Under the pieces are notes generated by a model. The model saw only the letters and a program-made list of their open reading frames with translations. It made no database searches and was not told where the DNA came from. DNA of 64,000 nucleotides, from NCBI RefSeq assembly GCF_014207635.1, contig NZ_JACHIE010000001.1:496001-560000 (forward strand). The letters are read 5' to 3'. The stretch is from Acetobacter lovaniensis (GTDB taxonomy: Bacteria; Pseudomonadota; Alphaproteobacteria; Acetobacterales; Acetobacteraceae). Position numbers and translations under genes: made by a program. Below, one piece after another: positions 1 to 64,000 of this stretch. Each line of letters opens with the position of its first letter. Within the stretch, counting starts at the first letter, position 1.

Positions 1-71
1 CCAAGGGCGGCAAAGCCTCCCAGCGCGCCAAGAACAACAACGGCAAAAACGATCAGAACCATACGGCTCAT
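1..71 (-). CDS. N-terminus of an unidentified membrane protein (partial)
   Basis: Reading the minus strand from an ATG at 71-69 gives about 23 residues before the window ends: a short polar start (MSRM) and then a continuous hydrophobic stretch (VLIVFAVVVLGALGGFAAL). This looks like a membrane anchor or an uncleaved signal segment. A good ribosome binding site (AAGGGGAG) lies just upstream of the ATG on the minus strand. The gene is divergent from aroKB with 65 bases between the two starts, so the promoters must overlap. Too little is visible to name a family. Confidence 0.5.
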   Translation of the reverse strand, partial: MSRMVLIVFAVVVLGALGGFAAL

Positions 72-136
72 TCGGGCGGGCTCCCCTTACAACAGATATA
101 GGTGTGTTCTTTCTGCTCTATGTTAAGCTAGGCTTT

Positions 137-1867
137 ATGTCATCACGTATCTCTCCCCCCTCCCCAACCACAGACCCGCCGCCTATCCCGCTTGATCTGG
201 AGCGGATTGTCCGCAACCCCAGCAGCACGGGCATGACCTCGGGGCGCAGCATTGTGCTGGTCGGCCTTATGGGTGCAGGCAAAACAACGGTGGGCCGCCA
301 CCTTGCCGCCAGACTCGGTCTGCCTTTTGTTGACGCCGATGTTGAGATCGAGCGCGCCGCTGGCTGCTCCATTGCCGATGTGTTCCAGCTTTATGGCGAA
401 AGCGCGTTCCGCGATGGCGAGCGCCGGGTGATTCGCCGCCTGCTTGAAGGCCCCCCCATGGTGCTGGCGACCGGGGGCGGCGCGTTCATGGATTCCCAGA
501 CCCGCGCTCTGGTGCGCAGGCAGGCGGTTTCGGTCTGGCTGCGCTGCCCGCTGCCCGTGCTGCTCCGCCGCGTGGCGGGGCGCACACACAGGCCGCTGCT
601 CAACACCGCATCCCCCAGAGATGTGCTGGACCGGCTGATGACCATCCGCCACCCGGTCTATGCCGAGGCCGAGATTATTGTCGATTGTGGAGACAACAAC
701 GTGGAACACACCACAACCCGCGTTATGGAAGCGCTTGCCCTGTCCCGCCGCCCGTTGCGGCTGCCTGTGTCGCTGGCCAGAACGTCCTATGATGTGGTGA
801 TCGGCACAGACCTGATCAGCCGGGCAGGCGGGCTGCTGGCTCCGGTGCTTCCACAGAAAAACGCCATCATCATTACCGACAGCACCGTAGCGCCGCTTTA
901 CCTGCAGAAGCTGGAGGATTCGCTGCGTGAAACAGGCGTACGCACCCGCAGCCTGCGCGTAACGCCAGGCGAGCAGAGCAAATGCCTGACCATTTACCAG
1001 CACCTGACAGACGCGATTCTGGAACAGGGCGTGGAACGGCGCACAACAATCATCGCCCTTGGTGGAGGAGTCGTAGGGGATCTGGCCGGGTTTGTGGCGG
1101 CCACCACCCTGCGCGGACTGCCTTTTGTGCAAATCCCCACCACCCTGCTTTCGCAGGTCGATTCTTCTGTGGGTGGCAAAACAGGCATCAACACACGCTG
1201 GGGCAAAAACCTGCTGGGCGCGTTCCATCAGCCTTTATGTGTGCTGGCTGATGTGACCACGCTCAGCACCCTCCCCCGGCGCGAACTGGTTGCGGGGTAT
1301 GCCGAAATCGTCAAATCCGGCCTGATCGGTGACCCGGCTCTGTTTAACTGGTGCGAAAAACACGGCGCCGCCGTGCTGGACCAGGAGCCTGAAGCACTGG
1401 CCGAAGCCGTGCGGCAGGCCTGCGCCTTCAAGGCCCGCGTTGTGGCCGCAGATGAGCGTGAGGAACAGAAAAGCAACGGGCGCGCGCTGCTCAACCTAGG
1501 CCATACCTTTGGCCACGCGCTGGAAGCCGAGCTTGGCTACGATGGCCGCCTGCTGCATGGCGAGGCCGTATCCATCGGGCTGAATCTGGCCTTTGCGCTT
1601 TCAGTCAGGCTCGGACTTTGCCCGGAGCAGGATCAACTCCGCGTGACACAACATCTGGAAAGCCTGAATATGCCTACGCATATCCGGGACCTGCCCCACA
1701 CCTTTGCCGTGGAAGACCTGATGGCCCACATGCAACGGGACAAGAAAATGCAGGACGGGCGTCTGTCGTTCGTTCTTGCCCACGGAATCGGTCGTGCCTT
1801 TACAACACAGGACGTTCCTGCAGATGCAGTCAGGGAAGTTCTGATCTGTGATGGCGCGCAGGGGTGA
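137..1867 (+). CDS. aroKB: Fused shikimate kinase / 3-dehydroquinate synthase
   Basis: The product (576 aa) joins two shikimate-pathway enzymes. The first half is shikimate kinase (AroK, step 5): P-loop GLMGAGKTT at about residues 43-51, DADVEIE, and GGGAF. The second half, from about residue 215, is 3-dehydroquinate synthase (AroB, step 2): GGGVVGDLAGF, the HTFGHA metal-binding region, and the HGEAVSIG motif. The reading frame is continuous across the junction with a short linker, so the fusion is real rather than two overlapping genes. The frame is open back to a GTG at 104, but the ATG at 137 is preferred; another ATG at 233 would start directly before the kinase fold. The two enzymes are not consecutive in the pathway, so the fusion gives co-expression rather than simple channelling. 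Such fusions are known in some alphaproteobacteria. Confidence 0.93.
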   Translation: MSSRISPPSPTTDPPPIPLDLERIVRNPSSTGMTSGRSIVLVGLMGAGKTTVGRHLAARLGLPFVDADVEIERAAGCSIADVFQLYGESAFRDGERRVIRRLLEGPPMVLATGGGAFMDSQTRALVRRQAVSVWLRCPLPVLLRRVAGRTHRPLLNTASPRDVLDRLMTIRHPVYAEAEIIVDCGDNNVEHTTTRVMEALALSRRPLRLPVSLARTSYDVVIGTDLISRAGGLLAPVLPQKNAIIITDSTVAPLYLQKLEDSLRETGVRTRSLRVTPGEQSKCLTIYQHLTDAILEQGVERRTTIIALGGGVVGDLAGFVAATTLRGLPFVQIPTTLLSQVDSSVGGKTGINTRWGKNLLGAFHQPLCVLADVTTLSTLPRRELVAGYAEIVKSGLIGDPALFNWCEKHGAAVLDQEPEALAEAVRQACAFKARVVAADEREEQKSNGRALLNLGHTFGHALEAELGYDGRLLHGEAVSIGLNLAFALSVRLGLCPEQDQLRVTQHLESLNMPTHIRDLPHTFAVEDLMAHMQRDKKMQDGRLSFVLAHGIGRAFTTQDVPADAVREVLICDGAQG

Positions 1868-2215
1868 CAGATAGACGGTCTCACACTTTCATTTTGAGGT
1901 GTTGTATTTTTGCAATAAGCCTCAATTCCGCCTTATTCTGGCGCGAGAGCATGGCTTAAATCTGCAGTGGCAGAGCTATTGGACACAGTAAACTGAAGCA
2001 ACTCCAGTGCAGCATGCAGCCAGTTCATGTTCATGCTGCAAAATGAGCTGTTGCAACGAAAGCACTGCTGTGTCTTTTAGTCGACAAGAGTATGAAGGGT
2101 CGCCTCTCCCGAATGAGTGGTGACTGCTTTATACGAATTTTTGGTGCATCGGGTGGTCAGTTACGCCAGTAATTGGTAGAACAGGCTCACCTAGATGAAA
2201 TATTGAGGACAAAAA
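1868..2215. other. Intergenic region upstream of the OmpA-family gene
   Basis: This 348-base stretch holds no convincing gene. An inverted repeat TTGAGG/CCTCAA (1894-1899 and 1920-1925) with an AT-rich loop lies 27 bases after the aroKB stop and may be a weak terminator; it has no clear T-run after it. The rest presumably holds the promoter and leader of the following outer-membrane gene. The Shine-Dalgarno GAGGA at 2205-2209 decides the start at 2216. Confidence 0.5.
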
Positions 2216-3304
2216 ATGCGTCTCCGCACGGCGTTACTCGCAACAACCCTGATGGCAGCGGCTCCGGCGGCCGCATCCGCCACCACCATCACCGGCCCGT
2301 ATGTCGACCTTGGCGGCGGCTACGACCTGACCCAGACCCAGACGTTCAAAACCAAAGCTGGTTCTGAACCCGGCTCCAACAAGGTTGGCCACAAAAGCGG
2401 CTGGACCGGTTACGGCTCCGTCGGCTGGGGCTTCGGTAACGGCCTGCGCGCTGAAGTGGAAGGCACCTACCTGCGTTCCAACCTGAGCGGCAACACGGGC
2501 AATGGCTCGCGCAACCACGGTAAGGATTCTTCCTACGGTGGCTTCATCAACGCTCTGTATGACTTCGACCTGACGAAGTTCGGCATCAACAACGTGCCGG
2601 TTACTCCGTTCATCGGTGCCGGTGCTGGCTACCTGTGGACGCAGGAACACCAGAGCTTTGGTTCCGCTCCCGGCTACCGCGGCACGAAGGGTGGCTTTGC
2701 TTACCAGGCCATCGTCGGTGCAGCATTCGACACGGGTATCCCTGGCTTCCAGGTGACCGCGCAGTACCGTATGATCGGTCAGCCCGGCTCCTTCCGTAAC
2801 GGCCAGTTCGATGACGTTCGCTCCGGTACGGACCGCACCAGCGTTGACCATCGCTTCAACCACCTGTTCATGGTTGGCCTGCGTTATGCGTTCGACACGG
2901 CTCCGCCGCCCCCGCCGCCGGCTGCTCCGATCGTTGCTGCTCCGGCTCCGCTGCCGGCACGTTCCTACCTCGTGTTCTTCGACTGGGATAAGTCTGTCCT
3001 GAGCGCACGCGCTCGTCAGATCGTGGCTGAAGCTGCTCAGGCTTCCACCCACGTTCAGACCACCCGCATCGAAGTTAACGGTTACACCGATAACTCCGCA
3101 GCTCACCCCGGCCCGCGCGGCGAAAAGTACAACCTGGGCCTGTCCCTGCGTCGTGCTGAAAGCGTGAAGGCTGAACTGGTTCATGACGGCGTTCCGGCTG
3201 CTGCCATCGACATCCACGGTTATGGTGAAGCCCATCCGCTGGTACCGACCGGCCCGAACACCCGCGAACCGCAGAACCGTCGCGTGGAAATCATCCTCCA
3301 CTAA
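2216..3304 (+). CDS. OmpA-family outer membrane protein (beta-barrel plus OmpA/MotB domain)
   Basis: A 362-aa secreted protein. Residues 1-23 are a classical signal peptide ending in alanines (AAAASA-type cleavage region). Residues from about 25 to 220 have the alternating, Gly/aromatic-rich pattern of an eight-strand outer-membrane barrel (GPYVDLGGGY at its start, LRYAF at its end). A proline hinge (PPPPPPAAP, about 227-237) leads to a C-terminal OmpA-like peptidoglycan-binding domain with FFDWDKS, NGYTDNSA and the terminal NRRVEI motif. It probably links the outer membrane to the cell wall. It stands alone between a long leader and a strong terminator, as expected for a highly expressed porin. 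A second copy of the same architecture lies at 44684-45844. Confidence 0.92.
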   Translation: MRLRTALLATTLMAAAPAAASATTITGPYVDLGGGYDLTQTQTFKTKAGSEPGSNKVGHKSGWTGYGSVGWGFGNGLRAEVEGTYLRSNLSGNTGNGSRNHGKDSSYGGFINALYDFDLTKFGINNVPVTPFIGAGAGYLWTQEHQSFGSAPGYRGTKGGFAYQAIVGAAFDTGIPGFQVTAQYRMIGQPGSFRNGQFDDVRSGTDRTSVDHRFNHLFMVGLRYAFDTAPPPPPPAAPIVAAPAPLPARSYLVFFDWDKSVLSARARQIVAEAAQASTHVQTTRIEVNGYTDNSAAHPGPRGEKYNLGLSLRRAESVKAELVHDGVPAAAIDIHGYGEAHPLVPTGPNTREPQNRRVEIILH

Positions 3305-3338
3305 TCGGTCTGCTCCGGGTTTCCTCGGAACAAAAAGG

Positions 3339-3365
3339 GAGGCACCTTCGGGTGCCTCTTTTTTT
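3339..3365 (+). terminator. Rho-independent terminator after the OmpA-family gene
   Basis: A perfect 8-bp stem GAGGCACC/GGTGCCTC closed by a TTCG tetraloop is followed by seven Ts (3359-3365). It begins 34 bases after the stop codon. This is a textbook intrinsic terminator. Confidence 0.95.
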
Positions 3366-3886
3366 ATGCCCGCTTGCCCAGAAGCCAAGCCTGCATATTT
3401 GATCATTTTTTTATGGAACTTTATTCTCAACAGCTTTTTGCATTACTGCCGATCACCAAGAACAGCGTGGTGATATGATTGTATATTTAAATTTATAGTC
3501 TTGAAAAAGCAGATCAGGCGTTTCATGCTTCTGCAAGTCACATTAAAAAACCTTGTATCTTCAGTTACTTGCGGTAACAGGCCGTATAAAATGCTCCGTC
3601 ATGTCAGGTATTATCAAACATAGAATCACAAACAGCAGGTACCAGCCCTTCGGCCAGTGATATGCTGCCATGCATGCTACTATCTGTTGCATATCCATCA
3701 CACCTCTTCTGATCATGGCTCTCAATAGGCCTGCGTCACGCTACGCACGGCACGCAGGAAAGGGGCTATCCGCAAGACAGGCCGTTACTGCTCCTTGAGG
3801 CATTCCAGAACAGCGTTAAGACGAGGCTTCCATGCCCCCCGTTTTTATATCTTGCCCTGATCATTTTTTTCTGACTTTTGCTGGAT
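3366..3886. other. AT-richer intergenic region without a supported gene
   Basis: About 520 bases between the terminator and the GtrA-like gene. The base composition is visibly richer in A and T than the neighbouring genes. I see no ORF with a plausible protein or ribosome binding site. One inverted repeat, CCTGCGT/ACGCAGG (3730-3736 and 3752-3758), is present without a T-run. It may hold a promoter or an unrecognised small RNA, but nothing in it supports either. Confidence 0.4.
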
Positions 3887-4384
3887 ATGCGTTCAGTCCT
3901 TCCGTTCAGGCCGTCCCCACGTCTTTTACGTTTTTTTAAATTTTGTGTTGTCGGCAGTTTTGGTTTCCTGTGGGACACAGGCTCTGTTTATGCTCTGCGC
4001 CCTGTTATCGGGTTAACCGCAGCAACGCTGGCTGCCTATTTTATTGCCACAACGTTCAACTGGATTCTGAACAGTTTATGGACATTCCGTGGCGCTACTC
4101 ACCACGACCATCCGGTCCTGCAATGGCTGCGATTCCTCTCCGCCAACAGTCTGGGGTTTTTTCTTAACCGTGGAACAGTCTATACGCTGTTTTACCTCTT
4201 TCCCCTTTGCGTCCGTTACCCGGTTCTGGCCCTGATCTGCGGCTGTTTTGCGGGGCTGTTCGCCAACTTCAACCTGACGCAAAAACTGGTTTTTCGTGAA
4301 AAACCACCCACCTCGGCACTTGAGCTTGCAGAAATGACAGTGCAACTCACCTCCACCGACCCCACACACAACGCAGAGCCATAA
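3887..4384 (+). CDS. GtrA-like small membrane protein
   Basis: The 165-aa product has four hydrophobic segments and the hallmarks of the GtrA family: FCVVGSFGFLWD in the first membrane helix, NWILNSLWTF after the second, and NFNLTQKLVF near the end. GtrA-like proteins help move undecaprenyl-phosphate-linked sugars across the inner membrane for surface glycan modification. No partner glycosyltransferase (GtrB) lies beside it, so its substrate is unknown. The start is uncertain: a TTG lies three codons upstream (3878) and neither start has a good ribosome binding site. The polar C-terminal tail (about 35 residues) is not part of the family core. Confidence 0.75.
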   Translation: MRSVLPFRPSPRLLRFFKFCVVGSFGFLWDTGSVYALRPVIGLTAATLAAYFIATTFNWILNSLWTFRGATHHDHPVLQWLRFLSANSLGFFLNRGTVYTLFYLFPLCVRYPVLALICGCFAGLFANFNLTQKLVFREKPPTSALELAEMTVQLTSTDPTHNAEP

Positions 4385-4487
4385 TCCTGCCCTCTTTCAG
4401 AGAAGCACAGGGTGCGCTACATTTACCCACAGGTTTAAGAGAATACTGCGCGTATCACCCGGTCGTAAGCATCATCCATCGCTCTGC

Positions 4488-4493
4488 GGGAGG
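4488..4493 (+). promoter_or_regulatory. Shine-Dalgarno site choosing the alaS start
   Basis: GGGAGG lies five bases before the ATG at 4499. The alternative ATG at 4538, where homology to other AlaRS proteins begins (MLTTNEIR), has no such site at a workable distance. This favours the 13-residue longer N-terminus. Confidence 0.6.
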
Positions 4494-4498
4494 ATCTT

Positions 4499-7183
4499 AT
4501 GCGCTCAACCAGTTTCAGGACTTTGCTGCCTCACGCCATGCTGACAACAAATGAAATCCGCACCGCTTTTCTGGACTATTTTGCCAGCAAGGGCCACCAG
4601 ATCGTCCCCTCCTCGTCCCTCGTGCCGAGCAACGACCCAACCCTGCTGTTTACCAACGCAGGGATGGTCCAGTTCAAAAACGTGTTTACGGGGCAGGAAA
4701 CACGCCCCTATTCCCGCGCAACAACCGCACAGAAGGTTGTGCGCGCTGGCGGCAAGCACAACGATCTGGATAACGTTGGCTACACGGCCCGGCACCATAC
4801 GTTCTTTGAAATGATGGGGAATTTTTCCTTCGGGGATTATTTCAAACCGCAGGCCATAGAGCTGGCATGGAACCTGATTACCAAGGGTTTTGGCATCTCC
4901 CCGGACAAGCTGCTTGTAACCGTCTTTGCTGAGGATGAAGAAGCCGCCGGTCTGTGGCGCTCCATTGCAGGGCTGGATGACAGTCGCATTATCCGCATCC
5001 CCACTTCCGACAACTTCTGGCGGATGGGCGATACCGGTCCCTGCGGCCCCTGCTCCGAGATTTTTTATGATCACGGCCCCGATGTTCCCGGCGGCCCTCC
5101 CGGCTCCCCCGATGAAGATGGCGATCGGTTTGTCGAAATCTGGAACCTCGTGTTCATGCAGTATTTCGAGGACCCTCCGGGCACACGTTCCCCCCTGCCC
5201 CGCCCTTCCATTGATACGGGTCTGGGGCTGGAACGCTTTGCCGCCATCATGCAGGGCAAGCGTGACAACTACGATACGGACACGTTTGTATCGCTCATCA
5301 ACGCGTCAGCGGAACTGACACATCAGGCCGTGGATGGCCCCTTCAAGGCCAGTCACCGCGTTGTGGCCGACCACCTGCGTTCCACCGCGTTCCTTATTGC
5401 CGATGGTGTTCTGCCCTCCAAGGATGGCCGCGGTTATGTGCTGCGCCGGATCATGCGTCGGGCCATGCGCCATCTGCACATGATGGGCACCACGGACCCG
5501 ATTTTTTACAAGCTGCTACCAGCCCTGATCCAGCAGATGGGTTCGGCCTACCCCGAACTGGTGCATGGGGAAGCCCTGATCCGTGAAACCATGCGCGGAG
5601 AGGAAGAACGCTTTAAAGCCATGCTCGACCGCGGCCTGCACCTGCTGGACGACGAAAAGAGCAAGCTGGCCTCCGGCGCACCGCTCCCCGGTGATGTGGC
5701 CTTCCGCCTGTATGACACATTCGGCTTTCCGCTAGATCTGACGCAGGACGCCCTGCGCGGTAGTGGCCACGATGTGGATGTAAAAGGCTTTGATGACGCC
5801 ATGACCATCCAGCGCCAGCGTGCCCGCGCGGCCTGGACCGGCTCTGGCGATACAGCGGTCGAAACCATCTGGTTTGAAGCCCGCGACAGGTTTGGTGCCT
5901 CCGAGTTCCTTGGCTATTCCACCGAGCAGGCTGATGGCGAAGTTCTGGCCCTTGTTGCAGGCAACGCGTTCCTGCCGGAAGCCACGATCGGGCAGGAAGT
6001 TGCCGTGCTGCTCAACCAGACACCATTTTATGGTGAAAGTGGTGGTCAGGCGGGCGATACAGGCTTTTTGACCGCCAAAGGGCTGAAGATCGCCATCCGC
6101 GATACACAGAAAAAAGCAGGTGACCTGATTGTGCATTACGGCACGGTCACCGAAGGAACGCTCAGGCCCGGCATGGCTGTAACCGCCACCGTGGACCATG
6201 ACCGCCGTTCGGCCATACGCGCCCACCACTCGGCCACCCACCTGCTGCACGAAGCCCTGCGCCGCCGCCTTGGTGCGCATGTGGCGCAAAAAGGCAGCCT
6301 GAACACCCCGGACCGTCTGCGCTTTGACGTCAGCCAGCCCCGCCCGATTACGGCGGAAGAACTGGCGGATATTGAGGCCGAAGTGAACCACCGTATTCGC
6401 CAGAATGCGGCCGTGACCACCCGCTCCATGACCCCCGAAGAAGCCATTGCCGAAGGGGCAACCGCCCTGTTTGGCGAAAAATACGGCGATGAGGTTCGCG
6501 TTGTGGCCATGGGCCCATCTGAAGATGGCAAGGGTGCGTGGTCCATGGAACTGTGTGGCGGCACACATGTCAGCCGCACGGGGGATATCGGGCAGTTCCG
6601 TATTGTGGCCGAAAACGGTGTTTCCGCCGGTGTGCGGCGTATCGAGGCCGTAGCAGGCAAAGCTGCCGAATCCCTGACGGCGGCCAACGAGCAGAGGCTG
6701 CTCCAGCTTGCCAGCATGATGAAGGTGAGCGTGGCCGATGCCCCCGAACGGCTGGCTACCCTGCTGGAAGAACGCAAGGCCATGGAACGCCAGATTGCCA
6801 ATCTGCAACGCCAGATGGCGACAGGCAGCGTTGCCGCTGCTGGCGTGGAAAAAGTGGGGGCAACCCGCCTGGCCACACGCAATGTGGGAGAAACCCCCGC
6901 ACGTGAGTTGAAAGGGCTGGCAGAAACCATTCTCAAGCAGGGCGAAGCCGATGTGGTGGTCCTGATTTCCTGCGCTGAAGGCAAAGGCAGTGTTGTGGCG
7001 GCCGTAGCCCCAGCCCTGACCGAGAAGGTCAGCGCCGTGACTCTGGTCCAGGCAGCCAGCGTGGCCATGGGTGGCAAAGGTGGCGGTGGCCGCCCGGACA
7101 TGGCTCAGGCCGGTGGCCCGGATGGTGCAGCAGCGGATGCGGCCTTTGCCGCCGTACGCGATGTGCTGAAAGAAGCCGTCTGA
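4499..7183 (+). CDS. alaS: Alanyl-tRNA synthetase
   Basis: Charges tRNA-Ala in the cytoplasm and edits mischarged Ser/Gly. The 894-aa length matches the bacterial family. The class II catalytic core occupies about the first 450 residues ([18 protein letters not shown], then DTGLGLERF). The editing domain follows with its zinc-site motifs [12 protein letters not shown] and CGGTHV, and the C-terminal DHHA1-type domain ends with the glycine-rich [16 protein letters not shown]. All expected motifs are present. The gene stands on its own: 114 bases separate it from the GtrA-like gene and a hairpin follows it. The start at 4499 is chosen on its ribosome binding site; 4538 remains possible. Confidence 0.97.
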
Positions 7184-7201
7184 CACAGACGCCCTGAAAA
7201 C

Positions 7202-7242
7202 GAAGCAGCGGAGCAGACCTTACTCCCCTGTCCCGCTGCTTC
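7202..7242 (+). terminator. Hairpin between alaS and psd (possible terminator)
   Basis: GAAGCAGCGG (7202-7211) and CCGCTGCTTC (7233-7242) form a perfect 10-bp stem with a 21-base loop, followed by CCTTT. The T-run is short and the loop long, so termination would be weak. It may separate alaS from psd-pssA transcription. Confidence 0.5.
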
Positions 7243-7275
7243 CCTTTGGTGCGCCTTTGGCGTAAGGATTGCGTT

Positions 7276-7965
7276 ATGTCTTTACTTGCATCCCTTAAAC
7301 TTGTTGTCGCACGCCCCCACCCCGAAGCCCGCCCGTTTTTGCTGGCATCGGGCGCGGTGTCCGTTGTGTCCTACCTGCTTGGCCGCAAGCTGCGCTGCCC
7401 CAAGCTGCGCCTGCTTGGCCATGCCAGCACCGGCTTTTTTGGCTTCTGCCTCTATTTTTTCCGGGACCCGGAGCGTGTAACACCTGCCCGTAATGACGTG
7501 GCGGTGGCCCCTGCGGATGGGCATATTGTGTCCATTGAAAAAATTGCCCCCCCCAAGGAACTGGGTATGGGCGAAACCCCGGTATGGCGGATTGCCACCT
7601 TCCTGTCCGTTCTGGATGTGCATGTAAACCGTATGCCCGCTGCAGGGACGGTTACCCGTATTGCCTACCACCCGGGCCTGTTCCTGAACGCAAGTCTGGA
7701 CAAGGCCTCCGAGCAGAATGAACGCAATGTGCTCAGCCTGACCCTGCCAGATGGCCGCATGCTGGCCGTGGTGCAGATTGCTGGGCTGGTTGCACGCCGG
7801 ATTGTCTGCTCCGTCAACGAAGGTACAAAAGTGGAAGCGGGCGAACGCTTCGGCCTGATCCGCTTTGGGTCACGCACCGACCTGTATCTGCCACCCGGCG
7901 TTGAACCGCTGGTAGCTGTTGGTCAGACCATGGTTGGCGGTGAGACCGTCATGGCGCGTCTCTGA
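7276..7965 (+). CDS. psd: Phosphatidylserine decarboxylase
   Basis: Converts phosphatidylserine to phosphatidylethanolamine at the inner membrane. The 229-aa protein is of the short (PSD-A-like) type. It has a membrane-proximal hydrophobic N-terminus, FFRDPER at about 53, APADGHIVSIE, LDVHVNRMP, and the self-cleavage site Gly-Ser at about residues 198-199 within RFGSRTDLYLP. Cleavage would leave a 31-residue alpha chain whose Ser becomes the pyruvoyl group. The ATG at 7276 follows an AAGGA site; an upstream GTG at 7246 is in frame but less likely. pssA starts eight bases after the stop, so both steps of PE synthesis are made together. Confidence 0.94.
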   Translation: MSLLASLKLVVARPHPEARPFLLASGAVSVVSYLLGRKLRCPKLRLLGHASTGFFGFCLYFFRDPERVTPARNDVAVAPADGHIVSIEKIAPPKELGMGETPVWRIATFLSVLDVHVNRMPAAGTVTRIAYHPGLFLNASLDKASEQNERNVLSLTLPDGRMLAVVQIAGLVARRIVCSVNEGTKVEAGERFGLIRFGSRTDLYLPPGVEPLVAVGQTMVGGETVMARL

Positions 7966-7972
7966 CAAGCCC

Positions 7973-8863
7973 GTGACACTCCCCACACCAACATCTCCTT
8001 CAGTGGTCCTGACCGAGCAAACGGATGCGCCGCGCCCACGCCACCGCAAGCGGCGTGTGCGCAACAAAAGCCGCGGCCCTTCCTTTAACCGCCTGATTCC
8101 CAACATTCTGACAATGCTGGGGCTTTGCGCGGGCCTGATGGGCATGCGCTTTGCCATTGAAGGACGTTTTCAGGCGGCTGCGGCAGCATTGCTCATTTCC
8201 GCCTTTATTGATGGGCTGGACGGGCGCATTGCCCGCATGCTGCGCGGGGCCACACGCTTTGGCGCGGAATTTGACAGCCTTTCCGACTTTCTGTGCTTTG
8301 GGGTAGCACCTTCGTTCCTGCTGTATTTCTGGGCGATCAAGGACAGTAACCGCTACGCTTTTCTGCCCTGCCTGCTCTTTACGGTCTGCATGGCGCTCAG
8401 GCTGGCGCGCTTTAACGCCAATCTGGATGGGGAAGAGCTGAAACCCAAATATGCCAGCAACTTTTTTACTGGCGTGCCCGCCCCTGCCGGAGCCGGGCTT
8501 GCGCTTTTTCCGCTCTTTTTGGGGCTGGAAGCACAAAAACTGGGCATAGACTGGCTTTACAACCTGACCCGCCTGCCATGGCTGCCGGACTTTACCTTGA
8601 CCAGCACCGCGCTGCTGCTGGTTTCCACCCTTCCGGTCTGGTCCTTTAAAAACTTCAAGGTTCCGGCCCAGTTTGTGCTGCCCCTTATGCTGGGGACCGG
8701 CATTTACGCAGTGGTGCTGGTGGCAGACCCGTGGGCCGCACTGGCTGCGGCGGGCGTGATCTATATGGTTCTGCTCCCCTTGAGCCGCCGCAGTTTTCTC
8801 AAACTGAAAAAAGCGGCTGAAGACCTGCATAAAGACGATACCGAAACGCCCTCATCCCCCTGA
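7973..8863 (+). CDS. pssA: CDP-diacylglycerol-serine O-phosphatidyltransferase
   Basis: Makes phosphatidylserine from CDP-diacylglycerol and serine, the substrate for the Psd enzyme encoded just upstream. The protein is a multi-pass CDP-alcohol phosphotransferase. The full signature D-x2-D-G-x2-A-R-x8-G-x3-D-x3-D is visible starting at DGLDGRIAR and ending DSLSD. A polar, Arg-rich N-terminus (RHRKRRVRNK) precedes the first membrane helix. The start is uncertain: I chose the GTG at 7973 because it avoids overlap with psd; in-frame starts at 7940 and 7919 would overlap psd. The last 12 bases overlap the convergent small-subunit gene of the complex described next. Confidence 0.93.
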   Translation: MTLPTPTSPSVVLTEQTDAPRPRHRKRRVRNKSRGPSFNRLIPNILTMLGLCAGLMGMRFAIEGRFQAAAAALLISAFIDGLDGRIARMLRGATRFGAEFDSLSDFLCFGVAPSFLLYFWAIKDSNRYAFLPCLLFTVCMALRLARFNANLDGEELKPKYASNFFTGVPAPAGAGLALFPLFLGLEAQKLGIDWLYNLTRLPWLPDFTLTSTALLLVSTLPVWSFKNFKVPAQFVLPLMLGTGIYAVVLVADPWAALAAAGVIYMVLLPLSRRSFLKLKKAAEDLHKDDTETPSSP

Positions 8864-8877
8864 GGGCGTTTCCTTTT
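8843..8877 (+). terminator. Terminator overlapping two convergent stop codons
   Basis: A perfect 12-bp stem (arms 8843-8854 and 8861-8872) with a six-base loop, followed by CTTTTT. The pssA stop codon lies in the right arm and the stop of the minus-strand gene lies in the left arm, so the hairpin is encoded inside both coding ends. The T-run favours termination of the + transcript. Confidence 0.8.
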
Positions 8878-9349
8878 TGCCGCCCTGCGCCGCACTCCCG
8901 AGCAGGGAGCACAGCCCATTCAGGATTTCCTGCGGGCTGGGTGGGCAACCCGTAATGGCCAGATCGACCGATACGCGCCGCTCCAGCCCCCCCATAACGG
9001 CATAATTTTCGCTAAATACGCCGCCATCCAGTGCGCAGGTGCCAATGCTGATAATGCCTTTGGGGTTTGGCATGGCCTCCCATGCCGCCTGCAACACAGG
9101 CGCCATGGTGCGGGTTAAAGCCCCGGTGACCAGCAGCACATCGGCCGAGCGGGGAGAGTTTACAAACCCGAACCCCGCTCCCTGCATGTCATACGGCAGG
9201 CAGGTCATGGCCTGTAGCTCCATGCCACAGCCACCACAGCCCCCCGTATCCACATGAAAAAGCAGCAAAGGCCAGCGCGGACCCAATGGTTTGCGCTTTT
9301 GCCGCTCTTTCCAGAACACCGTATTCATGACCGCGCGGATCAGCCCCAT
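8852..9349 (-). CDS. NuoB/HyfI-like iron-sulfur small subunit of a hydrogenase-related complex
   Basis: A 165-aa protein of the NuoB/HycG/HyfI family, which carries the N2-type 4Fe-4S cluster next to the large subunit. All four expected cysteines are present: CGGC (Cys38, Cys41), GTC (Cys105) and GCPPSP (Cys135). The CxxC spacing is that of group 4 hydrogenase-like small subunits, not the CC pair of complex I. It is the last gene of the six-gene operon, 36 bases after the large-subunit gene. Because the cluster ligands are intact the complex probably still moves electrons, although the neighbouring large subunit lacks NiFe ligands. The function is inferred from family and context only. Confidence 0.85.
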   Translation of the reverse strand: MGLIRAVMNTVFWKERQKRKPLGPRWPLLLFHVDTGGCGGCGMELQAMTCLPYDMQGAGFGFVNSPRSADVLLVTGALTRTMAPVLQAAWEAMPNPKGIISIGTCALDGGVFSENYAVMGGLERRVSVDLAITGCPPSPQEILNGLCSLLGSAAQGGKKETPSGG

Positions 9350-9385
9350 GACTGCCCCGCCTTGTACCCGTTCATGCCTGCTCCC

Positions 9386-10882
9386 TTAACCATCGAGTGC
9401 TGCTGCGTTCATACCGAGTGAGCAGGCCAGCAACGCGGCATCCTCCGCCTCATGGTTGGGCAGAGCCTGCTCAAACACCAGCAGGGCCGAGGTTTCAGGC
9501 TTGCGGCAAAAAGCCTCCGCCACACGGCCATGCGCCAGACGCACCCAGTACAGCACGCCACCCCATGGCCCTTCCACCAGCCCCGTTCCCTCCCCATCCT
9601 GCATGGACAGGGGAACCGTACCACCAGCATTCAACCCGATCCGGGCTGAAGCCAGGTCCAGCATGCGCAGGCTTTCCTCCATCTCATCCAGCAACAGCAG
9701 GGCGCGGTCTTCCGCCGTGCCGTTCTGCCTGCCCGATGTGTAACGCCACAGCCCGTCATATGCAGGCATCATGCGCCGACCATCGCAGTCCCAGCCTGCG
9801 GCCCGGGCTACGGGACCATCCAGCCCGATCCGCTCCAGATCATCGGCCAGAATACGCCCCACACGACCCAGCAGGGCAGAAAGACCGGGGTATTCACGCC
9901 ACAAAAGCACCAGTTGCGGGTAAGCCTTCTGCCCCAGTTCGTACAATCTGGCGCACAGATCCCCCATCTGCGTTGCGTCACGCACGGACAGGCCACCGGG
10001 GATGCAAACATCCATCAGCAACCGTGACCCGGTTATGGGGGCAGCCTCGGCCACCAGTTTTTCCCGCAGCGCCATACAGTGCGACGCCACAAGCTGCGCA
10101 CCCGCCAGCCGCGCCATACCGGCCAGAGTGTACAGGTGCTGGAACAGGCGCTCCATTTCCAGCAAAGCTACGCGCAGGAGTGCCACTTCGGCCTCGACCT
10201 GCGCATTGCAGGCATTTTCCACCGCCTGACAGAACGCAACCTGATGCGCCACGGAACTGCCCGCCGCAACGCGGCTGCTCAACCGGCAGACATCCTCTAC
10301 CCGCGCATGCCGTGAGCGGGCGGCAATGCCCCGGTGGGCATAGCCAGTCTGTGTTTCCGCATTGGCGACCAATGTGCCGGACAGGACAAGCCGCGTATAA
10401 AACGGTGGAGCCAGATCGCCCGTTGCAGGGCCACGCTCTTCCACCCGCCCCTTGGCGGCCGCCATGGCATCGGATGGCTGGAACGCCACAAGTCCCTTAC
10501 GCTGCCCGCCCCGACCGGGTGCGGCGCAAAGCGGTGGAGCAGCAGACCACACATCATGGTCAAGCAGGCAGCGTACATCCACCGCCCACATGGCTTCTGC
10601 CCCAAACAGGTCATAGATCGCCCGTTCGTACAGGCTGGCGGCAACCCGTGCGGGGGAAAGGGCAGGATAACGTCCCCCTTCCAGCGCCAGTGTTGCAGCG
10701 AGTGGGTGCCCATCGGGCAAGAACAGGGCATGCACATCCGCCCCATCGCACCACAGGCCGACAAAAGGCAGATCATCACGCTTGAGCATATCCACCATAT
10801 CGCGCCAGGCCAGTTCACCCAGCCGGAAGCGCCATGGGGTGGAGGTCTGTTCGCCTGCGTAAATCAGTGCGGCAACATCCAT
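9386..10882 (-). CDS. HyfG/HycE-like large subunit (NuoC-NuoD fusion) lacking NiFe ligands
   Basis: A 498-aa protein with a NuoC-like N-terminal part (ERAIYDLFG near 87-94) fused to a NuoD-like catalytic part (GYAHRGI near 180-186), as in HycE/HyfG. In true NiFe hydrogenases the active site needs two CxxC pairs. Here the first is CRLS (Cys199, Ser202), and the C-terminal DPCxxC is absent: the protein ends LLACSLGMNAAALDG. It therefore cannot bind the NiFe centre in the usual way. The start ATG (10882-10880) shares one base with the stop of the upstream gene; an upstream in-frame start at 10945 would overlap that gene by 64 bases and is unlikely. Best described as an Ehr-type (hydrogenase-related) large subunit. 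Confidence 0.85.
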   Translation of the reverse strand: MDVAALIYAGEQTSTPWRFRLGELAWRDMVDMLKRDDLPFVGLWCDGADVHALFLPDGHPLAATLALEGGRYPALSPARVAASLYERAIYDLFGAEAMWAVDVRCLLDHDVWSAAPPLCAAPGRGGQRKGLVAFQPSDAMAAAKGRVEERGPATGDLAPPFYTRLVLSGTLVANAETQTGYAHRGIAARSRHARVEDVCRLSSRVAAGSSVAHQVAFCQAVENACNAQVEAEVALLRVALLEMERLFQHLYTLAGMARLAGAQLVASHCMALREKLVAEAAPITGSRLLMDVCIPGGLSVRDATQMGDLCARLYELGQKAYPQLVLLWREYPGLSALLGRVGRILADDLERIGLDGPVARAAGWDCDGRRMMPAYDGLWRYTSGRQNGTAEDRALLLLDEMEESLRMLDLASARIGLNAGGTVPLSMQDGEGTGLVEGPWGGVLYWVRLAHGRVAEAFCRKPETSALLVFEQALPNHEAEDAALLACSLGMNAAALDG

Positions 10883-12015
10883 CAGAACGCCCCCAGCATC
10901 ATGGCCAATGGTACCAGAAAACCCATAACGGTCAGCACCGAGCATGCCACACGCCCGGCCATGTCATCTGGCCAGAACAGGCGGGCGGCCTCCCGGTCCG
11001 GCACGGCGCGCAGCACGGCGGCCAGAATGCCACACACGGTCAGCACCGCAACGGGCCATGCCCAGTCGGTCATGACAGACAGCAAAAGCAGGCACCCCAC
11101 AAACGGCGCACCGGGGGGAAAACAGGCCAGAACATTGATCGCCCAGCCCCGCCCACTGCGGTTCCCCCCCGCCAGGCACCAGCCACACAGGAACAGCAAG
11201 GCCGCAACATCCGCCTCCACGCCAACGGCCATAAGTGCCAGCGCGGACGGAAATGTGCGGAACAGCCTCTGCCTGTCCCCCGCACGGCCAGCAGCAGCCG
11301 TTAACCAGACCGAAATAAGGCCCGCCGCCACCAGAGCCATTTCAAACGCAGCACCACCATGCCCGCGCAGCCGCATGGCCAGCAGGATGGATGCCCCAGC
11401 AAACGGGAGAAACAGGAAGCTATCGTTCTCATCGCGCCAGAACTGACCAAACGGGGCAAGCCCGGTTAAAATAACAAGGCCACATGCCATCATCAGGCCC
11501 GAAACCGTGCTCCCCTGCGGCAATAACAGACCCGACAGCACAAGGACCGTTCCCACCGACCCGGTGCGGATTAACCCCCACCCGGTTTTGGCCTGCCCGG
11601 CCGGGCGCGTAAAAACAAACACTCCCCACGCCAGAGCCAGTTCCAGAATACCCAGCCCTACGGCCGGTTGAGGAGCAACACACGCAAGCCCCGCCAGAGC
11701 CGTGCAGACATGCGGCAGGCTACGCAACAGGCGGTCGGGCTGGATGCCGTTTTCCAGCACCAGCATCAGCAGGCCGAAAGCGAGCATGACCCGCCCTGCC
11801 CTTTGCACCGGATCATCATCCCACCCGCTGGCGCCATTCCCGACCGAGGGGAACATGAACACGACAACCGCAAGCCCGCAGCCGATGGCGGCCATCCATA
11901 TCGCGACTTCACGGCTATGGGCCGCAGGCAGCGCGGCCACAACCAGCGCACCAATAAAGGGCCACACAAACGCCAGTGCGGCCAGAAAAACCGTGGCTTC
12001 CATGCCAGCACTCAT
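10882..12015 (-). CDS. HyfF/NuoN-like membrane subunit, degenerate
   Basis: A 377-aa, very hydrophobic protein with about a dozen membrane segments. Its place in the operon, between the HyfE-like and HyfG-like genes, is that of HyfF. The antiporter-like signature of that family (PxHxWLPDA) is replaced by APFGQFWRDEND around residues 195-210, so the usual His is missing. Length is below the roughly 500 residues typical of HyfF/NuoN. The start at 12015 overlaps the upstream stop as ATGA; an in-frame start at 12108 would overlap that gene by nearly 100 bases. The assignment rests mainly on gene order and hydrophobic pattern. Confidence 0.65.
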   Translation of the reverse strand: MSAGMEATVFLAALAFVWPFIGALVVAALPAAHSREVAIWMAAIGCGLAVVVFMFPSVGNGASGWDDDPVQRAGRVMLAFGLLMLVLENGIQPDRLLRSLPHVCTALAGLACVAPQPAVGLGILELALAWGVFVFTRPAGQAKTGWGLIRTGSVGTVLVLSGLLLPQGSTVSGLMMACGLVILTGLAPFGQFWRDENDSFLFLPFAGASILLAMRLRGHGGAAFEMALVAAGLISVWLTAAAGRAGDRQRLFRTFPSALALMAVGVEADVAALLFLCGWCLAGGNRSGRGWAINVLACFPPGAPFVGCLLLLSVMTDWAWPVAVLTVCGILAAVLRAVPDREAARLFWPDDMAGRVACSVLTVMGFLVPLAMMLGAF

Positions 12016-12596
12016 GCGCCTGCCCCTCCGCCCGGCTGCTCCGTGCGCCTGCCCCGCTGGCCAGCAGCACGCACCGGCACAACACGCGGCATAATGCGGT
12101 GGATGCACATGCCCCCAAGGAGCAGCACCACCGCCCCGGCCAGAGCGGCCACACCCAGCACCACAGGCTGGTGGCCCAATACGGCGGACAGCAGAACACC
12201 TTCAATACAGGTTAAAAGCCCCGCCCACTGCCAGACCATGCTCTGGCGGCACACAACGGCCACAAGCCCGGCTACCATGGTGCATAGCCCTGCGGGGAAA
12301 ACCGTACTCCCCGCGTGATTACAGGCCAGCAGCAGCAAAACCATAAGGGCCAGTGCAAAAAACGGCACGGCGGCCCCTGTGCGTTCGTGTGTGGCATCGT
12401 GCTGGTAGCGGGTTAAAAAAAACGGCGGCAGGGCTGCAAACAGCAGCGCCAGCGTGGCCCCTGCCTCCTGCACCGGAGTAAGCCCATCCATCAGCATGGC
12501 CAGTGCAGTCACCACCCCGGCGGGCAGCAGAAAACCAACACCCCGCGCCACAACACACAAGGCCACCATAGGCACAAGAATGGCAACAAGGGTCAT
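12012..12596 (-). CDS. HyfE-like membrane subunit
   Basis: A 194-aa protein of about six membrane helices with a short Arg-rich C-terminus (RAAGQRGRR). Size and position match HyfE, the small NuoK-like subunit of hydrogenase-4-type complexes. It overlaps both neighbours by four bases (ATGA), which indicates translational coupling. I see no cofactor motif, and none is expected for this subunit. An exact family call would need a profile search. Confidence 0.6.
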   Translation of the reverse strand: MTLVAILVPMVALCVVARGVGFLLPAGVVTALAMLMDGLTPVQEAGATLALLFAALPPFFLTRYQHDATHERTGAAVPFFALALMVLLLLACNHAGSTVFPAGLCTMVAGLVAVVCRQSMVWQWAGLLTCIEGVLLSAVLGHQPVVLGVAALAGAVVLLLGGMCIHRIMPRVVPVRAAGQRGRRTEQPGGGAGA

Positions 12597-13606
12597 GGCG
12601 TATCCTCCATCCCTGCGGCGGAAGCCTGCGAATTATCCTGCAAAACGGCAGACACGCTGGTATCCTCCCGTTCAGCCAGAAAAGGGTGAACAGACCAGGT
12701 GACCTGCAAGGCCAGCACTCCAAGCAAAAAGATACTGACCAGCCTCACCCGCGCACGCCGTAGCGGGGGCAGCACAACCAGCCGGACCAGTGCAAGCAAC
12801 ACCGCAGCCAACAACAGCTTGGCACCCCACAGACCAAAACCGAGCATGCACTGGCTCAGCCATTGTTCCATGCCCCCATCATCAGGCAAGGCAAGGCTGC
12901 CCGGCCATGCCGTATCCAGCGCCAGCACAACCCATGCTACTTGCACACAGTCTGCCGCCCAGAGCCACATGGCCCGCTCCGGCCCGGCCAGCAGGGCAAG
13001 CTGGCCATCCTGCACAGGCCACGCCAATGCGGGCACTAAAAACAGGGCCACACCGGCCAGCACAAAAGGCGCGCCATCGGTTAGGGGGGAAAGTCCGTGT
13101 ACCGTGGCCAGAAAATCCGAAAAATCACGCGCGCCACAGAGCAGAAAAACCGGTACCAGTGCAGGCAGCAACAAAAATGCCCCCAGCATGCCGCGAGCGC
13201 CCTGCACGGCCCCCAGACCACCGCCCAGCACACAGGGGATGTTCAGGCACACCAGCGCCATAACCAGCACGCAGCAGATCAACAGCAGGCCCGGTGCTGG
13301 AAAACCCGGAACCACCAGTGTAAATGCCGGAACCAGCGCACAGCCCAGAACGGCCAGCACCAGTGCCGCCGCACAGGCAATACCGGCCAGTTGTGCACCT
13401 TCCTGCTGCAAGCGGGATCGACGAAACTGGTGCCAGATGTCTTGCCACCGCCCCATGACCGGAAAAGCCGATACCCCCGACAGGCGACCCGCCACCCGCC
13501 CGACAAGCCCGCTCAACCAGGGTGCTGCAAACACCATGGCCAGTGTTTGCAGGCCCAGAAGCGGCAAAAAGAGGAGGACCCAGCCCCAGGGAATGGAATG
13601 TGTCAT
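12593..13606 (-). CDS. HyfC/NuoH-like membrane subunit
   Basis: A 337-aa membrane protein. Near residues 52-66 it has MGRWQDIWHQFRRSR, the amphipathic segment typical of HyfC/HycD proteins, which dock the soluble arm. The acidic loop that marks NuoH/HyfC further on (around DPE..E) is reduced to GPERAMWLW, so the charged funnel residues are largely missing. Overlaps of four bases (ATGA) at both ends couple it to the HyfB-like and HyfE-like genes. The C-terminal 35 residues after the last helix are polar and acidic. Confidence 0.75.
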   Translation of the reverse strand: MTHSIPWGWVLLFLPLLGLQTLAMVFAAPWLSGLVGRVAGRLSGVSAFPVMGRWQDIWHQFRRSRLQQEGAQLAGIACAAALVLAVLGCALVPAFTLVVPGFPAPGLLLICCVLVMALVCLNIPCVLGGGLGAVQGARGMLGAFLLLPALVPVFLLCGARDFSDFLATVHGLSPLTDGAPFVLAGVALFLVPALAWPVQDGQLALLAGPERAMWLWAADCVQVAWVVLALDTAWPGSLALPDDGGMEQWLSQCMLGFGLWGAKLLLAAVLLALVRLVVLPPLRRARVRLVSIFLLGVLALQVTWSVHPFLAEREDTSVSAVLQDNSQASAAGMEDTP

Positions 13607-15336
13607 TTACCCACAAACAGCCCGGCCAGCAGCCCTGCCCCCATAAGAAGCAGGATCAGAACCATACCCTGCGCTTCGCACCAGCTTATGGCCACAAACA
13701 GGCAACGCCTTGCATATCGCCAGAAAACCTTCCCTCGGCGTGGCAGAATACCCCTTGCCCCCGGTACGCGCAGGGCCGTAACGGCCGCAGGCGTGGTAAA
13801 AAAACCGCGCCATGCTGGCCACAAAGGCAATAGTCCCCCGCCAGAGCAACCCTCCGCCACCGGTGCGGCACCATTCCGGTCTGGAGGAATCTCGTACACC
13901 GGAGCGCCCTGCCGCCATGCTGCAACCTGCCGCAGAGCCGGGGCAAATGGCATAAAACCAAACACCCGGACCAGCAGACCCGTGGCAAGCAGCACCAGCG
14001 CCACCCCCAGCAAAACCAGCAGTGGCGTCAGGCGGGCAGCGTGCCCTGCAAAATGCACTGTTGTCATATCCTGCCATGTTACGGGCAGCAGGGGCGGCCC
14101 CACCACCAGATGGTCCGCCACAAACAGCCAGGTTCCCGGCACAAAAGCCAGAACACTGCTCAGCACCGCGCATACCCACAAAGGCAGAACCATGGCAGCG
14201 GGGGCATCCGCCTCCTCCTGTGGAGCGGACAGAAGCAGCAGGCCCGCACGCACCAGAGCAGCACTCAACATCACTCCAAGGGCGACAAAAAACACCACCA
14301 GCATCACCGCCAGAAGCGCCATGACCGGCTGCGTGGCCTCGACCGAGTAACTGCCCCCCGCCAGAGCCGCCCACAGGACCGCAAACCCACCACAGGGTGG
14401 CAGAACCGAGCACTGGGCCAGCACCACACCCAGCAGGCACCGCGCCAAGCGGGTCTGTAATACGCCGCCCTCACCTGTGTCATTACGCTGAGCCACCCAG
14501 AGCATGCCCAGCAGCGCCACAACAGGGGCGCCCATGCCCAGCACCACGGTTGTACGAAACGTATCCGCCCCCCCCAGAGGGGAAGAAAGAGCCAGCACAA
14601 GGGCCAGCACCAGCATGCCGTACCAGCATGCCGCCAGCCCTGCCACAAGGGCCATGGCCTGCCGGTCGCGCATGGCCTGCGCAAGCCCTGCACACGCAAC
14701 CACACCCCCACAGGCCAGCAGCACCCCTTGCGACAGCAGGGGCAATTCCCCCACTTCGGCTAGCAGACGCCCAAGCAAAAACAGGCCAATACAGGCTGGC
14801 AGAACCCCCAACGGCCCCCGCTGCACGGCAATGGCCCACCCCACAAGCAGGACCATAACCCCCAAGAGCGGCACGGACAGGCTGCTATCGGCTGGAATAC
14901 AGGCAGGCAGCACGGCAAAAGGCAGGCACAGCCCACGCTTGCCATGCCCTGCCAGCAGCACGAGGGCCGTACCCGTAAACAGGCCAAACACCAGAGGCGA
15001 AAGAGCCAGAACCCCCAGACAGGCCAGCACACAGGCCACACCAGCCCGGCCCCGACCCACCAGCCCCCCCACACAGGCCAGAATGGCCAGCATGGGCAAA
15101 GACGGCCCATCCGCCCCGAATACGGGAAACCACCCGAATTCCCCTTCCACCCGAAAAGCGGCACCGGTCAGAGCGGTTACACCTGCAAGACCCCAGAGTG
15201 CCACCAGTATTTCGGCCCGCCAGAATGCCATGCCGCGCAGGACATTGTCCGGCAGCGCGGCAACAACACCCAGCGCCACCAGCACCAGAAGCAGACCACA
15301 AAGAACACAAGTGAGAAGAATGGAACCCAGCCCCAA
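13603..15336 (-). CDS. HyfB/NuoL-like membrane subunit, degenerate
   Basis: First gene of the operon: a 577-aa protein with about 16 predicted membrane segments, comparable in size to HycC (about 600). The PxHxWLPDAHxxAPTPVSA signature and the Glu of helix 5 that mark NuoL/NuoM/HyfB proteins cannot be found, so identity depends on length, hydrophobic pattern and gene order. The start is TTG at 15336, because an in-frame stop lies two codons upstream; no good ribosome binding site is visible, suggesting weak or coupled translation. The C-terminal cytosolic region (about 500-560) is basic. Compare the intact signature in the nuoM at 52115-53635. Confidence 0.65.
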   Translation of the reverse strand: MGLGSILLTCVLCGLLLVLVALGVVAALPDNVLRGMAFWRAEILVALWGLAGVTALTGAAFRVEGEFGWFPVFGADGPSLPMLAILACVGGLVGRGRAGVACVLACLGVLALSPLVFGLFTGTALVLLAGHGKRGLCLPFAVLPACIPADSSLSVPLLGVMVLLVGWAIAVQRGPLGVLPACIGLFLLGRLLAEVGELPLLSQGVLLACGGVVACAGLAQAMRDRQAMALVAGLAACWYGMLVLALVLALSSPLGGADTFRTTVVLGMGAPVVALLGMLWVAQRNDTGEGGVLQTRLARCLLGVVLAQCSVLPPCGGFAVLWAALAGGSYSVEATQPVMALLAVMLVVFFVALGVMLSAALVRAGLLLLSAPQEEADAPAAMVLPLWVCAVLSSVLAFVPGTWLFVADHLVVGPPLLPVTWQDMTTVHFAGHAARLTPLLVLLGVALVLLATGLLVRVFGFMPFAPALRQVAAWRQGAPVYEIPPDRNGAAPVAEGCSGGGLLPLWPAWRGFFTTPAAVTALRVPGARGILPRRGKVFWRYARRCLFVAISWCEAQGMVLILLLMGAGLLAGLFVGK

Positions 15337-15373
15337 AACCTATGAACACGAAAACCGGCGGATAACACCATGA

Positions 15374-15406
15374 GTGCAGGTTGAATACAATGTGTTCAAC
15401 CTGCAC
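15374..15406. promoter_or_regulatory. Perfect 12-bp inverted repeat upstream of the hydrogenase-related operon
   Basis: GTGCAGGTTGAA (15374-15385) and TTCAACCTGCAC (15395-15406) are exact inverted copies with a nine-base spacer. The repeat lies 38 bases before the TTG start of the HyfB-like gene and 11 bases after the end of the methyltransferase gene. It could be an operator for a dimeric regulator or an RNA hairpin that ends methyltransferase transcription; no T-run follows on the minus strand, so a classical terminator is less likely. Confidence 0.65.
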
Positions 15407-15416
15407 CAGTTCAGGC

Positions 15417-16166
15417 TTAGGATGTTTTTCCCGCTCCGGACGCTCCGACCATGCCAGCCAAGGGCGTGCGTATACGCGCAAACCACCCCTTTTTACGCTG
15501 CACCGGTAAAGAAAGGGCAGAGTACATCTCCGGCACGGCTTCTACCAGAATAAGGCTGCCTCCGCCGGGGCAGAGCACCTTGCCTGCAATATCCATCCGT
15601 CTGCCACGCCTGAGTGTATGGCAGACCTGACTGGCTGGCAGAAACAGCGCTTCATCCCACTGTTCGGCCCGCAGCATGGCTGCTGCCAGCAACTGCCGCA
15701 GCTTGGGTCGCGTAAAGGAGGCATCCCGTGCAAACGGAGTACGCCGCAGTCTTGCACGCCCACCCAGCCGACTGGGCACAACCATCAGCAGGCGCCCGTC
15801 ATCCTTGAGCGCGCGGGCTGCGGAACGCAGCACGGTCAACGGATTTTCACGCCCTTGCAGGGCATGCACAAGCACAATGCGGTCAAACCTCTGTGGTTCA
15901 AACGGAAGGCTTGCGGGGTCCACCACGCAGCACGGTCCGGGTTGCAAAACCATCTCGCTCCGCATGGCCCCAAAACTGGCCCCTATGCGCAGGGTGGACG
16001 CATCGCCCAGAGCATGCAGGTAAGGAACAGCCCCACCCAGCCCCAGAACAGACTGGTTTTTAAGCTCCGGCCAGAACCATCGCATGCGCTCGCCCAGCAG
16101 GCTGACACACACTCTGCCCGGTGGAGTCCCGTAAAAGCATTCTTCGCACGGCATGGCATTTTGCAT
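15417..16166 (-). CDS. SAM-dependent methyltransferase-like protein
   Basis: A 249-aa protein with a class I methyltransferase layout: VLGLGGAVPYL as the SAM-binding glycine loop, LPFEPQRFDRIVLVHALQ as the post-I/motif II region, and ALKDDGRLLMVVPSRLG as motif III. This type commonly lies next to the glyoxalase II gene in alphaproteobacteria, as here (gloB is divergent, 63 bases away). Substrate unknown. The N-terminal CEEC pair may be a metal site. The start ATG at 16166 has weak ribosome binding; Met5 (16154) is possible. Confidence 0.75.
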   Translation of the reverse strand: MQNAMPCEECFYGTPPGRVCVSLLGERMRWFWPELKNQSVLGLGGAVPYLHALGDASTLRIGASFGAMRSEMVLQPGPCCVVDPASLPFEPQRFDRIVLVHALQGRENPLTVLRSAARALKDDGRLLMVVPSRLGGRARLRRTPFARDASFTRPKLRQLLAAAMLRAEQWDEALFLPASQVCHTLRRGRRMDIAGKVLCPGGGSLILVEAVPEMYSALSLPVQRKKGWFARIRTPLAGMVGASGAGKTS

Positions 16167-16229
16167 GGTTCATGCCTATCATGGATTGGCCCGCCAAAGC
16201 CATGACCCAGCCCAGCAGCAGGAGGCCCC

Positions 16230-16955
16230 ATGCCCCTTACCATTCGCGCCATTCCGGTCCTGAGCGATAATTACGCCTGGCTCCTGCGGGATGAAGCAAC
16301 AGGCACGACCGCCATTGTGGACCCCGGCGAGGCAGCCCCCATAGAACGTGCACTGGCTGAGAACGGGAACAGGCTGGATTTTATTTTACTGACCCACCAC
16401 CACCATGACCATATTGGCGGCACTGACGCCCTGCGTGCCCGTTACCATGCCAAGGTGGCTGGCCCCGCAGCCGACCAGCACCGCATGCCAGCACTGGACC
16501 TGCCCCTGCATGACAATGACAGGCTGGAAATAGGCCAGAGCGCCGGGCAGGTCCTTGCCATGCCGGGCCATACACTGGGCCATATTGCCTATTACTTTGA
16601 TCAGCCCCCGGCCCTGTTCTGTGGCGATACGCTGTTCAGCCTTGGCTGTGGCCGCCTGTTTGAAGGCACAGCACAGCAGATGTTTACAAGCCTGAGCAGG
16701 TTACGCGCCCTGCCAGAACAGACCCATATCTGCTGTGGGCACGAATATACGCTCTCCAACGCTCTTTTTGCCCTGAGCGTGGACCCCGAAAACCCCGCAC
16801 TGACAGCACGGGCACAGGAGGTACGCGCCCTGCGTGACAAGGGATTGCCCACCGTGCCCTCTACCCTTGGGCTTGAGCGCGCGACAAACCCGTTCCTGCG
16901 CGCACCCGATGCGCAAACGCTGGCCAGCCTGCGTAAACGTAAAGACGCGTTCTGA
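16230..16955 (+). CDS. gloB: Hydroxyacylglutathione hydrolase (glyoxalase II)
   Basis: Hydrolyses S-lactoylglutathione to lactate and glutathione, finishing methylglyoxal detoxification. The 241-aa protein has the metallo-beta-lactamase fold motifs in order: THHHHDHIGG (metal ligands, about 55-64), GHTLGHI, GDTLFSLGCGR and CGHEYT, then the C-terminal glyoxalase II helical domain (NPFLR). Length is typical. It is divergent from the methyltransferase gene and its end lies 13 bases from that of the convergent DUF2125-like gene. Confidence 0.95.
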   Translation: MPLTIRAIPVLSDNYAWLLRDEATGTTAIVDPGEAAPIERALAENGNRLDFILLTHHHHDHIGGTDALRARYHAKVAGPAADQHRMPALDLPLHDNDRLEIGQSAGQVLAMPGHTLGHIAYYFDQPPALFCGDTLFSLGCGRLFEGTAQQMFTSLSRLRALPEQTHICCGHEYTLSNALFALSVDPENPALTARAQEVRALRDKGLPTVPSTLGLERATNPFLRAPDAQTLASLRKRKDAF

Positions 16956-16968
16956 CCACCCAAGGCAC

Positions 16969-18036
16969 CTACTGCGTAGCCTGTGTGCCCTGTGGGGGTT
17001 GCATCAGCCTTACAACCGGCAAAATCTGCTCCAGCGGCACAGCCCCCATATACACATAGCCATTGCGTGCGGAGAGCGAGAGAACGAGCTTGCCGCCTGA
17101 CCGGTCCCCCCGGGCAATCATATCTTCCAGTGTGGTTTTAAAAAGCGCTGCCTGCTCAGGTGGGAGGATTTTTTCAGGTTGCAGGCGCTCCACAAAAGGC
17201 TTCCAATCCCTGACTGTCAGCCAGAAATCACCAGTCATGGCTGTGGCATGTCCACCCCGCACATGGCCGGTCACACCCAGCTTGAGGCCATTCCAGTCAG
17301 CTGAGGCTTTTTGCACGAGCAGTTCGGGCCAGATGGCCTGCCCGCTCTCCTCCTCCTGCTCCAGCACGCGCAGGCGCTCATATGGACCGGGCATGGAAAA
17401 AGCGGCTTTGACGTTTTGCAGGTATTGCGGCCATGCAGGAACAGTCATCTGCTCCACCGACAGGGAAAGACCGAGCACGCTGGCCTGAAATGTAGCCTGC
17501 GTGTTCCACAGCCATTCGCCCTGCACGTTGGTCATGCTCACACCCGATGCGCGCACATGCACAAACGGAGCGGTAAACGCAGCACGCCCCGCAGGCAGGG
17601 AGCGCGCTGGCCAGAATACATCTACCGGGCTGCCTTCAAGCATAAATGCGCGTGTATCCTCCACGCCATCATGTTCATACGGCACGGCAAAGGACTGCGG
17701 CCCGTCCAGCCGCATATGCACCTGCATGGGATGCCACGGCACCACCTCCAGCCAGACACGGCTGACCGCGTATTCCACCGCCCCTCTGGCTGGCCCGCCA
17801 TGCGTGGTGGGGGTGCAGGCTACACGCACGCCCTGCAACGCCAGACCGGCCCGGAACAGCCCCCCGGTTTGCTGCCTGCCCTGATAGGTTATCTGGCACA
17901 GCCCGGCAGGGTGCGTAACAAGCTGGTCCAGATACTGCTGGCTCTTCCAGCGGAACGCGCCAGCTCCGCCACCAAGCAGCACAACACCAGCCGCGAGCGT
18001 TACAAGGGTCGTTTTTACAAAACCCGTCATCCCCAC
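16969..18036 (-). CDS. DUF2125-like membrane-anchored protein
   Basis: A 355-aa protein with one N-terminal membrane segment (about residues 8-27) and a large, beta-rich outside portion containing repeated YxxxxxPGLxxI-type patches (LCQITYQGRQQ, LFRAGLALQGVRV). This resembles the DUF2125 family of alphaproteobacterial envelope proteins of unknown role. The last ten residues are Gln/Thr/Pro-rich. It is preceded by the intergenic region with DnaA boxes. The family call is from memory of the pattern and is moderately sure. Confidence 0.6.
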   Translation of the reverse strand: MGMTGFVKTTLVTLAAGVVLLGGGAGAFRWKSQQYLDQLVTHPAGLCQITYQGRQQTGGLFRAGLALQGVRVACTPTTHGGPARGAVEYAVSRVWLEVVPWHPMQVHMRLDGPQSFAVPYEHDGVEDTRAFMLEGSPVDVFWPARSLPAGRAAFTAPFVHVRASGVSMTNVQGEWLWNTQATFQASVLGLSLSVEQMTVPAWPQYLQNVKAAFSMPGPYERLRVLEQEEESGQAIWPELLVQKASADWNGLKLGVTGHVRGGHATAMTGDFWLTVRDWKPFVERLQPEKILPPEQAALFKTTLEDMIARGDRSGGKLVLSLSARNGYVYMGAVPLEQILPVVRLMQPPQGTQATQ

Positions 18037-18069
18037 CTCAAATGGCTGTATTCCGCCTGCGGCGCAAAA

Positions 18070-18078
18070 TTATCCACA
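18070..18078 (+). promoter_or_regulatory. DnaA box (TTATCCACA)
   Basis: Exact match to the high-affinity E. coli DnaA box, 34 bases upstream of the DUF2125-like start codon. Confidence 0.5.
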
Positions 18079-18172
18079 GCCTGACTTCCTCCCCGGCAGC
18101 GCCTTGCCCTGCGGCAACCTAGCCTATGCCTCAACCCAATTCCACAGCAAATGCACCGAATACATAGGATTT

Positions 18173-18201
18173 AAAAACCCCTTTTTATGAAATGGGTTTT
18201 T
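18173..18201 (-). terminator. Probable terminator after plsC
   Basis: AAAAACCC (18173-18180) pairs with GGGTTTTT (18194-18201). Read on the minus strand the hairpin ends in GGGTTTTTAAAT, a short T-run, and lies downstream of plsC. On the plus strand it is also followed by Ts, so it could act in both directions. Confidence 0.6.
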
Positions 18202-18246
18202 TTAACATAGCCCCATGCGAACCCTGACGCACACAAAATACCTTCT

Positions 18247-18279
18247 CCTGATTTACTTAAGGGGATGCAGTAAATCAGG
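18247..18279. repeat. Perfect 11-bp inverted repeat
   Basis: CCTGATTTACT (18247-18257) and AGTAAATCAGG (18269-18279) are exact inverted copies around an 11-base spacer. No T-run follows on either strand, so an operator or structured RNA is more likely than a terminator. Confidence 0.6.
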
Positions 18280-18328
18280 CGGTAATACTGGTATGACCCT
18301 TTTATGACATGGATCATACTCCACAAAG

Positions 18329-18337
18329 TTATCCACA
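18329..18337 (+). promoter_or_regulatory. DnaA box (TTATCCACA)
   Basis: Second exact DnaA box in the same orientation as the first, 43 bases from the end of plsC. Confidence 0.5.
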
Positions 18338-18380
18338 GCGATGGGTGGTTTATCCCCTGTCCGCCAAGTCCTACCTGAAG

Positions 18381-19085
18381 CTACAGACCACAGTCGGGTT
18401 CAAGCGCGCGCCAGCTTTTTTCAATCTCTTCCAGCAGGGCCGCTCTTCTGGTCGGGCCAATGCTGGGGCCAATGCACACATGCAGCACGCCCGACCGTTT
18501 GACAAATGCATTACGCCCCCAGAACAGGCCCGAATTGGTGGCAACAGGAATAACCGGCAACCCCGTATGGCTGGACATGGCGGCAATACCGGGCTTGAGC
18601 GCAACGTGCTCACCCGGCATGGTGCGCGTTCCTTCAGGGAAAATGATAATCTGCCGGTTATCGGCCACCGCCTTGTCCGTGCCCTGCAACAGCAGCCGCA
18701 GGGCACGCGCACCTGCCGCGCGCTCGACTGGCATCATGCCCGTAAGGACCAGCATGGGACCGAGCAGGGGAATGCGGGTGAGTTCGCCTTTCATGACATA
18801 GCATGGCCGTGGCAGAAGCAGCATCCAGACCAGCGTATCGAACGCAGACTGATGCTGCGAGGCAATAAGGGCCGGGCCGGATTGTGGCAGATGCTCCAGC
18901 CCGCTTACACGCACCTGCACCCCGCAAATGGCACGGAACAGCCACAGGACCAGCCGCGACCACAGTTTGGCGTAGGCCAGCGCACGCCCGGGCATAAACC
19001 AGCGGATTGGCAATGCGCCAACCCCCATGACCCCGGTCAGCACAAAAGCCACAATATTAAACACGACGGAACGCACAACAGCCAT
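18381..19085 (-). CDS. plsC: 1-acyl-sn-glycerol-3-phosphate acyltransferase
   Basis: Adds the second acyl chain to lysophosphatidic acid at the inner membrane. The 234-aa protein has an N-terminal membrane segment, the catalytic HxxxxD motif (HQSAFD), GELTRIPLLG (motif II-like), FPEGTR (motif III) and GLPVIPVATNSG (motif IV), all in the normal order. The start ATG at 19085 is chosen because the open frame upstream is not family-like. It complements plsY at 35648-36292, which supplies the first acylation. Divergent from ahcY. Confidence 0.92.
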   Translation of the reverse strand: MAVVRSVVFNIVAFVLTGVMGVGALPIRWFMPGRALAYAKLWSRLVLWLFRAICGVQVRVSGLEHLPQSGPALIASQHQSAFDTLVWMLLLPRPCYVMKGELTRIPLLGPMLVLTGMMPVERAAGARALRLLLQGTDKAVADNRQIIIFPEGTRTMPGEHVALKPGIAAMSSHTGLPVIPVATNSGLFWGRNAFVKRSGVLHVCIGPSIGPTRRAALLEEIEKSWRALEPDCGL

Positions 19086-19268
19086 TACAACAAACCCGTT
19101 ACAACCCGCATGATTTAGTCTTTGATTAACAGGTGCTGGACACCAGAAAACCGCCGTTGTGGCAAGCAAAACCACATAAAACCAGACCTGCCATACCTGT
19201 TCCGTCTGGCTTATGGCCCTCTATGGCTGTATAGCAAAGCAGCACTTTGCATAGAAAGACAGGATAAT

Positions 19269-20558
19269 ATGAGCGACTATAAGGTAAAGGACCTCTCGCT
19301 GGCCGATTGGGGTCGCAAGGAAATTTCCATTGCTGAAGGCGAAATGCCGGGTCTGATGGCGCTGCGCGAAGAATACGGCGCAAGCCAGCCCCTTAAGGGC
19401 GCACGTATTGCCGGCTGCCTGCACATGACCATTCAGACCGCTGTTCTGATTGAAACACTGATCGCTCTGGGCGCAACCGTGCGCTGGTCTTCTTGCAACA
19501 TTTTCTCCACGCAGGACCACGCTGCCGCAGCCATTGCCGCTGCTGGCGTTCCGGTGTTCGCATGGAAAGGCCTGACGGAAGACGAATTCAACTGGTGTAT
19601 CGAGCAGACCATTCAGGGCCCCGATGGCTGGACCCCGAACATGATCCTCGATGACGGCGGCGACCTGACCGTGATGATGCACGAGCAGTACCCCGAACTG
19701 CTGGCCAAGGTTAAGGGCCTGTCGGAAGAAACCACAACGGGTGTGCACCGTCTGTGGGAAATGCAGAAAAAAGGCACGCTGAAGGTTCCCGCCATCAACG
19801 TGAACGACAGCGTTACCAAATCCAAATTTGATAACCTGTATGGCTGCCGTGAAAGCCTGGTGGACGCCATCCGCCGTGGTACCGATGTCATGATGGCAGG
19901 CAAGGTTGCCGTTGTTGCCGGTTATGGTGACGTGGGCAAAGGCTCCGCTGCCTCCCTGCGTAATGCTGGCTGCCGCGTGCTGGTAACGGAAGTGGACCCG
20001 ATCTGCGCCCTGCAGGCCGCCATGGAAGGCTACGAAGTGGTCACCATGGAAGCCGCTGCACCGCGTGGGGACATTTTTGTAACCGCAACCGGCAACGTGG
20101 ACGTCATTACCGTTGACCACATGCGCGCCATGAAAAACCGCGCAATCGTGTGCAACATCGGCCACTTTGACTCCGAAATCCAGATCGGCGGGCTGCGCAA
20201 CTTCACGTGGGAAAACATCAAGCCGCAGGTTGATGAAGTGGTGTTCCCCGATGGCAAGCGCCTGATTGTTCTGTCCGAAGGCCGTCTGGTCAATCTGGGC
20301 AACGCAACCGGCCACCCGTCCTTTGTGATGTCTGCTTCCTTCACCAACCAGACGCTGGCCCAGATCGAACTGTGGACGGCACCTGAAGGCAAGTATGACG
20401 TTGCCGTTTACACCCTGCCCAAAAAGCTGGACGAAAAAGTTGCAGCCCTGCATCTGGCCAAAGTTGGCGCGCAGCTGAGCAAGCTGAGCGAAACACAGGC
20501 CAAGTACATTGACGTTCCGGTTAACGGTCCCTTCAAGCACGAAGAATACCGTTACTAA
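19269..20558 (+). CDS. ahcY: S-adenosylhomocysteine hydrolase
   Basis: Cleaves S-adenosylhomocysteine to adenosine and homocysteine, removing the product inhibitor of methyltransferases. The 429-aa protein shows [13 protein letters not shown], the substrate region [14 protein letters not shown], the NAD-binding [10 protein letters not shown], and the C-terminal [11 protein letters not shown]...HEEYRY that reaches into the neighbouring subunit. AGGA at 19261-19264 sets the ATG at 19269; the open frame extends 49 codons upstream without family similarity. The 183-base leader was examined for a SAM- or SAH-type riboswitch and none was recognised. A clear terminator follows. Confidence 0.96.
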
Positions 20559-20573
20559 AATATCCTGAACGAA

Positions 20574-20613
20574 GGGTGGGGAGTTGCTCCTTACGGAGCG
20601 CCCTGCCCTTTTT
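20574..20613 (+). terminator. Terminator after ahcY
   Basis: An outer stem GGGTGGGG/CCCTGCCC (with two wobble pairs) encloses an inner GCTCC-TTAC-GGAGC hairpin and is followed by five Ts (20609-20613). It begins 16 bases after the stop codon. Confidence 0.85.
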
Positions 20614-20734
20614 CGGGCCTTGGCCCAGCCGGTACACCACGCATGCCATGCCGTGGCCTACCACCTCTCCCTTAAAAAAACTCCTGACTGGTCGCGGTTT
20701 TTAAACCCGGACTGACCTGCCCCGGCTCCGGGCA

Positions 20735-21775
20735 TTACCCTACACTGGGTTTCTGCCTGTGCGGAGTAACCTCGTTTTTAAAAGCCGCAGCAGCCGGGGG
20801 TATAACCTGCCCTGCTGTATCCACCACCACAACCAGCAGCCCGGCTATGGGGGAAGCAACCCTGTCCTTGCGTAAGAGGGCAGCAAACCTGCGGTCCACG
20901 GTGGCGCGTTGCTCATACTCCGTATCCAGCAGCCCGTGGCGGTCAATGAACACATTGAGTGAGGACGGAATACGGATGCACCCCTCGGACGCCGTATGGC
21001 CCAGCCGCTGCTCCAGATAAACCGGGTCTGTTGCGTGCATTTCCAGACGGATCTGCACTTTATCCCGGTTTGGTAGCCAGCCTTTTTCAGCCCATTGCCA
21101 GCCAAAATCCCAGACGCGCATCCCCGTAGTGCCGTTCCCCATAATGCCGTTTTCGTTTTTGGTACCCAAGGCCCGGTAGCCAAGCCGGGTTGCTGAATTG
21201 GGAAAAACGCCGGTGGGAGTAATATAATAATACTGCCGCCCGGTTGTGCCGGTGGAGACTTTGGCGCTGCCAATAACCTGCCAGTCCGCGCTACCGGGAA
21301 TAGCCAGAATCAGGCACAGGCGCTGAACCTTTGGGTTGCGGTCCACCACCACAAGCACCTGTGGGCGGTCCAGCACATAGCCTGCCTGTTCAAGCTGCTG
21401 CCGGGCCAAAGCCACCCATGCTGCTTTATCGGCTGAAGAAACAGAAACAGCGACAGGCACCTCGCGCCTGAAAGCCAGTGTCAGCGCCCATGCTTCCTGC
21501 CGGGCGGCATCCTCCCCAAGAACGGGGGGAGAACCATTTACGGAAGAAGAGGGGGGCGTGGCACCAGTAACCCCGGCAAAAGCGGGGTCCAGTGCCCGGT
21601 CATCCACACCCGCAGGGGGTGTGCCCGGCTGCGTGGCAGTCTGTGTGCCAGCGCTGGCATGACTGGCATGGCCAGCGGGCTGCCGTACCATACCCTGAGC
21701 GCACACCATATTCGTCCCGGCCAGAAAACCGCCAGCCACGGTCAAGCAGACTGCCAGCTTCCCTACCACACACAT
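20735..21775 (-). CDS. L,D-transpeptidase (YkuD domain)
   Basis: A 346-aa secreted enzyme that probably forms 3-3 peptidoglycan crosslinks or anchors proteins to the wall in the periplasm. Residues 1-26 are a signal peptide (cleavage near VCAQG). About 75 Ser/Pro/Thr/Ala-rich residues follow, then the catalytic domain with His247, His260 and the nucleophile Cys266 within HTASEGCIR. The usual SHGC is SEGC here; the Cys and Arg are intact. The translation start lies just outside a strong hairpin that contains its Shine-Dalgarno sequence (see 21777-21814). The gene follows lpd on the same strand after 68 bases. Confidence 0.88.
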   Translation of the reverse strand: MCVVGKLAVCLTVAGGFLAGTNMVCAQGMVRQPAGHASHASAGTQTATQPGTPPAGVDDRALDPAFAGVTGATPPSSSVNGSPPVLGEDAARQEAWALTLAFRREVPVAVSVSSADKAAWVALARQQLEQAGYVLDRPQVLVVVDRNPKVQRLCLILAIPGSADWQVIGSAKVSTGTTGRQYYYITPTGVFPNSATRLGYRALGTKNENGIMGNGTTGMRVWDFGWQWAEKGWLPNRDKVQIRLEMHATDPVYLEQRLGHTASEGCIRIPSSLNVFIDRHGLLDTEYEQRATVDRRFAALLRKDRVASPIAGLLVVVVDTAGQVIPPAAAAFKNEVTPHRQKPSVG

Positions 21776-21776
21776 A

Positions 21777-21814
21777 CATACTCTCTCCCGTATGCAACTA
21801 CGGAAGAGAGTATG
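21777..21814 (-). promoter_or_regulatory. Hairpin masking the Shine-Dalgarno of the L,D-transpeptidase gene
   Basis: Two 16-base arms (21777-21792 and 21799-21814) pair with one mismatch around a six-base loop. On the minus strand the 3' arm contains GGGAGAGAG, the only good ribosome binding site, and ends one base before the ATG at 21775. In the mRNA the site would be paired. No T-run follows, so it is not a standard terminator for the upstream lpd gene. Confidence 0.65.
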
Positions 21815-21843
21815 GCATTAGTCCTAACAAGAAGAAAATTTTC

Positions 21844-23574
21844 TCAGATATTGATCGCGCGGTTGTCAGCGCCCAGAGCTGCTTCCTTGACGGCTTCGCT
21901 CAGAGTTGGGTGCGCGTGGCAGACGCGGCCAATATCTTCCGCCGAGGCACCAAACTCGATCGCCATGGTGGCTTCGGCAATCAGCTCACCTGCTGCGGGG
22001 CCAATAATGTGCACACCCAGCACGCGGTCTGTCTGCTTGTCGGCCAGCACCTTAACAAAGCCATCGGTCATGCCCAGTGCGCGTGCGCGGCCATTGGCAA
22101 GGAAGGGGAACTTGCCGGTCTTGTAAGCAACGCCCTTGTCCTTGAGCTGCTCTTCCGTAAAGCCCACGGAGGCAACTTCGGGCCATGTGTAAATCACGCC
22201 GGGAATGGCATCGTAATTGACGTGCCCGGCCTGCCCGGCCAGCAGTTCGGCCAGCGCCACACCTTCCTCTTCCGCCTTGTGGGCCAGCATGGGGCCCGCA
22301 ATAACGTCCCCAATGGCGTAAATGCCGGGCACATTGGTTGCGTAATGGGCATCCACTTCCACACGGCCGCGCTTGTCCAGCGCAATACCGGCTTCTTCCA
22401 GTCCCATGTTCTTGCTGGCTGCCGTACGGCCAACCGCAACCAGAACCACATCGGCTTCCAGCGTTTCCACCGCGCCACCAGCCGATGGTTCGATGCTGAG
22501 CACAACGCCTTTTTTGGTTTTTTCGGCCTTGGTCACCTTGTGGCCCAGCTTCATCTTGAAGCCCTGCTTGGTCAGCAGTTTCTGGAACTGTGCGGCCACT
22601 TCATTATCGGTACCGGGCACCAGACGGTCCAGGAACTCAACCACGGTAACTTCCGCGCCAAGGCGGTGCCATACGCTCCCCAGTTCCAGCCCGATAACGC
22701 CACCACCAATAACCACCAGACGCTTGGGTACTTCGGACAGTTCAAGCGCACCTGTGGAGGTGACAATAACTTTTTCGTCCACCTCAATACCCGGCAGGTT
22801 TGCGCTGTCGCTCCCGCTGGCAATAATGATGTGTTTGGCGGTTACCGGCTTGCCGTCCACACTCAGGCGGCCTGTGCCTTCAACCTTGCCATGGCCTTTA
22901 AGCCAGGTGATGCCGTTTTTCTTGAAAAGGAATTCAACCCCTTTCACATTGGCACCAACAATATCGGCCTTGCGGGCCTGCATTTTGGCCAGATCGAGCT
23001 TTACGCTCTCAATCAGCACACCATGGGCGGCAAAATCATGCCCCGCAGCATGATAGTTTTCCGAAGACTGGAGCAGAGCCTTGGAAGGAATGCACCCGAC
23101 ATTCAGGCAGGTGCCACCAAGAGTTGCGCGTTTTTCCACGCAGGCAACCTTGAAGCCAAGCTGCGCTGCACGAATGGCGCAGACATACCCACCCGGGCCC
23201 GCACCAATAACCACAACGTCATAATCCGTCTCGGCCGGGGGAGCCGCTTCGGCCTTGGGGGCAGGTGCCGCCTGAGCGGGGGCAGCCTGCGCTGCCGGGG
23301 CAGCAGCCTTGCCTGCGGCTCCGGCTTCCAGCAGGGCCAGCACGGCGCCAACCTGAACCTCGTCCCCTTCCTTGACCGCGTGGTTTTCCAGCCGACCGGC
23401 GGCGGGAGCAGGCACTTCCACGCTCACCTTGTCCGTTTCCAGTTCCACAACCGGTTCGTCTTCTTTGACCGCTTCGCCCGGCTGCTTCAGCCACTTCCCT
23501 ACCGTGGCGGTGGTCACACTTTCTCCAAGGGTTGGTACTTTAATTTCGGTCGGCATGGGTATTGTCTCGCTCAC
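21844..23574 (-). CDS. lpd: Dihydrolipoyl dehydrogenase with N-terminal lipoyl domain
   Basis: E3 of 2-oxoacid dehydrogenase complexes: reoxidises dihydrolipoamide and makes NADH. The 576-aa protein is about 100 residues longer than usual because of an N-terminal lipoyl domain (about residues 8-85, lipoyl Lys49 in [11 protein letters not shown]) and an Ala/Pro linker (about 86-115). The flavoprotein core follows: GAGPGGY (FAD), redox pair Cys156/Cys161 in [20 protein letters not shown] (NAD) and the C-terminal HAHPTLSEA with the catalytic His-Glu. It is the third gene of sucA-sucB-lpd, 71 bases after sucB. The lipoyl domain closely matches that of the SucB next door. Confidence 0.96.
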
Positions 23575-23645
23575 GTTAGGGTCTGCAAAAAAGGAAAGGC
23601 CGGAGAGCAGCGCCTAGGCAGCCTCCGGCCTGTGCCAGTGTCAGA

Positions 23646-24869
23646 TCAGACGTCAATCAACAGGCGGCGGGGGTCTTCCACATTCTGCTTGAGCCGGACA
23701 AGGAAGCTGACCGCCTCCTTACCATCCACAATACGATGATCGTAGGACAGGGCCACATACATCATGGGGCGGATGACCACCTGACCGTTTACGGCAACCG
23801 GGCGCTCCTGAATGGAATGCATGCCCAGAATACCGGACTGCGGGGAGTTCAGGATCGGGGTGGACAGCAGCGAACCGTAAATGCCGCCATTGGTGATGGA
23901 GAAGGTACCGCCGGAGAGTTCATCCAGCTTGAGCGTACCTTCCCGCGCGGCCTTGCCAAACCCGGAAATGGTTTTTTCAATCTGGGCAAAACCCATTTTG
24001 TCGGCATCGCGGATAACCGGCACCACCAGACCGTTGGGGCCACCCACGGCAATACCGAGGTTGATGAAGTCGCGGTAAATTACGTCTTCACCGTCGATTT
24101 CGGCGTTAATGGCCGGGAATTCCTTGAGTGCCGCAATAACAGCACGGGAGAAGATGGACATATAACCCAGCTTCACACCATGCTTTTTAACAAAGCTGTC
24201 CTGGAACTCGGCACGCAGCGCCATGGCACCGGACATGTCGATTTCGTTAAACGTGGTCAGCATGGCCGCCGTGTTCTGTGCTTCCTTCAGGCGGCGGGCA
24301 ATGGTGCGGCGCAGGCGCGTCATTTTTACGCGTTCTTCACGCGGGTCGTCCTTGCGGGCGGCTTTGGGTGCGGCGGCGGGGGCTGCCCCCTGCGGCTGGG
24401 ACAGAAAGCCCAGAACATCGCCTTTGGTAATCCGCCCGCCAAGGCCCGTGCCCTGACCAACCTGCCCGGCACTCAGGCCATTTTCGGCCATGATCTTGCG
24501 CGCAGCAGGCAGAGCAGCCGCGGAATCAACTGCCCCGGCCGCGGGCTGCGCTGCGGGGGCGGGAGTTGCTGGAGCTTCCACCTTCTTTTCCGCCGCTACA
24601 GCCTTGGGCGCTGCGGGGGCGGCACCTGCCTTGCCGGGTTCAACGGTTGCCAGCAGGGCACCCACTTCAACCTCGTCCCCTTCCTTGACGGCCTGCGGGC
24701 CAAGCACACCAGCCTGCGGGGCGGCAACTTCCACACTGACCTTATCAGTTTCAAGTTCAACGACTGGTTCGTCTTCCTTGACCGCCTCACCCGGCTGCTT
24801 CAGCCATTTGGCAATGGTTGCCGTGGTCACGCTCTCGCCCAGTGTTGGCACCTTGATCTCGACTGACAT
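23646..24869 (-). CDS. sucB: Dihydrolipoyllysine succinyltransferase (2-oxoglutarate dehydrogenase E2)
   Basis: Core of the 2-oxoglutarate dehydrogenase complex; passes succinyl from lipoamide to CoA in the TCA cycle. The 407-aa protein has one lipoyl domain (Lys43), an Ala/Pro linker, a peripheral subunit-binding domain ([31 protein letters not shown] region) and the catalytic domain ending with the active-site [13 protein letters not shown]. The ATG at 24869 is preferred to the in-frame upstream start at 24923. Lies 109 bases after sucA and upstream of lpd. Confidence 0.97.
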
Positions 24870-24978
24870 CCTGTTCCCCATTCTTCTCAAGAAAGCCCCT
24901 GTGTGGGGTAATGGTTTTGCCACACAGGGTTTTTCTTCCGCGTAAGGCGGACAATTTTTCTAAAATTCCAGACCCTGC

Positions 24979-27846
24979 TCAGCGAGCCGCCTTCAACCCA
25001 AGTGCGCGGTCCACAAGGTCCGCCTGCTCGGCGGCATGGATCCGTGCAAGACCCGTCGCCGGGCTGGCGGCGGCGGCACGCCCCACATACTGCGGGCGCC
25101 CCGCCTTGTGGCCTGCACGCACCAGAGCCTTTTCAATCCGCCGGTCCACAAAGTGCCACGCACCGCCATTTTCCGTTTCTTCCTGACACCAGACAATATC
25201 TGCCTCAGGATAACGCTTGAGCTCGGCTGCGAGTGCTGCTTCCGGGAAGGGGTAGAGTTGCTCCACACGCACGATGGCGACATCCTTGATGTCCTTTTCG
25301 CGTCGGGCGGCAAGCAGGTCGTAATAAACCTTGCCCGAGCAGACCACCACGCGGCGGACCTTGGCATCCGGCCCCAGCGCATCCACCTCGGGCAGAACGG
25401 GGCTGAAGCGCGTCCCCGGCCCGAAATCGGCCAGAGCGGAAACCGCGAGCTTGTGCCGCAGGAGGGATTTGGGCTCCATCAGCACCAGCGGCTTGCGGTA
25501 ATCCAGCTTGAGCTGGCGGCGCAGCGCGTGGAAGTAGTTTGCAGGCGTGGTGATGTTGCACACAAACATGTTATCTTCCGCACAGAGCTGGAGATAACGC
25601 TCCAGACGTGCAGATGAGTGTTCCGGCCCCTGCCCTTCGTACCCATGGGGCAGAAGCAGCACCAGACCGGACATGCGCAGCCACTTGGTCTCACCCGATG
25701 CAATGAACTGGTCGATAATGACCTGCGCACAGTTGGCGAAGTCCCCGAACTGCGCTTCCCACAGCACCAGCGTCTGCGGGTTGCGCACGGAGTAGCCGTA
25801 TTCAAAACCCAGCACGCCGTATTCAGACAGCAGCGAGTTCCAGATTTCGATTTTGGCCTGATCCGCCTGAATATGGTTCAGCGGTGTGCAGGGGGTCTGG
25901 TTGACCTGATCGGTCCATGTTGCATGGCGCTGGCTGAAGGTCCCGCGCTGGCAGTCCTCGCCAGACAGGCGCACACGGTGGCCTTCCAGCAGGAGCGAGC
26001 CAAAGCCCATGGCTTCACCCGTTGCCCAGTCGAACCCTTCGCCCGAGCTGAACATGGCCGCCTTGGCCTTGAGCTGGCGCGCAATCTTGGAATTGAGGTT
26101 GAAGCCTTCGGGCACCCTGGTAATGGCGGCCCCGATTTTCTGCAGCGCATCCAGAGCCACACCCGTATCGGGCCAGGCCTGTTCGGGCTTCTGCCCCGGT
26201 GCGGTGAGCCCCTTCCAGCCGCCTTCCAGCCAGTCTGCCTTGTTGACCTTGTAGGACTCGGCTGCTTTGTAATCCGCTTCCAGCCGGTCCTGAAACGCAT
26301 CCCACTGGGCCTGCGTTTCGGCCTCGGTCATGACCCCTGCTTCCACAACACGGCGGGCATACAGGGTATGCGGCGTTTCGTGGCTGGCAATGGCCTTGTA
26401 CATGACGGGCTGGGTAAAGACCGGCTCATCCGTTTCGTTATGGCCATGGCGACGGTAGCAGACAATGTCGAGCACAATGTCGCTCGCAAATGCGTGGCGG
26501 TAATCCGCGGCAAGACGCGAGGCGTAGATGACGGCCTCGGCATCATCCCCATTCACATGCAGGACCGGTGCCTCAATGGATTTGGCAAGGTCCGTGCCAT
26601 ACACGCCAGAATGCCCGCATTCAGGGTTGGTGGTAAAACCAACCTGATTGTTGACCACCATATGGATGGTCCCACCCGTGCGGTAGCCGGGAAGTTGGGA
26701 CATGGCGAAGGTTTCGTAAACAATCCCCTGCCCGGCAAATGCCGCATCACCATGAATGATGATGCCCATGCTGCCCGTACGGTTCTGCGTATCACCCGCG
26801 TCATCCTGCGTGGCACGCACCTTGCCCAGCACAACGGGATCCACCGCCTCAAGATGTGAGGGGTTAGGCAGAAGCGAAATATGAACCGTGCGCCCGTTCA
26901 CCTCCACATCCGCCGAAGAGCCCAGATGGTACTTGACGTCCCCCGAGCCTTCCACATTGTCGGGCTTGAAGGAACCACCGGCAAATTCGTTAAAAATGGC
27001 CACGTAAGGCTTACGCACCACGTTGACCAGCGTGTTCAGGCGGCCACGATGGGCCATGCCGATTGTCACCGAGCCAACACCCTGCGCCGCGGACTGGTCC
27101 ACAATGGCATGCAGGGCAGGAATGGAGATTTCCCCCCCTTCCAGCCCAAAGCGCTTCGCACCCACATAACGCTTCTGGCAGAAGGCTTCGAACCCTTCCG
27201 CTTCAGCCAGATTTTTGAGAATGCTCCGGCGCTCGGCCACGCTGACATTCTGCTGCCAGTTATCGCTTTCCAGCCGGTTGCGGAACCATTCGCGCTGTTC
27301 GGTATTCCGGGCGTACAGGTATTCCGCACCAATATTGCCACAATATACCGTGCGCAGGGCCGCAATAACGTCCTTGACCTTGGCTGTGTTGCGCCCCTTG
27401 AGCAGAGGGTCCAGCAAGGAGCCGATAAAAACCTCACGGTCCAGATCCTTGGGGCCAAAGCCGTAGGTCTGGGGGTTCAGTTCCTCACGCTGGGTGGGAA
27501 CCTTGAGCCCGAGCGGGTCAAGCGTTGCTTCCAGATGACCAAATTCGCGGTAGGCGCGGACCAGCCGGGCAATAGCCAGACTATCCTGCGCGGCCAGACC
27601 GCCAGCCGGACCACCCTTGGCAGGCGGCGGTGGCTCTTCCCCCGTAATAATGGACGGGCGCGGCGCCCATGATGCGCCAAGCGCATCATGCAGCACGGCC
27701 GCCTCGTCATCCCCCAGCGAGCTGAAGAGAATATCGAAGGAGGGATCTACACTTTTTGGATCCTTTGCCCACCGGGCATACAAATCCGCAAGGTACGCGA
27801 TATTGGCACCGTTCAGAGCGGTTGCCAGCATATCCGATACCGCCAT
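24979..27846 (-). CDS. sucA: 2-oxoglutarate dehydrogenase E1 component
   Basis: Thiamine-diphosphate enzyme that decarboxylates 2-oxoglutarate and transfers succinyl to SucB. At 955 aa it is the usual length. Visible motifs are the N-terminal E2-contact segment (YLADLYARWAKDPKSVDPSW-like), MAHRGRLN, the ThDP site GDAAFAGQGIVYE, and HGYEGQGPEHSSARLER. The start at 27846 has a GGGAGG-type site upstream. It opens the sucA-sucB-lpd operon. Its presence argues for a complete oxidative TCA cycle, which Gluconobacter lacks. Confidence 0.97.
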   Translation of the reverse strand: MAVSDMLATALNGANIAYLADLYARWAKDPKSVDPSFDILFSSLGDDEAAVLHDALGASWAPRPSIITGEEPPPPAKGGPAGGLAAQDSLAIARLVRAYREFGHLEATLDPLGLKVPTQREELNPQTYGFGPKDLDREVFIGSLLDPLLKGRNTAKVKDVIAALRTVYCGNIGAEYLYARNTEQREWFRNRLESDNWQQNVSVAERRSILKNLAEAEGFEAFCQKRYVGAKRFGLEGGEISIPALHAIVDQSAAQGVGSVTIGMAHRGRLNTLVNVVRKPYVAIFNEFAGGSFKPDNVEGSGDVKYHLGSSADVEVNGRTVHISLLPNPSHLEAVDPVVLGKVRATQDDAGDTQNRTGSMGIIIHGDAAFAGQGIVYETFAMSQLPGYRTGGTIHMVVNNQVGFTTNPECGHSGVYGTDLAKSIEAPVLHVNGDDAEAVIYASRLAADYRHAFASDIVLDIVCYRRHGHNETDEPVFTQPVMYKAIASHETPHTLYARRVVEAGVMTEAETQAQWDAFQDRLEADYKAAESYKVNKADWLEGGWKGLTAPGQKPEQAWPDTGVALDALQKIGAAITRVPEGFNLNSKIARQLKAKAAMFSSGEGFDWATGEAMGFGSLLLEGHRVRLSGEDCQRGTFSQRHATWTDQVNQTPCTPLNHIQADQAKIEIWNSLLSEYGVLGFEYGYSVRNPQTLVLWEAQFGDFANCAQVIIDQFIASGETKWLRMSGLVLLLPHGYEGQGPEHSSARLERYLQLCAEDNMFVCNITTPANYFHALRRQLKLDYRKPLVLMEPKSLLRHKLAVSALADFGPGTRFSPVLPEVDALGPDAKVRRVVVCSGKVYYDLLAARREKDIKDVAIVRVEQLYPFPEAALAAELKRYPEADIVWCQEETENGGAWHFVDRRIEKALVRAGHKAGRPQYVGRAAAASPATGLARIHAAEQADLVDRALGLKAAR

Positions 27847-28049
27847 CTCACATTCCTCCCTGTCGCGGGGTGATCACGCGCCGCAGACCAGATGTTGTGT
27901 CACACTCCAACGTAAGCCGGACCATCTTTTCCTTCACCCCACCCATACGGCAGGGTGCCCTTGATATCCCTTGCCGGAAGCACACAGCCCCGGCTCTTTC
28001 TGTCTCAAGAGCTAGACCGGCCATGGGAGCGGAACAAGGGCACCGCCTG

Positions 28050-29273
28050 TCACGCTCTAGCGAGGCTGTGCGCCGCCTGTGCCGCCTGTGCGCCGTGCTC
28101 AAGCCAGCTTTCACTGCCCATTTCCGCCAGACGGGAGGCTGTACGGGCAAATGCGTCCGACCCCTCGCCCTCGGTAAACAGTTTGTCAGGTGTGGCCGCA
28201 GCCGAGGCAAACAGCAGGTTTCCGTTGTCGTACAAGGCATCTATGAGGGTAATGAAGCGCCGGGCCAGATTGGCTTCGTCCTGTCCCATGCAGGGGATGT
28301 TGTCGATCACGACAACGGGAAAACGTCGCGCCAGCGCCAGATAATCGTTCGGTCCCAGCGGCTTTCCACACAAAGAGTTGAAATCGAACCGGCAGACCGG
28401 CCCCGCCGCCTGCTCCACCTCAAAACTGCGTCCAATAAACTCCAGCGTGACGGGCTGGAGGTTAGCCCCACAAGCCTGATGGACAAAAATACGGTCCAGC
28501 GTGGCATGGGCCTGCGCGTCGGCCGGGACCAGCCATGTCTGGCGGTCCTGCTCGCGCCCACGCCGGTAATCCCTTGGGGAATCCAGCTCGATCGTATCCA
28601 TCTCACGCCGGATAATGGCGATGAACGGCTTGAAGGCGTCCGCCCCCGGCCTGTTCTGGAACAGTTGGGAGGGTTCAGTGTTGGAGGTGGCCACAATCAC
28701 CACGCCATCGGCAAACAGGGCCTCGAACAGGCGGCCCAGAATCATCGCATCGGCAATGTCGTTCACCTGAAACTCGTCAAAGCACAAAAGCTGCACACGG
28801 GCTGCAATGGCTTTAGCCAGCGGGGGAATGGGATCGGCCATGCCGGGATTGGCAGCCTTGAGGGCGTGCAGCTTCTGGTGCACGTCCTGCATGAAGCGCA
28901 GAAAATGGATGCGCTCCTTGAGCCTGACAGGCGCACAGCTAAAAAACAGATCCATGACCATGGTTTTGCCACGCCCGACCCGCCCCACAATATAAAGTCC
29001 GCGCAGACGGTCCTGCGTGGGCTGCGCGGGCTGGCTCATCAGCTTTCTGGCAAGCCCCGCCAGAAAACCCCCGCTCCTGCTGGCAGGGCTGGCCGCCTGC
29101 GGCGCGCGCGCGCGCATGGTGGCAAGTTCACGCCACAACTGGTCCAGACGTTCGACCACACGGGCCTGATCCGGATCGCTCTTGATGTCCCCGGCTGCAA
29201 TGCGCTGCCGGTAAACTGCCAGAGGCCCCTGTGCGGTCGCAGCGGAGGCCCCGCTCGTGTTCATGTCTGTCAT
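28050..29273 (-). CDS. zapE: Cell division ATPase ZapE (AFG1 family)
   Basis: An AAA+-like ATPase of the ZapE/AFG1 family, involved in Z-ring constriction. The protein shows Walker A GRVGRGKTMVMD, Walker B LLCFDEFQVNDIADAM and sensor I VVIVATSNTEPSQLF. Length with the start at 29273 is 407 aa, near normal. The frame is open to 29399, but a start there would leave three bases to the divergent gene at 29403, so 29273 or 29264 is more likely. It lies 203 bases upstream of sucA on the same strand. Confidence 0.93.
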   Translation of the reverse strand: MTDMNTSGASAATAQGPLAVYRQRIAAGDIKSDPDQARVVERLDQLWRELATMRARAPQAASPASRSGGFLAGLARKLMSQPAQPTQDRLRGLYIVGRVGRGKTMVMDLFFSCAPVRLKERIHFLRFMQDVHQKLHALKAANPGMADPIPPLAKAIAARVQLLCFDEFQVNDIADAMILGRLFEALFADGVVIVATSNTEPSQLFQNRPGADAFKPFIAIIRREMDTIELDSPRDYRRGREQDRQTWLVPADAQAHATLDRIFVHQACGANLQPVTLEFIGRSFEVEQAAGPVCRFDFNSLCGKPLGPNDYLALARRFPVVVIDNIPCMGQDEANLARRFITLIDALYDNGNLLFASAAATPDKLFTEGEGSDAFARTASRLAEMGSESWLEHGAQAAQAAHSLARA

Positions 29274-29402
29274 AAGTTTGCCCGATAACGGCTTGGGGGC
29301 TCTTTCTGCAAGCATCAACACCTCTCCTAACCGTGTCGTGACAAGGCCGGAGAGCTCTGGTGCTGTTGGAAAGTCCAAAATACCCATATCGGAGTCCATG
29401 CC

Positions 29403-29741
29403 ATGACCGACTGGAATGCCTATCGCGCCAACATGCAGAAAAACGTCAAGGAACTGGCGCAGCTAACCCCCAACACGCTCAAGGGTTTGCAAACGCTGGA
29501 AACTCCCCTGCCTGAACTGAAGCATCTGGACGCCAAAACGCGCGAACTGATCGCGCTGGCCGTAGCCGTAACCACACGGTGTGATGGCTGCATTGCCGTA
29601 CACTCCGCCGCTGCCCGCAAGACAGGTGCCAGCAAGGAGGAAATAGCCGAGGCTCTTGGCGTGGCCGTGGCGCTGAACGCAGGGGCCGCCCTTGTCTATT
29701 CCAGCCGGGTGATGGAAGCGTTTGACAGCACGGAAAGCTGA
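29403..29741 (+). CDS. AhpD-like carboxymuconolactone decarboxylase family protein
   Basis: A 112-aa single-domain protein with the AhpD-type redox motif CDGCIAVH (CxxC plus His) after the helix LDAKTRELIALAVAV. Proteins of this type are small disulfide reductases/peroxidase partners or simply uncharacterised; true decarboxylases lack the CxxC. Divergent from zapE and convergent with comEC, so transcribed alone. A short hairpin (29761-29777) follows without a T-run. Confidence 0.88.
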   Translation: MTDWNAYRANMQKNVKELAQLTPNTLKGLQTLETPLPELKHLDAKTRELIALAVAVTTRCDGCIAVHSAAARKTGASKEEIAEALGVAVALNAGAALVYSSRVMEAFDSTES

Positions 29742-29787
29742 CCCACCCCGCCCGTAAACAGGCGTGGGTGCCACGCCGCCGCACGCC

Positions 29788-31983
29788 TCATTCCGCCTGA
29801 GCCAGAGGCAGGGTGGGCATCCCGTGGCCGCCGGGCTTAAGCACCCACAGCCGCTCCCTGCGTGTCTGCCGGTCACTGACCACCCGCACGCCCGAGGCCA
29901 GAAAAACCGCCTGCGCTCCCACCCGCCAGGCGGAAAAACGATCCAGCCGGACCGCAACATCGGGGCATGATGCCCTCAGGGGGGCCGCGCTCACCACCAG
30001 ATCAGCCTGCGCGCACAGGTCCGGGGGGAGCAGGCTGCGCCCGTCCGAGGGATCATGCACACGCAGCACCACTTCATGCTTGTTGCGGAGCAGGATGCAG
30101 GTGCCCCCGGCATCGCCCTCCCCACAGATCAGGCTGCCATCAGGTGTTTCGGCCACCTGCTCCGCCGTGGTGGAAAAGTCGGTTACGGGCATGGCCAGCG
30201 CCTGTGCCCAGGCAGCCTTTATGGTCTGCTCATCCCGCGCATGGCCCATAACCAGTATGGCGGCGTGGTCGCGCACCCCCATTAACTGCCCATCCGGGCT
30301 GATCAGGAGGTCAGGCCGGGGCACCAGCCATGGGCTCAGGGTCGCGCACAGCACAACAGGCATCCCCCACCACCGCAGCCGCCCCCGCCACAAACACAGC
30401 CAGCACAGCCCCAGAAGCACGCAGGCAAGCCCCCAGCCGGGCATGGCGGGCACCCCCATGCGCGCACCCGGCCAGCCCGCCACACTCCGCGCCAGCCACA
30501 GCACAACACGCACACCGGCATCCATAAGGTATAAAAAAGGCGCATCCGCATGCAGGGGCATGGCCGCCAGCGCCGCCAGCCCCAGCGGCATAATCCACAC
30601 GCCCATAAGCGGCACGGCCAGCAGATTGGCCAACACAAAAAACGGCTGCACCACCCCAAAATGGGCCATCACCACCGGCAGCGTGGCCGTGCCAGCCAGA
30701 AGACTGGTCAACATCAGCATAACGCCATGCCGGGCCAGCCCGCGCCGGGTGCCCGCAAGCCCGGACAAACCACGGATCAGACGGGGGTACAGCACCTCAT
30801 ACCCCGCCACGAGCGCCATAACCGCGGCCATGGACATCTGAAAAGCCACATCCAGCACAGCCTGTGGCGCCACCAGCAGCATAAGGGTTGCCGCCAGCGC
30901 CAGCCCCCGCATGGACACAGCCCTGCGCCCCACCATAAGCCCCAGCACCACAACACTGGCCATAAGCCAGCTCCGCATGGCGGGCAGGTGCGTGCCCGTA
31001 AGCAGCACATACCCCCCGCCCACGCCCCATGCCACAAAGGCGGAAAGCGCCTTGCAGGGCCACCGCAGGGCAGCATATTCCCACGCGGCCAGCACCATGC
31101 GGCAAACCAGCATGGCCACCCCCATGACAAGGCCAAGGTGCAACCCCGCTACCGCCAGCAGATGCGCCAGCCCGGAAGCGGCAAAATCTTCCCGAACGTC
31201 CTGCGGAACGGCCTCTGCCCTGCCATCCAGCAGGGTGGCGACAACTGCGCCGGAAGGGCCGGGCAGAACAGCCCGCACACGCGCGTTAACCCGCCCGCGC
31301 ACGGTAGCCACCGCCTGCCAGAAACCCGATACCCTGCCCTGTATCCCCGGTTCCACCTGCACGGGCTCCAGCGCATAACCGCTCCCTGCCTGCCCGGAAA
31401 ACCATGCCTCGAACTGCCTGTCCCGCCCACCGGGCAGGGCGGGAAAAGGCGGAGGCTGCACCATAGCCCGCACCCGCAGGCCATCCCCCGGTGCGAGCGG
31501 GGTCGAATCGTGTTGAACCAGCCGTATATCCAGAGTACGGCGCAGGGGGGCCATGCCATCATCTACAAAATCATGTAGAACCGCGTGCGCAAGGATCACG
31601 CGCCGCACAGGCTCCCCCTGCCCTGCGGGCGCGGGAAAAAAGGCCACATCGCGCACAATGCCAGAAATTTCGGTACCCCGGCGGGGCAGTTCAGGCATGG
31701 GCGGCTGGCGGTGGGCCGCGCACCATGCCGCCCCAAACCCCACGGCCAGCACCATGCTAGCCCCACCCGCCAGCCGCGCCACAAGGCTCTGCCGCCAGTA
31801 AAAACAGGCTCCAAGGCACAGACCCGCTACCCCTGCGGGTACGCCCACGCCACCGGGTAGCCCCGGCTCATACGGCCATAAAAAATAGGCGAGCGCCCCC
31901 AGCGCCAGCAGGACCGGAACCCACAGCACAAACCGCCTGAACTCCGCATCCAGCAACACCATGACAGACATCGGGTTCAGCAT
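29788..31983 (-). CDS. comEC: ComEC/Rec2 family DNA-uptake channel
   Basis: Inner-membrane channel thought to carry single-stranded DNA into the cell during transformation. The 731-aa protein has an N-terminal DUF4131-like part with early helices, an OB-like middle (VSGIVRDVAF region) and the competence domain (GLAHLLAVAGLHLGLVMG, GTHLPAMRSWLMA). The C-terminal region is present but lacks the HxHxDH motif of the metallo-beta-lactamase nuclease domain. The ATG at 31983 is chosen; an in-frame start at 32040 would run into gltX. Divergent from gltX with 38 bases between. dprA lies nearby at 36326. Confidence 0.92.
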   Translation of the reverse strand: MLNPMSVMVLLDAEFRRFVLWVPVLLALGALAYFLWPYEPGLPGGVGVPAGVAGLCLGACFYWRQSLVARLAGGASMVLAVGFGAAWCAAHRQPPMPELPRRGTEISGIVRDVAFFPAPAGQGEPVRRVILAHAVLHDFVDDGMAPLRRTLDIRLVQHDSTPLAPGDGLRVRAMVQPPPFPALPGGRDRQFEAWFSGQAGSGYALEPVQVEPGIQGRVSGFWQAVATVRGRVNARVRAVLPGPSGAVVATLLDGRAEAVPQDVREDFAASGLAHLLAVAGLHLGLVMGVAMLVCRMVLAAWEYAALRWPCKALSAFVAWGVGGGYVLLTGTHLPAMRSWLMASVVVLGLMVGRRAVSMRGLALAATLMLLVAPQAVLDVAFQMSMAAVMALVAGYEVLYPRLIRGLSGLAGTRRGLARHGVMLMLTSLLAGTATLPVVMAHFGVVQPFFVLANLLAVPLMGVWIMPLGLAALAAMPLHADAPFLYLMDAGVRVVLWLARSVAGWPGARMGVPAMPGWGLACVLLGLCWLCLWRGRLRWWGMPVVLCATLSPWLVPRPDLLISPDGQLMGVRDHAAILVMGHARDEQTIKAAWAQALAMPVTDFSTTAEQVAETPDGSLICGEGDAGGTCILLRNKHEVVLRVHDPSDGRSLLPPDLCAQADLVVSAAPLRASCPDVAVRLDRFSAWRVGAQAVFLASGVRVVSDRQTRRERLWVLKPGGHGMPTLPLAQAE

Positions 31984-32021
31984 ATGGCTCCCTGCGCCCG
32001 CGCGTGATAAAGAAGCGCCCC

Positions 32022-33428
32022 ATGACGACCATCCGCACACGCTTTGCTCCGAGTCCGACAGGGCTGCTGCATATTGGCAACGCCCGCGCAGCCCTGTTCA
32101 ACTTCCTCTTTGCCCGTCACCATGGCGGTCAGTTCCTCCTGCGTATTGAAGATACCGACCGCGAACGCTCCACCCAACAGGCCGTAGATGTTATTTTTGC
32201 GGGTCTGGACTGGATGGGCATTACGCCGGATGAGGAACCCGTCTTCCAGTCCTCGCGGGAGGCACGCCACCGCGAGGTTGCACTGGAACTGCTTGAAAAA
32301 GGTCTGGCCTACAAGTGCTACTGCACGCCAGAAGAACTCAGGCAGATGCGCGAAGACGCCACAAAAAATGGCCTGCCCCCGCGCTATAACGGCCTGTGGC
32401 GCGACCGCGACCCGGCAGACGCGCCCGCAGGTGCCCCCTACGCCATCCGCATCAAGGCCCCGCGTGAAGGGGATGCGGTTATTGATGATCTGGTGCAAGG
32501 CGAAGTCCGCGTGGCCAATGTGGAACTGGATGACATGATCATCCTGCGTTCCGATGGCACCCCCACCTACCAGCACGCCGTGGTGGTGGATGACCACGAC
32601 ATGGCCATTACCCACGTGATCCGTGGTGATGACCACCTGACCAACACCTTCCGTCAGGCCATGATCTACCGCGCCATGGGCTGGGATCTGCCGCGCTTTG
32701 GCCACCTGCCCCTTATTCATGGCCCTGATGGTGCCAAGCTTTCCAAACGCCATGGCGCGCAGTCCGTGGTGGAATTCCGCGACATGGGCTATCTGCCCGA
32801 AGCCCTTTGCAACTACCTGCTCCGTCTGGGCTGGGGGCATGGGGATGCGGAAATCCTCTCGCGCGAAGAACAGATCAAGCTGTTCGACATTGATGGTGTG
32901 GGCCGTGCGCCCTCGCGCATGGATTACGCCAAGCTCGACCACATCAACGCCGTATGGATGCGTCAGGCGGATGACGTGCGCCTGACGGATGACGTTATGG
33001 AACGCCTGAAAAAAGTTGAAGGCGTTAATGTGGACGAAACCACCCGTGCCCGTGTGCTGTCCCTTATGCCCGGCCTTAAGGAACGCGCGCGCACACTGGT
33101 TGAACTGACCGAGAACGCCGCCTTCCTTGGCCGCCATGTGCCCCTGCCCATGAACGCCAAGGCCGAAAAGCTGCTCACCCCCGAGGGCCGCGCCCTGCTG
33201 GGTGAACTGGCGCGGGATCTGGCCGTGGTGGAACCTTTCAGCCCCGAAAACATAGACGCCGCCCTGCGCGCCTTTGCCGAGCGTGGCGGCCACAAGCTTG
33301 GTCAGGTTGCCCAGCCACTACGCGCGGCTGTAACCGGCTCCAACTCCTCCCCCGGGATTGATGCCACGTTGCAGGCACTCGGCCGGGATGAAACACTGGC
33401 CAGAATAGGAGCCGTTCTGCATGGCTAG
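32022..33428 (+). CDS. gltX: Glutamyl-tRNA synthetase
   Basis: Class I synthetase that charges tRNA-Glu (and possibly tRNA-Gln, since many alphaproteobacteria use transamidation). The 468-aa protein shows [18 protein letters not shown] with the HIGH-type motif, RIEDTDRER, and KLSKRHG as the KMSKS-type loop. The ATG at 32022 gives the usual N-terminus; an in-frame GTG at 32004 is less likely. Its last eight bases overlap pyrB. It opens a long + strand run reaching 44481. Confidence 0.97.
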
Positions 33429-34362
33429 CTTTCCCGGCCGCCACACCCGGCATCTGCTCGGGCTGGAGGGCATGACGCCAGACCAGATCGAGCCGCTGCT
33501 GGATCTGGCCGAGAGCTATGCCCTGCTCAACCGCTCCCGCAAAGTCCCGCGCGATGTGCTGCGCGGGCGCACCTTGATCAACCTGTTTTTTGAAGACAGT
33601 ACGCGCACGCGTACCTCCTTCGAACTGGCAGGCAAGCGGCTGGGGGCGGACGTGATCAATATGTCCGTCGCCCAGTCCTCGGTGAACAAGGGGGAAACCC
33701 TGCTGGACACCGCAGCCACCCTTAATGCCATGCGCACGGACCTGCTGGTGGTCCGCCACTCCCAGTCCGGTGCGCCTGCCCTACTGGCCCGCAAGGTGGA
33801 AGCCTCCGTCGTGAATGCGGGCGATGGCATGCACGAGCACCCCACGCAGGCTTTGCTGGATGCGCTGACCATCCGCCGCCACCATGACACTCTGGGGGGG
33901 CTTAAAGTCGCCATCTGTGGGGATGTCGCCCATTCCCGCGTGGCGCGCTCCAATATTCATCTGCTTACCACAATGGGCAGTTCCGTGCGCCTTGTAGGCC
34001 CGCCCACACTGGTGCCGGGCAACCTTGGCCAGCTTGGGGTGGACATCCACCACAGCATGGAAGACGGTCTGCGCGATGTGGATGTGGTGATGATGCTGCG
34101 CCTGCAGCGCGAGCGCATGTCCTCCGGGCTTATTCCCAGTGCGCGCGAATACTTCCGCTTTTTTGGTCTGGACCGCAGGCGGCTGGATCTGGCGCACAAA
34201 AACGCGCTGGTCATGCACCCCGGCCCCATGAACCGGGGCGTGGAAATTGACAGTTCCGTTGCCGATTCCGACCAGAGCGTTATTCAGGAACAGGTGGAAA
34301 TGGGTGTGGCCGTACGCATGGCCGTTCTGGACCGCCTTACACGCAGCAGGCAAACTCCATGA
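33421..34362 (+). CDS. pyrB: Aspartate carbamoyltransferase catalytic chain
   Basis: Forms carbamoyl-aspartate, the first committed step of pyrimidine synthesis. The 313-aa protein has the carbamoyl-phosphate motif [24 protein letters not shown], and the aspartate-loop LRLQRERM, plus the C-terminal [11 protein letters not shown]. It overlaps gltX by eight bases and the dihydroorotase-like gene by four (ATGA). The partner gene lacks catalytic residues, so this PyrB may form a non-catalytic complex of the PyrB-PyrC' kind. Confidence 0.96.
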
Positions 34363-35651
34363 CCACCGTTGTTTTTGAAAATGTTCGCCTGATCGACCCC
34401 GCCTCCGGGCTGGACCAGCCCGGCCGCCTGCTTGTGCGCGACGGGCAGATAGCTGGCATAGACAAACCCGGTGCAGAAGGCAGGCCGGAAGGTGCCGCCC
34501 ATGTGGATGGGCAAGGCGCCGTGCTCTGCCCCGGTCTTGTGGACATGCGCGTGGAAATTGGTGAACCCGGCTACGAATACCGTGAGACCATAGCCTCCGC
34601 CACCCGTGCTGCCTCTGCCGGGGGGATTACCACCATTGCAGTACTCCCCACCTGCAAACCCGCCATAGATAACCCTGCCTTGGTCCGGATGCTCCGCGCC
34701 CGGGGGGAGGAAACCGGGGCTGTAACCATTCTGCCCTATGGGGCCCTGACCAAAGGGTGCGAAGGCAAGGAACTGGCCGAAATTGGCCTGCTGCACGAAG
34801 CCGGAGCCGTGGCCTTTACCGATGGTAACCGCGCCATAGACCCTTCCCGCCTTATGCGGCTTGCTCTGGCCTATGCCAGCGGGTTTAACGCCATGGTGGT
34901 GCAGCACCCCGAAGACCCATCCCTTGCCGGGTCAGGGTGTGCCACATCTGGCGCGCTGGCCACCCGCCTTGGGCTTGCGGGCATTCCCACAGCGGCCGAA
35001 TCGATCATGATCGCGCGGGACATCCGTCTGGCGGAACTGACCGGGGGCCGCCTGCATTTTGGCCATGTCTCCACGGGAGAAGGGCTGGACCTGATCCGTC
35101 AGGCCAAGGCGCGCGGGCTGAACGTGACATGCGATACAGCCCCCCCCTACTTTGACCTGAACGAAAACGCGATTGGCGATTTCAGAACCTATGCCAAGTT
35201 CTCCCCCCCCCTGCGGAGTGAGGAAGACCGGCTGGCCGTATGTGCCGGGCTGGCCGATGGCACGATTGACGCCATTGCCTCCGACCACCACCCGCGTGAT
35301 GCGGATGACAAGCGCCTGCCCTTTGCGCAGGCCGCAACCGGGGGCACGGGCATGGTGACGCTGCTGGGCGTAACCCTTGCGCGTGTGCATGATGGTACGC
35401 TGGGTCTGCCACAGGCCCTTGGCCTGCTGACCTACCGCCCCGCCAGCCTGCTGGGCGTGGAAGCCGGAACACTGGCCGTAGGGGCCATGGCCGACCTGTG
35501 CCTGTTTGCCCCGGAGCAGAGCTGGCTGGTAACGGCAGGCAAGCTCCCCGGTCGTGCGCAGAACACTCCATTTGACCGCCGCCCGCTGGAAGGCCGCGTA
35601 CTGGGCACATGGAAGGCTGGCCAGCGCGTTTATGAGGCAGACGCGGCATGA
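34359..35651 (+). CDS. pyrC: Dihydroorotase-like protein lacking the HxH zinc ligands (pyrC' type)
   Basis: A 430-aa amidohydrolase of the dihydroorotase family. Several metal-site residues remain: [19 protein letters not shown], and [17 protein letters not shown]. But the first ligand pair, HxH in CPGLVDMHVHL of active enzymes, is Arg64-Val-Glu66 here ([12 protein letters not shown]). The protein is thus probably inactive, like the PyrC' that stabilises aspartate carbamoyltransferase in pseudomonads. It overlaps pyrB by ATGA and plsY by ATGA. A separate active PyrC is then expected elsewhere in the genome. The gene symbol reflects the family, not proven activity. Confidence 0.85.
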
Positions 35652-36292
35652 GCGGGCAGCTTCCCTCCTACGTGCTGTGGCTTATGGCGGCCATGGCGTT
35701 CATGGGTTACGCACTGGGGAGTGTTCCGTTCGGGCTGATCCTGACCAACCTTGGCGGTGCGGGGGATTTACGCAGCATCGGCTCGGGCAATATTGGCGCA
35801 ACCAACGTGCTGCGTACCGGCCGCAAGGACCTTGCCGCCGCAACGCTGGGGCTGGATGCAGGCAAGGGGTTTCTGGCGGTTCTGATCGCATGGGTCATGA
35901 CCTCGCCCGATTATTCCGACTACACCGCATCTCTTGCGGCCCTTGCGGCGGTGGTGGGGCACTGTTTCCCCGTTTTTCTGGGCTTTCGGGGGGGCAAGGG
36001 CGTGGCCACGGGGCTGGGGGCACTACTTGCACTCTCCCCCATTACCGGGCTGGTCGGGTGTGCCGTGTGGCTGGGGGTTGCCAAGCTCTCCCGCATTTCC
36101 TCCGCCGGGGCGTTGGCTGCCTTTGTGGTCATGCCCGTTGTTATTCTGGCCCTGTATGGGTTTTCCTTTCAGGCGAGCCCAAAGCCCATGGCAACGCTGC
36201 TGATCAGCCTGCTGGTCATTGCCCGCCATCATGAAAACATTGCCCGTATCCTGCGGGGGACCGAGTCCCGCATTGGTCAGAAAAAGGACTGA
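35648..36292 (+). CDS. plsY: Glycerol-3-phosphate acyltransferase (acyl-phosphate dependent)
   Basis: Adds the first acyl chain to glycerol-3-phosphate using acyl-phosphate. The 214-aa, five-helix membrane protein shows the three PlsY motifs: SVPFGLILTN, GSGNIGATNVLRTGRKDLA, and GHCFPVFLGFRGGKGVATGLG. It overlaps the preceding gene as ATGA and ends 33 bases before dprA. Together with plsC (18381-19085), psd and pssA, most of the phospholipid pathway lies in this window. Confidence 0.96.
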   Translation: MSGQLPSYVLWLMAAMAFMGYALGSVPFGLILTNLGGAGDLRSIGSGNIGATNVLRTGRKDLAAATLGLDAGKGFLAVLIAWVMTSPDYSDYTASLAALAAVVGHCFPVFLGFRGGKGVATGLGALLALSPITGLVGCAVWLGVAKLSRISSAGALAAFVVMPVVILALYGFSFQASPKPMATLLISLLVIARHHENIARILRGTESRIGQKKD

Positions 36293-36325
36293 CCGGCCTT
36301 TGCGCCGGTTGCTCCACCCCTTCGC

Positions 36326-37540
36326 ATGAGCAGCCTGTATGCAGCCCTGCGCCTTGCGCGGACCGAGCAGGTTGGCCCGCGCACATGGCAGCGGCTGGTC
36401 GCGCAGTATGGCACGCCAGAGGCGGCACTGGATGCCCTGCCGGGTCTGCCCGCCAGAGGGCGCACACGCCCCGGCATTCCCCCGCGGGACAGCATTGAGC
36501 GCGAAATTGAGAACACGCTGGCCCTCGGCGGGCAGTTCCTGACCCTGCTGGACCCGCACTACCCACCCCTTTTGCGGCATATTCCCGATGCCCCACCCGT
36601 ACTGAGCATTCTGGGCGACCCCGCCTACCTGAGCCAGCCGGGCGTTGGCATTGTCGGAGCACGCAATGCCTCGGCCCAGGGGTTGCGGCTGGCCGAAAGC
36701 CTGGCCACGGAGATAGCCGACTCCGGCCTGAGCGTGATTTCCGGTCTGGCACGGGGGATAGACAGTGCCGCCCATCATGGCGCGCTTTACAAACAGGGCC
36801 TGACCATTGCCGCCATAGCAGGCGGGCTGGACTGCCCCTACCCGCCCCAGAACACCGATTTGCAGGCACGCATTGCCCAAATGGGCGCGGTTGTTACCGA
36901 GGCTCCCCTTGGCACCACCCCGCAAGGCCGCCATTTTCCGCGCCGGAACAGACTTATTGCAGGGCTGGCCCTTGGCTGTGTGGTGGTGGAGGCGGCCCCC
37001 CACTCTGGCACGCTGATTACGGCACGCATGGCCGCCGATTACGGGCGGGAGGTCTTTGCCGTGCCCGGCTCCCCGCTGGACCCAAGATGCAGAGGTAGCA
37101 ACGATCTGCTGCGCAAGGGGGCCATTCTGGTCGAGCGTGTGTCCGATATTCTGCCCCATATTGCCATAACCCCACCCCAGAACCCGCCTTTGGCCCTGAG
37201 CCGCACAAAATCCACGCCTGACCTGTTTGCATCTCTTCCCCCCTCCGCCACCACGGGCACGGAGGGGAAGAATTTTAAAAATTCATTGCAAAAACAAAGT
37301 GTTGCGCACACGGCGCCGACCTTACCAGCACAGCAGCATACAGCACCCACCCCTGCCAGACAGTTGCTTGATCTTCTGTCCTTTACACCCATAGCTGTTG
37401 ACGATCTTATAAGGCGCTGCCAGTTCTCGGCTTCTGTCGTTCTGGCCGCGCTCACCCAGCTTGAGCTGTCAGGTCAGGTGACCACCTATCAGGATGGTCG
37501 CGTTGGGCTAACTAACGGGCAGGCAGAAACGAGTAGGTAA
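36326..37540 (+). CDS. dprA: DNA-processing protein DprA
   Basis: Binds incoming single-stranded DNA and loads RecA during transformation. The 404-aa protein has an N-terminal helical (SAM-like) domain, the Rossmann-type DprA domain (GIVGARNASAQG, SGLARGIDSAAHHGAL, FPRRNRLIAGLA, EAAPHSGTLITA), a Pro/Thr-rich linker (about 280-345) and a C-terminal winged helix (RQLLDLLSFTPIAVDDLIRR). All parts of the long form are present. It stands in the gltX-to-DUF1491 run, 29 bases before topA, the common dprA-topA arrangement. Confidence 0.95.
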   Translation: MSSLYAALRLARTEQVGPRTWQRLVAQYGTPEAALDALPGLPARGRTRPGIPPRDSIEREIENTLALGGQFLTLLDPHYPPLLRHIPDAPPVLSILGDPAYLSQPGVGIVGARNASAQGLRLAESLATEIADSGLSVISGLARGIDSAAHHGALYKQGLTIAAIAGGLDCPYPPQNTDLQARIAQMGAVVTEAPLGTTPQGRHFPRRNRLIAGLALGCVVVEAAPHSGTLITARMAADYGREVFAVPGSPLDPRCRGSNDLLRKGAILVERVSDILPHIAITPPQNPPLALSRTKSTPDLFASLPPSATTGTEGKNFKNSLQKQSVAHTAPTLPAQQHTAPTPARQLLDLLSFTPIAVDDLIRRCQFSASVVLAALTQLELSGQVTTYQDGRVGLTNGQAETSR

Positions 37541-37569
37541 GTGCTGCTTCCGGGCAGGTCGGAGAGAGT

Positions 37570-40317
37570 ATGACTGACGTTGTTGTGGTCGAGAGCCCAG
37601 CCAAGGCTAAAACGATCAACAAATATCTGGGCGATGGCTACACGGTGCTTGCATCGTTTGGACATGTGCGCGACCTCCCCCCCAAAGATGGGTCCGTCCT
37701 GCCTGATGACGGCTTTGCCATGAAGTGGCAGGCCGATGAACGCGGCACAAAGCAGGTTGCTGCCATTATCAAGGCGCTCAAGGGTGCCAAGCACCTCTAC
37801 CTCGCCACTGACCCGGACCGGGAAGGGGAAGCCATTTCGTGGCATGTGCGCGCCATGCTGGAGGAGCGCAACGCGCTCAAAGGCGTGGAGGTGCAGCGTG
37901 TCACGTTTAACGAAATTACCAAAAGCGCCATCAAGCACGCCATGGCTCACCCCCGCGAGCTTGATCTGCCGCTGATCGAGGCTTATCTGGCCCGCCGCGC
38001 GCTGGATTATCTGGTGGGCTTTACCCTCTCCCCCGTTCTGTGGCGCAAACTGCCCGGCTCGCGCAGTGCTGGCCGGGTGCAATCCGTTGCCCTGCGCCTG
38101 ATCTGCGAGCGTGAGGCCGAGATCGAGGTGTTTAAACCGCGGGAATACTGGAGTGTAACCGCGTCCCTGCTCACGCCGGGCAACGCACCCTTTACCGCGC
38201 GCCTGACGCACCTGAACGGCAAAAAGCTCGACCAGTTTGACCTTGGCAATGCCGAGCAGGCCGAAGCCGCCAAACGCGCGGTGGAAGCCGAGGAACTGAG
38301 TGTCCGCTCCATTGAGCGGCGCAAGGTCCGGCGCAACCCGCAGCCCCCCTTTACCACCTCCACCTTGCAGCAGGAGGCATCGCGCAAGCTGGGCATGAGT
38401 GCCCAGACCACCATGCGCACCGCCCAGCAGCTCTATGAAGGCATGGAACTGGGGGGGGAAACCGTCGGCCTGATCACCTATATGCGAACCGATGGCGTAA
38501 CCATGGCGCAGGAGGCCATCCACGCCATTCGCGGGCATATTGGCAGCAAGATTGGCGCGGACTACGTGCCCGCCCAGCCGCGCCACTACACCTCCAAGGC
38601 CAAGAACGCGCAGGAAGCGCATGAGGCCATTCGCCCCACGGATATTTCCCGCACCCCCGAATCCATGGCGCGCTACCTCAACAACGATCAGCGCCGCCTG
38701 TACGAACTGGTGTGGAAGCGCGCCGTAGCCAGCCAGATGGAATCGGCAATGCTGGATCAGGTAGCGGTAGATATTGCTGGCCCCTCCGCTCAGACCGTGC
38801 TGCGCGCCAATGGCTCGATCATTACCTTTGACGGTTTTCTCAAACTCTACCGCGAAGGCCGTGATGATACCGAAAAAGCTGCGGCGGATGATGAATCCCG
38901 CATGCTCCCGCCCATGCATGAGAAAGATCCCCTCAAGCGTGAGGACGTAGAGGCAGAGCAGCACTTCACCCAGCCGCCCCCGCGCTATTCCGAGGCGTCT
39001 CTGGTCAAAAAAATGGAAGAGCTGGGCATTGGTCGGCCTTCTACCTATGCATCCATCCTGACCGTGCTTCAGGACCGCAGTTACGTTCAGCTGGAAAACC
39101 GGCGCTTTGTGCCCGAAGCCCGTGGGCGGCTGGTAACTGCGTTCCTTGTTTCCTTTTTCGAGCGGTATGTGGACACGGGCTTTACGGCCAGCCTGGAAGA
39201 ACTGCTGGACGATATTTCGGACGGGCAGGCCCAGTGGAAGGAAGTTCTGGCCTCCTTCTGGCATGATTTTTCCAAGGCGGTGGGCGACACCAGGGAACTG
39301 ACCATTACCGATGTGCTGAACGCACTGGACAAGGACCTTGGCCCCTTCTTCTTCCCCCCTCGTGCAGATGGTTCGGACCCGAGGCAGTGCGCTGCATGCG
39401 GTTCGGGGCGGCTTGGCCTTAAGCTGGGGCGTTATGGGGCATTTATTGGCTGCTCCAACTACCCCGAATGCCAGTTTACCCGCAGGCTGACAGCCGAAAG
39501 CGCTGAAGATGGCGATGGCAGCAGCACGCTCAAGGACGGTATGCGCCTGCTGGGTCAGCACCCGCAAACCGGCGAGGACATTACAGTACGGCAGGGGCCG
39601 TGGGGCCTGTATGTGCAGCAGGGCGAACCCGACCCGGCGGACAAAAAAGCCAAACCCCGCCGCGCATCCCTGCCAAAAGGGATGGATGGGGCCAGCATAA
39701 CGCTGGATCAGGCTGTTGGCCTGCTCTCCCTCCCCCGCCTTGTGGGCCTGCACCCTGAAACGGGCGAGCCGATAGAAGCCGGTCTGGGCCGCTTTGGGCC
39801 ATACGTCAAAATGGGTGCGGTTTATGGCTCGCTCGACAAGGATGATGATGTCCTGACCGTGGGGCTGAACCGGGCGGTTGATGCGCTGGCCAAAAAACTG
39901 GCTTCCATCCGCAATCTGGGCAACCACCCCAAGGATGGCGAGCCGGTTATGGTGCGCAAGGGCCGGTTTGGGCCATATGCCCAGCACGGGCAGGTGGTCG
40001 CCACCCTGCCACGCGGCACGGATATGGACGAGGTCACGCTGGACGAAGCTGTGGCCCTGCTGGCAGACAAGGGCAAGCCGCTCAAGGCCAAGGCCGGGGC
40101 CAAAAAAGCCCCAGCCAAGAAAAAAGCGGCCACAAAAACCGCAGCTGCCAAGACCACCACCAAAGCGCCAGCCAAAACTGGCGCCAAAACAGCCACCAAG
40201 AGTACGACCAGAACCACAAAGGCCAAAGCGGCCGCCACACCAGAAGGCGAAGCCGCACCAGCCAAGCCCAAGGCCCGCAAGGCCACCACCACAACGCGCA
40301 AAAAAAAGGCTGAATAA
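37570..40317 (+). CDS. topA: DNA topoisomerase I
   Basis: Relaxes negative supercoils. The 915-aa protein has the Toprim domain (VVESPAKAKTINKYLGDGY, DPDREGEAISWH), the strand-passage gate with the active Tyr in LITYMRTDGV, one C-terminal zinc ribbon (CAACGSGRLGLK...GCSNYPEC, about 608-636), and at least three small Topo-C repeats of the LGxHPxTGExIxxRxGxxGxYV pattern. The last 80 residues are a Lys/Ala/Thr-rich basic tail. Such tails bind DNA and help processivity. It is followed after three bases by rnr. Confidence 0.97.
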   Translation: MTDVVVVESPAKAKTINKYLGDGYTVLASFGHVRDLPPKDGSVLPDDGFAMKWQADERGTKQVAAIIKALKGAKHLYLATDPDREGEAISWHVRAMLEERNALKGVEVQRVTFNEITKSAIKHAMAHPRELDLPLIEAYLARRALDYLVGFTLSPVLWRKLPGSRSAGRVQSVALRLICEREAEIEVFKPREYWSVTASLLTPGNAPFTARLTHLNGKKLDQFDLGNAEQAEAAKRAVEAEELSVRSIERRKVRRNPQPPFTTSTLQQEASRKLGMSAQTTMRTAQQLYEGMELGGETVGLITYMRTDGVTMAQEAIHAIRGHIGSKIGADYVPAQPRHYTSKAKNAQEAHEAIRPTDISRTPESMARYLNNDQRRLYELVWKRAVASQMESAMLDQVAVDIAGPSAQTVLRANGSIITFDGFLKLYREGRDDTEKAAADDESRMLPPMHEKDPLKREDVEAEQHFTQPPPRYSEASLVKKMEELGIGRPSTYASILTVLQDRSYVQLENRRFVPEARGRLVTAFLVSFFERYVDTGFTASLEELLDDISDGQAQWKEVLASFWHDFSKAVGDTRELTITDVLNALDKDLGPFFFPPRADGSDPRQCAACGSGRLGLKLGRYGAFIGCSNYPECQFTRRLTAESAEDGDGSSTLKDGMRLLGQHPQTGEDITVRQGPWGLYVQQGEPDPADKKAKPRRASLPKGMDGASITLDQAVGLLSLPRLVGLHPETGEPIEAGLGRFGPYVKMGAVYGSLDKDDDVLTVGLNRAVDALAKKLASIRNLGNHPKDGEPVMVRKGRFGPYAQHGQVVATLPRGTDMDEVTLDEAVALLADKGKPLKAKAGAKKAPAKKKAATKTAAAKTTTKAPAKTGAKTATKSTTRTTKAKAAATPEGEAAPAKPKARKATTTTRKKKAE

Positions 40318-40320
40318 CCC

Positions 40321-42375
40321 ATGTCTGGCAGGTCTGAAGTTGCTGCCCTTCCTTCCAGCGCAGCACTTCGGGCCTTCCTGCTTGGCGGGGTTACCCCCGT
40401 TGGGCTGAGCGACATTTTGCGCGCGTTTGACCGCCCGATCCGCGACAAGGCACGCCTGAAGGCCATACTGCACACCATGGCGCTGGATGGCAGCCTGCTT
40501 GACCTGCCCGCAGGACGCCTGAAAGCCTCCATCGGGCTGCCAGAAACCGCACGGGCGCGCATAACCCATATCCGCCCCGACGGGACCCCCTGCGGCATAC
40601 TGGCCGATGACCCCGCGGCAACGCCTGTTGTTCTCGACACCCGCGCCCCCGACCTGCACCTCCCCTTGCCCGGTGATCTGGTTCTGGCCCGCCTGCGCCC
40701 CGCCTGCGGTGCCCGCCGCAGGGAGGCCCGTGCCGAATGTGTACTGGCCAGAACGGGGGAGAGCCTCGCCTTTTCCCGCGCACTTGGAGAGGATGGCGCA
40801 CCAGTGGAACGGCTATGGACCTGTAACCCGCAGATTGCAGGCACGTTCGCGCTGGCCACACCAGAGCAGCATGCCCTGCCCGAACCGGGGGAGGTTGTTC
40901 TGGCGACCTTGCGCACCATGCCAGATGGCACACTGGCCGTGGATAACCCCACCCCTTACGGCCGGGCAGACACCGCAGGCATGGCCAGCGCCCTCAGCCT
41001 GCTGACACACGCCATTCCCACCCGGTTTTCCGCCGCAGCGGAGCAGGAGGCCACGCGCGGAGCCGAACAGGCCGCAGCCCTGCACAACCAGCCCGCCCCA
41101 GCCGACCGGCACGACCTGCGCGCCCTCCCGCTGGTTACGCTGGATGATGAAACCGCACAGGATTATGACGACGCCATATGGGCAGAGCCGACAGACACGG
41201 GTTTTCATCTTGTCATCGCCATTGCCGATGTCAGCCACTTCGTACCGACCGGTTCGGCGCTGGATGAGGAGGCCCGCATACGGGGCACCTCCCTTTACCT
41301 GCCCGACCAGACCATACCCATGCTACCACTGGACCTGTCGGCCAATGCGTGTTCGCTCCTGCCTGGGCAGGACCGGCTCTGCCTGTTTGCCGATATTCTC
41401 ATCACCCATGACGGCCATATGCAGGATGGAACAATCAGGCGCGGGATCATGCGCAGCGCAGCCCGACTGAGCTACCGCGATGCACAGGATGCACAGGACG
41501 GCAAAACCCTGCCCCCAGCGCACCCCATCCACACCCTGCCCACAACATTGCTGCACACCCTTATGGCGGCAAGCGCTGCGCTCGATAAAGCCGCAACCAA
41601 ACGCAACGCCATGCGTTTGGAAGAAGATGTCTGGGTCATCACCTTCCACCCCGACGGGCAGCCCGCTGCCTTTTTACCGCGCGAGCGCCTTGCAACCCAT
41701 GATCTGGTCGCCAGTTTCATGATCGCGGCAAACACGCTTGCCGCCCGGATTGCGCATGAACACCGGCTTGCGATCCCGTTTCGGGTGCATCCCGCCCCTA
41801 CGCCCACACAGCCACGCCCGGCAGCACGCTACAGTGCCGTAGCTGGCCGCCATAATGGGCTGGGCCTGCCATTATACACCCACTTTACCAGCCCCATCCG
41901 GCGCTATGCCGACCTGCTGGTACACCGGGCCATAAGTGCCTGGTGCGCGGAGCAGACCACCCCCACAAAAACGCCTCCATCTGTGGCCTGCACGCCACTA
42001 CGGGAGCAGGATTACTCTTTGGTATCGCACCTTAATTTTACAGAGCGCCGCGCCGGAAAAAGTGTTCAGGACTGCCAGAATCGGCTGGCGGCGGCCTTTC
42101 TGGTTCCCGACATAGGGCAAAACGTGAACATCCATGTCATCACAACAACACGGCATGGCCTTTGCGTGCGATTGACGAAAACGGGAACTCCGTCTTTGCT
42201 GGCCGGGTCTGCTTTTCCGGATTGCGTAAGGATGAATGACGACTCGCCGCACGGTGGCATTGCCGCCCGCTACACGCCCCCTGTCCAGAACGGGGCACTG
42301 CCTGTGGCAGTTCTGCTGGCAACCTGCCCGGCGCGTGGCGTGTCCGTACTGGCGTCCCATACCCATGCGCGCTGA
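40321..42375 (+). CDS. rnr: Ribonuclease R / RNase II-family exoribonuclease
   Basis: A 3'-5' exoribonuclease. At 684 aa it is shorter than E. coli RNase R (813). It starts with a winged-helix domain (VGLSDILRAF..), continues through cold-shock-like parts to the RNB domain, whose four metal Asp residues are kept in LDDETAQDYDDAIW, followed by IADVSHFV, RGTSLYLPDQTIPMLP and YTHFTSPIRRYADLLVHR. The C-terminal S1-like part is weak: I can align only its first strands. The start follows topA by three bases; the end overlaps the S41 gene by 11 bases. Confidence 0.92.
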   Translation: MSGRSEVAALPSSAALRAFLLGGVTPVGLSDILRAFDRPIRDKARLKAILHTMALDGSLLDLPAGRLKASIGLPETARARITHIRPDGTPCGILADDPAATPVVLDTRAPDLHLPLPGDLVLARLRPACGARRREARAECVLARTGESLAFSRALGEDGAPVERLWTCNPQIAGTFALATPEQHALPEPGEVVLATLRTMPDGTLAVDNPTPYGRADTAGMASALSLLTHAIPTRFSAAAEQEATRGAEQAAALHNQPAPADRHDLRALPLVTLDDETAQDYDDAIWAEPTDTGFHLVIAIADVSHFVPTGSALDEEARIRGTSLYLPDQTIPMLPLDLSANACSLLPGQDRLCLFADILITHDGHMQDGTIRRGIMRSAARLSYRDAQDAQDGKTLPPAHPIHTLPTTLLHTLMAASAALDKAATKRNAMRLEEDVWVITFHPDGQPAAFLPRERLATHDLVASFMIAANTLAARIAHEHRLAIPFRVHPAPTPTQPRPAARYSAVAGRHNGLGLPLYTHFTSPIRRYADLLVHRAISAWCAEQTTPTKTPPSVACTPLREQDYSLVSHLNFTERRAGKSVQDCQNRLAAAFLVPDIGQNVNIHVITTTRHGLCVRLTKTGTPSLLAGSAFPDCVRMNDDSPHGGIAARYTPPVQNGALPVAVLLATCPARGVSVLASHTHAR

Positions 42376-44131
42376 ACTTCCCTTCCGCTGTTATGTCCGG
42401 GCCATAGTGCAGCACCAGTTGCTCCTGCCCGGCGTTATGCTGGCCATTCTGCTCCTGTGCCAGCCCGCCACGCTGCACGCCCAAAGCAGTAGTGGCGGAC
42501 CTGTGCCCAGCCCGCCGCCAGCAACACCCCAGCCCGCCCCCCCCAGCGCGCCTACACCCGCGGAGGCACCAGCGGGAGCAGGACCGGCAGCAGCCAGCCC
42601 GGCACCGGCTCCACCACCCCAGCCCGATGTCCCCACATCCCCCCCGTCCCCTGTGGTGGATATGCAGCTCGTACATTCGGTTATTGCCACCGCACTGGAG
42701 TTTCTGGGCCCCCGTACGCTTGACCCCCATAGCAGCCGGGATTTTACCCTGTGGGGGCTGGGCTGCCTGACAGCACTGGACCCTACGCTCACCTTCGATT
42801 CCCGGGGAGCGAACATCCAGCTCCTTGCCGGTCCGCAACCCCTGCTCTCCCGCCCGGCCCCACCGGCGGACAGCGTGGATGACTGGGCCAGACTGGCCAC
42901 CGATTTTCTGGAAGCCGCCCGCGCCCATTCCGCCGCTGTACGTTCAGCCGGGCGGGATGATCTGCTACAGGCGTTTTTTGATGAACTGTTCAATCATCTG
43001 GACCCCTATTCCCGCTATATAGGCCCATCCTCCGCCAGTACGGACCGCGAAACCCGTACGGGCGGGGAAGCCGATGCAGGCATAACACTGGCCCAGAACG
43101 GGCGGCATATTGTTGTATCCGCCATCAACGCGAATGGCCCGGCATGGACCTCCGAGATTGATACAGGGGACCGGGTTATAGCCGTGAATGGCCAGTTAAC
43201 TGCCGGACAATCCGTTGCAACCGTTACGGACTGGATTCGTGGGCCGGAAGACAGCGCCCTTGTGCTGCGCCTGCTCTCCCCCGGGCGGCGGCGCACGCAT
43301 ACGGTTACGCTGCGCCGCTCCAAAGTGCCGCCCGAAACCGTATTCGCCTTTGCCAGCGGCCCGATTGTAGTGCTTCGCGTAACCGCTTTTTCCTCCGACA
43401 CGGCGGAGGAAATGAGCCAGTATCTGGACCAGGCCACACAGGACAAGAACCTGCGCGGTCTGATTATTGACCTGCGTGGCAACCGGGGCGGTGTGCTGCA
43501 ACAGGCCGTAACCGCCGCAGCCCTGCTGCTTGACCACGGCGTAGCCGCCGTAACCAGCGGGCGGGACCCGCAATCCAACCATATCTGGGCCGTGCAGGGC
43601 GGGGACATGACCAACGGGCTGCCCATTGCCGTTCTGGTAGATGGCCGCACCGCCAGTGCTGCGGAAATTCTGGCAGCGGCTCTGGCCGACCACCGGCGCG
43701 CCGTGGTGATCGGCAGCGCAACTCTGGGCAAGGGACTGGTGCAGACCGTGGCGCAACTCCCCGATGAAGGCGAACTGTTTGTCACGTGGAGCCGCGTCAT
43801 AGCCCCCCTGCACTGGCCGTTGCAGGGGCTGGGCGTTATGCCCCAGATCTGCACCAGTCTGGGAGAGGCGGACACAAACCACGCGCTCCACACGCTTGCC
43901 AGCGGCAAACTGGCCAATCAGGCCGCCATCACCGCCTCCCGCGCGGCGCGTTACCCGTTGGGTGTTCCCGATATTCTGGCCATTCGCAAAGCATGCCCCG
44001 CCGCATTGGGCAATGACCGCGATATCAGCGTCGCGCGTGACCTTATCAACCACCCCACATGGTACAAGACCGCCGTAACCGCCATTCCCGATGATGTAGC
44101 CGCCTCACCCCAGATGTCCGCCACACCATGA
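42365..44131 (+). CDS. S41 family (C-terminal processing) peptidase with PDZ domain
   Basis: A 588-aa secreted serine peptidase of the CtpA/tail-specific type. After a hydrophobic signal region (MLAILLLCQPATLHAQ, about 25-40) comes a Pro/Ala-rich linker of about 50 residues, a helical part, a PDZ domain (GITLAQNGRHIVVSAI ... RSKVPPETV) and the S41 core with DLRGNRGGVL, the nucleophile in GRTASAAEILAAAL and the Lys in LGKGLVQT. It presumably trims envelope proteins. The start at 42365 overlaps rnr by 11 bases. The end overlaps the next gene as ATGA. Confidence 0.9.
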   Translation: MRAELPFRCYVRAIVQHQLLLPGVMLAILLLCQPATLHAQSSSGGPVPSPPPATPQPAPPSAPTPAEAPAGAGPAAASPAPAPPPQPDVPTSPPSPVVDMQLVHSVIATALEFLGPRTLDPHSSRDFTLWGLGCLTALDPTLTFDSRGANIQLLAGPQPLLSRPAPPADSVDDWARLATDFLEAARAHSAAVRSAGRDDLLQAFFDELFNHLDPYSRYIGPSSASTDRETRTGGEADAGITLAQNGRHIVVSAINANGPAWTSEIDTGDRVIAVNGQLTAGQSVATVTDWIRGPEDSALVLRLLSPGRRRTHTVTLRRSKVPPETVFAFASGPIVVLRVTAFSSDTAEEMSQYLDQATQDKNLRGLIIDLRGNRGGVLQQAVTAAALLLDHGVAAVTSGRDPQSNHIWAVQGGDMTNGLPIAVLVDGRTASAAEILAAALADHRRAVVIGSATLGKGLVQTVAQLPDEGELFVTWSRVIAPLHWPLQGLGVMPQICTSLGEADTNHALHTLASGKLANQAAITASRAARYPLGVPDILAIRKACPAALGNDRDISVARDLINHPTWYKTAVTAIPDDVAASPQMSATP

Positions 44132-44481
44132 AGGAGGACATGCTCCCTCCCCCACGCCTGCGCACCGAACTGGTTGCCAGAGCACTCATCCGCCAGTCCG
44201 GGCTGGATGGCCGTTCGGCCATGCTGCTGCGCAGGGGCGACCCGGATGCGGGCGGTATTCTGGTGATATTACTCGGCCGTACTGGAGAGGGCATTGTGCT
44301 CACCCAGACCCGCACACCAGCGGGAGAAGCAGCCTGGCTGCGTGGCACGGGCACAGCACCAGTAGGCGCAGAGCAGATTCAGGCCTATGTTGACCGGCAA
44401 CTCAAATACGACCCGGACCTGTGGGTGCTGGAAGTTGAAACCGTGGACTTCAGCCCTCCGTTTGAAGCAATCCTGATCTGA
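44128..44481 (+). CDS. DUF1491 family protein
   Basis: A 117-aa soluble protein of the small DUF1491 family found in alphaproteobacteria: core pattern ALIRQSGLDGRSAMLLRRGD, AGGILVILLG, and VDRQLKYDPDLWVLEVE. Role unknown. The ATG at 44128 overlaps the S41 stop (ATGA); a second ATG at 44140 has AAGGAGG only two bases before it, too close for efficient use, so 44128 is chosen. Last gene of the + strand run from gltX. Confidence 0.8.
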   Translation: MKEDMLPPPRLRTELVARALIRQSGLDGRSAMLLRRGDPDAGGILVILLGRTGEGIVLTQTRTPAGEAAWLRGTGTAPVGAEQIQAYVDRQLKYDPDLWVLEVETVDFSPPFEAILI

Positions 44482-44683
44482 CAAGAAAGGTAGGTATTGT
44501 GGCTTAACCCACACGCCTGCGGTATTTATGACGCATAAAATCCATAAGTTTGGGAAAACTCTGGCTTCTGCCTGTTGCGTCATACACAACTTTACAGCAA
44601 AGAAGGCAGGCATGTGTGCCCTCGTACCATCCAACGCCATACGTGACGTATCGCACAACCTTTGCCACAGCAGGGAGAAGACC

Positions 44684-45844
44684 ATGAAGCCGCGCTGTAT
44701 ACTGCTTGCGCAAACGCTGCTTTCTGCGCCGCTTGCGGCTGGCCTCCTGCTGTCCGCCTTTTCAGCGCATGCGCAGCCTGTTCAGGGCCTGTATATTGCC
44801 GGTGAAGGGGGTGGAACCCTCAATCAGGACCAGCGCGTCAGAAGTACACCCAACTTCCCCGATGGTCGTGACCGCTGGAAAGCTGGCGCGGTTGGAATCG
44901 GCTCCGTAGGCTGGGGTCTTGGCAACGGTTTCCGTGTTGAGGTCGAAGGTAACTACCGCAGCATGGATTATAACCGCCTTGTGAACAGCAACGTGACCAC
45001 AAAAGGGGACGGCCGCCGCCAGACCTATGGCGTTATGGTCAATGCCCTGTTTGACCTTGATATCGGCAAGCCGTGGCTGTTCCCCTATTTCGGGGCTGGC
45101 GTTGGCTACGGCTGGACCTCCACCACGGCATCGCTCGTGGGGCATAATGCCTCGGGTGGCACCACCATACAGCGTATGGGTGGCACTTACGGTAACGCCA
45201 CCTATCAGGGTATTTTTGGTCTGTCCTTTCCTGTTCCCTGGGTTGTCGGCCTGTCGGCCACAGCGGAATACCGGTTCTGGACCATGTTTGGCCCACAATC
45301 CCATGGCGTGACCTCCACGGGGGATATTGGTGGCACACAGGCTGTTCTTGGCGGAAGCACCACCTTTAACGGCACCCACAAGACGGCAACGGACTTCAAC
45401 CATTCCATGATGCTGGGCCTGCGGTACGAGTTTAACCCCGCACCCCCGCCGCCCCCACCCATTGCCAATGCCCCGGCTCCGGCCCCGCAGGCCGCGCGCA
45501 GCTACCTGATTTTCTTTGACTGGGATAAAGCTGACCTGACAGACAGGGCGCGTTCCATTGTGAGCGAAGCCGCACAGGCCGCAACCCATATTGCCCTGAC
45601 CCGCATTACCGTCTCGGGCTATACGGATAATTCCTCTGCCCATCCGGGCCAGAAAGCGGGCGAAGACTACAACATGAAGCTCTCCATCCGCCGCGCAACG
45701 GTTGTTAAGGCCGAATTGATGCGCGATGGCATTGCAGGCTCCACCATTGATATTCATGGTTATGGGGACACGCACCCGCTGGTGCAGACAGGCCCCAATA
45801 CCAAGGAAGCCCAGAATCGCCGCGTGGAAATTATCTTCCGCTAA
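44684..45844 (+). CDS. OmpA-family outer membrane protein (second copy)
   Basis: A 386-aa secreted protein. It has a signal peptide (about 30 residues, ending SAHAQ), a barrel domain starting QGLYIAGEGGG and ending LGLRYEF, a proline hinge (PPPPPPIANAPAPAP) and the OmpA-like domain (FFDWDKADL, SGYTDNSSAH, and NRRVEIIF at the end). The C-terminal domain is very similar to that at 2216-3304, while the barrel is clearly diverged, suggesting paralogues used for different conditions. GGGAG at 44674-44678 sets the start. A terminator follows after 23 bases. Confidence 0.92.
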   Translation: MKPRCILLAQTLLSAPLAAGLLLSAFSAHAQPVQGLYIAGEGGGTLNQDQRVRSTPNFPDGRDRWKAGAVGIGSVGWGLGNGFRVEVEGNYRSMDYNRLVNSNVTTKGDGRRQTYGVMVNALFDLDIGKPWLFPYFGAGVGYGWTSTTASLVGHNASGGTTIQRMGGTYGNATYQGIFGLSFPVPWVVGLSATAEYRFWTMFGPQSHGVTSTGDIGGTQAVLGGSTTFNGTHKTATDFNHSMMLGLRYEFNPAPPPPPPIANAPAPAPQAARSYLIFFDWDKADLTDRARSIVSEAAQAATHIALTRITVSGYTDNSSAHPGQKAGEDYNMKLSIRRATVVKAELMRDGIAGSTIDIHGYGDTHPLVQTGPNTKEAQNRRVEIIFR

Positions 45845-45867
45845 CCGGCAGGTTTCTTCCCTGTCCT

Positions 45868-45902
45868 AAAAAAGCCCGCCCCGATATGAGGCGGGCTTTT
45901 TT
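45868..45902 (+). terminator. Bidirectional terminator after the second OmpA-family gene
   Basis: A 13-bp stem (AAAAAAGCCCGCC and GGCGGGCTTTTTT, arms 45868-45880 and 45890-45902) with a nine-base loop. The A-run and T-run allow it to stop transcription from both sides; cysK ends towards it from the right. Confidence 0.95.
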
Positions 45903-45937
45903 ATACCCCGGACAGCATGACCTGAGCAGAGGGATGC

Positions 45938-46924
45938 TTACAGTCCCGAAAACAGGGAAGTGGAAAGGTAACGCTCGGCAAAAGAGGGCGCTATGACAAC
46001 AATGGTTTTGCCTGCGTTTTCCTTTTTATGAGCAAGCTGCAAAGCAGCATGCAGCGCAGCACCGGAGGAAATACCAACGGGAATACCGTCAATACGTGCG
46101 CATCGTCTGGCAGCGGCAATGGCCTCACGTTCAGAAACAGTCAGCACCCCATCAAGCGATTTAAGGTGGAGCGTTGCCGGGCAAAAACCCGGGCCGATCC
46201 CCTGAATACCGTGGGGCCCGGGTTCATCCCCGTTCAGGACGGCACTTTCCGCCGGTTCCACACCAAAGACCTGTATGCCCTTGCGCCGGTGCTTGAGCGA
46301 TTCTGCAATCCCGGTTGCGGTTCCACCCGTGCCAACACCGGCAACAACAATATCGACCTTGCCTGCCGTATCTTCCCAGATTTCCTCCGCTGTGGTGGCG
46401 GCATGCACTGCGGGGTTTGCGGGATTGTCAAACTGATCAGGCATCCAGGCATCGGGCGTTTCAGCCAGAATCTCGTTCGCGCGGGCAATGGCGCCTGCCA
46501 TACCAAGGCGTGCGGGCGTCAGTTCTACCTGAGCATCCATCAACCGCACCATGCGACGCCGCTCGATGGAGGCTCCCTCAGGCATGGTCACAATCAGCCT
46601 GTAACCCCGTGCCGCAGCCACAAACGCCAAGGAGATACCCGTATTCCCCGATGTGGGTTCCACCAGCAGGGTGCGGCCGGGTGTAATTTCACCCCTGCGT
46701 TCGGCGTCAAGCACCATGGCTGTACCGATTCTGTCCTTGACGGAGCCTAGCGGATTAAAAAATTCTAGCTTGAGCAGAATCCGGCTTTTCAGCTTGTCTT
46801 CGCGCATGATGCGCGGCAGGGCGACCAGAGGGGTTCCACCCACCACATTCAAAACCGAGTCGTAAACTCTCCCACGAGGCGCTGCAAAGCCGTAACCCTC
46901 GTTATTGTGCGTTGTTGATGACAT
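45938..46924 (-). CDS. cysK: Cysteine synthase (O-acetylserine sulfhydrylase)
   Basis: PLP enzyme that makes cysteine from O-acetylserine and sulfide. The 328-aa protein shows the PLP Lys in NPLGSVKDRIG, the substrate loop PTSGNTGISLAF, GTGGTATG for phosphate binding and EPAESAVL. The start ATG at 46924 is chosen; the frame is open for another 59 codons but without similarity and across the promoter region. It is divergent from an Rrf2-type regulator, and a TGAAC-N9-GTTCA inverted repeat lies just upstream of its start, so control by that regulator is likely. Confidence 0.95.
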   Translation of the reverse strand: MSSTTHNNEGYGFAAPRGRVYDSVLNVVGGTPLVALPRIMREDKLKSRILLKLEFFNPLGSVKDRIGTAMVLDAERRGEITPGRTLLVEPTSGNTGISLAFVAAARGYRLIVTMPEGASIERRRMVRLMDAQVELTPARLGMAGAIARANEILAETPDAWMPDQFDNPANPAVHAATTAEEIWEDTAGKVDIVVAGVGTGGTATGIAESLKHRRKGIQVFGVEPAESAVLNGDEPGPHGIQGIGPGFCPATLHLKSLDGVLTVSEREAIAAARRCARIDGIPVGISSGAALHAALQLAHKKENAGKTIVVIAPSFAERYLSTSLFSGL

Positions 46925-46936
46925 TTTGTCCCTACC

Positions 46937-46955
46937 TGAACTGTTTATATGTTCA
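46937..46955. promoter_or_regulatory. Inverted repeat between cysK and the Rrf2 gene (candidate operator)
   Basis: TGAAC (46937-46941) and GTTCA (46951-46955) are exact inverted copies around nine AT-rich bases. The repeat lies 12 bases before the cysK start codon and next to a TATAAT hexamer (46963-46968) oriented towards the Rrf2 gene. It fits a small dimeric regulator. Confidence 0.5.
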
Positions 46956-47076
46956 ACTGTCTTATAATACGAATTTACAACGTAGATAAACAGCCATTCC
47001 CCTGCTATAAGCACCCAACACAGCAAGGCTGGCACATCATACGCCAGACCGTAAGCCAAGCAGGAAGGACCTTGCG

Positions 47077-47526
47077 ATGATTCTTCGTCGTGACAGAGCA
47101 ATGACCGCTGTTCTTATCATGCTGGACGTTGCTTTCCACGCAGGCCGCTCCAACGCGGTAAGTGCGGCAGATATTGCCGAACGTTCCGGTCTGGCCCGCC
47201 GGGGGATTGAACCACTGCTTCAGGCTCTCTCGCGCTCAGGGCTGCTGGAGAGCATCCGTGGCCCCCGTGGGGGCTACCGGCTGGGCCGCCCCCGGCGGGA
47301 TGTGACTCTGGTCAGTATTATTGAAGCAGTTCTGAACGATGACCCCGAAGGCAGCGATGGCCCGCAAGGCCCTCTCTTCCACAAGGTTATTGAACCCTGC
47401 TGGAGCGGGTTTGACACCAAGCTGACAGAACAGATGCGCCAGACCACACTGGATGAGCTGGTGCGTCAGGCCGAGGAAGCTGGGCTTAAACGCCCGCAAA
47501 GCGAACCCATTACCTTTTCCATCTGA
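47077..47526 (+). CDS. Rrf2 family transcriptional regulator
   Basis: A 149-aa winged-helix regulator: AADIAERSGLARRGIEPLLQALSRSGLL is the DNA-binding region and SIRGPRGGYRLGR the wing, as in CymR, IscR and NsrR. Only one cysteine (EPCWSGF) is present in the part where IscR/NsrR bind an iron-sulfur cluster with three, so it is probably CymR-like and cluster-free. It faces cysK, and CymR controls cysteine synthesis in Bacillus, which supports a role in sulfur control. AGGAAGG at 47062-47068 decides the start. Confidence 0.88.
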   Translation: MILRRDRAMTAVLIMLDVAFHAGRSNAVSAADIAERSGLARRGIEPLLQALSRSGLLESIRGPRGGYRLGRPRRDVTLVSIIEAVLNDDPEGSDGPQGPLFHKVIEPCWSGFDTKLTEQMRQTTLDELVRQAEEAGLKRPQSEPITFSI

Positions 47527-47556
47527 GCTTTGGCCACACGGTTGGTCCGGGCATAA

Positions 47557-47590
47557 AAAAAGCGGTGCTGCTTACGCGGCACCGCTTTTT
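47557..47590. terminator. Bidirectional terminator between the Rrf2 gene and the lipoprotein gene
   Basis: AAAAAGCGGTGC (47557-47568) and GCACCGCTTTTT (47579-47590) form a perfect 12-bp stem ending in A/T runs. It lies 30 bases after the Rrf2 stop and 20 bases before the end of the convergent lipoprotein gene. Confidence 0.93.
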
Positions 47591-47610
47591 GCAGACTTGT
47601 TGAGGTCTGC

Positions 47611-48174
47611 TCAGTTCTTGGTAGCGGCTTTGGCAGGACGCGCAGCCCGCTTTGTTGTCACCACCTTCTTTTCCGCTGCCGCGGGTACAGGCGCGGTCAC
47701 TGCGGGGTGGGGGATATACACACCCGTTGCATCAACCTGTGCGGTAACCGTCAGGCGGGTCCGCTGCTGGCCGGGACCGGGGATAAGAATAACCGTAAAC
47801 TGGTCCTGCCCCGCATAACCCTGCGTGGGCGTGTAGGTTACGTGTGTGTCGTTATCCAGCGTGTACAGGAACGCCTTGCCATGCTCGGGAGCAGGAGACG
47901 CCCCAAAGGACAGGTAAGGCTTACCATCGGGCTGGGAGACCAGCACCTCGCACAGCCCGTCATCGGAGCGGACCGTCATGGTGGTGGAAAGCTGGCCGTC
48001 GGCCTCTTTCTTGATAGGGGTTGTGCTGCACACGGCAGATTTTTTGAGATACCCAAACGGATTGGGAGATCCGACATGGACAGGGCCCACGGTTGTCGCG
48101 CAGCCGGCAAGCATGCCAGCAGTTAGCGTCAGCCCGGCAATTCCTCGTAAGCGCACTCCACAGCTCCGCTTCAT
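47611..48174 (-). CDS. Predicted lipoprotein of unknown function
   Basis: The protein begins with a lipoprotein signal (MKRSCGVRL..., lipobox LAGC about residue 22-25). The mature part is about 160 residues and beta-rich, with two further cysteines (AVCSTT, GLCEVL) that could form a disulfide, and a basic Ala/Lys-rich tail (KKVVTTKRAARPAK). I do not recognise the family. In-frame starts at 48192 and 48210 add only a few residues and none has a good ribosome binding site; the short peptide LTRM(E/K)RS occurs twice just upstream in frame. Convergent with the Rrf2 gene. Confidence 0.75.
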   Translation of the reverse strand: MKRSCGVRLRGIAGLTLTAGMLAGCATTVGPVHVGSPNPFGYLKKSAVCSTTPIKKEADGQLSTTMTVRSDDGLCEVLVSQPDGKPYLSFGASPAPEHGKAFLYTLDNDTHVTYTPTQGYAGQDQFTVILIPGPGQQRTRLTVTAQVDATGVYIPHPAVTAPVPAAAEKKVVTTKRAARPAKAATKN

Positions 48175-48546
48175 TCTTGTTAAATCAACCATAAACCCAC
48201 TGCGTTCCATTCTGGTTAAAGGGGTAAGCCTTACCCACTGGGCTAACAGCACAGCAGGCCATAACGCCGCATGAGTCGCTCTTGCCTTTAAATCATCCCG
48301 CCGCAGGAAGGAAGAGGCACAACCCGCACCTTTTGGCACCCCTGCCTCTCTGCTGACTGGCAGGTGCAGTAAAAACATCGTTTTGCCACAACACCACACT
48401 AACGCAGCAGGGCAGTATACGGCCATGTATGCATGATCCTGCCACGTGCTCCCATGATGGGAAATGACGGTATGACAAATTAGGCCGTTTCTTTCCTGCC
48501 TGAATAGGCTATTGCGTTGTGCAGCATCTGTCGGAGGTCCTACCGT
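48175..48546. other. Divergent intergenic region with two short perfect palindromes
   Basis: About 370 bases without a supported gene. It holds the palindromes GGGTAAG-C-CTTACCC (48222-48236), near the lipoprotein gene, and TCCCAT-G-ATGGGA (48450-48462), 84 bases before the next gene. Both are of a length suited to operators. The Shine-Dalgarno GGAGG at 48533-48537 belongs to the following gene. Confidence 0.5.
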
Positions 48547-49065
48547 ATGTTCCTTTCCCGTCTTTTTGCCGCGGGTGTTCTAGCCGCGGGCGTTCTGCAT
48601 GGTTCCGTTACTTTTGCCGCCAGTCCGTGCGGCCACTCCCCTGCACATGAAGCCTTTAACGTGCAGGGCCTCAAAAGCGAGCTGATGGTAACCGCCCTCT
48701 CGTGCAGCGCGCAGGACCGCTACAACGCGTTTATCGCCAAGTTCCGCACCATTCTGCTGAACGAGGAAGACAAGCTGAACGGTTACTTCCGTTCCACCTA
48801 TGGTCGTAGCGCGCAACGCGAGCATGACGATTATATTACCCAGCTGGCCAACGTGCAGTCCGAGCGCGGGTTGCAGTCGGGCACCATCTTCTGCCAGCAG
48901 CGCATGGCCATGTTTGATGAAGTGAACGCTCTGGATAACGGAGAAGACCTCTCCAATTATTCCGACGCCAAGGATGTTACGCAGCCTGCGTCGTTTGAAA
49001 CATGTGCAGCCCCCACCACCACACGCGCCCCTGTGCGCCGCCGGACCACCCACAAGGCCGCATAA
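48547..49065 (+). CDS. Small secreted protein of unknown function
   Basis: A 172-aa protein with a signal peptide (about residues 1-25, ending FAAS) and a helical mature part. It has four cysteines spaced along the chain (SPCGHSP, LSCSAQ, IFCQQR, ETCAAP), enough for two disulfides, and a short Arg-rich C-terminus (VRRRTTHKAA). I do not recognise the family. The ATG at 48547 follows GGAGG; a TTG at 48517 is also in frame. It precedes parE by 94 bases. Confidence 0.75.
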   Translation: MFLSRLFAAGVLAAGVLHGSVTFAASPCGHSPAHEAFNVQGLKSELMVTALSCSAQDRYNAFIAKFRTILLNEEDKLNGYFRSTYGRSAQREHDDYITQLANVQSERGLQSGTIFCQQRMAMFDEVNALDNGEDLSNYSDAKDVTQPASFETCAAPTTTRAPVRRRTTHKAA

Positions 49066-49159
49066 TGCCCCGCAGCCACAGGCGGCATACCGGGGTTCAG
49101 GCGCCCGGGCTGCCTCTGGCGCTTGACGAATCAACGCCAAAGCGGGACAGACTTCCCGC

Positions 49160-51184
49160 ATGAGCGATCTGTTTTCCGCCCCCACTCCGCCCCGTAAGTC
49201 CGCCAGCGCCTCCGCCCGCCCCAAAGCGCCGGACAATCAGGCATATGACGCCAGCGCCATTGAGGTGCTTGAGGGGCTGGAACCCGTCCGCCGCAGGCCC
49301 GGCATGTATATTGGCGGAACAGACGAGGGTGCCCTGCACCATCTGGCCGCAGAAATTCTTGATAACTCGATGGATGAGGCCGTGGCAGGCCACGCCAACA
49401 CCATTGACGTGCATCTGGCCCCCGATAACTGGCTGTCCGTGCGGGATAATGGCCGGGGTATTCCCGTTGACCCGCACCCCCGCTTTCCCGATCGCTCGGC
49501 GCTGGAAGTTATTCTGACCACGCTGCACGCGGGGGGTAAGTTTTCGGGCAAGGCTTATGCTACCTCTGGCGGGTTGCATGGCGTTGGCTCATCCGTGGTC
49601 AATGCCCTTTCCGCCCGCATGGATGTGGAAATCGCGCGCGACCGCACCTTGTGGCAGCAGTCCTACGAACGGGGCAAACCTGTAAGCGCACTGCAGGAAG
49701 CCGGGGCAGCCCCCAACCGGCGCGGCACCCAGATTACCTTCCAGCCTGACCCGGAAATTTTTGGCACACATGTTTTTGTGCCCTCCCGCCTGTACAAACT
49801 CTGCCGCTCCAAGGCGTTCCTGTTCCGTGGAGTTACCATCCGCTGGTCGTGCGATCCCTCTTTGCTCAAGGCGGGGGATGAAACCCCGGCAGAAGCTGTT
49901 CTGCACTTCCCCGGTGGTCTGGCCGATAGTCTGGCAGACGAACTTGGCCCCGATGCCCCCCTGCTTACCCCCTTCTGGTCGGGGGAAGCGCCCCTGCCCC
50001 CGCAGGCGGACGGAACGGATAATGGCAAGGTGGAGTGGGCCGTTGCTTTTCTGGAAAGTGGCCCGGCATCCCTGATCTCCTACTGCAACACCATCCCGAC
50101 TCCACAAGGTGGCACGCATGAGACCGGGTTCCGCAACGCGCTGCTCAAGGGACTGCGCGCATGGGGGGACCAGCGTTCCATCAAAAAAGCGGCCAGCATT
50201 ACAGCCGAAGACATACTGGGCATGATTGCCGCCCGCCTGTCCGCCTTTATTCGGGACCCGCAGTTTCAGGGCCAGACCAAGGAAAAGCTGACCACGGCCG
50301 AAGCCAGCAAACTGCTGGAAACCGCCCTGCGTGACCGGTTTGACCACTGGCTGGCCCAGAACCCCCCACAGGCGGATTCGCTGCTCAGCTTTGCCATTGA
50401 CCGCGCGGAAGAGCGCCTGCGCCGCCGCGAATCAAAAGATACGCCGCGCAAAAGTGCCACCCGCCGCCTGCGGTTGCCCGGCAAGCTGACCGACTGCACC
50501 AAGGAACATGCCCCCGACACCGAAATTTTTCTGGTGGAAGGGGATTCGGCAGGCGGGTCCGCCAAGCAGGCCCGCAACCGTGAAACACAGGCCGTGCTCC
50601 CCCTGCGCGGCAAAATCCTGAACGTGGCGAGTGCGACAAACGAAAAACTGCGCGCCAATCAGGAACTCCGGGATCTGATAGAAGCACTGGGTTGCGGGTC
50701 GGGCGACCGGTTTGACCTGACCAAGCTACGCTATGGCCGCGTCATCATCATGACCGATGCAGACGTGGATGGCGCCCATATTGCCTCTCTGCTCATGACG
50801 TTCTTCTACCGTGAACTCCCCGAGCTTATCCGCAACGGGCACCTGTATCTGGCGCAGCCCCCGCTCTACCGGCTTACACAGGGCGCACACAGCGTGTACG
50901 CCATGGATGATGCGGACCGGGAACGCAAAATGGCGATCCTGACCAAAAAACGGGGCAAGATTGATGTCTCCCGGTTTAAAGGGTTGGGGGAAATGCCCCC
51001 GGCGGACCTGAAGGAAACCACAATGGACCCGCGCAGCCGCACCCTTCTGCGCGTGGTGGCCCCACCGGAAGACCGGCTTGCCACGCGTGAGCGGGTGGAA
51101 AGCCTGATGGGCCGTAAACCCGAACTCCGCTTTGCCTTTATTCAGGAACATGCCCGCTCGGTTGATGAGTTACTGGACATCTGA
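49160..51184 (+). CDS. parE: DNA topoisomerase IV subunit B
   Basis: ATPase subunit of topoisomerase IV, which unlinks replicated chromosomes. The 674-aa protein has the GHKL ATPase motifs (EILDNSMDEAVAGHA, RDNGRGIPVD, GGLHGVGSSVVNAL), and the C-terminal Toprim part (FLVEGDSAGGSAKQARNRETQAVLPLRGKILN, MTDADVDGAHI). The PLRGKILNVASA type and shorter C-terminus, without the long GyrB insertion, favour ParE over GyrB. It begins 94 bases after the small secreted protein gene and ends 11 bases before the exporter gene. Confidence 0.92.
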   Translation: MSDLFSAPTPPRKSASASARPKAPDNQAYDASAIEVLEGLEPVRRRPGMYIGGTDEGALHHLAAEILDNSMDEAVAGHANTIDVHLAPDNWLSVRDNGRGIPVDPHPRFPDRSALEVILTTLHAGGKFSGKAYATSGGLHGVGSSVVNALSARMDVEIARDRTLWQQSYERGKPVSALQEAGAAPNRRGTQITFQPDPEIFGTHVFVPSRLYKLCRSKAFLFRGVTIRWSCDPSLLKAGDETPAEAVLHFPGGLADSLADELGPDAPLLTPFWSGEAPLPPQADGTDNGKVEWAVAFLESGPASLISYCNTIPTPQGGTHETGFRNALLKGLRAWGDQRSIKKAASITAEDILGMIAARLSAFIRDPQFQGQTKEKLTTAEASKLLETALRDRFDHWLAQNPPQADSLLSFAIDRAEERLRRRESKDTPRKSATRRLRLPGKLTDCTKEHAPDTEIFLVEGDSAGGSAKQARNRETQAVLPLRGKILNVASATNEKLRANQELRDLIEALGCGSGDRFDLTKLRYGRVIIMTDADVDGAHIASLLMTFFYRELPELIRNGHLYLAQPPLYRLTQGAHSVYAMDDADRERKMAILTKKRGKIDVSRFKGLGEMPPADLKETTMDPRSRTLLRVVAPPEDRLATRERVESLMGRKPELRFAFIQEHARSVDELLDI

Positions 51185-51195
51185 GCGGACAGCCC

Positions 51196-52095
51196 ATGAG
51201 TAAGCCCGCTTTTTCCGTTAAGGAGCGCCTGTCTGCCCTGCTGCAGGTTGTGGGGGGCATGCTCTTCCTGCAATTCGGCTCATCCTATGCCAAAATGCTG
51301 TTCCCCACTTTTGGGGCGGCGGGCATGGTGGGACTACGCACTTTTTTTGCCGCTATTATGCTGATGCTGTTCTTCCGCAGCTGGCATAACCTGTCACGCA
51401 GAGTGATTCTGCTGGTGCTGCCTTATGGGCTGTCACTCGCAGCCATGAACTATTTTTTCTACCTCTCCCTTGGCCGCCTGCCTTTGGGCACAACCGTAGC
51501 GCTGGAATTTACCGGCCCCCTTGCGCTGTCCTTCATCCATACCCGCCGCTGGAGCGATGTTGTGTGGACCAGCCTGACCGTGCTGGGGCTTGTTTTGCTG
51601 CTTCGCCCCGAATCATCTGTGCGGCCAGACCTTGTAGGTGTTCTGTTTACCCTGCTCGCCGCTGTTTGCTGGGCGCTTTATATTATTTTTGCCCGTAATA
51701 TTGCTGGCAAACTGCCATCTGGTCAGGCGTGTTCGCTTGGTATGCTGTGTGGTAGCGCTGTGGTTTTTGTACCCTGCACCGTTCCCGCATTATGGGTGGG
51801 GGTGCACGCACCGCTTTTGCTGGGGCTGAGCATGGTGGTAGCCTTATGCTCCTCCGCCCTGCCCTACGCTCTGGAAATGCGCGCCATGCAAAAGCTCTCA
51901 ACCCGCGAGTTTGGGGTGCTGTGTAGTCTGGAGCCTGTTTCCGCAGCGCTGGCCGGAGCCATATTGCTGCATGAGGTTCCGTCCCTGCTGCGTTTATGTG
52001 GTATTTTTTGTGTGGTTCTGGCGTCCCTCGGCACTGTGCTGATGCCCCAGGGGAGCAGCACCACAGTGCCAGACGGCCCAACCCTGCCGGAATAA
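51196..52095 (+). CDS. rhtA: RhtA-like EamA family exporter
   Basis: A 299-aa, ten-helix drug/metabolite transporter. The first EamA repeat (FGSSYAKMLFPTFGAAGMVGLRTFFAA) matches RhtA, the inner-membrane exporter of threonine and homoserine, better than other family members. The substrate is inferred from that likeness only. Eleven bases separate it from parE and it ends 19 bases from the convergent nuoM. The start has no strong ribosome binding site, suggesting translation linked to parE. Confidence 0.8.
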   Translation: MSKPAFSVKERLSALLQVVGGMLFLQFGSSYAKMLFPTFGAAGMVGLRTFFAAIMLMLFFRSWHNLSRRVILLVLPYGLSLAAMNYFFYLSLGRLPLGTTVALEFTGPLALSFIHTRRWSDVVWTSLTVLGLVLLLRPESSVRPDLVGVLFTLLAAVCWALYIIFARNIAGKLPSGQACSLGMLCGSAVVFVPCTVPALWVGVHAPLLLGLSMVVALCSSALPYALEMRAMQKLSTREFGVLCSLEPVSAALAGAILLHEVPSLLRLCGIFCVVLASLGTVLMPQGSSTTVPDGPTLPE

Positions 52096-52114
52096 TCCAT
52101 GCTGTGGCCTGCCG

Positions 52115-53635
52115 TTACCGGCTGGCCAGATGCAAAACCGGGTCATGGAGGGTGGAGGACGCCACGTTAACCGCGTTTGCGTGCACGGCCTGCATGATCA
52201 TCGGGTCAAAAATCCGGGTAAATGTGCCAGGGTGGACCCCCATCCACAACGTGACCACCGCCAGCGGCACCAGTACGGCGAGTTCACCCACTGTCAGGTC
52301 ACGCAGCAGGCCAACCGTGCCACGCACGCTGCCAAACAGAACCCGGCGATACAGCGAGAGCATGTAAACCGCCCCCATAATCATGGTGCCACCCGCCAGC
52401 AGCGCCACCCAGATGGAAACGTGAACAGCCCCCATAAGCACCAGCAGTTCCCCTACAAAGGCTCCGGTACCGGGCAGGCCCACATTGGCCATGGTGAACA
52501 GCATGGCCAGCAGGGCCAGCACAGGCATCTGCCGGGCAACACCGCCCAGAGCGTCAATATCCCGCGTTTCCGCCCGCCATGCCACTGCCGCCACACAAAA
52601 GAACAGGGCAGCAATCACCACACCGTGCGAGAGCATCTGGAAGATGGCGCCATCTATCCCCTCTGCCGTCAGGGTAAACAGGCCAACCGCGATCATGCCC
52701 ATATGGGAGAAGGAGGAGTAGGCGATAAGCCGCTTCATGTCCGTCTGGGCGAAAGCCACAAACGCTGCGTACAGAATGGCCACCACACCAAGGGCAAGCA
52801 CATAGGGTGCAAACTGGCGCACGGCGTCGGGGAACATCAGCACCCCAAAGCGTAGCAGCCCGTAAGCCCCTGTTTTGGACAACACGCCAGAGAGCATGGC
52901 TGATGCCGGTGTGGGGGCTTCCGTATAGGCGTCAGGCAGCCAGGCATGAAGCGGGAAAAGAGGGAGTTTGACGCCAAAAGCCAGCAGAAAAGCCAGAAGC
53001 AGCCAGCCCTGAAGGGAGTGCGAAAAACCGGCATGCATAAGGGCCGGGATATCCGTAGTCCCCGCATGCAGCCACATGGTGATCAGCCCGATCAGCATGA
53101 ACAGCGAGCCACCAAAGGTAAACAGGAAGAACTGAAGCGATGCCCAGACCCGCTTGGCCCCGCCCCAAATGCCAATCATCAGGCAGCCCGGAATAAGCGT
53201 TGCCTCGTAAAAAACATAGAACAGCACAAGGTCCTGCGCGGAAAACAGGCCAAACAGAGCTGTTTCCAGCAGCAGCATGGCGGCAACAAAGTCGCGCCCC
53301 TGCGTCTGCACGCTCCGCCAGCCTGCCCCAAGCGCCAGTGGCGTGAGAAAGGCGGTGAGCAGGATAAAGACCAGACTGATCCCATCCACCCCGGTATGGT
53401 AGGAAATACCATAATCGCTCAGCCAGCCTAGCCGGGTTTCAAATTGCAGGCCGGGCTGGCCGGGGTCAAAATCGACCCACATCAGCACGCTCAGCCCAAA
53501 CGTGAGGAGCGTAGTCCACAACCCCAGCCAGCGCGCCGTGCGGTCCCGCTCCGGTCCCTGACCGGGGCAAAGAAAGGCCGCAACCGCGCCTGCAAGGGGA
53601 AGATAGGTTATCAGCGAAAGCAGGATTGGCTGCAC
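52115..53635 (-). CDS. nuoM: NADH-quinone oxidoreductase subunit M, isolated from any nuo operon
   Basis: A 506-aa membrane protein with all the NuoM marks: the helix-5 region (LVLFYVFYEATLIPGCLMIG), HAWLPDAYTEAPTPASAMLSGVLSKTGAY, and YSSFSHMGMIAVG. It would be one of the proton-pumping antiporter-like subunits of complex I. No other nuo gene is next to it: upstream (minus strand) is mutL, 117 bases away, and downstream is a convergent exporter gene. The start is GTG at 53635, with an in-frame stop two codons upstream and no good ribosome binding site. Possible partners are a nuo cluster elsewhere or the hydrogenase-related complex at 8852-15336. Confidence 0.93.
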   Translation of the reverse strand: MQPILLSLITYLPLAGAVAAFLCPGQGPERDRTARWLGLWTTLLTFGLSVLMWVDFDPGQPGLQFETRLGWLSDYGISYHTGVDGISLVFILLTAFLTPLALGAGWRSVQTQGRDFVAAMLLLETALFGLFSAQDLVLFYVFYEATLIPGCLMIGIWGGAKRVWASLQFFLFTFGGSLFMLIGLITMWLHAGTTDIPALMHAGFSHSLQGWLLLAFLLAFGVKLPLFPLHAWLPDAYTEAPTPASAMLSGVLSKTGAYGLLRFGVLMFPDAVRQFAPYVLALGVVAILYAAFVAFAQTDMKRLIAYSSFSHMGMIAVGLFTLTAEGIDGAIFQMLSHGVVIAALFFCVAAVAWRAETRDIDALGGVARQMPVLALLAMLFTMANVGLPGTGAFVGELLVLMGAVHVSIWVALLAGGTMIMGAVYMLSLYRRVLFGSVRGTVGLLRDLTVGELAVLVPLAVVTLWMGVHPGTFTRIFDPMIMQAVHANAVNVASSTLHDPVLHLASR

Positions 53636-53751
53636 GGCTTAACACCATCCGGGTTTAATGACACTTTTTTAAGACTGCGCCTTTTTAGCGCATGAGGCCA
53701 GCATGGGGCTGTTCACGTTCCGCCGATCAGCCATTCCCGAACAGGGGATGG

Positions 53752-55665
53752 CTAACGGCGACCAAACAATTTTTCGAGATCATTGCGGCTGAGTTTGAGC
53801 CATGTTGGCCGCCCGTGCGAGCACGTTCCTGCCCGGGGGGTGGCCTCCATCTGCCGTAGCAGGGCATTCATTTCCTCCGGTGCAAGCCGCCTGCCCGCCC
53901 GGATACTGCCGTGGCAGGCCATGCGCGCAATCACCGCATCCAGCTTGCCATCAAGGGACGCCATTTCATCAGGGGCACCTGTGTCATCGGCTTCCAGTTC
54001 ATCGGCCAGATCACGCAGCAGGCTGACAGCATCACTTTTGCCCAGCATGGCGGGCAATGCGCGCACCAGAATGGAGCCACCACCAAACTCTTCTATTTCC
54101 ACCCCGAGTCTTTCCAGCATGGGCTGGCGGGCCAGCAGCAGGTCCTGCTGTACGCGGGGCAGTTCCACCACATCGGGCACAAGCAGGCGCTGGGCCTGCA
54201 CATGCCCGCTTAGATACTGCTCGCGCAGGCGCTCATGCGTCAGCCGTTCATGGGCGGCATGCTGGTCAACCAGCACCAGGGACCCATCCGCCGCAACAGC
54301 CAGAATATACGTATCCAGCACCTGCGCGACAGCCGCCCCCAAGGGGTGGTCCAGCGGAGGGAGCGCACCCGCCCCACCTGCTGTTTCCGTCGCCGGGCCA
54401 GCCTGTGCGACCTCCGGCCATGGCTCGGTCTGGCCTGTCGCAAATACCGTAGGCAGGGTACGGGCCGATGGAGCATCCCCAAACATCAGGCGTGGTTCGG
54501 CCATGCCAGAGCCCTGCGCTGCGGCGGGGTAAGCGGGAGCGGGCTGCACGGCCGCCTGCCCCTGTTCTGGCGGATACCATATCCGGCTTGCTCGTGGCGC
54601 GGAGGACAGAACCGGGCGCACACCCGCAACCCCTGCCCCGTGTTCCAGCGCGCGCTGGAGCGTGCCAATAACCAGTGAGCGCACGGCGGCTTCGTCCGCG
54701 AAGCGCAGTTCGGTTTTGGCGGGGTGTACGTTTACATCCACCTGTTCAGGCGGAACAGTGAGCATAAGCGCCACAACCGGGTGGCGGCCGGGCTCTATCA
54801 CCCGGCGGTAAGCCACACGCACGGCGGTTTTAAGCACCGGGTCCACCACAGGACGGCCATTAACCAGCATGAACTGCCCGTTGGCCGTGGACCGATGCAC
54901 CGATGGCGGGCAGATAAAGCCGCTCAGGGTCATGCCCTCACGCGCGCCATCTATGGTCAAAAACCCATCGGCCTCGCTGGCATCCAGCAGGGCGGCTGCG
55001 CGGGCGGCCATATCCTGAGCGGGCAGGTCCAGCACTTCACGCCCATCCAGCACAAAGCGGAAGGCGGTCTGGGGTACGGCCAGAGCCAGACGGCGCACCA
55101 CGCTTTCCACATGGCGACCTTCCACACGGGCACTTTTTAGAAATTTGCGACGGGCGGGCGTGGCAAAAAACAGGTCTTCAACCACAACGCTGGTGCCGAA
55201 AGCCCCGGCAACAGGTTCCGGCGGGTAGGTTTTACCCCCCTCGACCCGAATACGCCATGCGCCACTTTCCCCCCTTGGGCGGGAGGTAATGCTCAACCGC
55301 GCCGCAGCCCCGATGGATGGCAGCGCCTCCCCCCGAAAACCAAGGGTGTTGATATGCACCAGCGTTTCGTCCCCCAGCTTGGAGGTACAGTGCCGCTCGA
55401 CTGCAAGAGACAGATCATCGGGGGACATGCCAACCCCGTCATCCGTCACAATCATGCGCTCCACCCCGCCCCCATCGAGCGAGATGTCCAGCCGCCGTGC
55501 TCCGGCGTCTATGGCATTTTCTATCAGTTCTTTAACGGCAGCGGCGGGGCGTTCAATCACCTCGCCCGCGGCAATGCGGTTGACAATAACTTCGGGCAAC
55601 CGCCGCACATGCGGGCGATCAGGCACAGTCCCCAGCATGGCAGCCTGTTCTGGCTGGTCTGACAT
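53752..55665 (-). CDS. mutL: DNA mismatch repair protein MutL
   Basis: A 637-aa mismatch-repair ATPase. N-terminal GHKL motifs are LIENAIDAGARRLDI, TDDGVGMS, and LGFRGEALPSIG. A Pro/Ala linker (about 370-440) leads to a C-terminal domain with DQHAAHERLTHE, the DQHA-x2-E-x4-E motif of MutL proteins with nicking activity, as expected in bacteria without MutH. A palindrome (55656-55674) covers its start codon, and a 10-bp hairpin without a T-run (53729-53753) covers its stop. It follows the DUF3035 gene by 15 bases. Confidence 0.97.
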   Translation of the reverse strand: MSDQPEQAAMLGTVPDRPHVRRLPEVIVNRIAAGEVIERPAAAVKELIENAIDAGARRLDISLDGGGVERMIVTDDGVGMSPDDLSLAVERHCTSKLGDETLVHINTLGFRGEALPSIGAAARLSITSRPRGESGAWRIRVEGGKTYPPEPVAGAFGTSVVVEDLFFATPARRKFLKSARVEGRHVESVVRRLALAVPQTAFRFVLDGREVLDLPAQDMAARAAALLDASEADGFLTIDGAREGMTLSGFICPPSVHRSTANGQFMLVNGRPVVDPVLKTAVRVAYRRVIEPGRHPVVALMLTVPPEQVDVNVHPAKTELRFADEAAVRSLVIGTLQRALEHGAGVAGVRPVLSSAPRASRIWYPPEQGQAAVQPAPAYPAAAQGSGMAEPRLMFGDAPSARTLPTVFATGQTEPWPEVAQAGPATETAGGAGALPPLDHPLGAAVAQVLDTYILAVAADGSLVLVDQHAAHERLTHERLREQYLSGHVQAQRLLVPDVVELPRVQQDLLLARQPMLERLGVEIEEFGGGSILVRALPAMLGKSDAVSLLRDLADELEADDTGAPDEMASLDGKLDAVIARMACHGSIRAGRRLAPEEMNALLRQMEATPRAGTCSHGRPTWLKLSRNDLEKLFGRR

Positions 55666-55674
55666 GGTCAGACC
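55656..55674. promoter_or_regulatory. Palindrome over the mutL start codon
   Basis: GGTCTGAC and GTCAGACC (55656-55663, 55667-55674) are exact inverted copies around three bases. In the transcript the AUG would sit at the tip of this hairpin. Confidence 0.5.
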
Positions 55675-55680
55675 CGTGCC

Positions 55681-56205
55681 TTACTTGTTCTTGGGGTGTT
55701 GGGTGGGCGTAACGCCCTTGGTGGGGGGCAGGCCAAGGGCTGCGTTGGTTTTGAGCCTGCGGTTTTCTTCATCCGCATTCACCACACCTCCGGCCTTGCC
55801 ACCTTTCCAGAACATCAGCTGTTCCACAAAGCCTGTGCCTGCGGCACCGAGTTCGCCCTGATCGGGTTCGTCCGCCGCGGCGGTGGCTTCGTTGACCAGA
55901 ATGGTCTGGCCTTCGCTGGTGTCCCCGTTGGTGCCGCGCAGAGCCACATCGGGGGAGAGGGTTTCGAGCGCCTGAAGGCGTTCGCTCTCATCTCGTGCGC
56001 GTTCATCCCCTTTGCTGGGCTTAACCAGCTCCTCCGAAGGGGGCATGGACAGCGGTGAGCGGGTTGTCACCGTATATTCATCTGGCATGCTGCGTTCCAG
56101 ACCAAAGGCCTGAGCGGCCTCATGCCCGGAGCAGCCGGTCAGCATCATGCAGCCGCCTACCAGCAGCACAGGAGAAATCAGGGTCGAAACACGGCGCACT
56201 ATCAT
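55681..56205 (-). CDS. DUF3035-like lipoprotein
   Basis: A 174-aa lipoprotein with lipobox MLTGC at about residues 21-25. The core FGLERSMPDEYTVTTRSPLSMPP is the DUF3035 pattern, followed by a charged, helical region (KGDERARDESERLQ) and a Pro-rich end (PTKGVTPTQHPKNK). Function unknown. Lying just after lspA, the peptidase that processes lipoproteins, is common in alphaproteobacteria. mutL follows after 15 bases. Confidence 0.8.
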   Translation of the reverse strand: MIVRRVSTLISPVLLVGGCMMLTGCSGHEAAQAFGLERSMPDEYTVTTRSPLSMPPSEELVKPSKGDERARDESERLQALETLSPDVALRGTNGDTSEGQTILVNEATAAADEPDQGELGAAGTGFVEQLMFWKGGKAGGVVNADEENRRLKTNAALGLPPTKGVTPTQHPKNK

Positions 56206-56258
56206 CTGCCTTCCACTTATCCTGAAAACCGCGCGCTCTGGCGCGGGCTGCCTAATGC

Positions 56259-56752
56259 CTAAGATGTCTGCTGTCGGTCAGACAGAAAATTCTGCAACAG
56301 CAATACGCATACTGCGCACACTATAGCGGAGTCAGCCACATTGAACACATACCAAGACCAACCGAATGCATGGGCATGCAAAAAATCCACCACGGCCCCA
56401 TAACGCACACGGTCAATCACGTTACCTATGGCGCCCCCGGTTACCGCACCCACACAGGCTGCTGTCACCCAGCTGGAGGTTCTGGCCATCCACACCAGCA
56501 GGCAACACGCTACTACCATTGCCACCACGGAAAACACAATCCGCCCGGCCCCACCCAGCCCGCCAAACATGCCAAATGTTACGGCGTGGTTCCAGACCAT
56601 GGTAAAGTTAAGGAACGGCAATACCCTGACAGAACCACGGGCGGGCAGGTCCAGCCCATATAAAATCCAGAACTTGCTCAGCTGGTCCGCAGAGAGAACC
56701 AGCATCAGCACAAGCAGGCCAATTCCTGCGGGTCGGAGCATGAACGGCTTTT

Positions 56753-56756
<4 letters not shown>
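56259..56756 (-). CDS. lspA: Lipoprotein signal peptidase (signal peptidase II)
   Basis: Aspartic membrane protease that cuts lipoprotein signals after lipid attachment. The 165-aa, four-helix protein has both catalytic motifs: GGAIGNVIDRVRYGAVVDF and FNVADSAI. The ATG at 56756 overlaps the ileS stop as ATGA, which rules out the longer in-frame start at 56882. The substrates encoded in this window include the lipoproteins at 47611, 55681 and 63079. Confidence 0.95.
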
Positions 56757-59671
<2,915 letters not shown>

Positions 59672-59827
59672 GGGAGGCTGAGGTCACTTCGGTTCGGGTT
59701 CATGCCGTGCGGGCTTTTGGCCCCCACGCCACCTTGGGCGTTACTGTCTTATCAAAAAGGAAAAGCGCATGGTCAAGCGCCAAACCGGGCTGCACGCCCA
59801 ACATGGCCCCCGACCATGCCAGTGGGC

Positions 59828-60772
59828 CTAACTTGGGGTGGGTTGCGTATCCAGCACCAGCCGGGCCTGCGCAGCATCCTGCGCAATCTGGGCTTTAAGG
59901 GCATCCAGCCCGTCAAAGCGTTTTTCCTCACGCAGCAGGGCATGGAGCGAAACCGAGAGTTCCTGCCCGTACAGGTCGCCCTCAAAGTCAAACAGATGGG
60001 CTTCCAGCCTGCTTTCCTGCCCGTCATTAATAGTCGGGCGGCGGCCGATATTGGCCACGCCACGGTGTGTTCTGCCATCTGGCAGGCGGATTGTGACCGC
60101 ATACACACCCCGCGCGGGTTCAAGGTGGCGGCCAAGCGGAATATTGGCGGTGGGGAAGCCCAGCAACCTGCCGCGCTTGTCCCCGTGCTGGACAACACCG
60201 CGAATACACCACAGCCGCCCAAGCTCTCTGGCGGCTTCCTCCGGATAGCCATCCTGCAACAGGCGGCGGATACGGGTGGAGGAAAAAGGCCCGCCCTGAT
60301 CAGCCAGCGCCTGCACGGCAGTAAAGCCCATGCCCAGTTGGTGGGTCCGTTCAGCCAGAAACGCCACATTACCCCCCCGGCGGTGCCCGAAGGCAAAGTC
60401 CGGGCCGCAACCGACATGGTGCAGGCGCAGGGCGTTGTGCAGCACATCTTCCACAAACTGTTCAGCACCCAGTTCGGAAAAGGTCTTGTCAAACCCGATC
60501 TGGAACACATGGCGCACACCCAGTGCGCGCAGCGCGGCCAGCCGCTCGGTGCTCAGGGTCAGCCGGAATGGCGGGTCCTGCGGCCGGAAGAGTTCACGCG
60601 GATGCGGCTCAAAGGTTACAACGGCAGGCGGCAGGTCCGGCCGGGCAGCAAAAACGGACCGGAGCAGATGGGCATGCCCAAGATGCACACCATCAAAATT
60701 ACCCAACGCCGCAGCGCAGCCATAGGCTTCTGCGGGAATGTTCCGCCAGTTGGTGTGCAGGCTGATTGTCAT
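59828..60772 (-). CDS. ribF: Riboflavin kinase / FAD synthetase
   Basis: Makes FMN and FAD. The 314-aa protein has the nucleotidyltransferase half (ALGNFDGVHLGHAHLL, TFEPHPRELF, FGHRRGGN, SSTRIRRLLQDG) and the flavokinase half (RGRLLGFPTANI, GVYAVTIRL, RRPTIND, EAHLFDFEGDLYG). AAGGAG precedes the ATG at 60772; the 96-codon upstream open frame belongs to the reverse frame of mtnC. Seven bases separate it from mtnC. Confidence 0.96.
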   Translation of the reverse strand: MTISLHTNWRNIPAEAYGCAAALGNFDGVHLGHAHLLRSVFAARPDLPPAVVTFEPHPRELFRPQDPPFRLTLSTERLAALRALGVRHVFQIGFDKTFSELGAEQFVEDVLHNALRLHHVGCGPDFAFGHRRGGNVAFLAERTHQLGMGFTAVQALADQGGPFSSTRIRRLLQDGYPEEAARELGRLWCIRGVVQHGDKRGRLLGFPTANIPLGRHLEPARGVYAVTIRLPDGRTHRGVANIGRRPTINDGQESRLEAHLFDFEGDLYGQELSVSLHALLREEKRFDGLDALKAQIAQDAAQARLVLDTQPTPS

Positions 60773-60779
60773 CGACCCA

Positions 60780-61490
60780 TTACGCTCCTTGTGGCAGACC
60801 AAACAGGCTGGCGGCCTGCTGCAGGGAGGCTGCAACACGGTGGCGGACACCGGGTGCCGTTCTGTCCTCGGGGCGGGCAATCTGGCAGACCTGCAACCCG
60901 GCCTGTTCGGCGGCTTCCAGCTCGGCCACCACATCGGACAGGAACAGCACATCCGCCGGAGCCCAGCCAGCCTTGCGCACAATGGCGCTGTAGCTGGCAC
61001 TTTCCCTTTTGCCCCCCATTTCCAGATCAAAGAACGCGCTGAACAGGGGTGTGACGTCACCCTGCTCCGTGTAGCCGTAAATCAGCTTCTGCGCGGCCTG
61101 AGAGCCGGAGGAATACACGGCCAGTGTCAGCCCTGCCGCTTTCCATGCCTTTAGGGTCGGCACAACATCGGGGTAGAGGTCAGCCACCAGTTCGCCCTCG
61201 CGGTAGCCCTGTTCCCAGCATAGCCCCTGCAGGCTTTTAAGGGGGGCTACCTTGGCGTCCGTATCCATCCAGCGTTCAAGCTGTTCGGCGGCAGGCACAC
61301 CGGGGGCCAGTTCCGCCGTCTGGGCCAGTGCCTGCGCCACCACGGGGTTATCGTGCCGGGCAAGCAGCGCAGGCAGGTGTTTGCGCGCGTAGGGAAAGAG
61401 GACTTTGTGCACAAAAGCCACAGGCAGGGTGGTGCCTTCAATATCCAGCAGCACCACGCGCGGCGTGCTCAGGCCCGTATTCTGAATCAT
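60780..61490 (-). CDS. mtnC: Enolase-phosphatase E1 (methionine salvage)
   Basis: HAD-type enzyme that enolises and dephosphorylates 2,3-diketo-5-methylthiopentyl-1-phosphate. The 236-aa protein has LLDIEGTTLPVAFVHKVLFPYA (motif I, Asp nucleophile region), YSSGSQAAQKL (motif II) and FLSDVVAELEAA (motif III/IV). The ATG at 61490 is chosen over the in-frame 61538. It follows mtnD by 16 bases and is the third salvage gene in the run. Confidence 0.94.
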   Translation of the reverse strand: MIQNTGLSTPRVVLLDIEGTTLPVAFVHKVLFPYARKHLPALLARHDNPVVAQALAQTAELAPGVPAAEQLERWMDTDAKVAPLKSLQGLCWEQGYREGELVADLYPDVVPTLKAWKAAGLTLAVYSSGSQAAQKLIYGYTEQGDVTPLFSAFFDLEMGGKRESASYSAIVRKAGWAPADVLFLSDVVAELEAAEQAGLQVCQIARPEDRTAPGVRHRVAASLQQAASLFGLPQGA

Positions 61491-61506
61491 GATCCTGAAC
61501 TCTTGC

Positions 61507-62052
61507 CTAGCTGGAAAAGGAGGGAAACTGGAGGGCAATATCCGCCCCCGTGTACTGGGCCACCCAGCCTTCCTTATGGGTAAAGATGCGCAGGGTCACC
61601 ATATCGGGCTGCGGGCCTGCATCAAACCAGTGCTTATACCCTTCCGGCACGGAAATCAGGTCTCCCTGCGTGCATTCCACGTCATACACCCGGTCCATGA
61701 TATGCATGAGGAAGTGACCTCCCCCATGCACAAAAAACCGGACCTCATCCTCACTATGCGTATGTTCGGACAGGAACCTGCTGCGCAGGGCTTCCTTATT
61801 GGGGGTCTGGGCGTTTACGCGCAGCACATCGGCCGAGCCTGCCCCGGTTTCCCCCATCAGCCTGTCCAGCCAGGGGCGGTAGGTTGCCAGCACGGTGGCT
61901 TCATCCGCATCCTTGGGCGGGGGCTGCACGGCATCCCACCGCTCAAAGCGGATGCCAAACGGGGCAAGGGCCGTGGCAATTTCCGTTGCATCGTGCGTCT
62001 GCAACAGGGGCACGCCGGGACGGGTATCCTCAAACACACTCAGGCTGCTCAT
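61507..62052 (-). CDS. mtnD: Acireductone dioxygenase
   Basis: Cupin enzyme that cleaves acireductone to the methionine precursor and formate (Fe form). The 181-aa protein has the metal ligands in EHTHSEDEVRFFV and the second-shell GHFLMHI and GYKHWF. GAAGGAAG lies upstream of the ATG at 62052, which overlaps the mtnB stop as ATGA. Other salvage genes (mtnA, mtnK or mtnP) are not in this window. Confidence 0.95.
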   Translation of the reverse strand: MSSLSVFEDTRPGVPLLQTHDATEIATALAPFGIRFERWDAVQPPPKDADEATVLATYRPWLDRLMGETGAGSADVLRVNAQTPNKEALRSRFLSEHTHSEDEVRFFVHGGGHFLMHIMDRVYDVECTQGDLISVPEGYKHWFDAGPQPDMVTLRIFTHKEGWVAQYTGADIALQFPSFSS

Positions 62053-62672
62053 ATCCCCAGCTTCCTTCTTTCCAGAACACAGGCGAGCAGGAACTCCAAC
62101 CCTTCCAGCCGGGCAAGGGCTGCGGCCATGTCCCTGCCCCACACATACACACCATGGCCACGGATAATGTAGCCTGCGGGCATGTCGGCAAAAAACGGCT
62201 CTACCTCACGCGCCAGACGGGCAATATCCTGATCATTGGCAAAAAGCGGTATGCGCACGGCCGCATCATGCGTGTCCTGCCCCTCAAACACTTTCTGAAC
62301 CTCGTACCCTTCCACAACAAGGGCTGGGGAAGGCTCGGTCATGGACAGAACGGTGGAGGCAACGGAATGGCCGTGCAGCACGGCCCCCACATCGGGCAGC
62401 AGGCGGTAAACCTGACAGTGCAGAAGCGTTTCCGCGCTCGGTCTGTTATCCGGCTGGTGGGGCTGACCCGCCAGATCCACGGTAATCACGTCATTCCGGG
62501 TTAAAAAACCCTTGTGACAGCCAGAGCGTGTAATGGCTATGCGCCCATCGGGCAGCCTGCAACTGATGTTACCTGCCGTGGCGGGCACCCAGCCGCGCGC
62601 ATCCAGCCGCTGTCCCGCATGCACAATATCCTGCGCGCCGCGGACAAAATCCGTGGTGGCGTTATCCGTCAT
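62049..62672 (-). CDS. mtnB: Methylthioribulose-1-phosphate dehydratase
   Basis: Zinc enzyme of the class II aldolase fold; dehydrates methylthioribulose-1-phosphate in methionine salvage. The 207-aa protein shows ATAGNISCRL, SAETLLHCQVYR, GAVLHGHSVAST (zinc His pair) and IIRGHGVYVWG. Ribosome binding site GGAAGG lies upstream. It overlaps mtnD by four bases and begins 27 bases after tatA. Confidence 0.95.
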   Translation of the reverse strand: MTDNATTDFVRGAQDIVHAGQRLDARGWVPATAGNISCRLPDGRIAITRSGCHKGFLTRNDVITVDLAGQPHQPDNRPSAETLLHCQVYRLLPDVGAVLHGHSVASTVLSMTEPSPALVVEGYEVQKVFEGQDTHDAAVRIPLFANDQDIARLAREVEPFFADMPAGYIIRGHGVYVWGRDMAAALARLEGLEFLLACVLERRKLGI

Positions 62673-62699
62673 GATACTGCTGGCCTTCCTCGGCGTTGG

Positions 62700-62951
62700 T
62701 CAGGGCTGGGGGGCCTTGTCTGCCGGGGCGGCGGTGCGCTCGGCAGCAGCGGCAGGGGGGGGCGCAATATGGCCGGAGCCCGCACGGGGGGGGGCGTCAT
62801 CCATCGGTTCGTCATCGGCCATGTGTTTCTTGAAGGATTTGATACCCTTGGCCATATCCCCCATGATGGTGCTGATCTTGCCGCCACCACCAAACAACAC
62901 CAGCACGACCACCAGAACAATAAGCCAGTGCCAGATGCTCAAGCTGCCCAT
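62700..62951 (-). CDS. tatA: Twin-arginine translocase subunit TatA
   Basis: Forms the pore of the Tat pathway for folded proteins. The 83-aa protein has the short N-terminus MGSLSIWHW, one membrane helix ([12 protein letters not shown]), the hinge [23 protein letters not shown] and an acidic/Pro-Ala-rich tail. AAGGAAGAG precedes the ATG at 62951; the longer open frame upstream is not TatA-like. tatB and tatC are not adjacent, so they must lie elsewhere. Confidence 0.93.
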
Positions 62952-63078
62952 TCTACTCTTCCTTAAACCTGATGGCACGCACATGCGGCCAGTCTGCTTG
63001 CCGTAATTGGCCTTGTACATGAGGGCGAACACGCCGTGATGCAAGTTTTTCCTTTTTAACCCCGCGCAAACGCCCTGT

Positions 63079-63537
63079 TCAGCTATTTCCGGGGGCATAC
63101 GGTTCTATAAATCCGTAGGTTGGGTAAACCGTCTTGCCATAGGCATGCGTGGGGGACCACCACACGCGCACACGTGTCCAGTCATTGCGGGGAGATACGT
63201 CCTGTACCGGGGCGTGGCGTGTGACCTCACCCGGCTCCCAGTTGGCGTGGTCCACCAGTACCAGACGGCTGCTCCGCACCTCCCTGACCACCGACACATG
63301 ACCCGAAGGCAGCCTGCGGGTGGAGCGGAACACAAGCACATCCCCCGCTCTGGGGCTGGAGGCGCGCACGTACTGCCCCCGCGCCTCCCACCACCATGTT
63401 GCGGCATCTCCGCGCAGGTTGATGTCCGAATGTTCCCGCGCATAGGGCGCACACTGCACGGCTCCATGCCAGTTGCCGCCCCCCGCGCAGGCCGCCAGCA
63501 GCGGCAGCAGGGCAAGGCATGACCAGCCCGCCTTCAC
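63079..63537 (-). CDS. CHAP-domain lipoprotein (probable peptidoglycan amidase)
   Basis: A 152-aa protein with a lipoprotein signal (lipobox LAAC) and a single CHAP-type domain: the nucleophile Cys in VQCAPYARE, the fold-forming [10 protein letters not shown], and the His in PSGHVSVV followed by LVDHANW. It would cut amide bonds in peptidoglycan at the outer membrane face. The GTG start at 63537 overlaps the recX stop as GTGA; an in-frame ATG at 63564 would overlap recX more. 127 bases upstream of tatA. Confidence 0.82.
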
Positions 63538-64000
63538 GACTCGGCCCTCAGGCGGTCCATCCACTCCTCCGCTTCCTCATGCTGCATTTCCAGCACACGC
63601 TGGGCCACATCGCGCGCAAAACCTGCCCGGGCGAGCACACCCAGCGCCCTGTTCCGCCGGGCCGTGCCTGTGGCGTCGTCCTCATCTTCCGTGGCGGGTT
63701 CGGTGGCAAAGGGGCCAAGCCTGCGCTTGCGCGACAGCACCAGTGCGGCACAGAGCTCCTGCTCGGCTGCACTCAGGGTGCCTACGGCCATATCCAGCGC
63801 TTCACCCCGCACCTGTGGCGCCACACCTTTTGCGGCCAGATGCGCCTGCACCGCACGGGCCGAACGCCCCGAGCGCACAAGCCTGCGCACGCGTGAGCGG
63901 GCAAACACCGCATCATCCACCGCACCAAGGCGCACCATATCCTCCACCACCGCGCTCACAACGGAGTGCAGCCCGGCGGCGTGTTCTGCCACGCTCTCCG
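63534..64000 (-). CDS. recX: RecX-like regulatory protein (3' part)
   Basis: The visible 150 or so residues have the triple-helix repeats of RecX, the inhibitor of RecA filaments: LGAVDDAVFARSRVRRLVRSGRSARAVQAHLAAKGV, then AALVLSRKRRLG, and a last repeat with LARAGFARDVAQRVLE. The repeat before it, normally at the N-terminus, lies beyond the window, although a GTG at 63992 is present. An acidic insertion (ATEDEDDATG) separates the last two repeats. Its stop overlaps the start of the CHAP gene. Confidence 0.8.
   Translation of the reverse strand, partial: ESVAEHAAGLHSVVSAVVEDMVRLGAVDDAVFARSRVRRLVRSGRSARAVQAHLAAKGVAPQVRGEALDMAVGTLSAAEQELCAALVLSRKRRLGPFATEPATEDEDDATGTARRNRALGVLARAGFARDVAQRVLEMQHEEAEEWMDRLRAES

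Follow-up and report, generated by a model that had tools for sequence, protein, structure and literature searches.

An Ehr-type membrane complex of Acetobacter without Ni-Fe ligands and with few of the usual channel lysines, kept under purifying selection

The operon described here raises the question of what a hydrogenase-4-like membrane complex can be doing once its large subunit no longer carries the ligands of a Ni-Fe center. It occupies positions 8852-15336 on the minus strand of the window, by which we mean the whole 64,000-nucleotide stretch of Acetobacter lovaniensis DNA that was analyzed, and consists of six genes in the order B, C, E, F, G, and I (Table 1). The bacterium is an Acetobacter that lies near A. 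fabarum. In the reading that we favor, with a probability of roughly 65%, these genes encode a membrane complex descended from Ehr and maintained by selection, which would neither bind Ni-Fe nor pump protons by a known route.

Operon layout and likeness to known complexes

The B/C, C/E, and E/F junctions are ATGA overlaps, F and G overlap in TGATG, and 36 nt separate G from I; B starts with TTG, and an in-frame TAG lies two codons upstream. G matches Pfam Complex1_49kDa (2.3e-14) and I matches Oxidored_q6 (2.7e-27). Coordinates, overlaps, and profile matches agree with a sequence-only reading of this DNA, which had described six coupled HyfB-, C-, E-, F-, G-, and I-like genes. The subunits were located by profile searches on open frames, and a simple gene caller, on which the survey of neighboring genes rests, misses subunits in GC-rich loci. 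I and G were recovered from all 22 close loci, F and C from 21, E from 20, and B from 19.

Table 1. Genes and residues of the operon, in positions of the window
Feature	Position	Strand	Description or basis
B	13603..15336	-	HyfB/HycC-like antiporter subunit, 577 aa; aligned channel lysines lost; predicted antiporter-type fold
C	12593..13606	-	HyfC/NuoH-like membrane anchor, 337 aa; without Pfam match
E	12012..12596	-	HyfE-like membrane subunit, 194 aa
F	10882..12015	-	HyfF-like antiporter subunit, 377 aa; one lysine; predicted antiporter fold
G	9386..10882	-	HyfG/HycE-like large subunit, 498 aa; without Ni-Fe ligand pair
G residues 154-159, loop in which canonical Ehr and the Ni-Fe controls have His and Glu but this G has Thr and Pro	10406..10423	-	Alignment
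G residues 206-209 (AAGS), columns of lost N-terminal CxxC	10256..10267	-	Alignment
G W440, replaces canopy Arg (PRG motif)	9563..9565	-	Alignment
G residues 490-495 (GMNAAA), columns of lost DPCxxC	9398..9415	-	Alignment
I	8852..9349	-	HyfI/HycG/NuoB-like small subunit, 165 aa; four cluster cysteines present
I C38-C41, cluster CxxC	9227..9238	-	Alignment
I C105, cluster residue	9035..9037	-	Alignment
I C135, cluster residue in GCPPSP	8945..8947	-	Alignment

The nearest solved relatives are E. coli formate hydrogenlyase and hydrogenase-4 (Hyc, Hyf), by sequence for G and I (7z0s) and by fold for B, whose model is matched best by HycC (7z0t_C). The Acetobacter operon differs from them in having no Ni-Fe ligands, no formate dehydrogenase, and no ferredoxin-type subunit. 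As had been claimed, no ferredoxin-like subunit (HyfA/HyfH, HycB/HycF) was found in the operon or the window, where the motif CxxCxxCxxxC occurs once in all six frames, in a 90-aa open stretch at 28900 overlapping a longer ORF (28050-29399). The claim that hydrogenase maturation genes are missing holds within the window, in which neither HypD nor a Ni-Fe large subunit was found, but both are present on contig C16, so that the genome does have Hyp genes and true hydrogenases. Complex I (NuoB, D, H, L/M/N) belongs to the same superfamily and has its own nuo operon on contig C3; the operon studied here has no NADH-oxidizing N-module, and I has CxxC in contrast to the CC motif (N2) of NuoB from the same genome.

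The absence of Ni-Fe ligands together with group-4-like partners confirms the proposed identity as an energy-converting hydrogenase-related (Ehr) complex, a class already in print. Its founding review is said to be that of Marreiros and colleagues from 2013. In PMC6349859, PMC7894505, and PMC10284858, Ehr complexes likewise combine antiporter-like subunits and a membrane anchor with large and small subunits that resemble group 4 but lack the Ni-Fe ligands; their function is given there as unknown, and they are suspected of coupling redox chemistry to ion translocation. The Acetobacter complex differs from canonical members in that its B and F also lack the aligned channel lysines and its G several pocket residues, and thus lacks the antiporter channel residues that are suspected in print, though not required, for the class. 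The published suspicion of ion translocation does not appear to fit it well, and since both membrane arm and catalytic pocket are stripped in this clade, the complex would not be an ordinary Ehr. What is new here, beyond the missing Ni-Fe ligands, is this second erosion. No publication on the complex in acetic acid bacteria was found among the best-ranked results of the open-licence literature.

Catalytic pocket and cluster site

When G was aligned with HycE and with two true Ni-Fe large subunits as controls (L174 and L175, set apart from the other rows), both CxxC pairs were missing. The RVCGIC of the Ni-Fe subunits falls opposite RVAAGS, which makes A206 and S209 the first ligand columns; the second are N492 and A495, both Cys in the two controls, and the C-terminus reads SLGMNAAALDG opposite DPCISC. 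The missing C-terminal DPCxxC had been noted correctly, as had the loss of the first pair, but CRLS, which was said to replace it, sits at residues 199-202. None of 30 aligned large subunits has the ligand pair, and inspection of the ligand columns, which the sequence-only reading had proposed, found it in no large-subunit row read besides the two controls of the same alignment.

The pocket around the lost center is altered as well. At the equivalents of HycE H188, E193, R478, and D529, whose roles are described in PMC9474812, G has T, P, W, and G, and only the H284 equivalent is retained. The R478 equivalent is Trp in 21/21 rows of the window's clade, where those of H188 and E193 are lost too; it is retained in 5 of 11 other acetic acid bacteria, and the pocket residues lost from Acetobacter G are still present in 22 canonical alphaproteobacterial rows. 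The idea that G and NuoD differ in the length of the L1 loop was dropped, as both align gap-free.

The small subunit has cysteines at exactly the four positions reported before (38, 41, 105, and 135), and these are invariant in 17/17 aligned and 22/22 close relatives. Its earlier description as an intact electron-transfer subunit therefore holds for the cluster ligands, while the cluster itself is a prediction from sequence.

These cysteines bear on the possibility that the complex is a structural relic, a mere scaffold that would stabilize other respiratory proteins. According to PMC10715153, the same family keeps conserved but "deranged" bc1 and COX1-like proteins that have lost their cofactor ligands, and bc1 is proposed there to stabilize complex I; the main text of that paper mentions hydrogenase once and Hyf not at all. 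The eroded membrane arm and pocket of the Acetobacter complex would suit such a role. However, it differs from the deranged proteins in keeping its Fe-S ligands, as all four cysteines are present in every small subunit aligned or read, unlike the bc1 ligands. Moreover, G is kept in 8 of the 9 family genomes of at least 99% completeness that lack the NuoF domain, a marker of complex I (11/12 of the family genomes without that domain), and all 8 also keep the small subunit with its four cysteines, so a scaffold must have some client other than complex I. We regard the relic as unlikely.

The membrane arm

Antiporter-type B and F and most superfamily catalytic residues are retained in 18 alphaproteobacterial Ehr loci outside Acetobacteraceae and likewise in basal Acetobacteraceae, and these features fade stepwise within the family. 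In the acetic acid bacteria read, B and F have lost nearly every aligned channel lysine, and almost all Lys and Glu that are invariant in the canonical set are substituted in B, C, and F of the window. Lysine is absent from 9/20 Acetobacter F proteins, in contrast to at least six in 18/18 canonical ones; three of the 20 carry 5-9, and three F of other acetic acid bacteria carry 9-13. L084, whose region was cut too short in the analysis to include B, C, or E, was left out of the invariant-residue counts, and L100 and L036 were also left out of the Lys/Arg counts for F; the spurious F frame of L050 was excluded from the canonical F set, and no B frame was recovered in L051.

The membrane subunits diverge fast in general, and the loss of channel residues belongs to this trend, as B of the window retains 5/29 charged versus 34/134 uncharged canonical columns. 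A Pfam search gave no match for B, C, E, or F of the window. PF00361 is matched by B and F of the basal locus L048 at 1e-48 and still by B of L037, another acetic acid bacterium, at 3.7e-7; PF00146 is matched by C of the basal relatives L048 and L049. With profiles from non-family loci, F scores drop from 530-587 bits to about zero, PDB searches with genus F and B profiles gave no match, and hhalign is weak for B and F over this distance (81.6% and 16.5%), also between genus F and basal F, so that fold, collinearity, and gene order are the grounds for claiming homology. Membership of C and E is supported by iterated profile searches. Despite the loss of lysines, structure models predict that the antiporter-type fold is retained in B and F, the F model matching NuoL with a Z of 31.6 over 346 residues (rmsd 3.6). 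F also has conserved cysteines.

A fixed arginine charge makes a poor proton relay. This counts against an ordinary Ehr complex, a redox-driven ion pump that would use conserved arginines and Glu in place of lysines, as do the nearly complete replacement of canonical Lys and Glu in B, C, and F and the shortness of F against a canonical median of 482 aa. The predicted fold would agree with such a pump, and so would the arginines R72, R75, R98, R150, and R217 in predicted helices of F, which are kept in 19-20/20, R150 being one helical turn from the lost lysine position. Single channel mutants can also be mild: six HycC channel mutants retained H2 production (PMC9474812), and in an Mrp test system NuoL was little affected by E144Q or K229A, though both reportedly reduce the activity of complex I (PMC4938563). 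On balance, we find an ordinary pump improbable. The conserved arginines and E125 (14/20) could nevertheless offer an alternative ion path, which is a point against a non-pumping complex.

Selection and a possible function

Against the four closest relatives, dN/dS is 0.02-0.18 for all six genes; it is higher against more distant genus members, up to 0.41 for B and 0.37 for C, where dS is near-saturated. G is present in 48 of the 49 genus genomes, and genus members with genomes of only 1.5-1.7 Mb (G186, G187) retain all six genes. Because dN/dS is low and G is retained both across the genus and in near-complete genomes without the complex I marker, the operon is not decaying, and the conserved role that had been preferred to decay is upheld. 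An operon heading for loss could be suspected from the fast divergence on the branch to the acetic acid bacteria (stem 0.67) and from the split G frames in 3 of the 48 genomes with a match (G169, G175, and G178), but these three genomes are drafts that are 86-92% complete, and an intact conspecific, L134, exists for G169 (A. okinawensis JCM 25146, coordinates matching L143); we consider a decaying operon very improbable. The chance that the complex is a functional Ni-Fe hydrogenase with atypical ligands is negligible. In favor are the HypD and true hydrogenases of this genome and the single Cys at the second L1 column in 9/21 Acetobacter-clade G rows; against it are the general absence of the ligand pair, the C16 hydrogenases, which explain the Hyp genes, and the finding that, of 123 family genomes in which G was matched, 98 have no HypD above the cut-off (two genome surveys crossed by hand).

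The complex is best read as a non-pumping, Ni-free, single-cluster membrane redox complex, for which we infer donor, acceptor, and redox activity. The small subunit would hold one [4Fe-4S] cluster, and B, C, E, and F would now anchor the complex in the membrane without any coupling. Electrons from a soluble one-electron donor that resembles ferredoxin or flavodoxin would pass by way of this cluster to a small acceptor, which may be ubiquinone, in a remodeled pocket between small and large subunit. That the complex truly transfers electrons is a tentative claim, somewhat below an even chance, and the end use, either dissipative electron disposal or membrane redox sensing, is the least certain step of this reading. 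That a pump driven by redox chemistry was converted stepwise into a membrane Fe-S device that does not pump and is kept across the clade, a function for which we found no counterpart described in the superfamily, falls just short of an even chance.

The complex bears on how much of the complex I machine a useful function needs. A cultivable clade used in vinegar making offers a graded series under purifying selection: at one end stands canonical Ehr with complete antiporters, at the other a complex that has lost the usual pump residues and the catalytic pocket and is retained where the complex I marker is lost. This complex is a setting in which to see what remains after the removal of both catalysis and pumping, and it could help to assign a function to a widespread Ehr type. 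Loss of the metal site and the pump residues, with one cluster site kept, suggests a new job for an old energy machine.

Loss of Ni-Fe ligands and of catalytic-pocket residues

The operon holds six tightly coupled genes for HyfB-, C-, E-, F-, G- and I-like subunits (here B, C, E, F, G and I), G being the large and I the small subunit. In Pfam, G matches Complex1_49kDa and I matches Oxidored_q6; no meaningful match was obtained for B, C, E or F. Among solved structures, E. coli formate hydrogenlyase subunits (7z0s) are closest to G and I in sequence. G is 98% identical to its counterpart in A. fabarum LMG 24244, and the window's source is therefore, on this sequence identity, an Acetobacter.

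Features in the window, with dN/dS against L081, L082, L083 and L085 (simple Nei-Gojobori counts) and conserved columns of the canonical set (n = 21-22) kept
Feature	Positions	Strand	dN/dS	Columns kept	Charged columns kept
Operon	8852-15336	minus			
B			0.14-0.18	39/163	5/29
C			0.07-0.15	24/102	4/27
E			0.07-0.14	15/65	4/13
F	10882-12015		0.02-0.06	42/176	4/27
G			0.08-0.11	77/164	33/53
I			0.02-0.08	50/73	7/15
nuoM-like gene	52115-53635	minus			

Ligand columns were located by alignment to HycE and two true Ni-Fe large subunits (L174 and L175) bearing the motifs RVCGICSAMH and DPCISC. The sequence-only reading was right that G has lost the first CxxC but misplaced it at CRLS (199-202), as the alignment gives A206-S209; the second lost pair aligns to N492/A495. 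Neither pair occurs in any of 30 aligned large subunits, and 18 alphaproteobacterial loci outside Acetobacteraceae typically show RxSGDSTVA and NKSFNCSYSGHDL at the former ligand sites. In its 1.4-Mb class-level genome (G216), the real Ni-Fe group-4-like large subunit of L174 adjoins NuoE/F/G-like genes and a pyruvate-ferredoxin oxidoreductase, both identified by eye; the motifs of its large subunit also occur in L175, from a 1.2-Mb genome (G347).

Of 150 family genomes, 123 gave a large-subunit match with E ≤1e-60; the lower tail of these matches (~212-330 bits) includes partial ones and perhaps some other group 4 relatives. HypD exceeded the cut-off in 27/150 and did not in 98 of the 123, the two lists being crossed by hand. 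The window's own genome has HypD and two true Ni-Fe large subunits (L182 and L183, PF00374), all at ~3-23 kb of the 61-kb contig C16. Small subunits, a cytochrome b, HypC, HypF and a response regulator were read by eye on the same contig, and these genes perhaps encode a sensed uptake hydrogenase.

PMC9474812 names residues shared across the superfamily, and we linked HycE numbering to the alignment of G with HycE via a constant offset of 12. The equivalents of H188, E193, R478 and H284 are H, E, R and H in 22/22 canonical rows (the 18 loci plus four basal Acetobacteraceae), and that of D529 is N in all 22. In the Acetobacter clade (21 rows), H188 is replaced by T (19) or S (2), E193 by P (11), T (7), S (2) or A (1), and R478 by W in every row; H284 is kept in 21/21, and the D529 position is G (19) or D (2). 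Eleven other acetic acid bacteria have all lost H188 and E193, keeping R478 in five and H284 in seven. Five intermediate rows lack H188, with E193 and R478 each kept in 4/5.

Distribution and selection

Profile A1 scored at least 330 bits in 26/289 class genomes (next match 205 bits), three of them Acetobacteraceae, and operons were read for 18 of the remaining 23 (L156-L173). C, E, F, G and I stand in identical order in 18/18, and B was seen in 17, L165 starting inside C. No recurrent ferredoxin subunit appeared among the neighbours of these loci with a simple gene caller. A small gene, read as an XRE-type regulator, lies directly upstream of six of the 18 operons (e.g. L160, L166 and L170), ~5.4 kb upstream of G.

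Within Acetobacter, 48/49 genomes have a match, as do 46/46 of the better assemblies. That the operon is not decaying is supported by low dN/dS against close relatives and by the confinement of split G frames to 3/48 genomes (G169, G175 and G178), all drafts, one with an intact conspecific. Against three more distant Acetobacter members, dN/dS was higher, reaching 0.41 for B and 0.37 for C, at dS >1.

Erosion of the membrane arm

In basal Acetobacteraceae, B and F of L048 match PF00361 at ~1e-48 and C of L048 and L049 matches PF00146; profiles of subunits of this kind are matched by the 18 non-family loci. The window's B, C and F match neither Pfam family, and among three other acetic acid bacteria F matched in none and B in one (L037, 3.7e-7). 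With profiles built solely from non-family loci, F scores 530-587 bits in L048, L049 and L052, then 208, 171, 155, 103 and 2 bits in L041, L044, L046, L045 and L040, and at most 17 bits in acetic acid bacteria; B drops from 598-649 through 396, 387, 219, 200 and 144 bits, ending at 60 bits or less. In the large-subunit tree, the 20 rows of acetic acid bacteria group as a single clade (100/100) inside this series. Several series forks fall under the 95/80 mark (92/86, 86/40 and 91/90), and long branches, including L042 and L051, drew a program warning.

The kept-column counts thus identify the membrane arm as the most changed part of the complex, and the charged-column counts indicate that its charged residues were lost not much more often than others. 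No conserved Lys column of F survives in more than 5% of the 19 derived rows, and those of B, save one column (12%), are absent from all 17 derived rows. Counted without alignment, F has at least six Lys in 18/18 canonical sequences and one (K143) in the window; among 20 Acetobacter F sequences, nine have none, seven have one and four have 2-9. Six cysteines of F (C46, C112, C178, C280, C298 and C308) are each kept in 20/21 close sequences.

AlphaFold2 models from genus alignments reached pLDDT 74.4 and pTM 0.78 for F, and 75.2 and 0.77 for B. In Foldseek, F matched antiporter-type subunits (best E 1.7e-6) and B matched HycC best (7z0t_C, E 1.1e-6); VIA-align of F with NuoL (7p7l_L) gave Z 31.6 and rmsd 3.6 over 346 residues. 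In these models, the antiporter-type shells of B and F remain.

Complex I and the proposed role

The genome's true NuoM, also inside the window, matches PF00361 normally (4.7e-75). This nuoM-like gene stands alone beside mutL. Contig C3 carries the nuo operon, where the nuoL-nuoN gap is 62 nt and holds no nuoM (gene names assigned partly by eye); nuoM seems to have been relocated out of its operon.

Energy-converting hydrogenase-related (Ehr) complexes are a known class whose function is not known, according to PMC6349859, PMC10284858 and PMC7894505. The window complex shares their ligand loss but departs from the expected pump. Its main rival role is that of a scaffold, by analogy with the cofactor-less bc1 and COX1-like proteins that PMC10715153 reports in Acetobacteraceae. 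Against a scaffold serving complex I alone speak the kept cluster cysteines, which are Cys 38, 41, 105 and 135 of I, as first read; I has the CxxC form where the same genome's NuoB has CC. Retention without complex I argues likewise: the NuoF domain is absent in 12/150 family genomes, of which 11 match G, and among those at least 99% complete 8/9 match G, all eight with a four-cysteine small subunit. In L184 and L189 (G032 and G118; one genus, no complex I marker), a TonB-receptor-like gene, so read by eye, separates G from I, and the small subunit is still present ~4 kb further on. We take the window complex as a non-pumping, single-cluster membrane redox complex, for which we infer redox activity, a donor and an acceptor.
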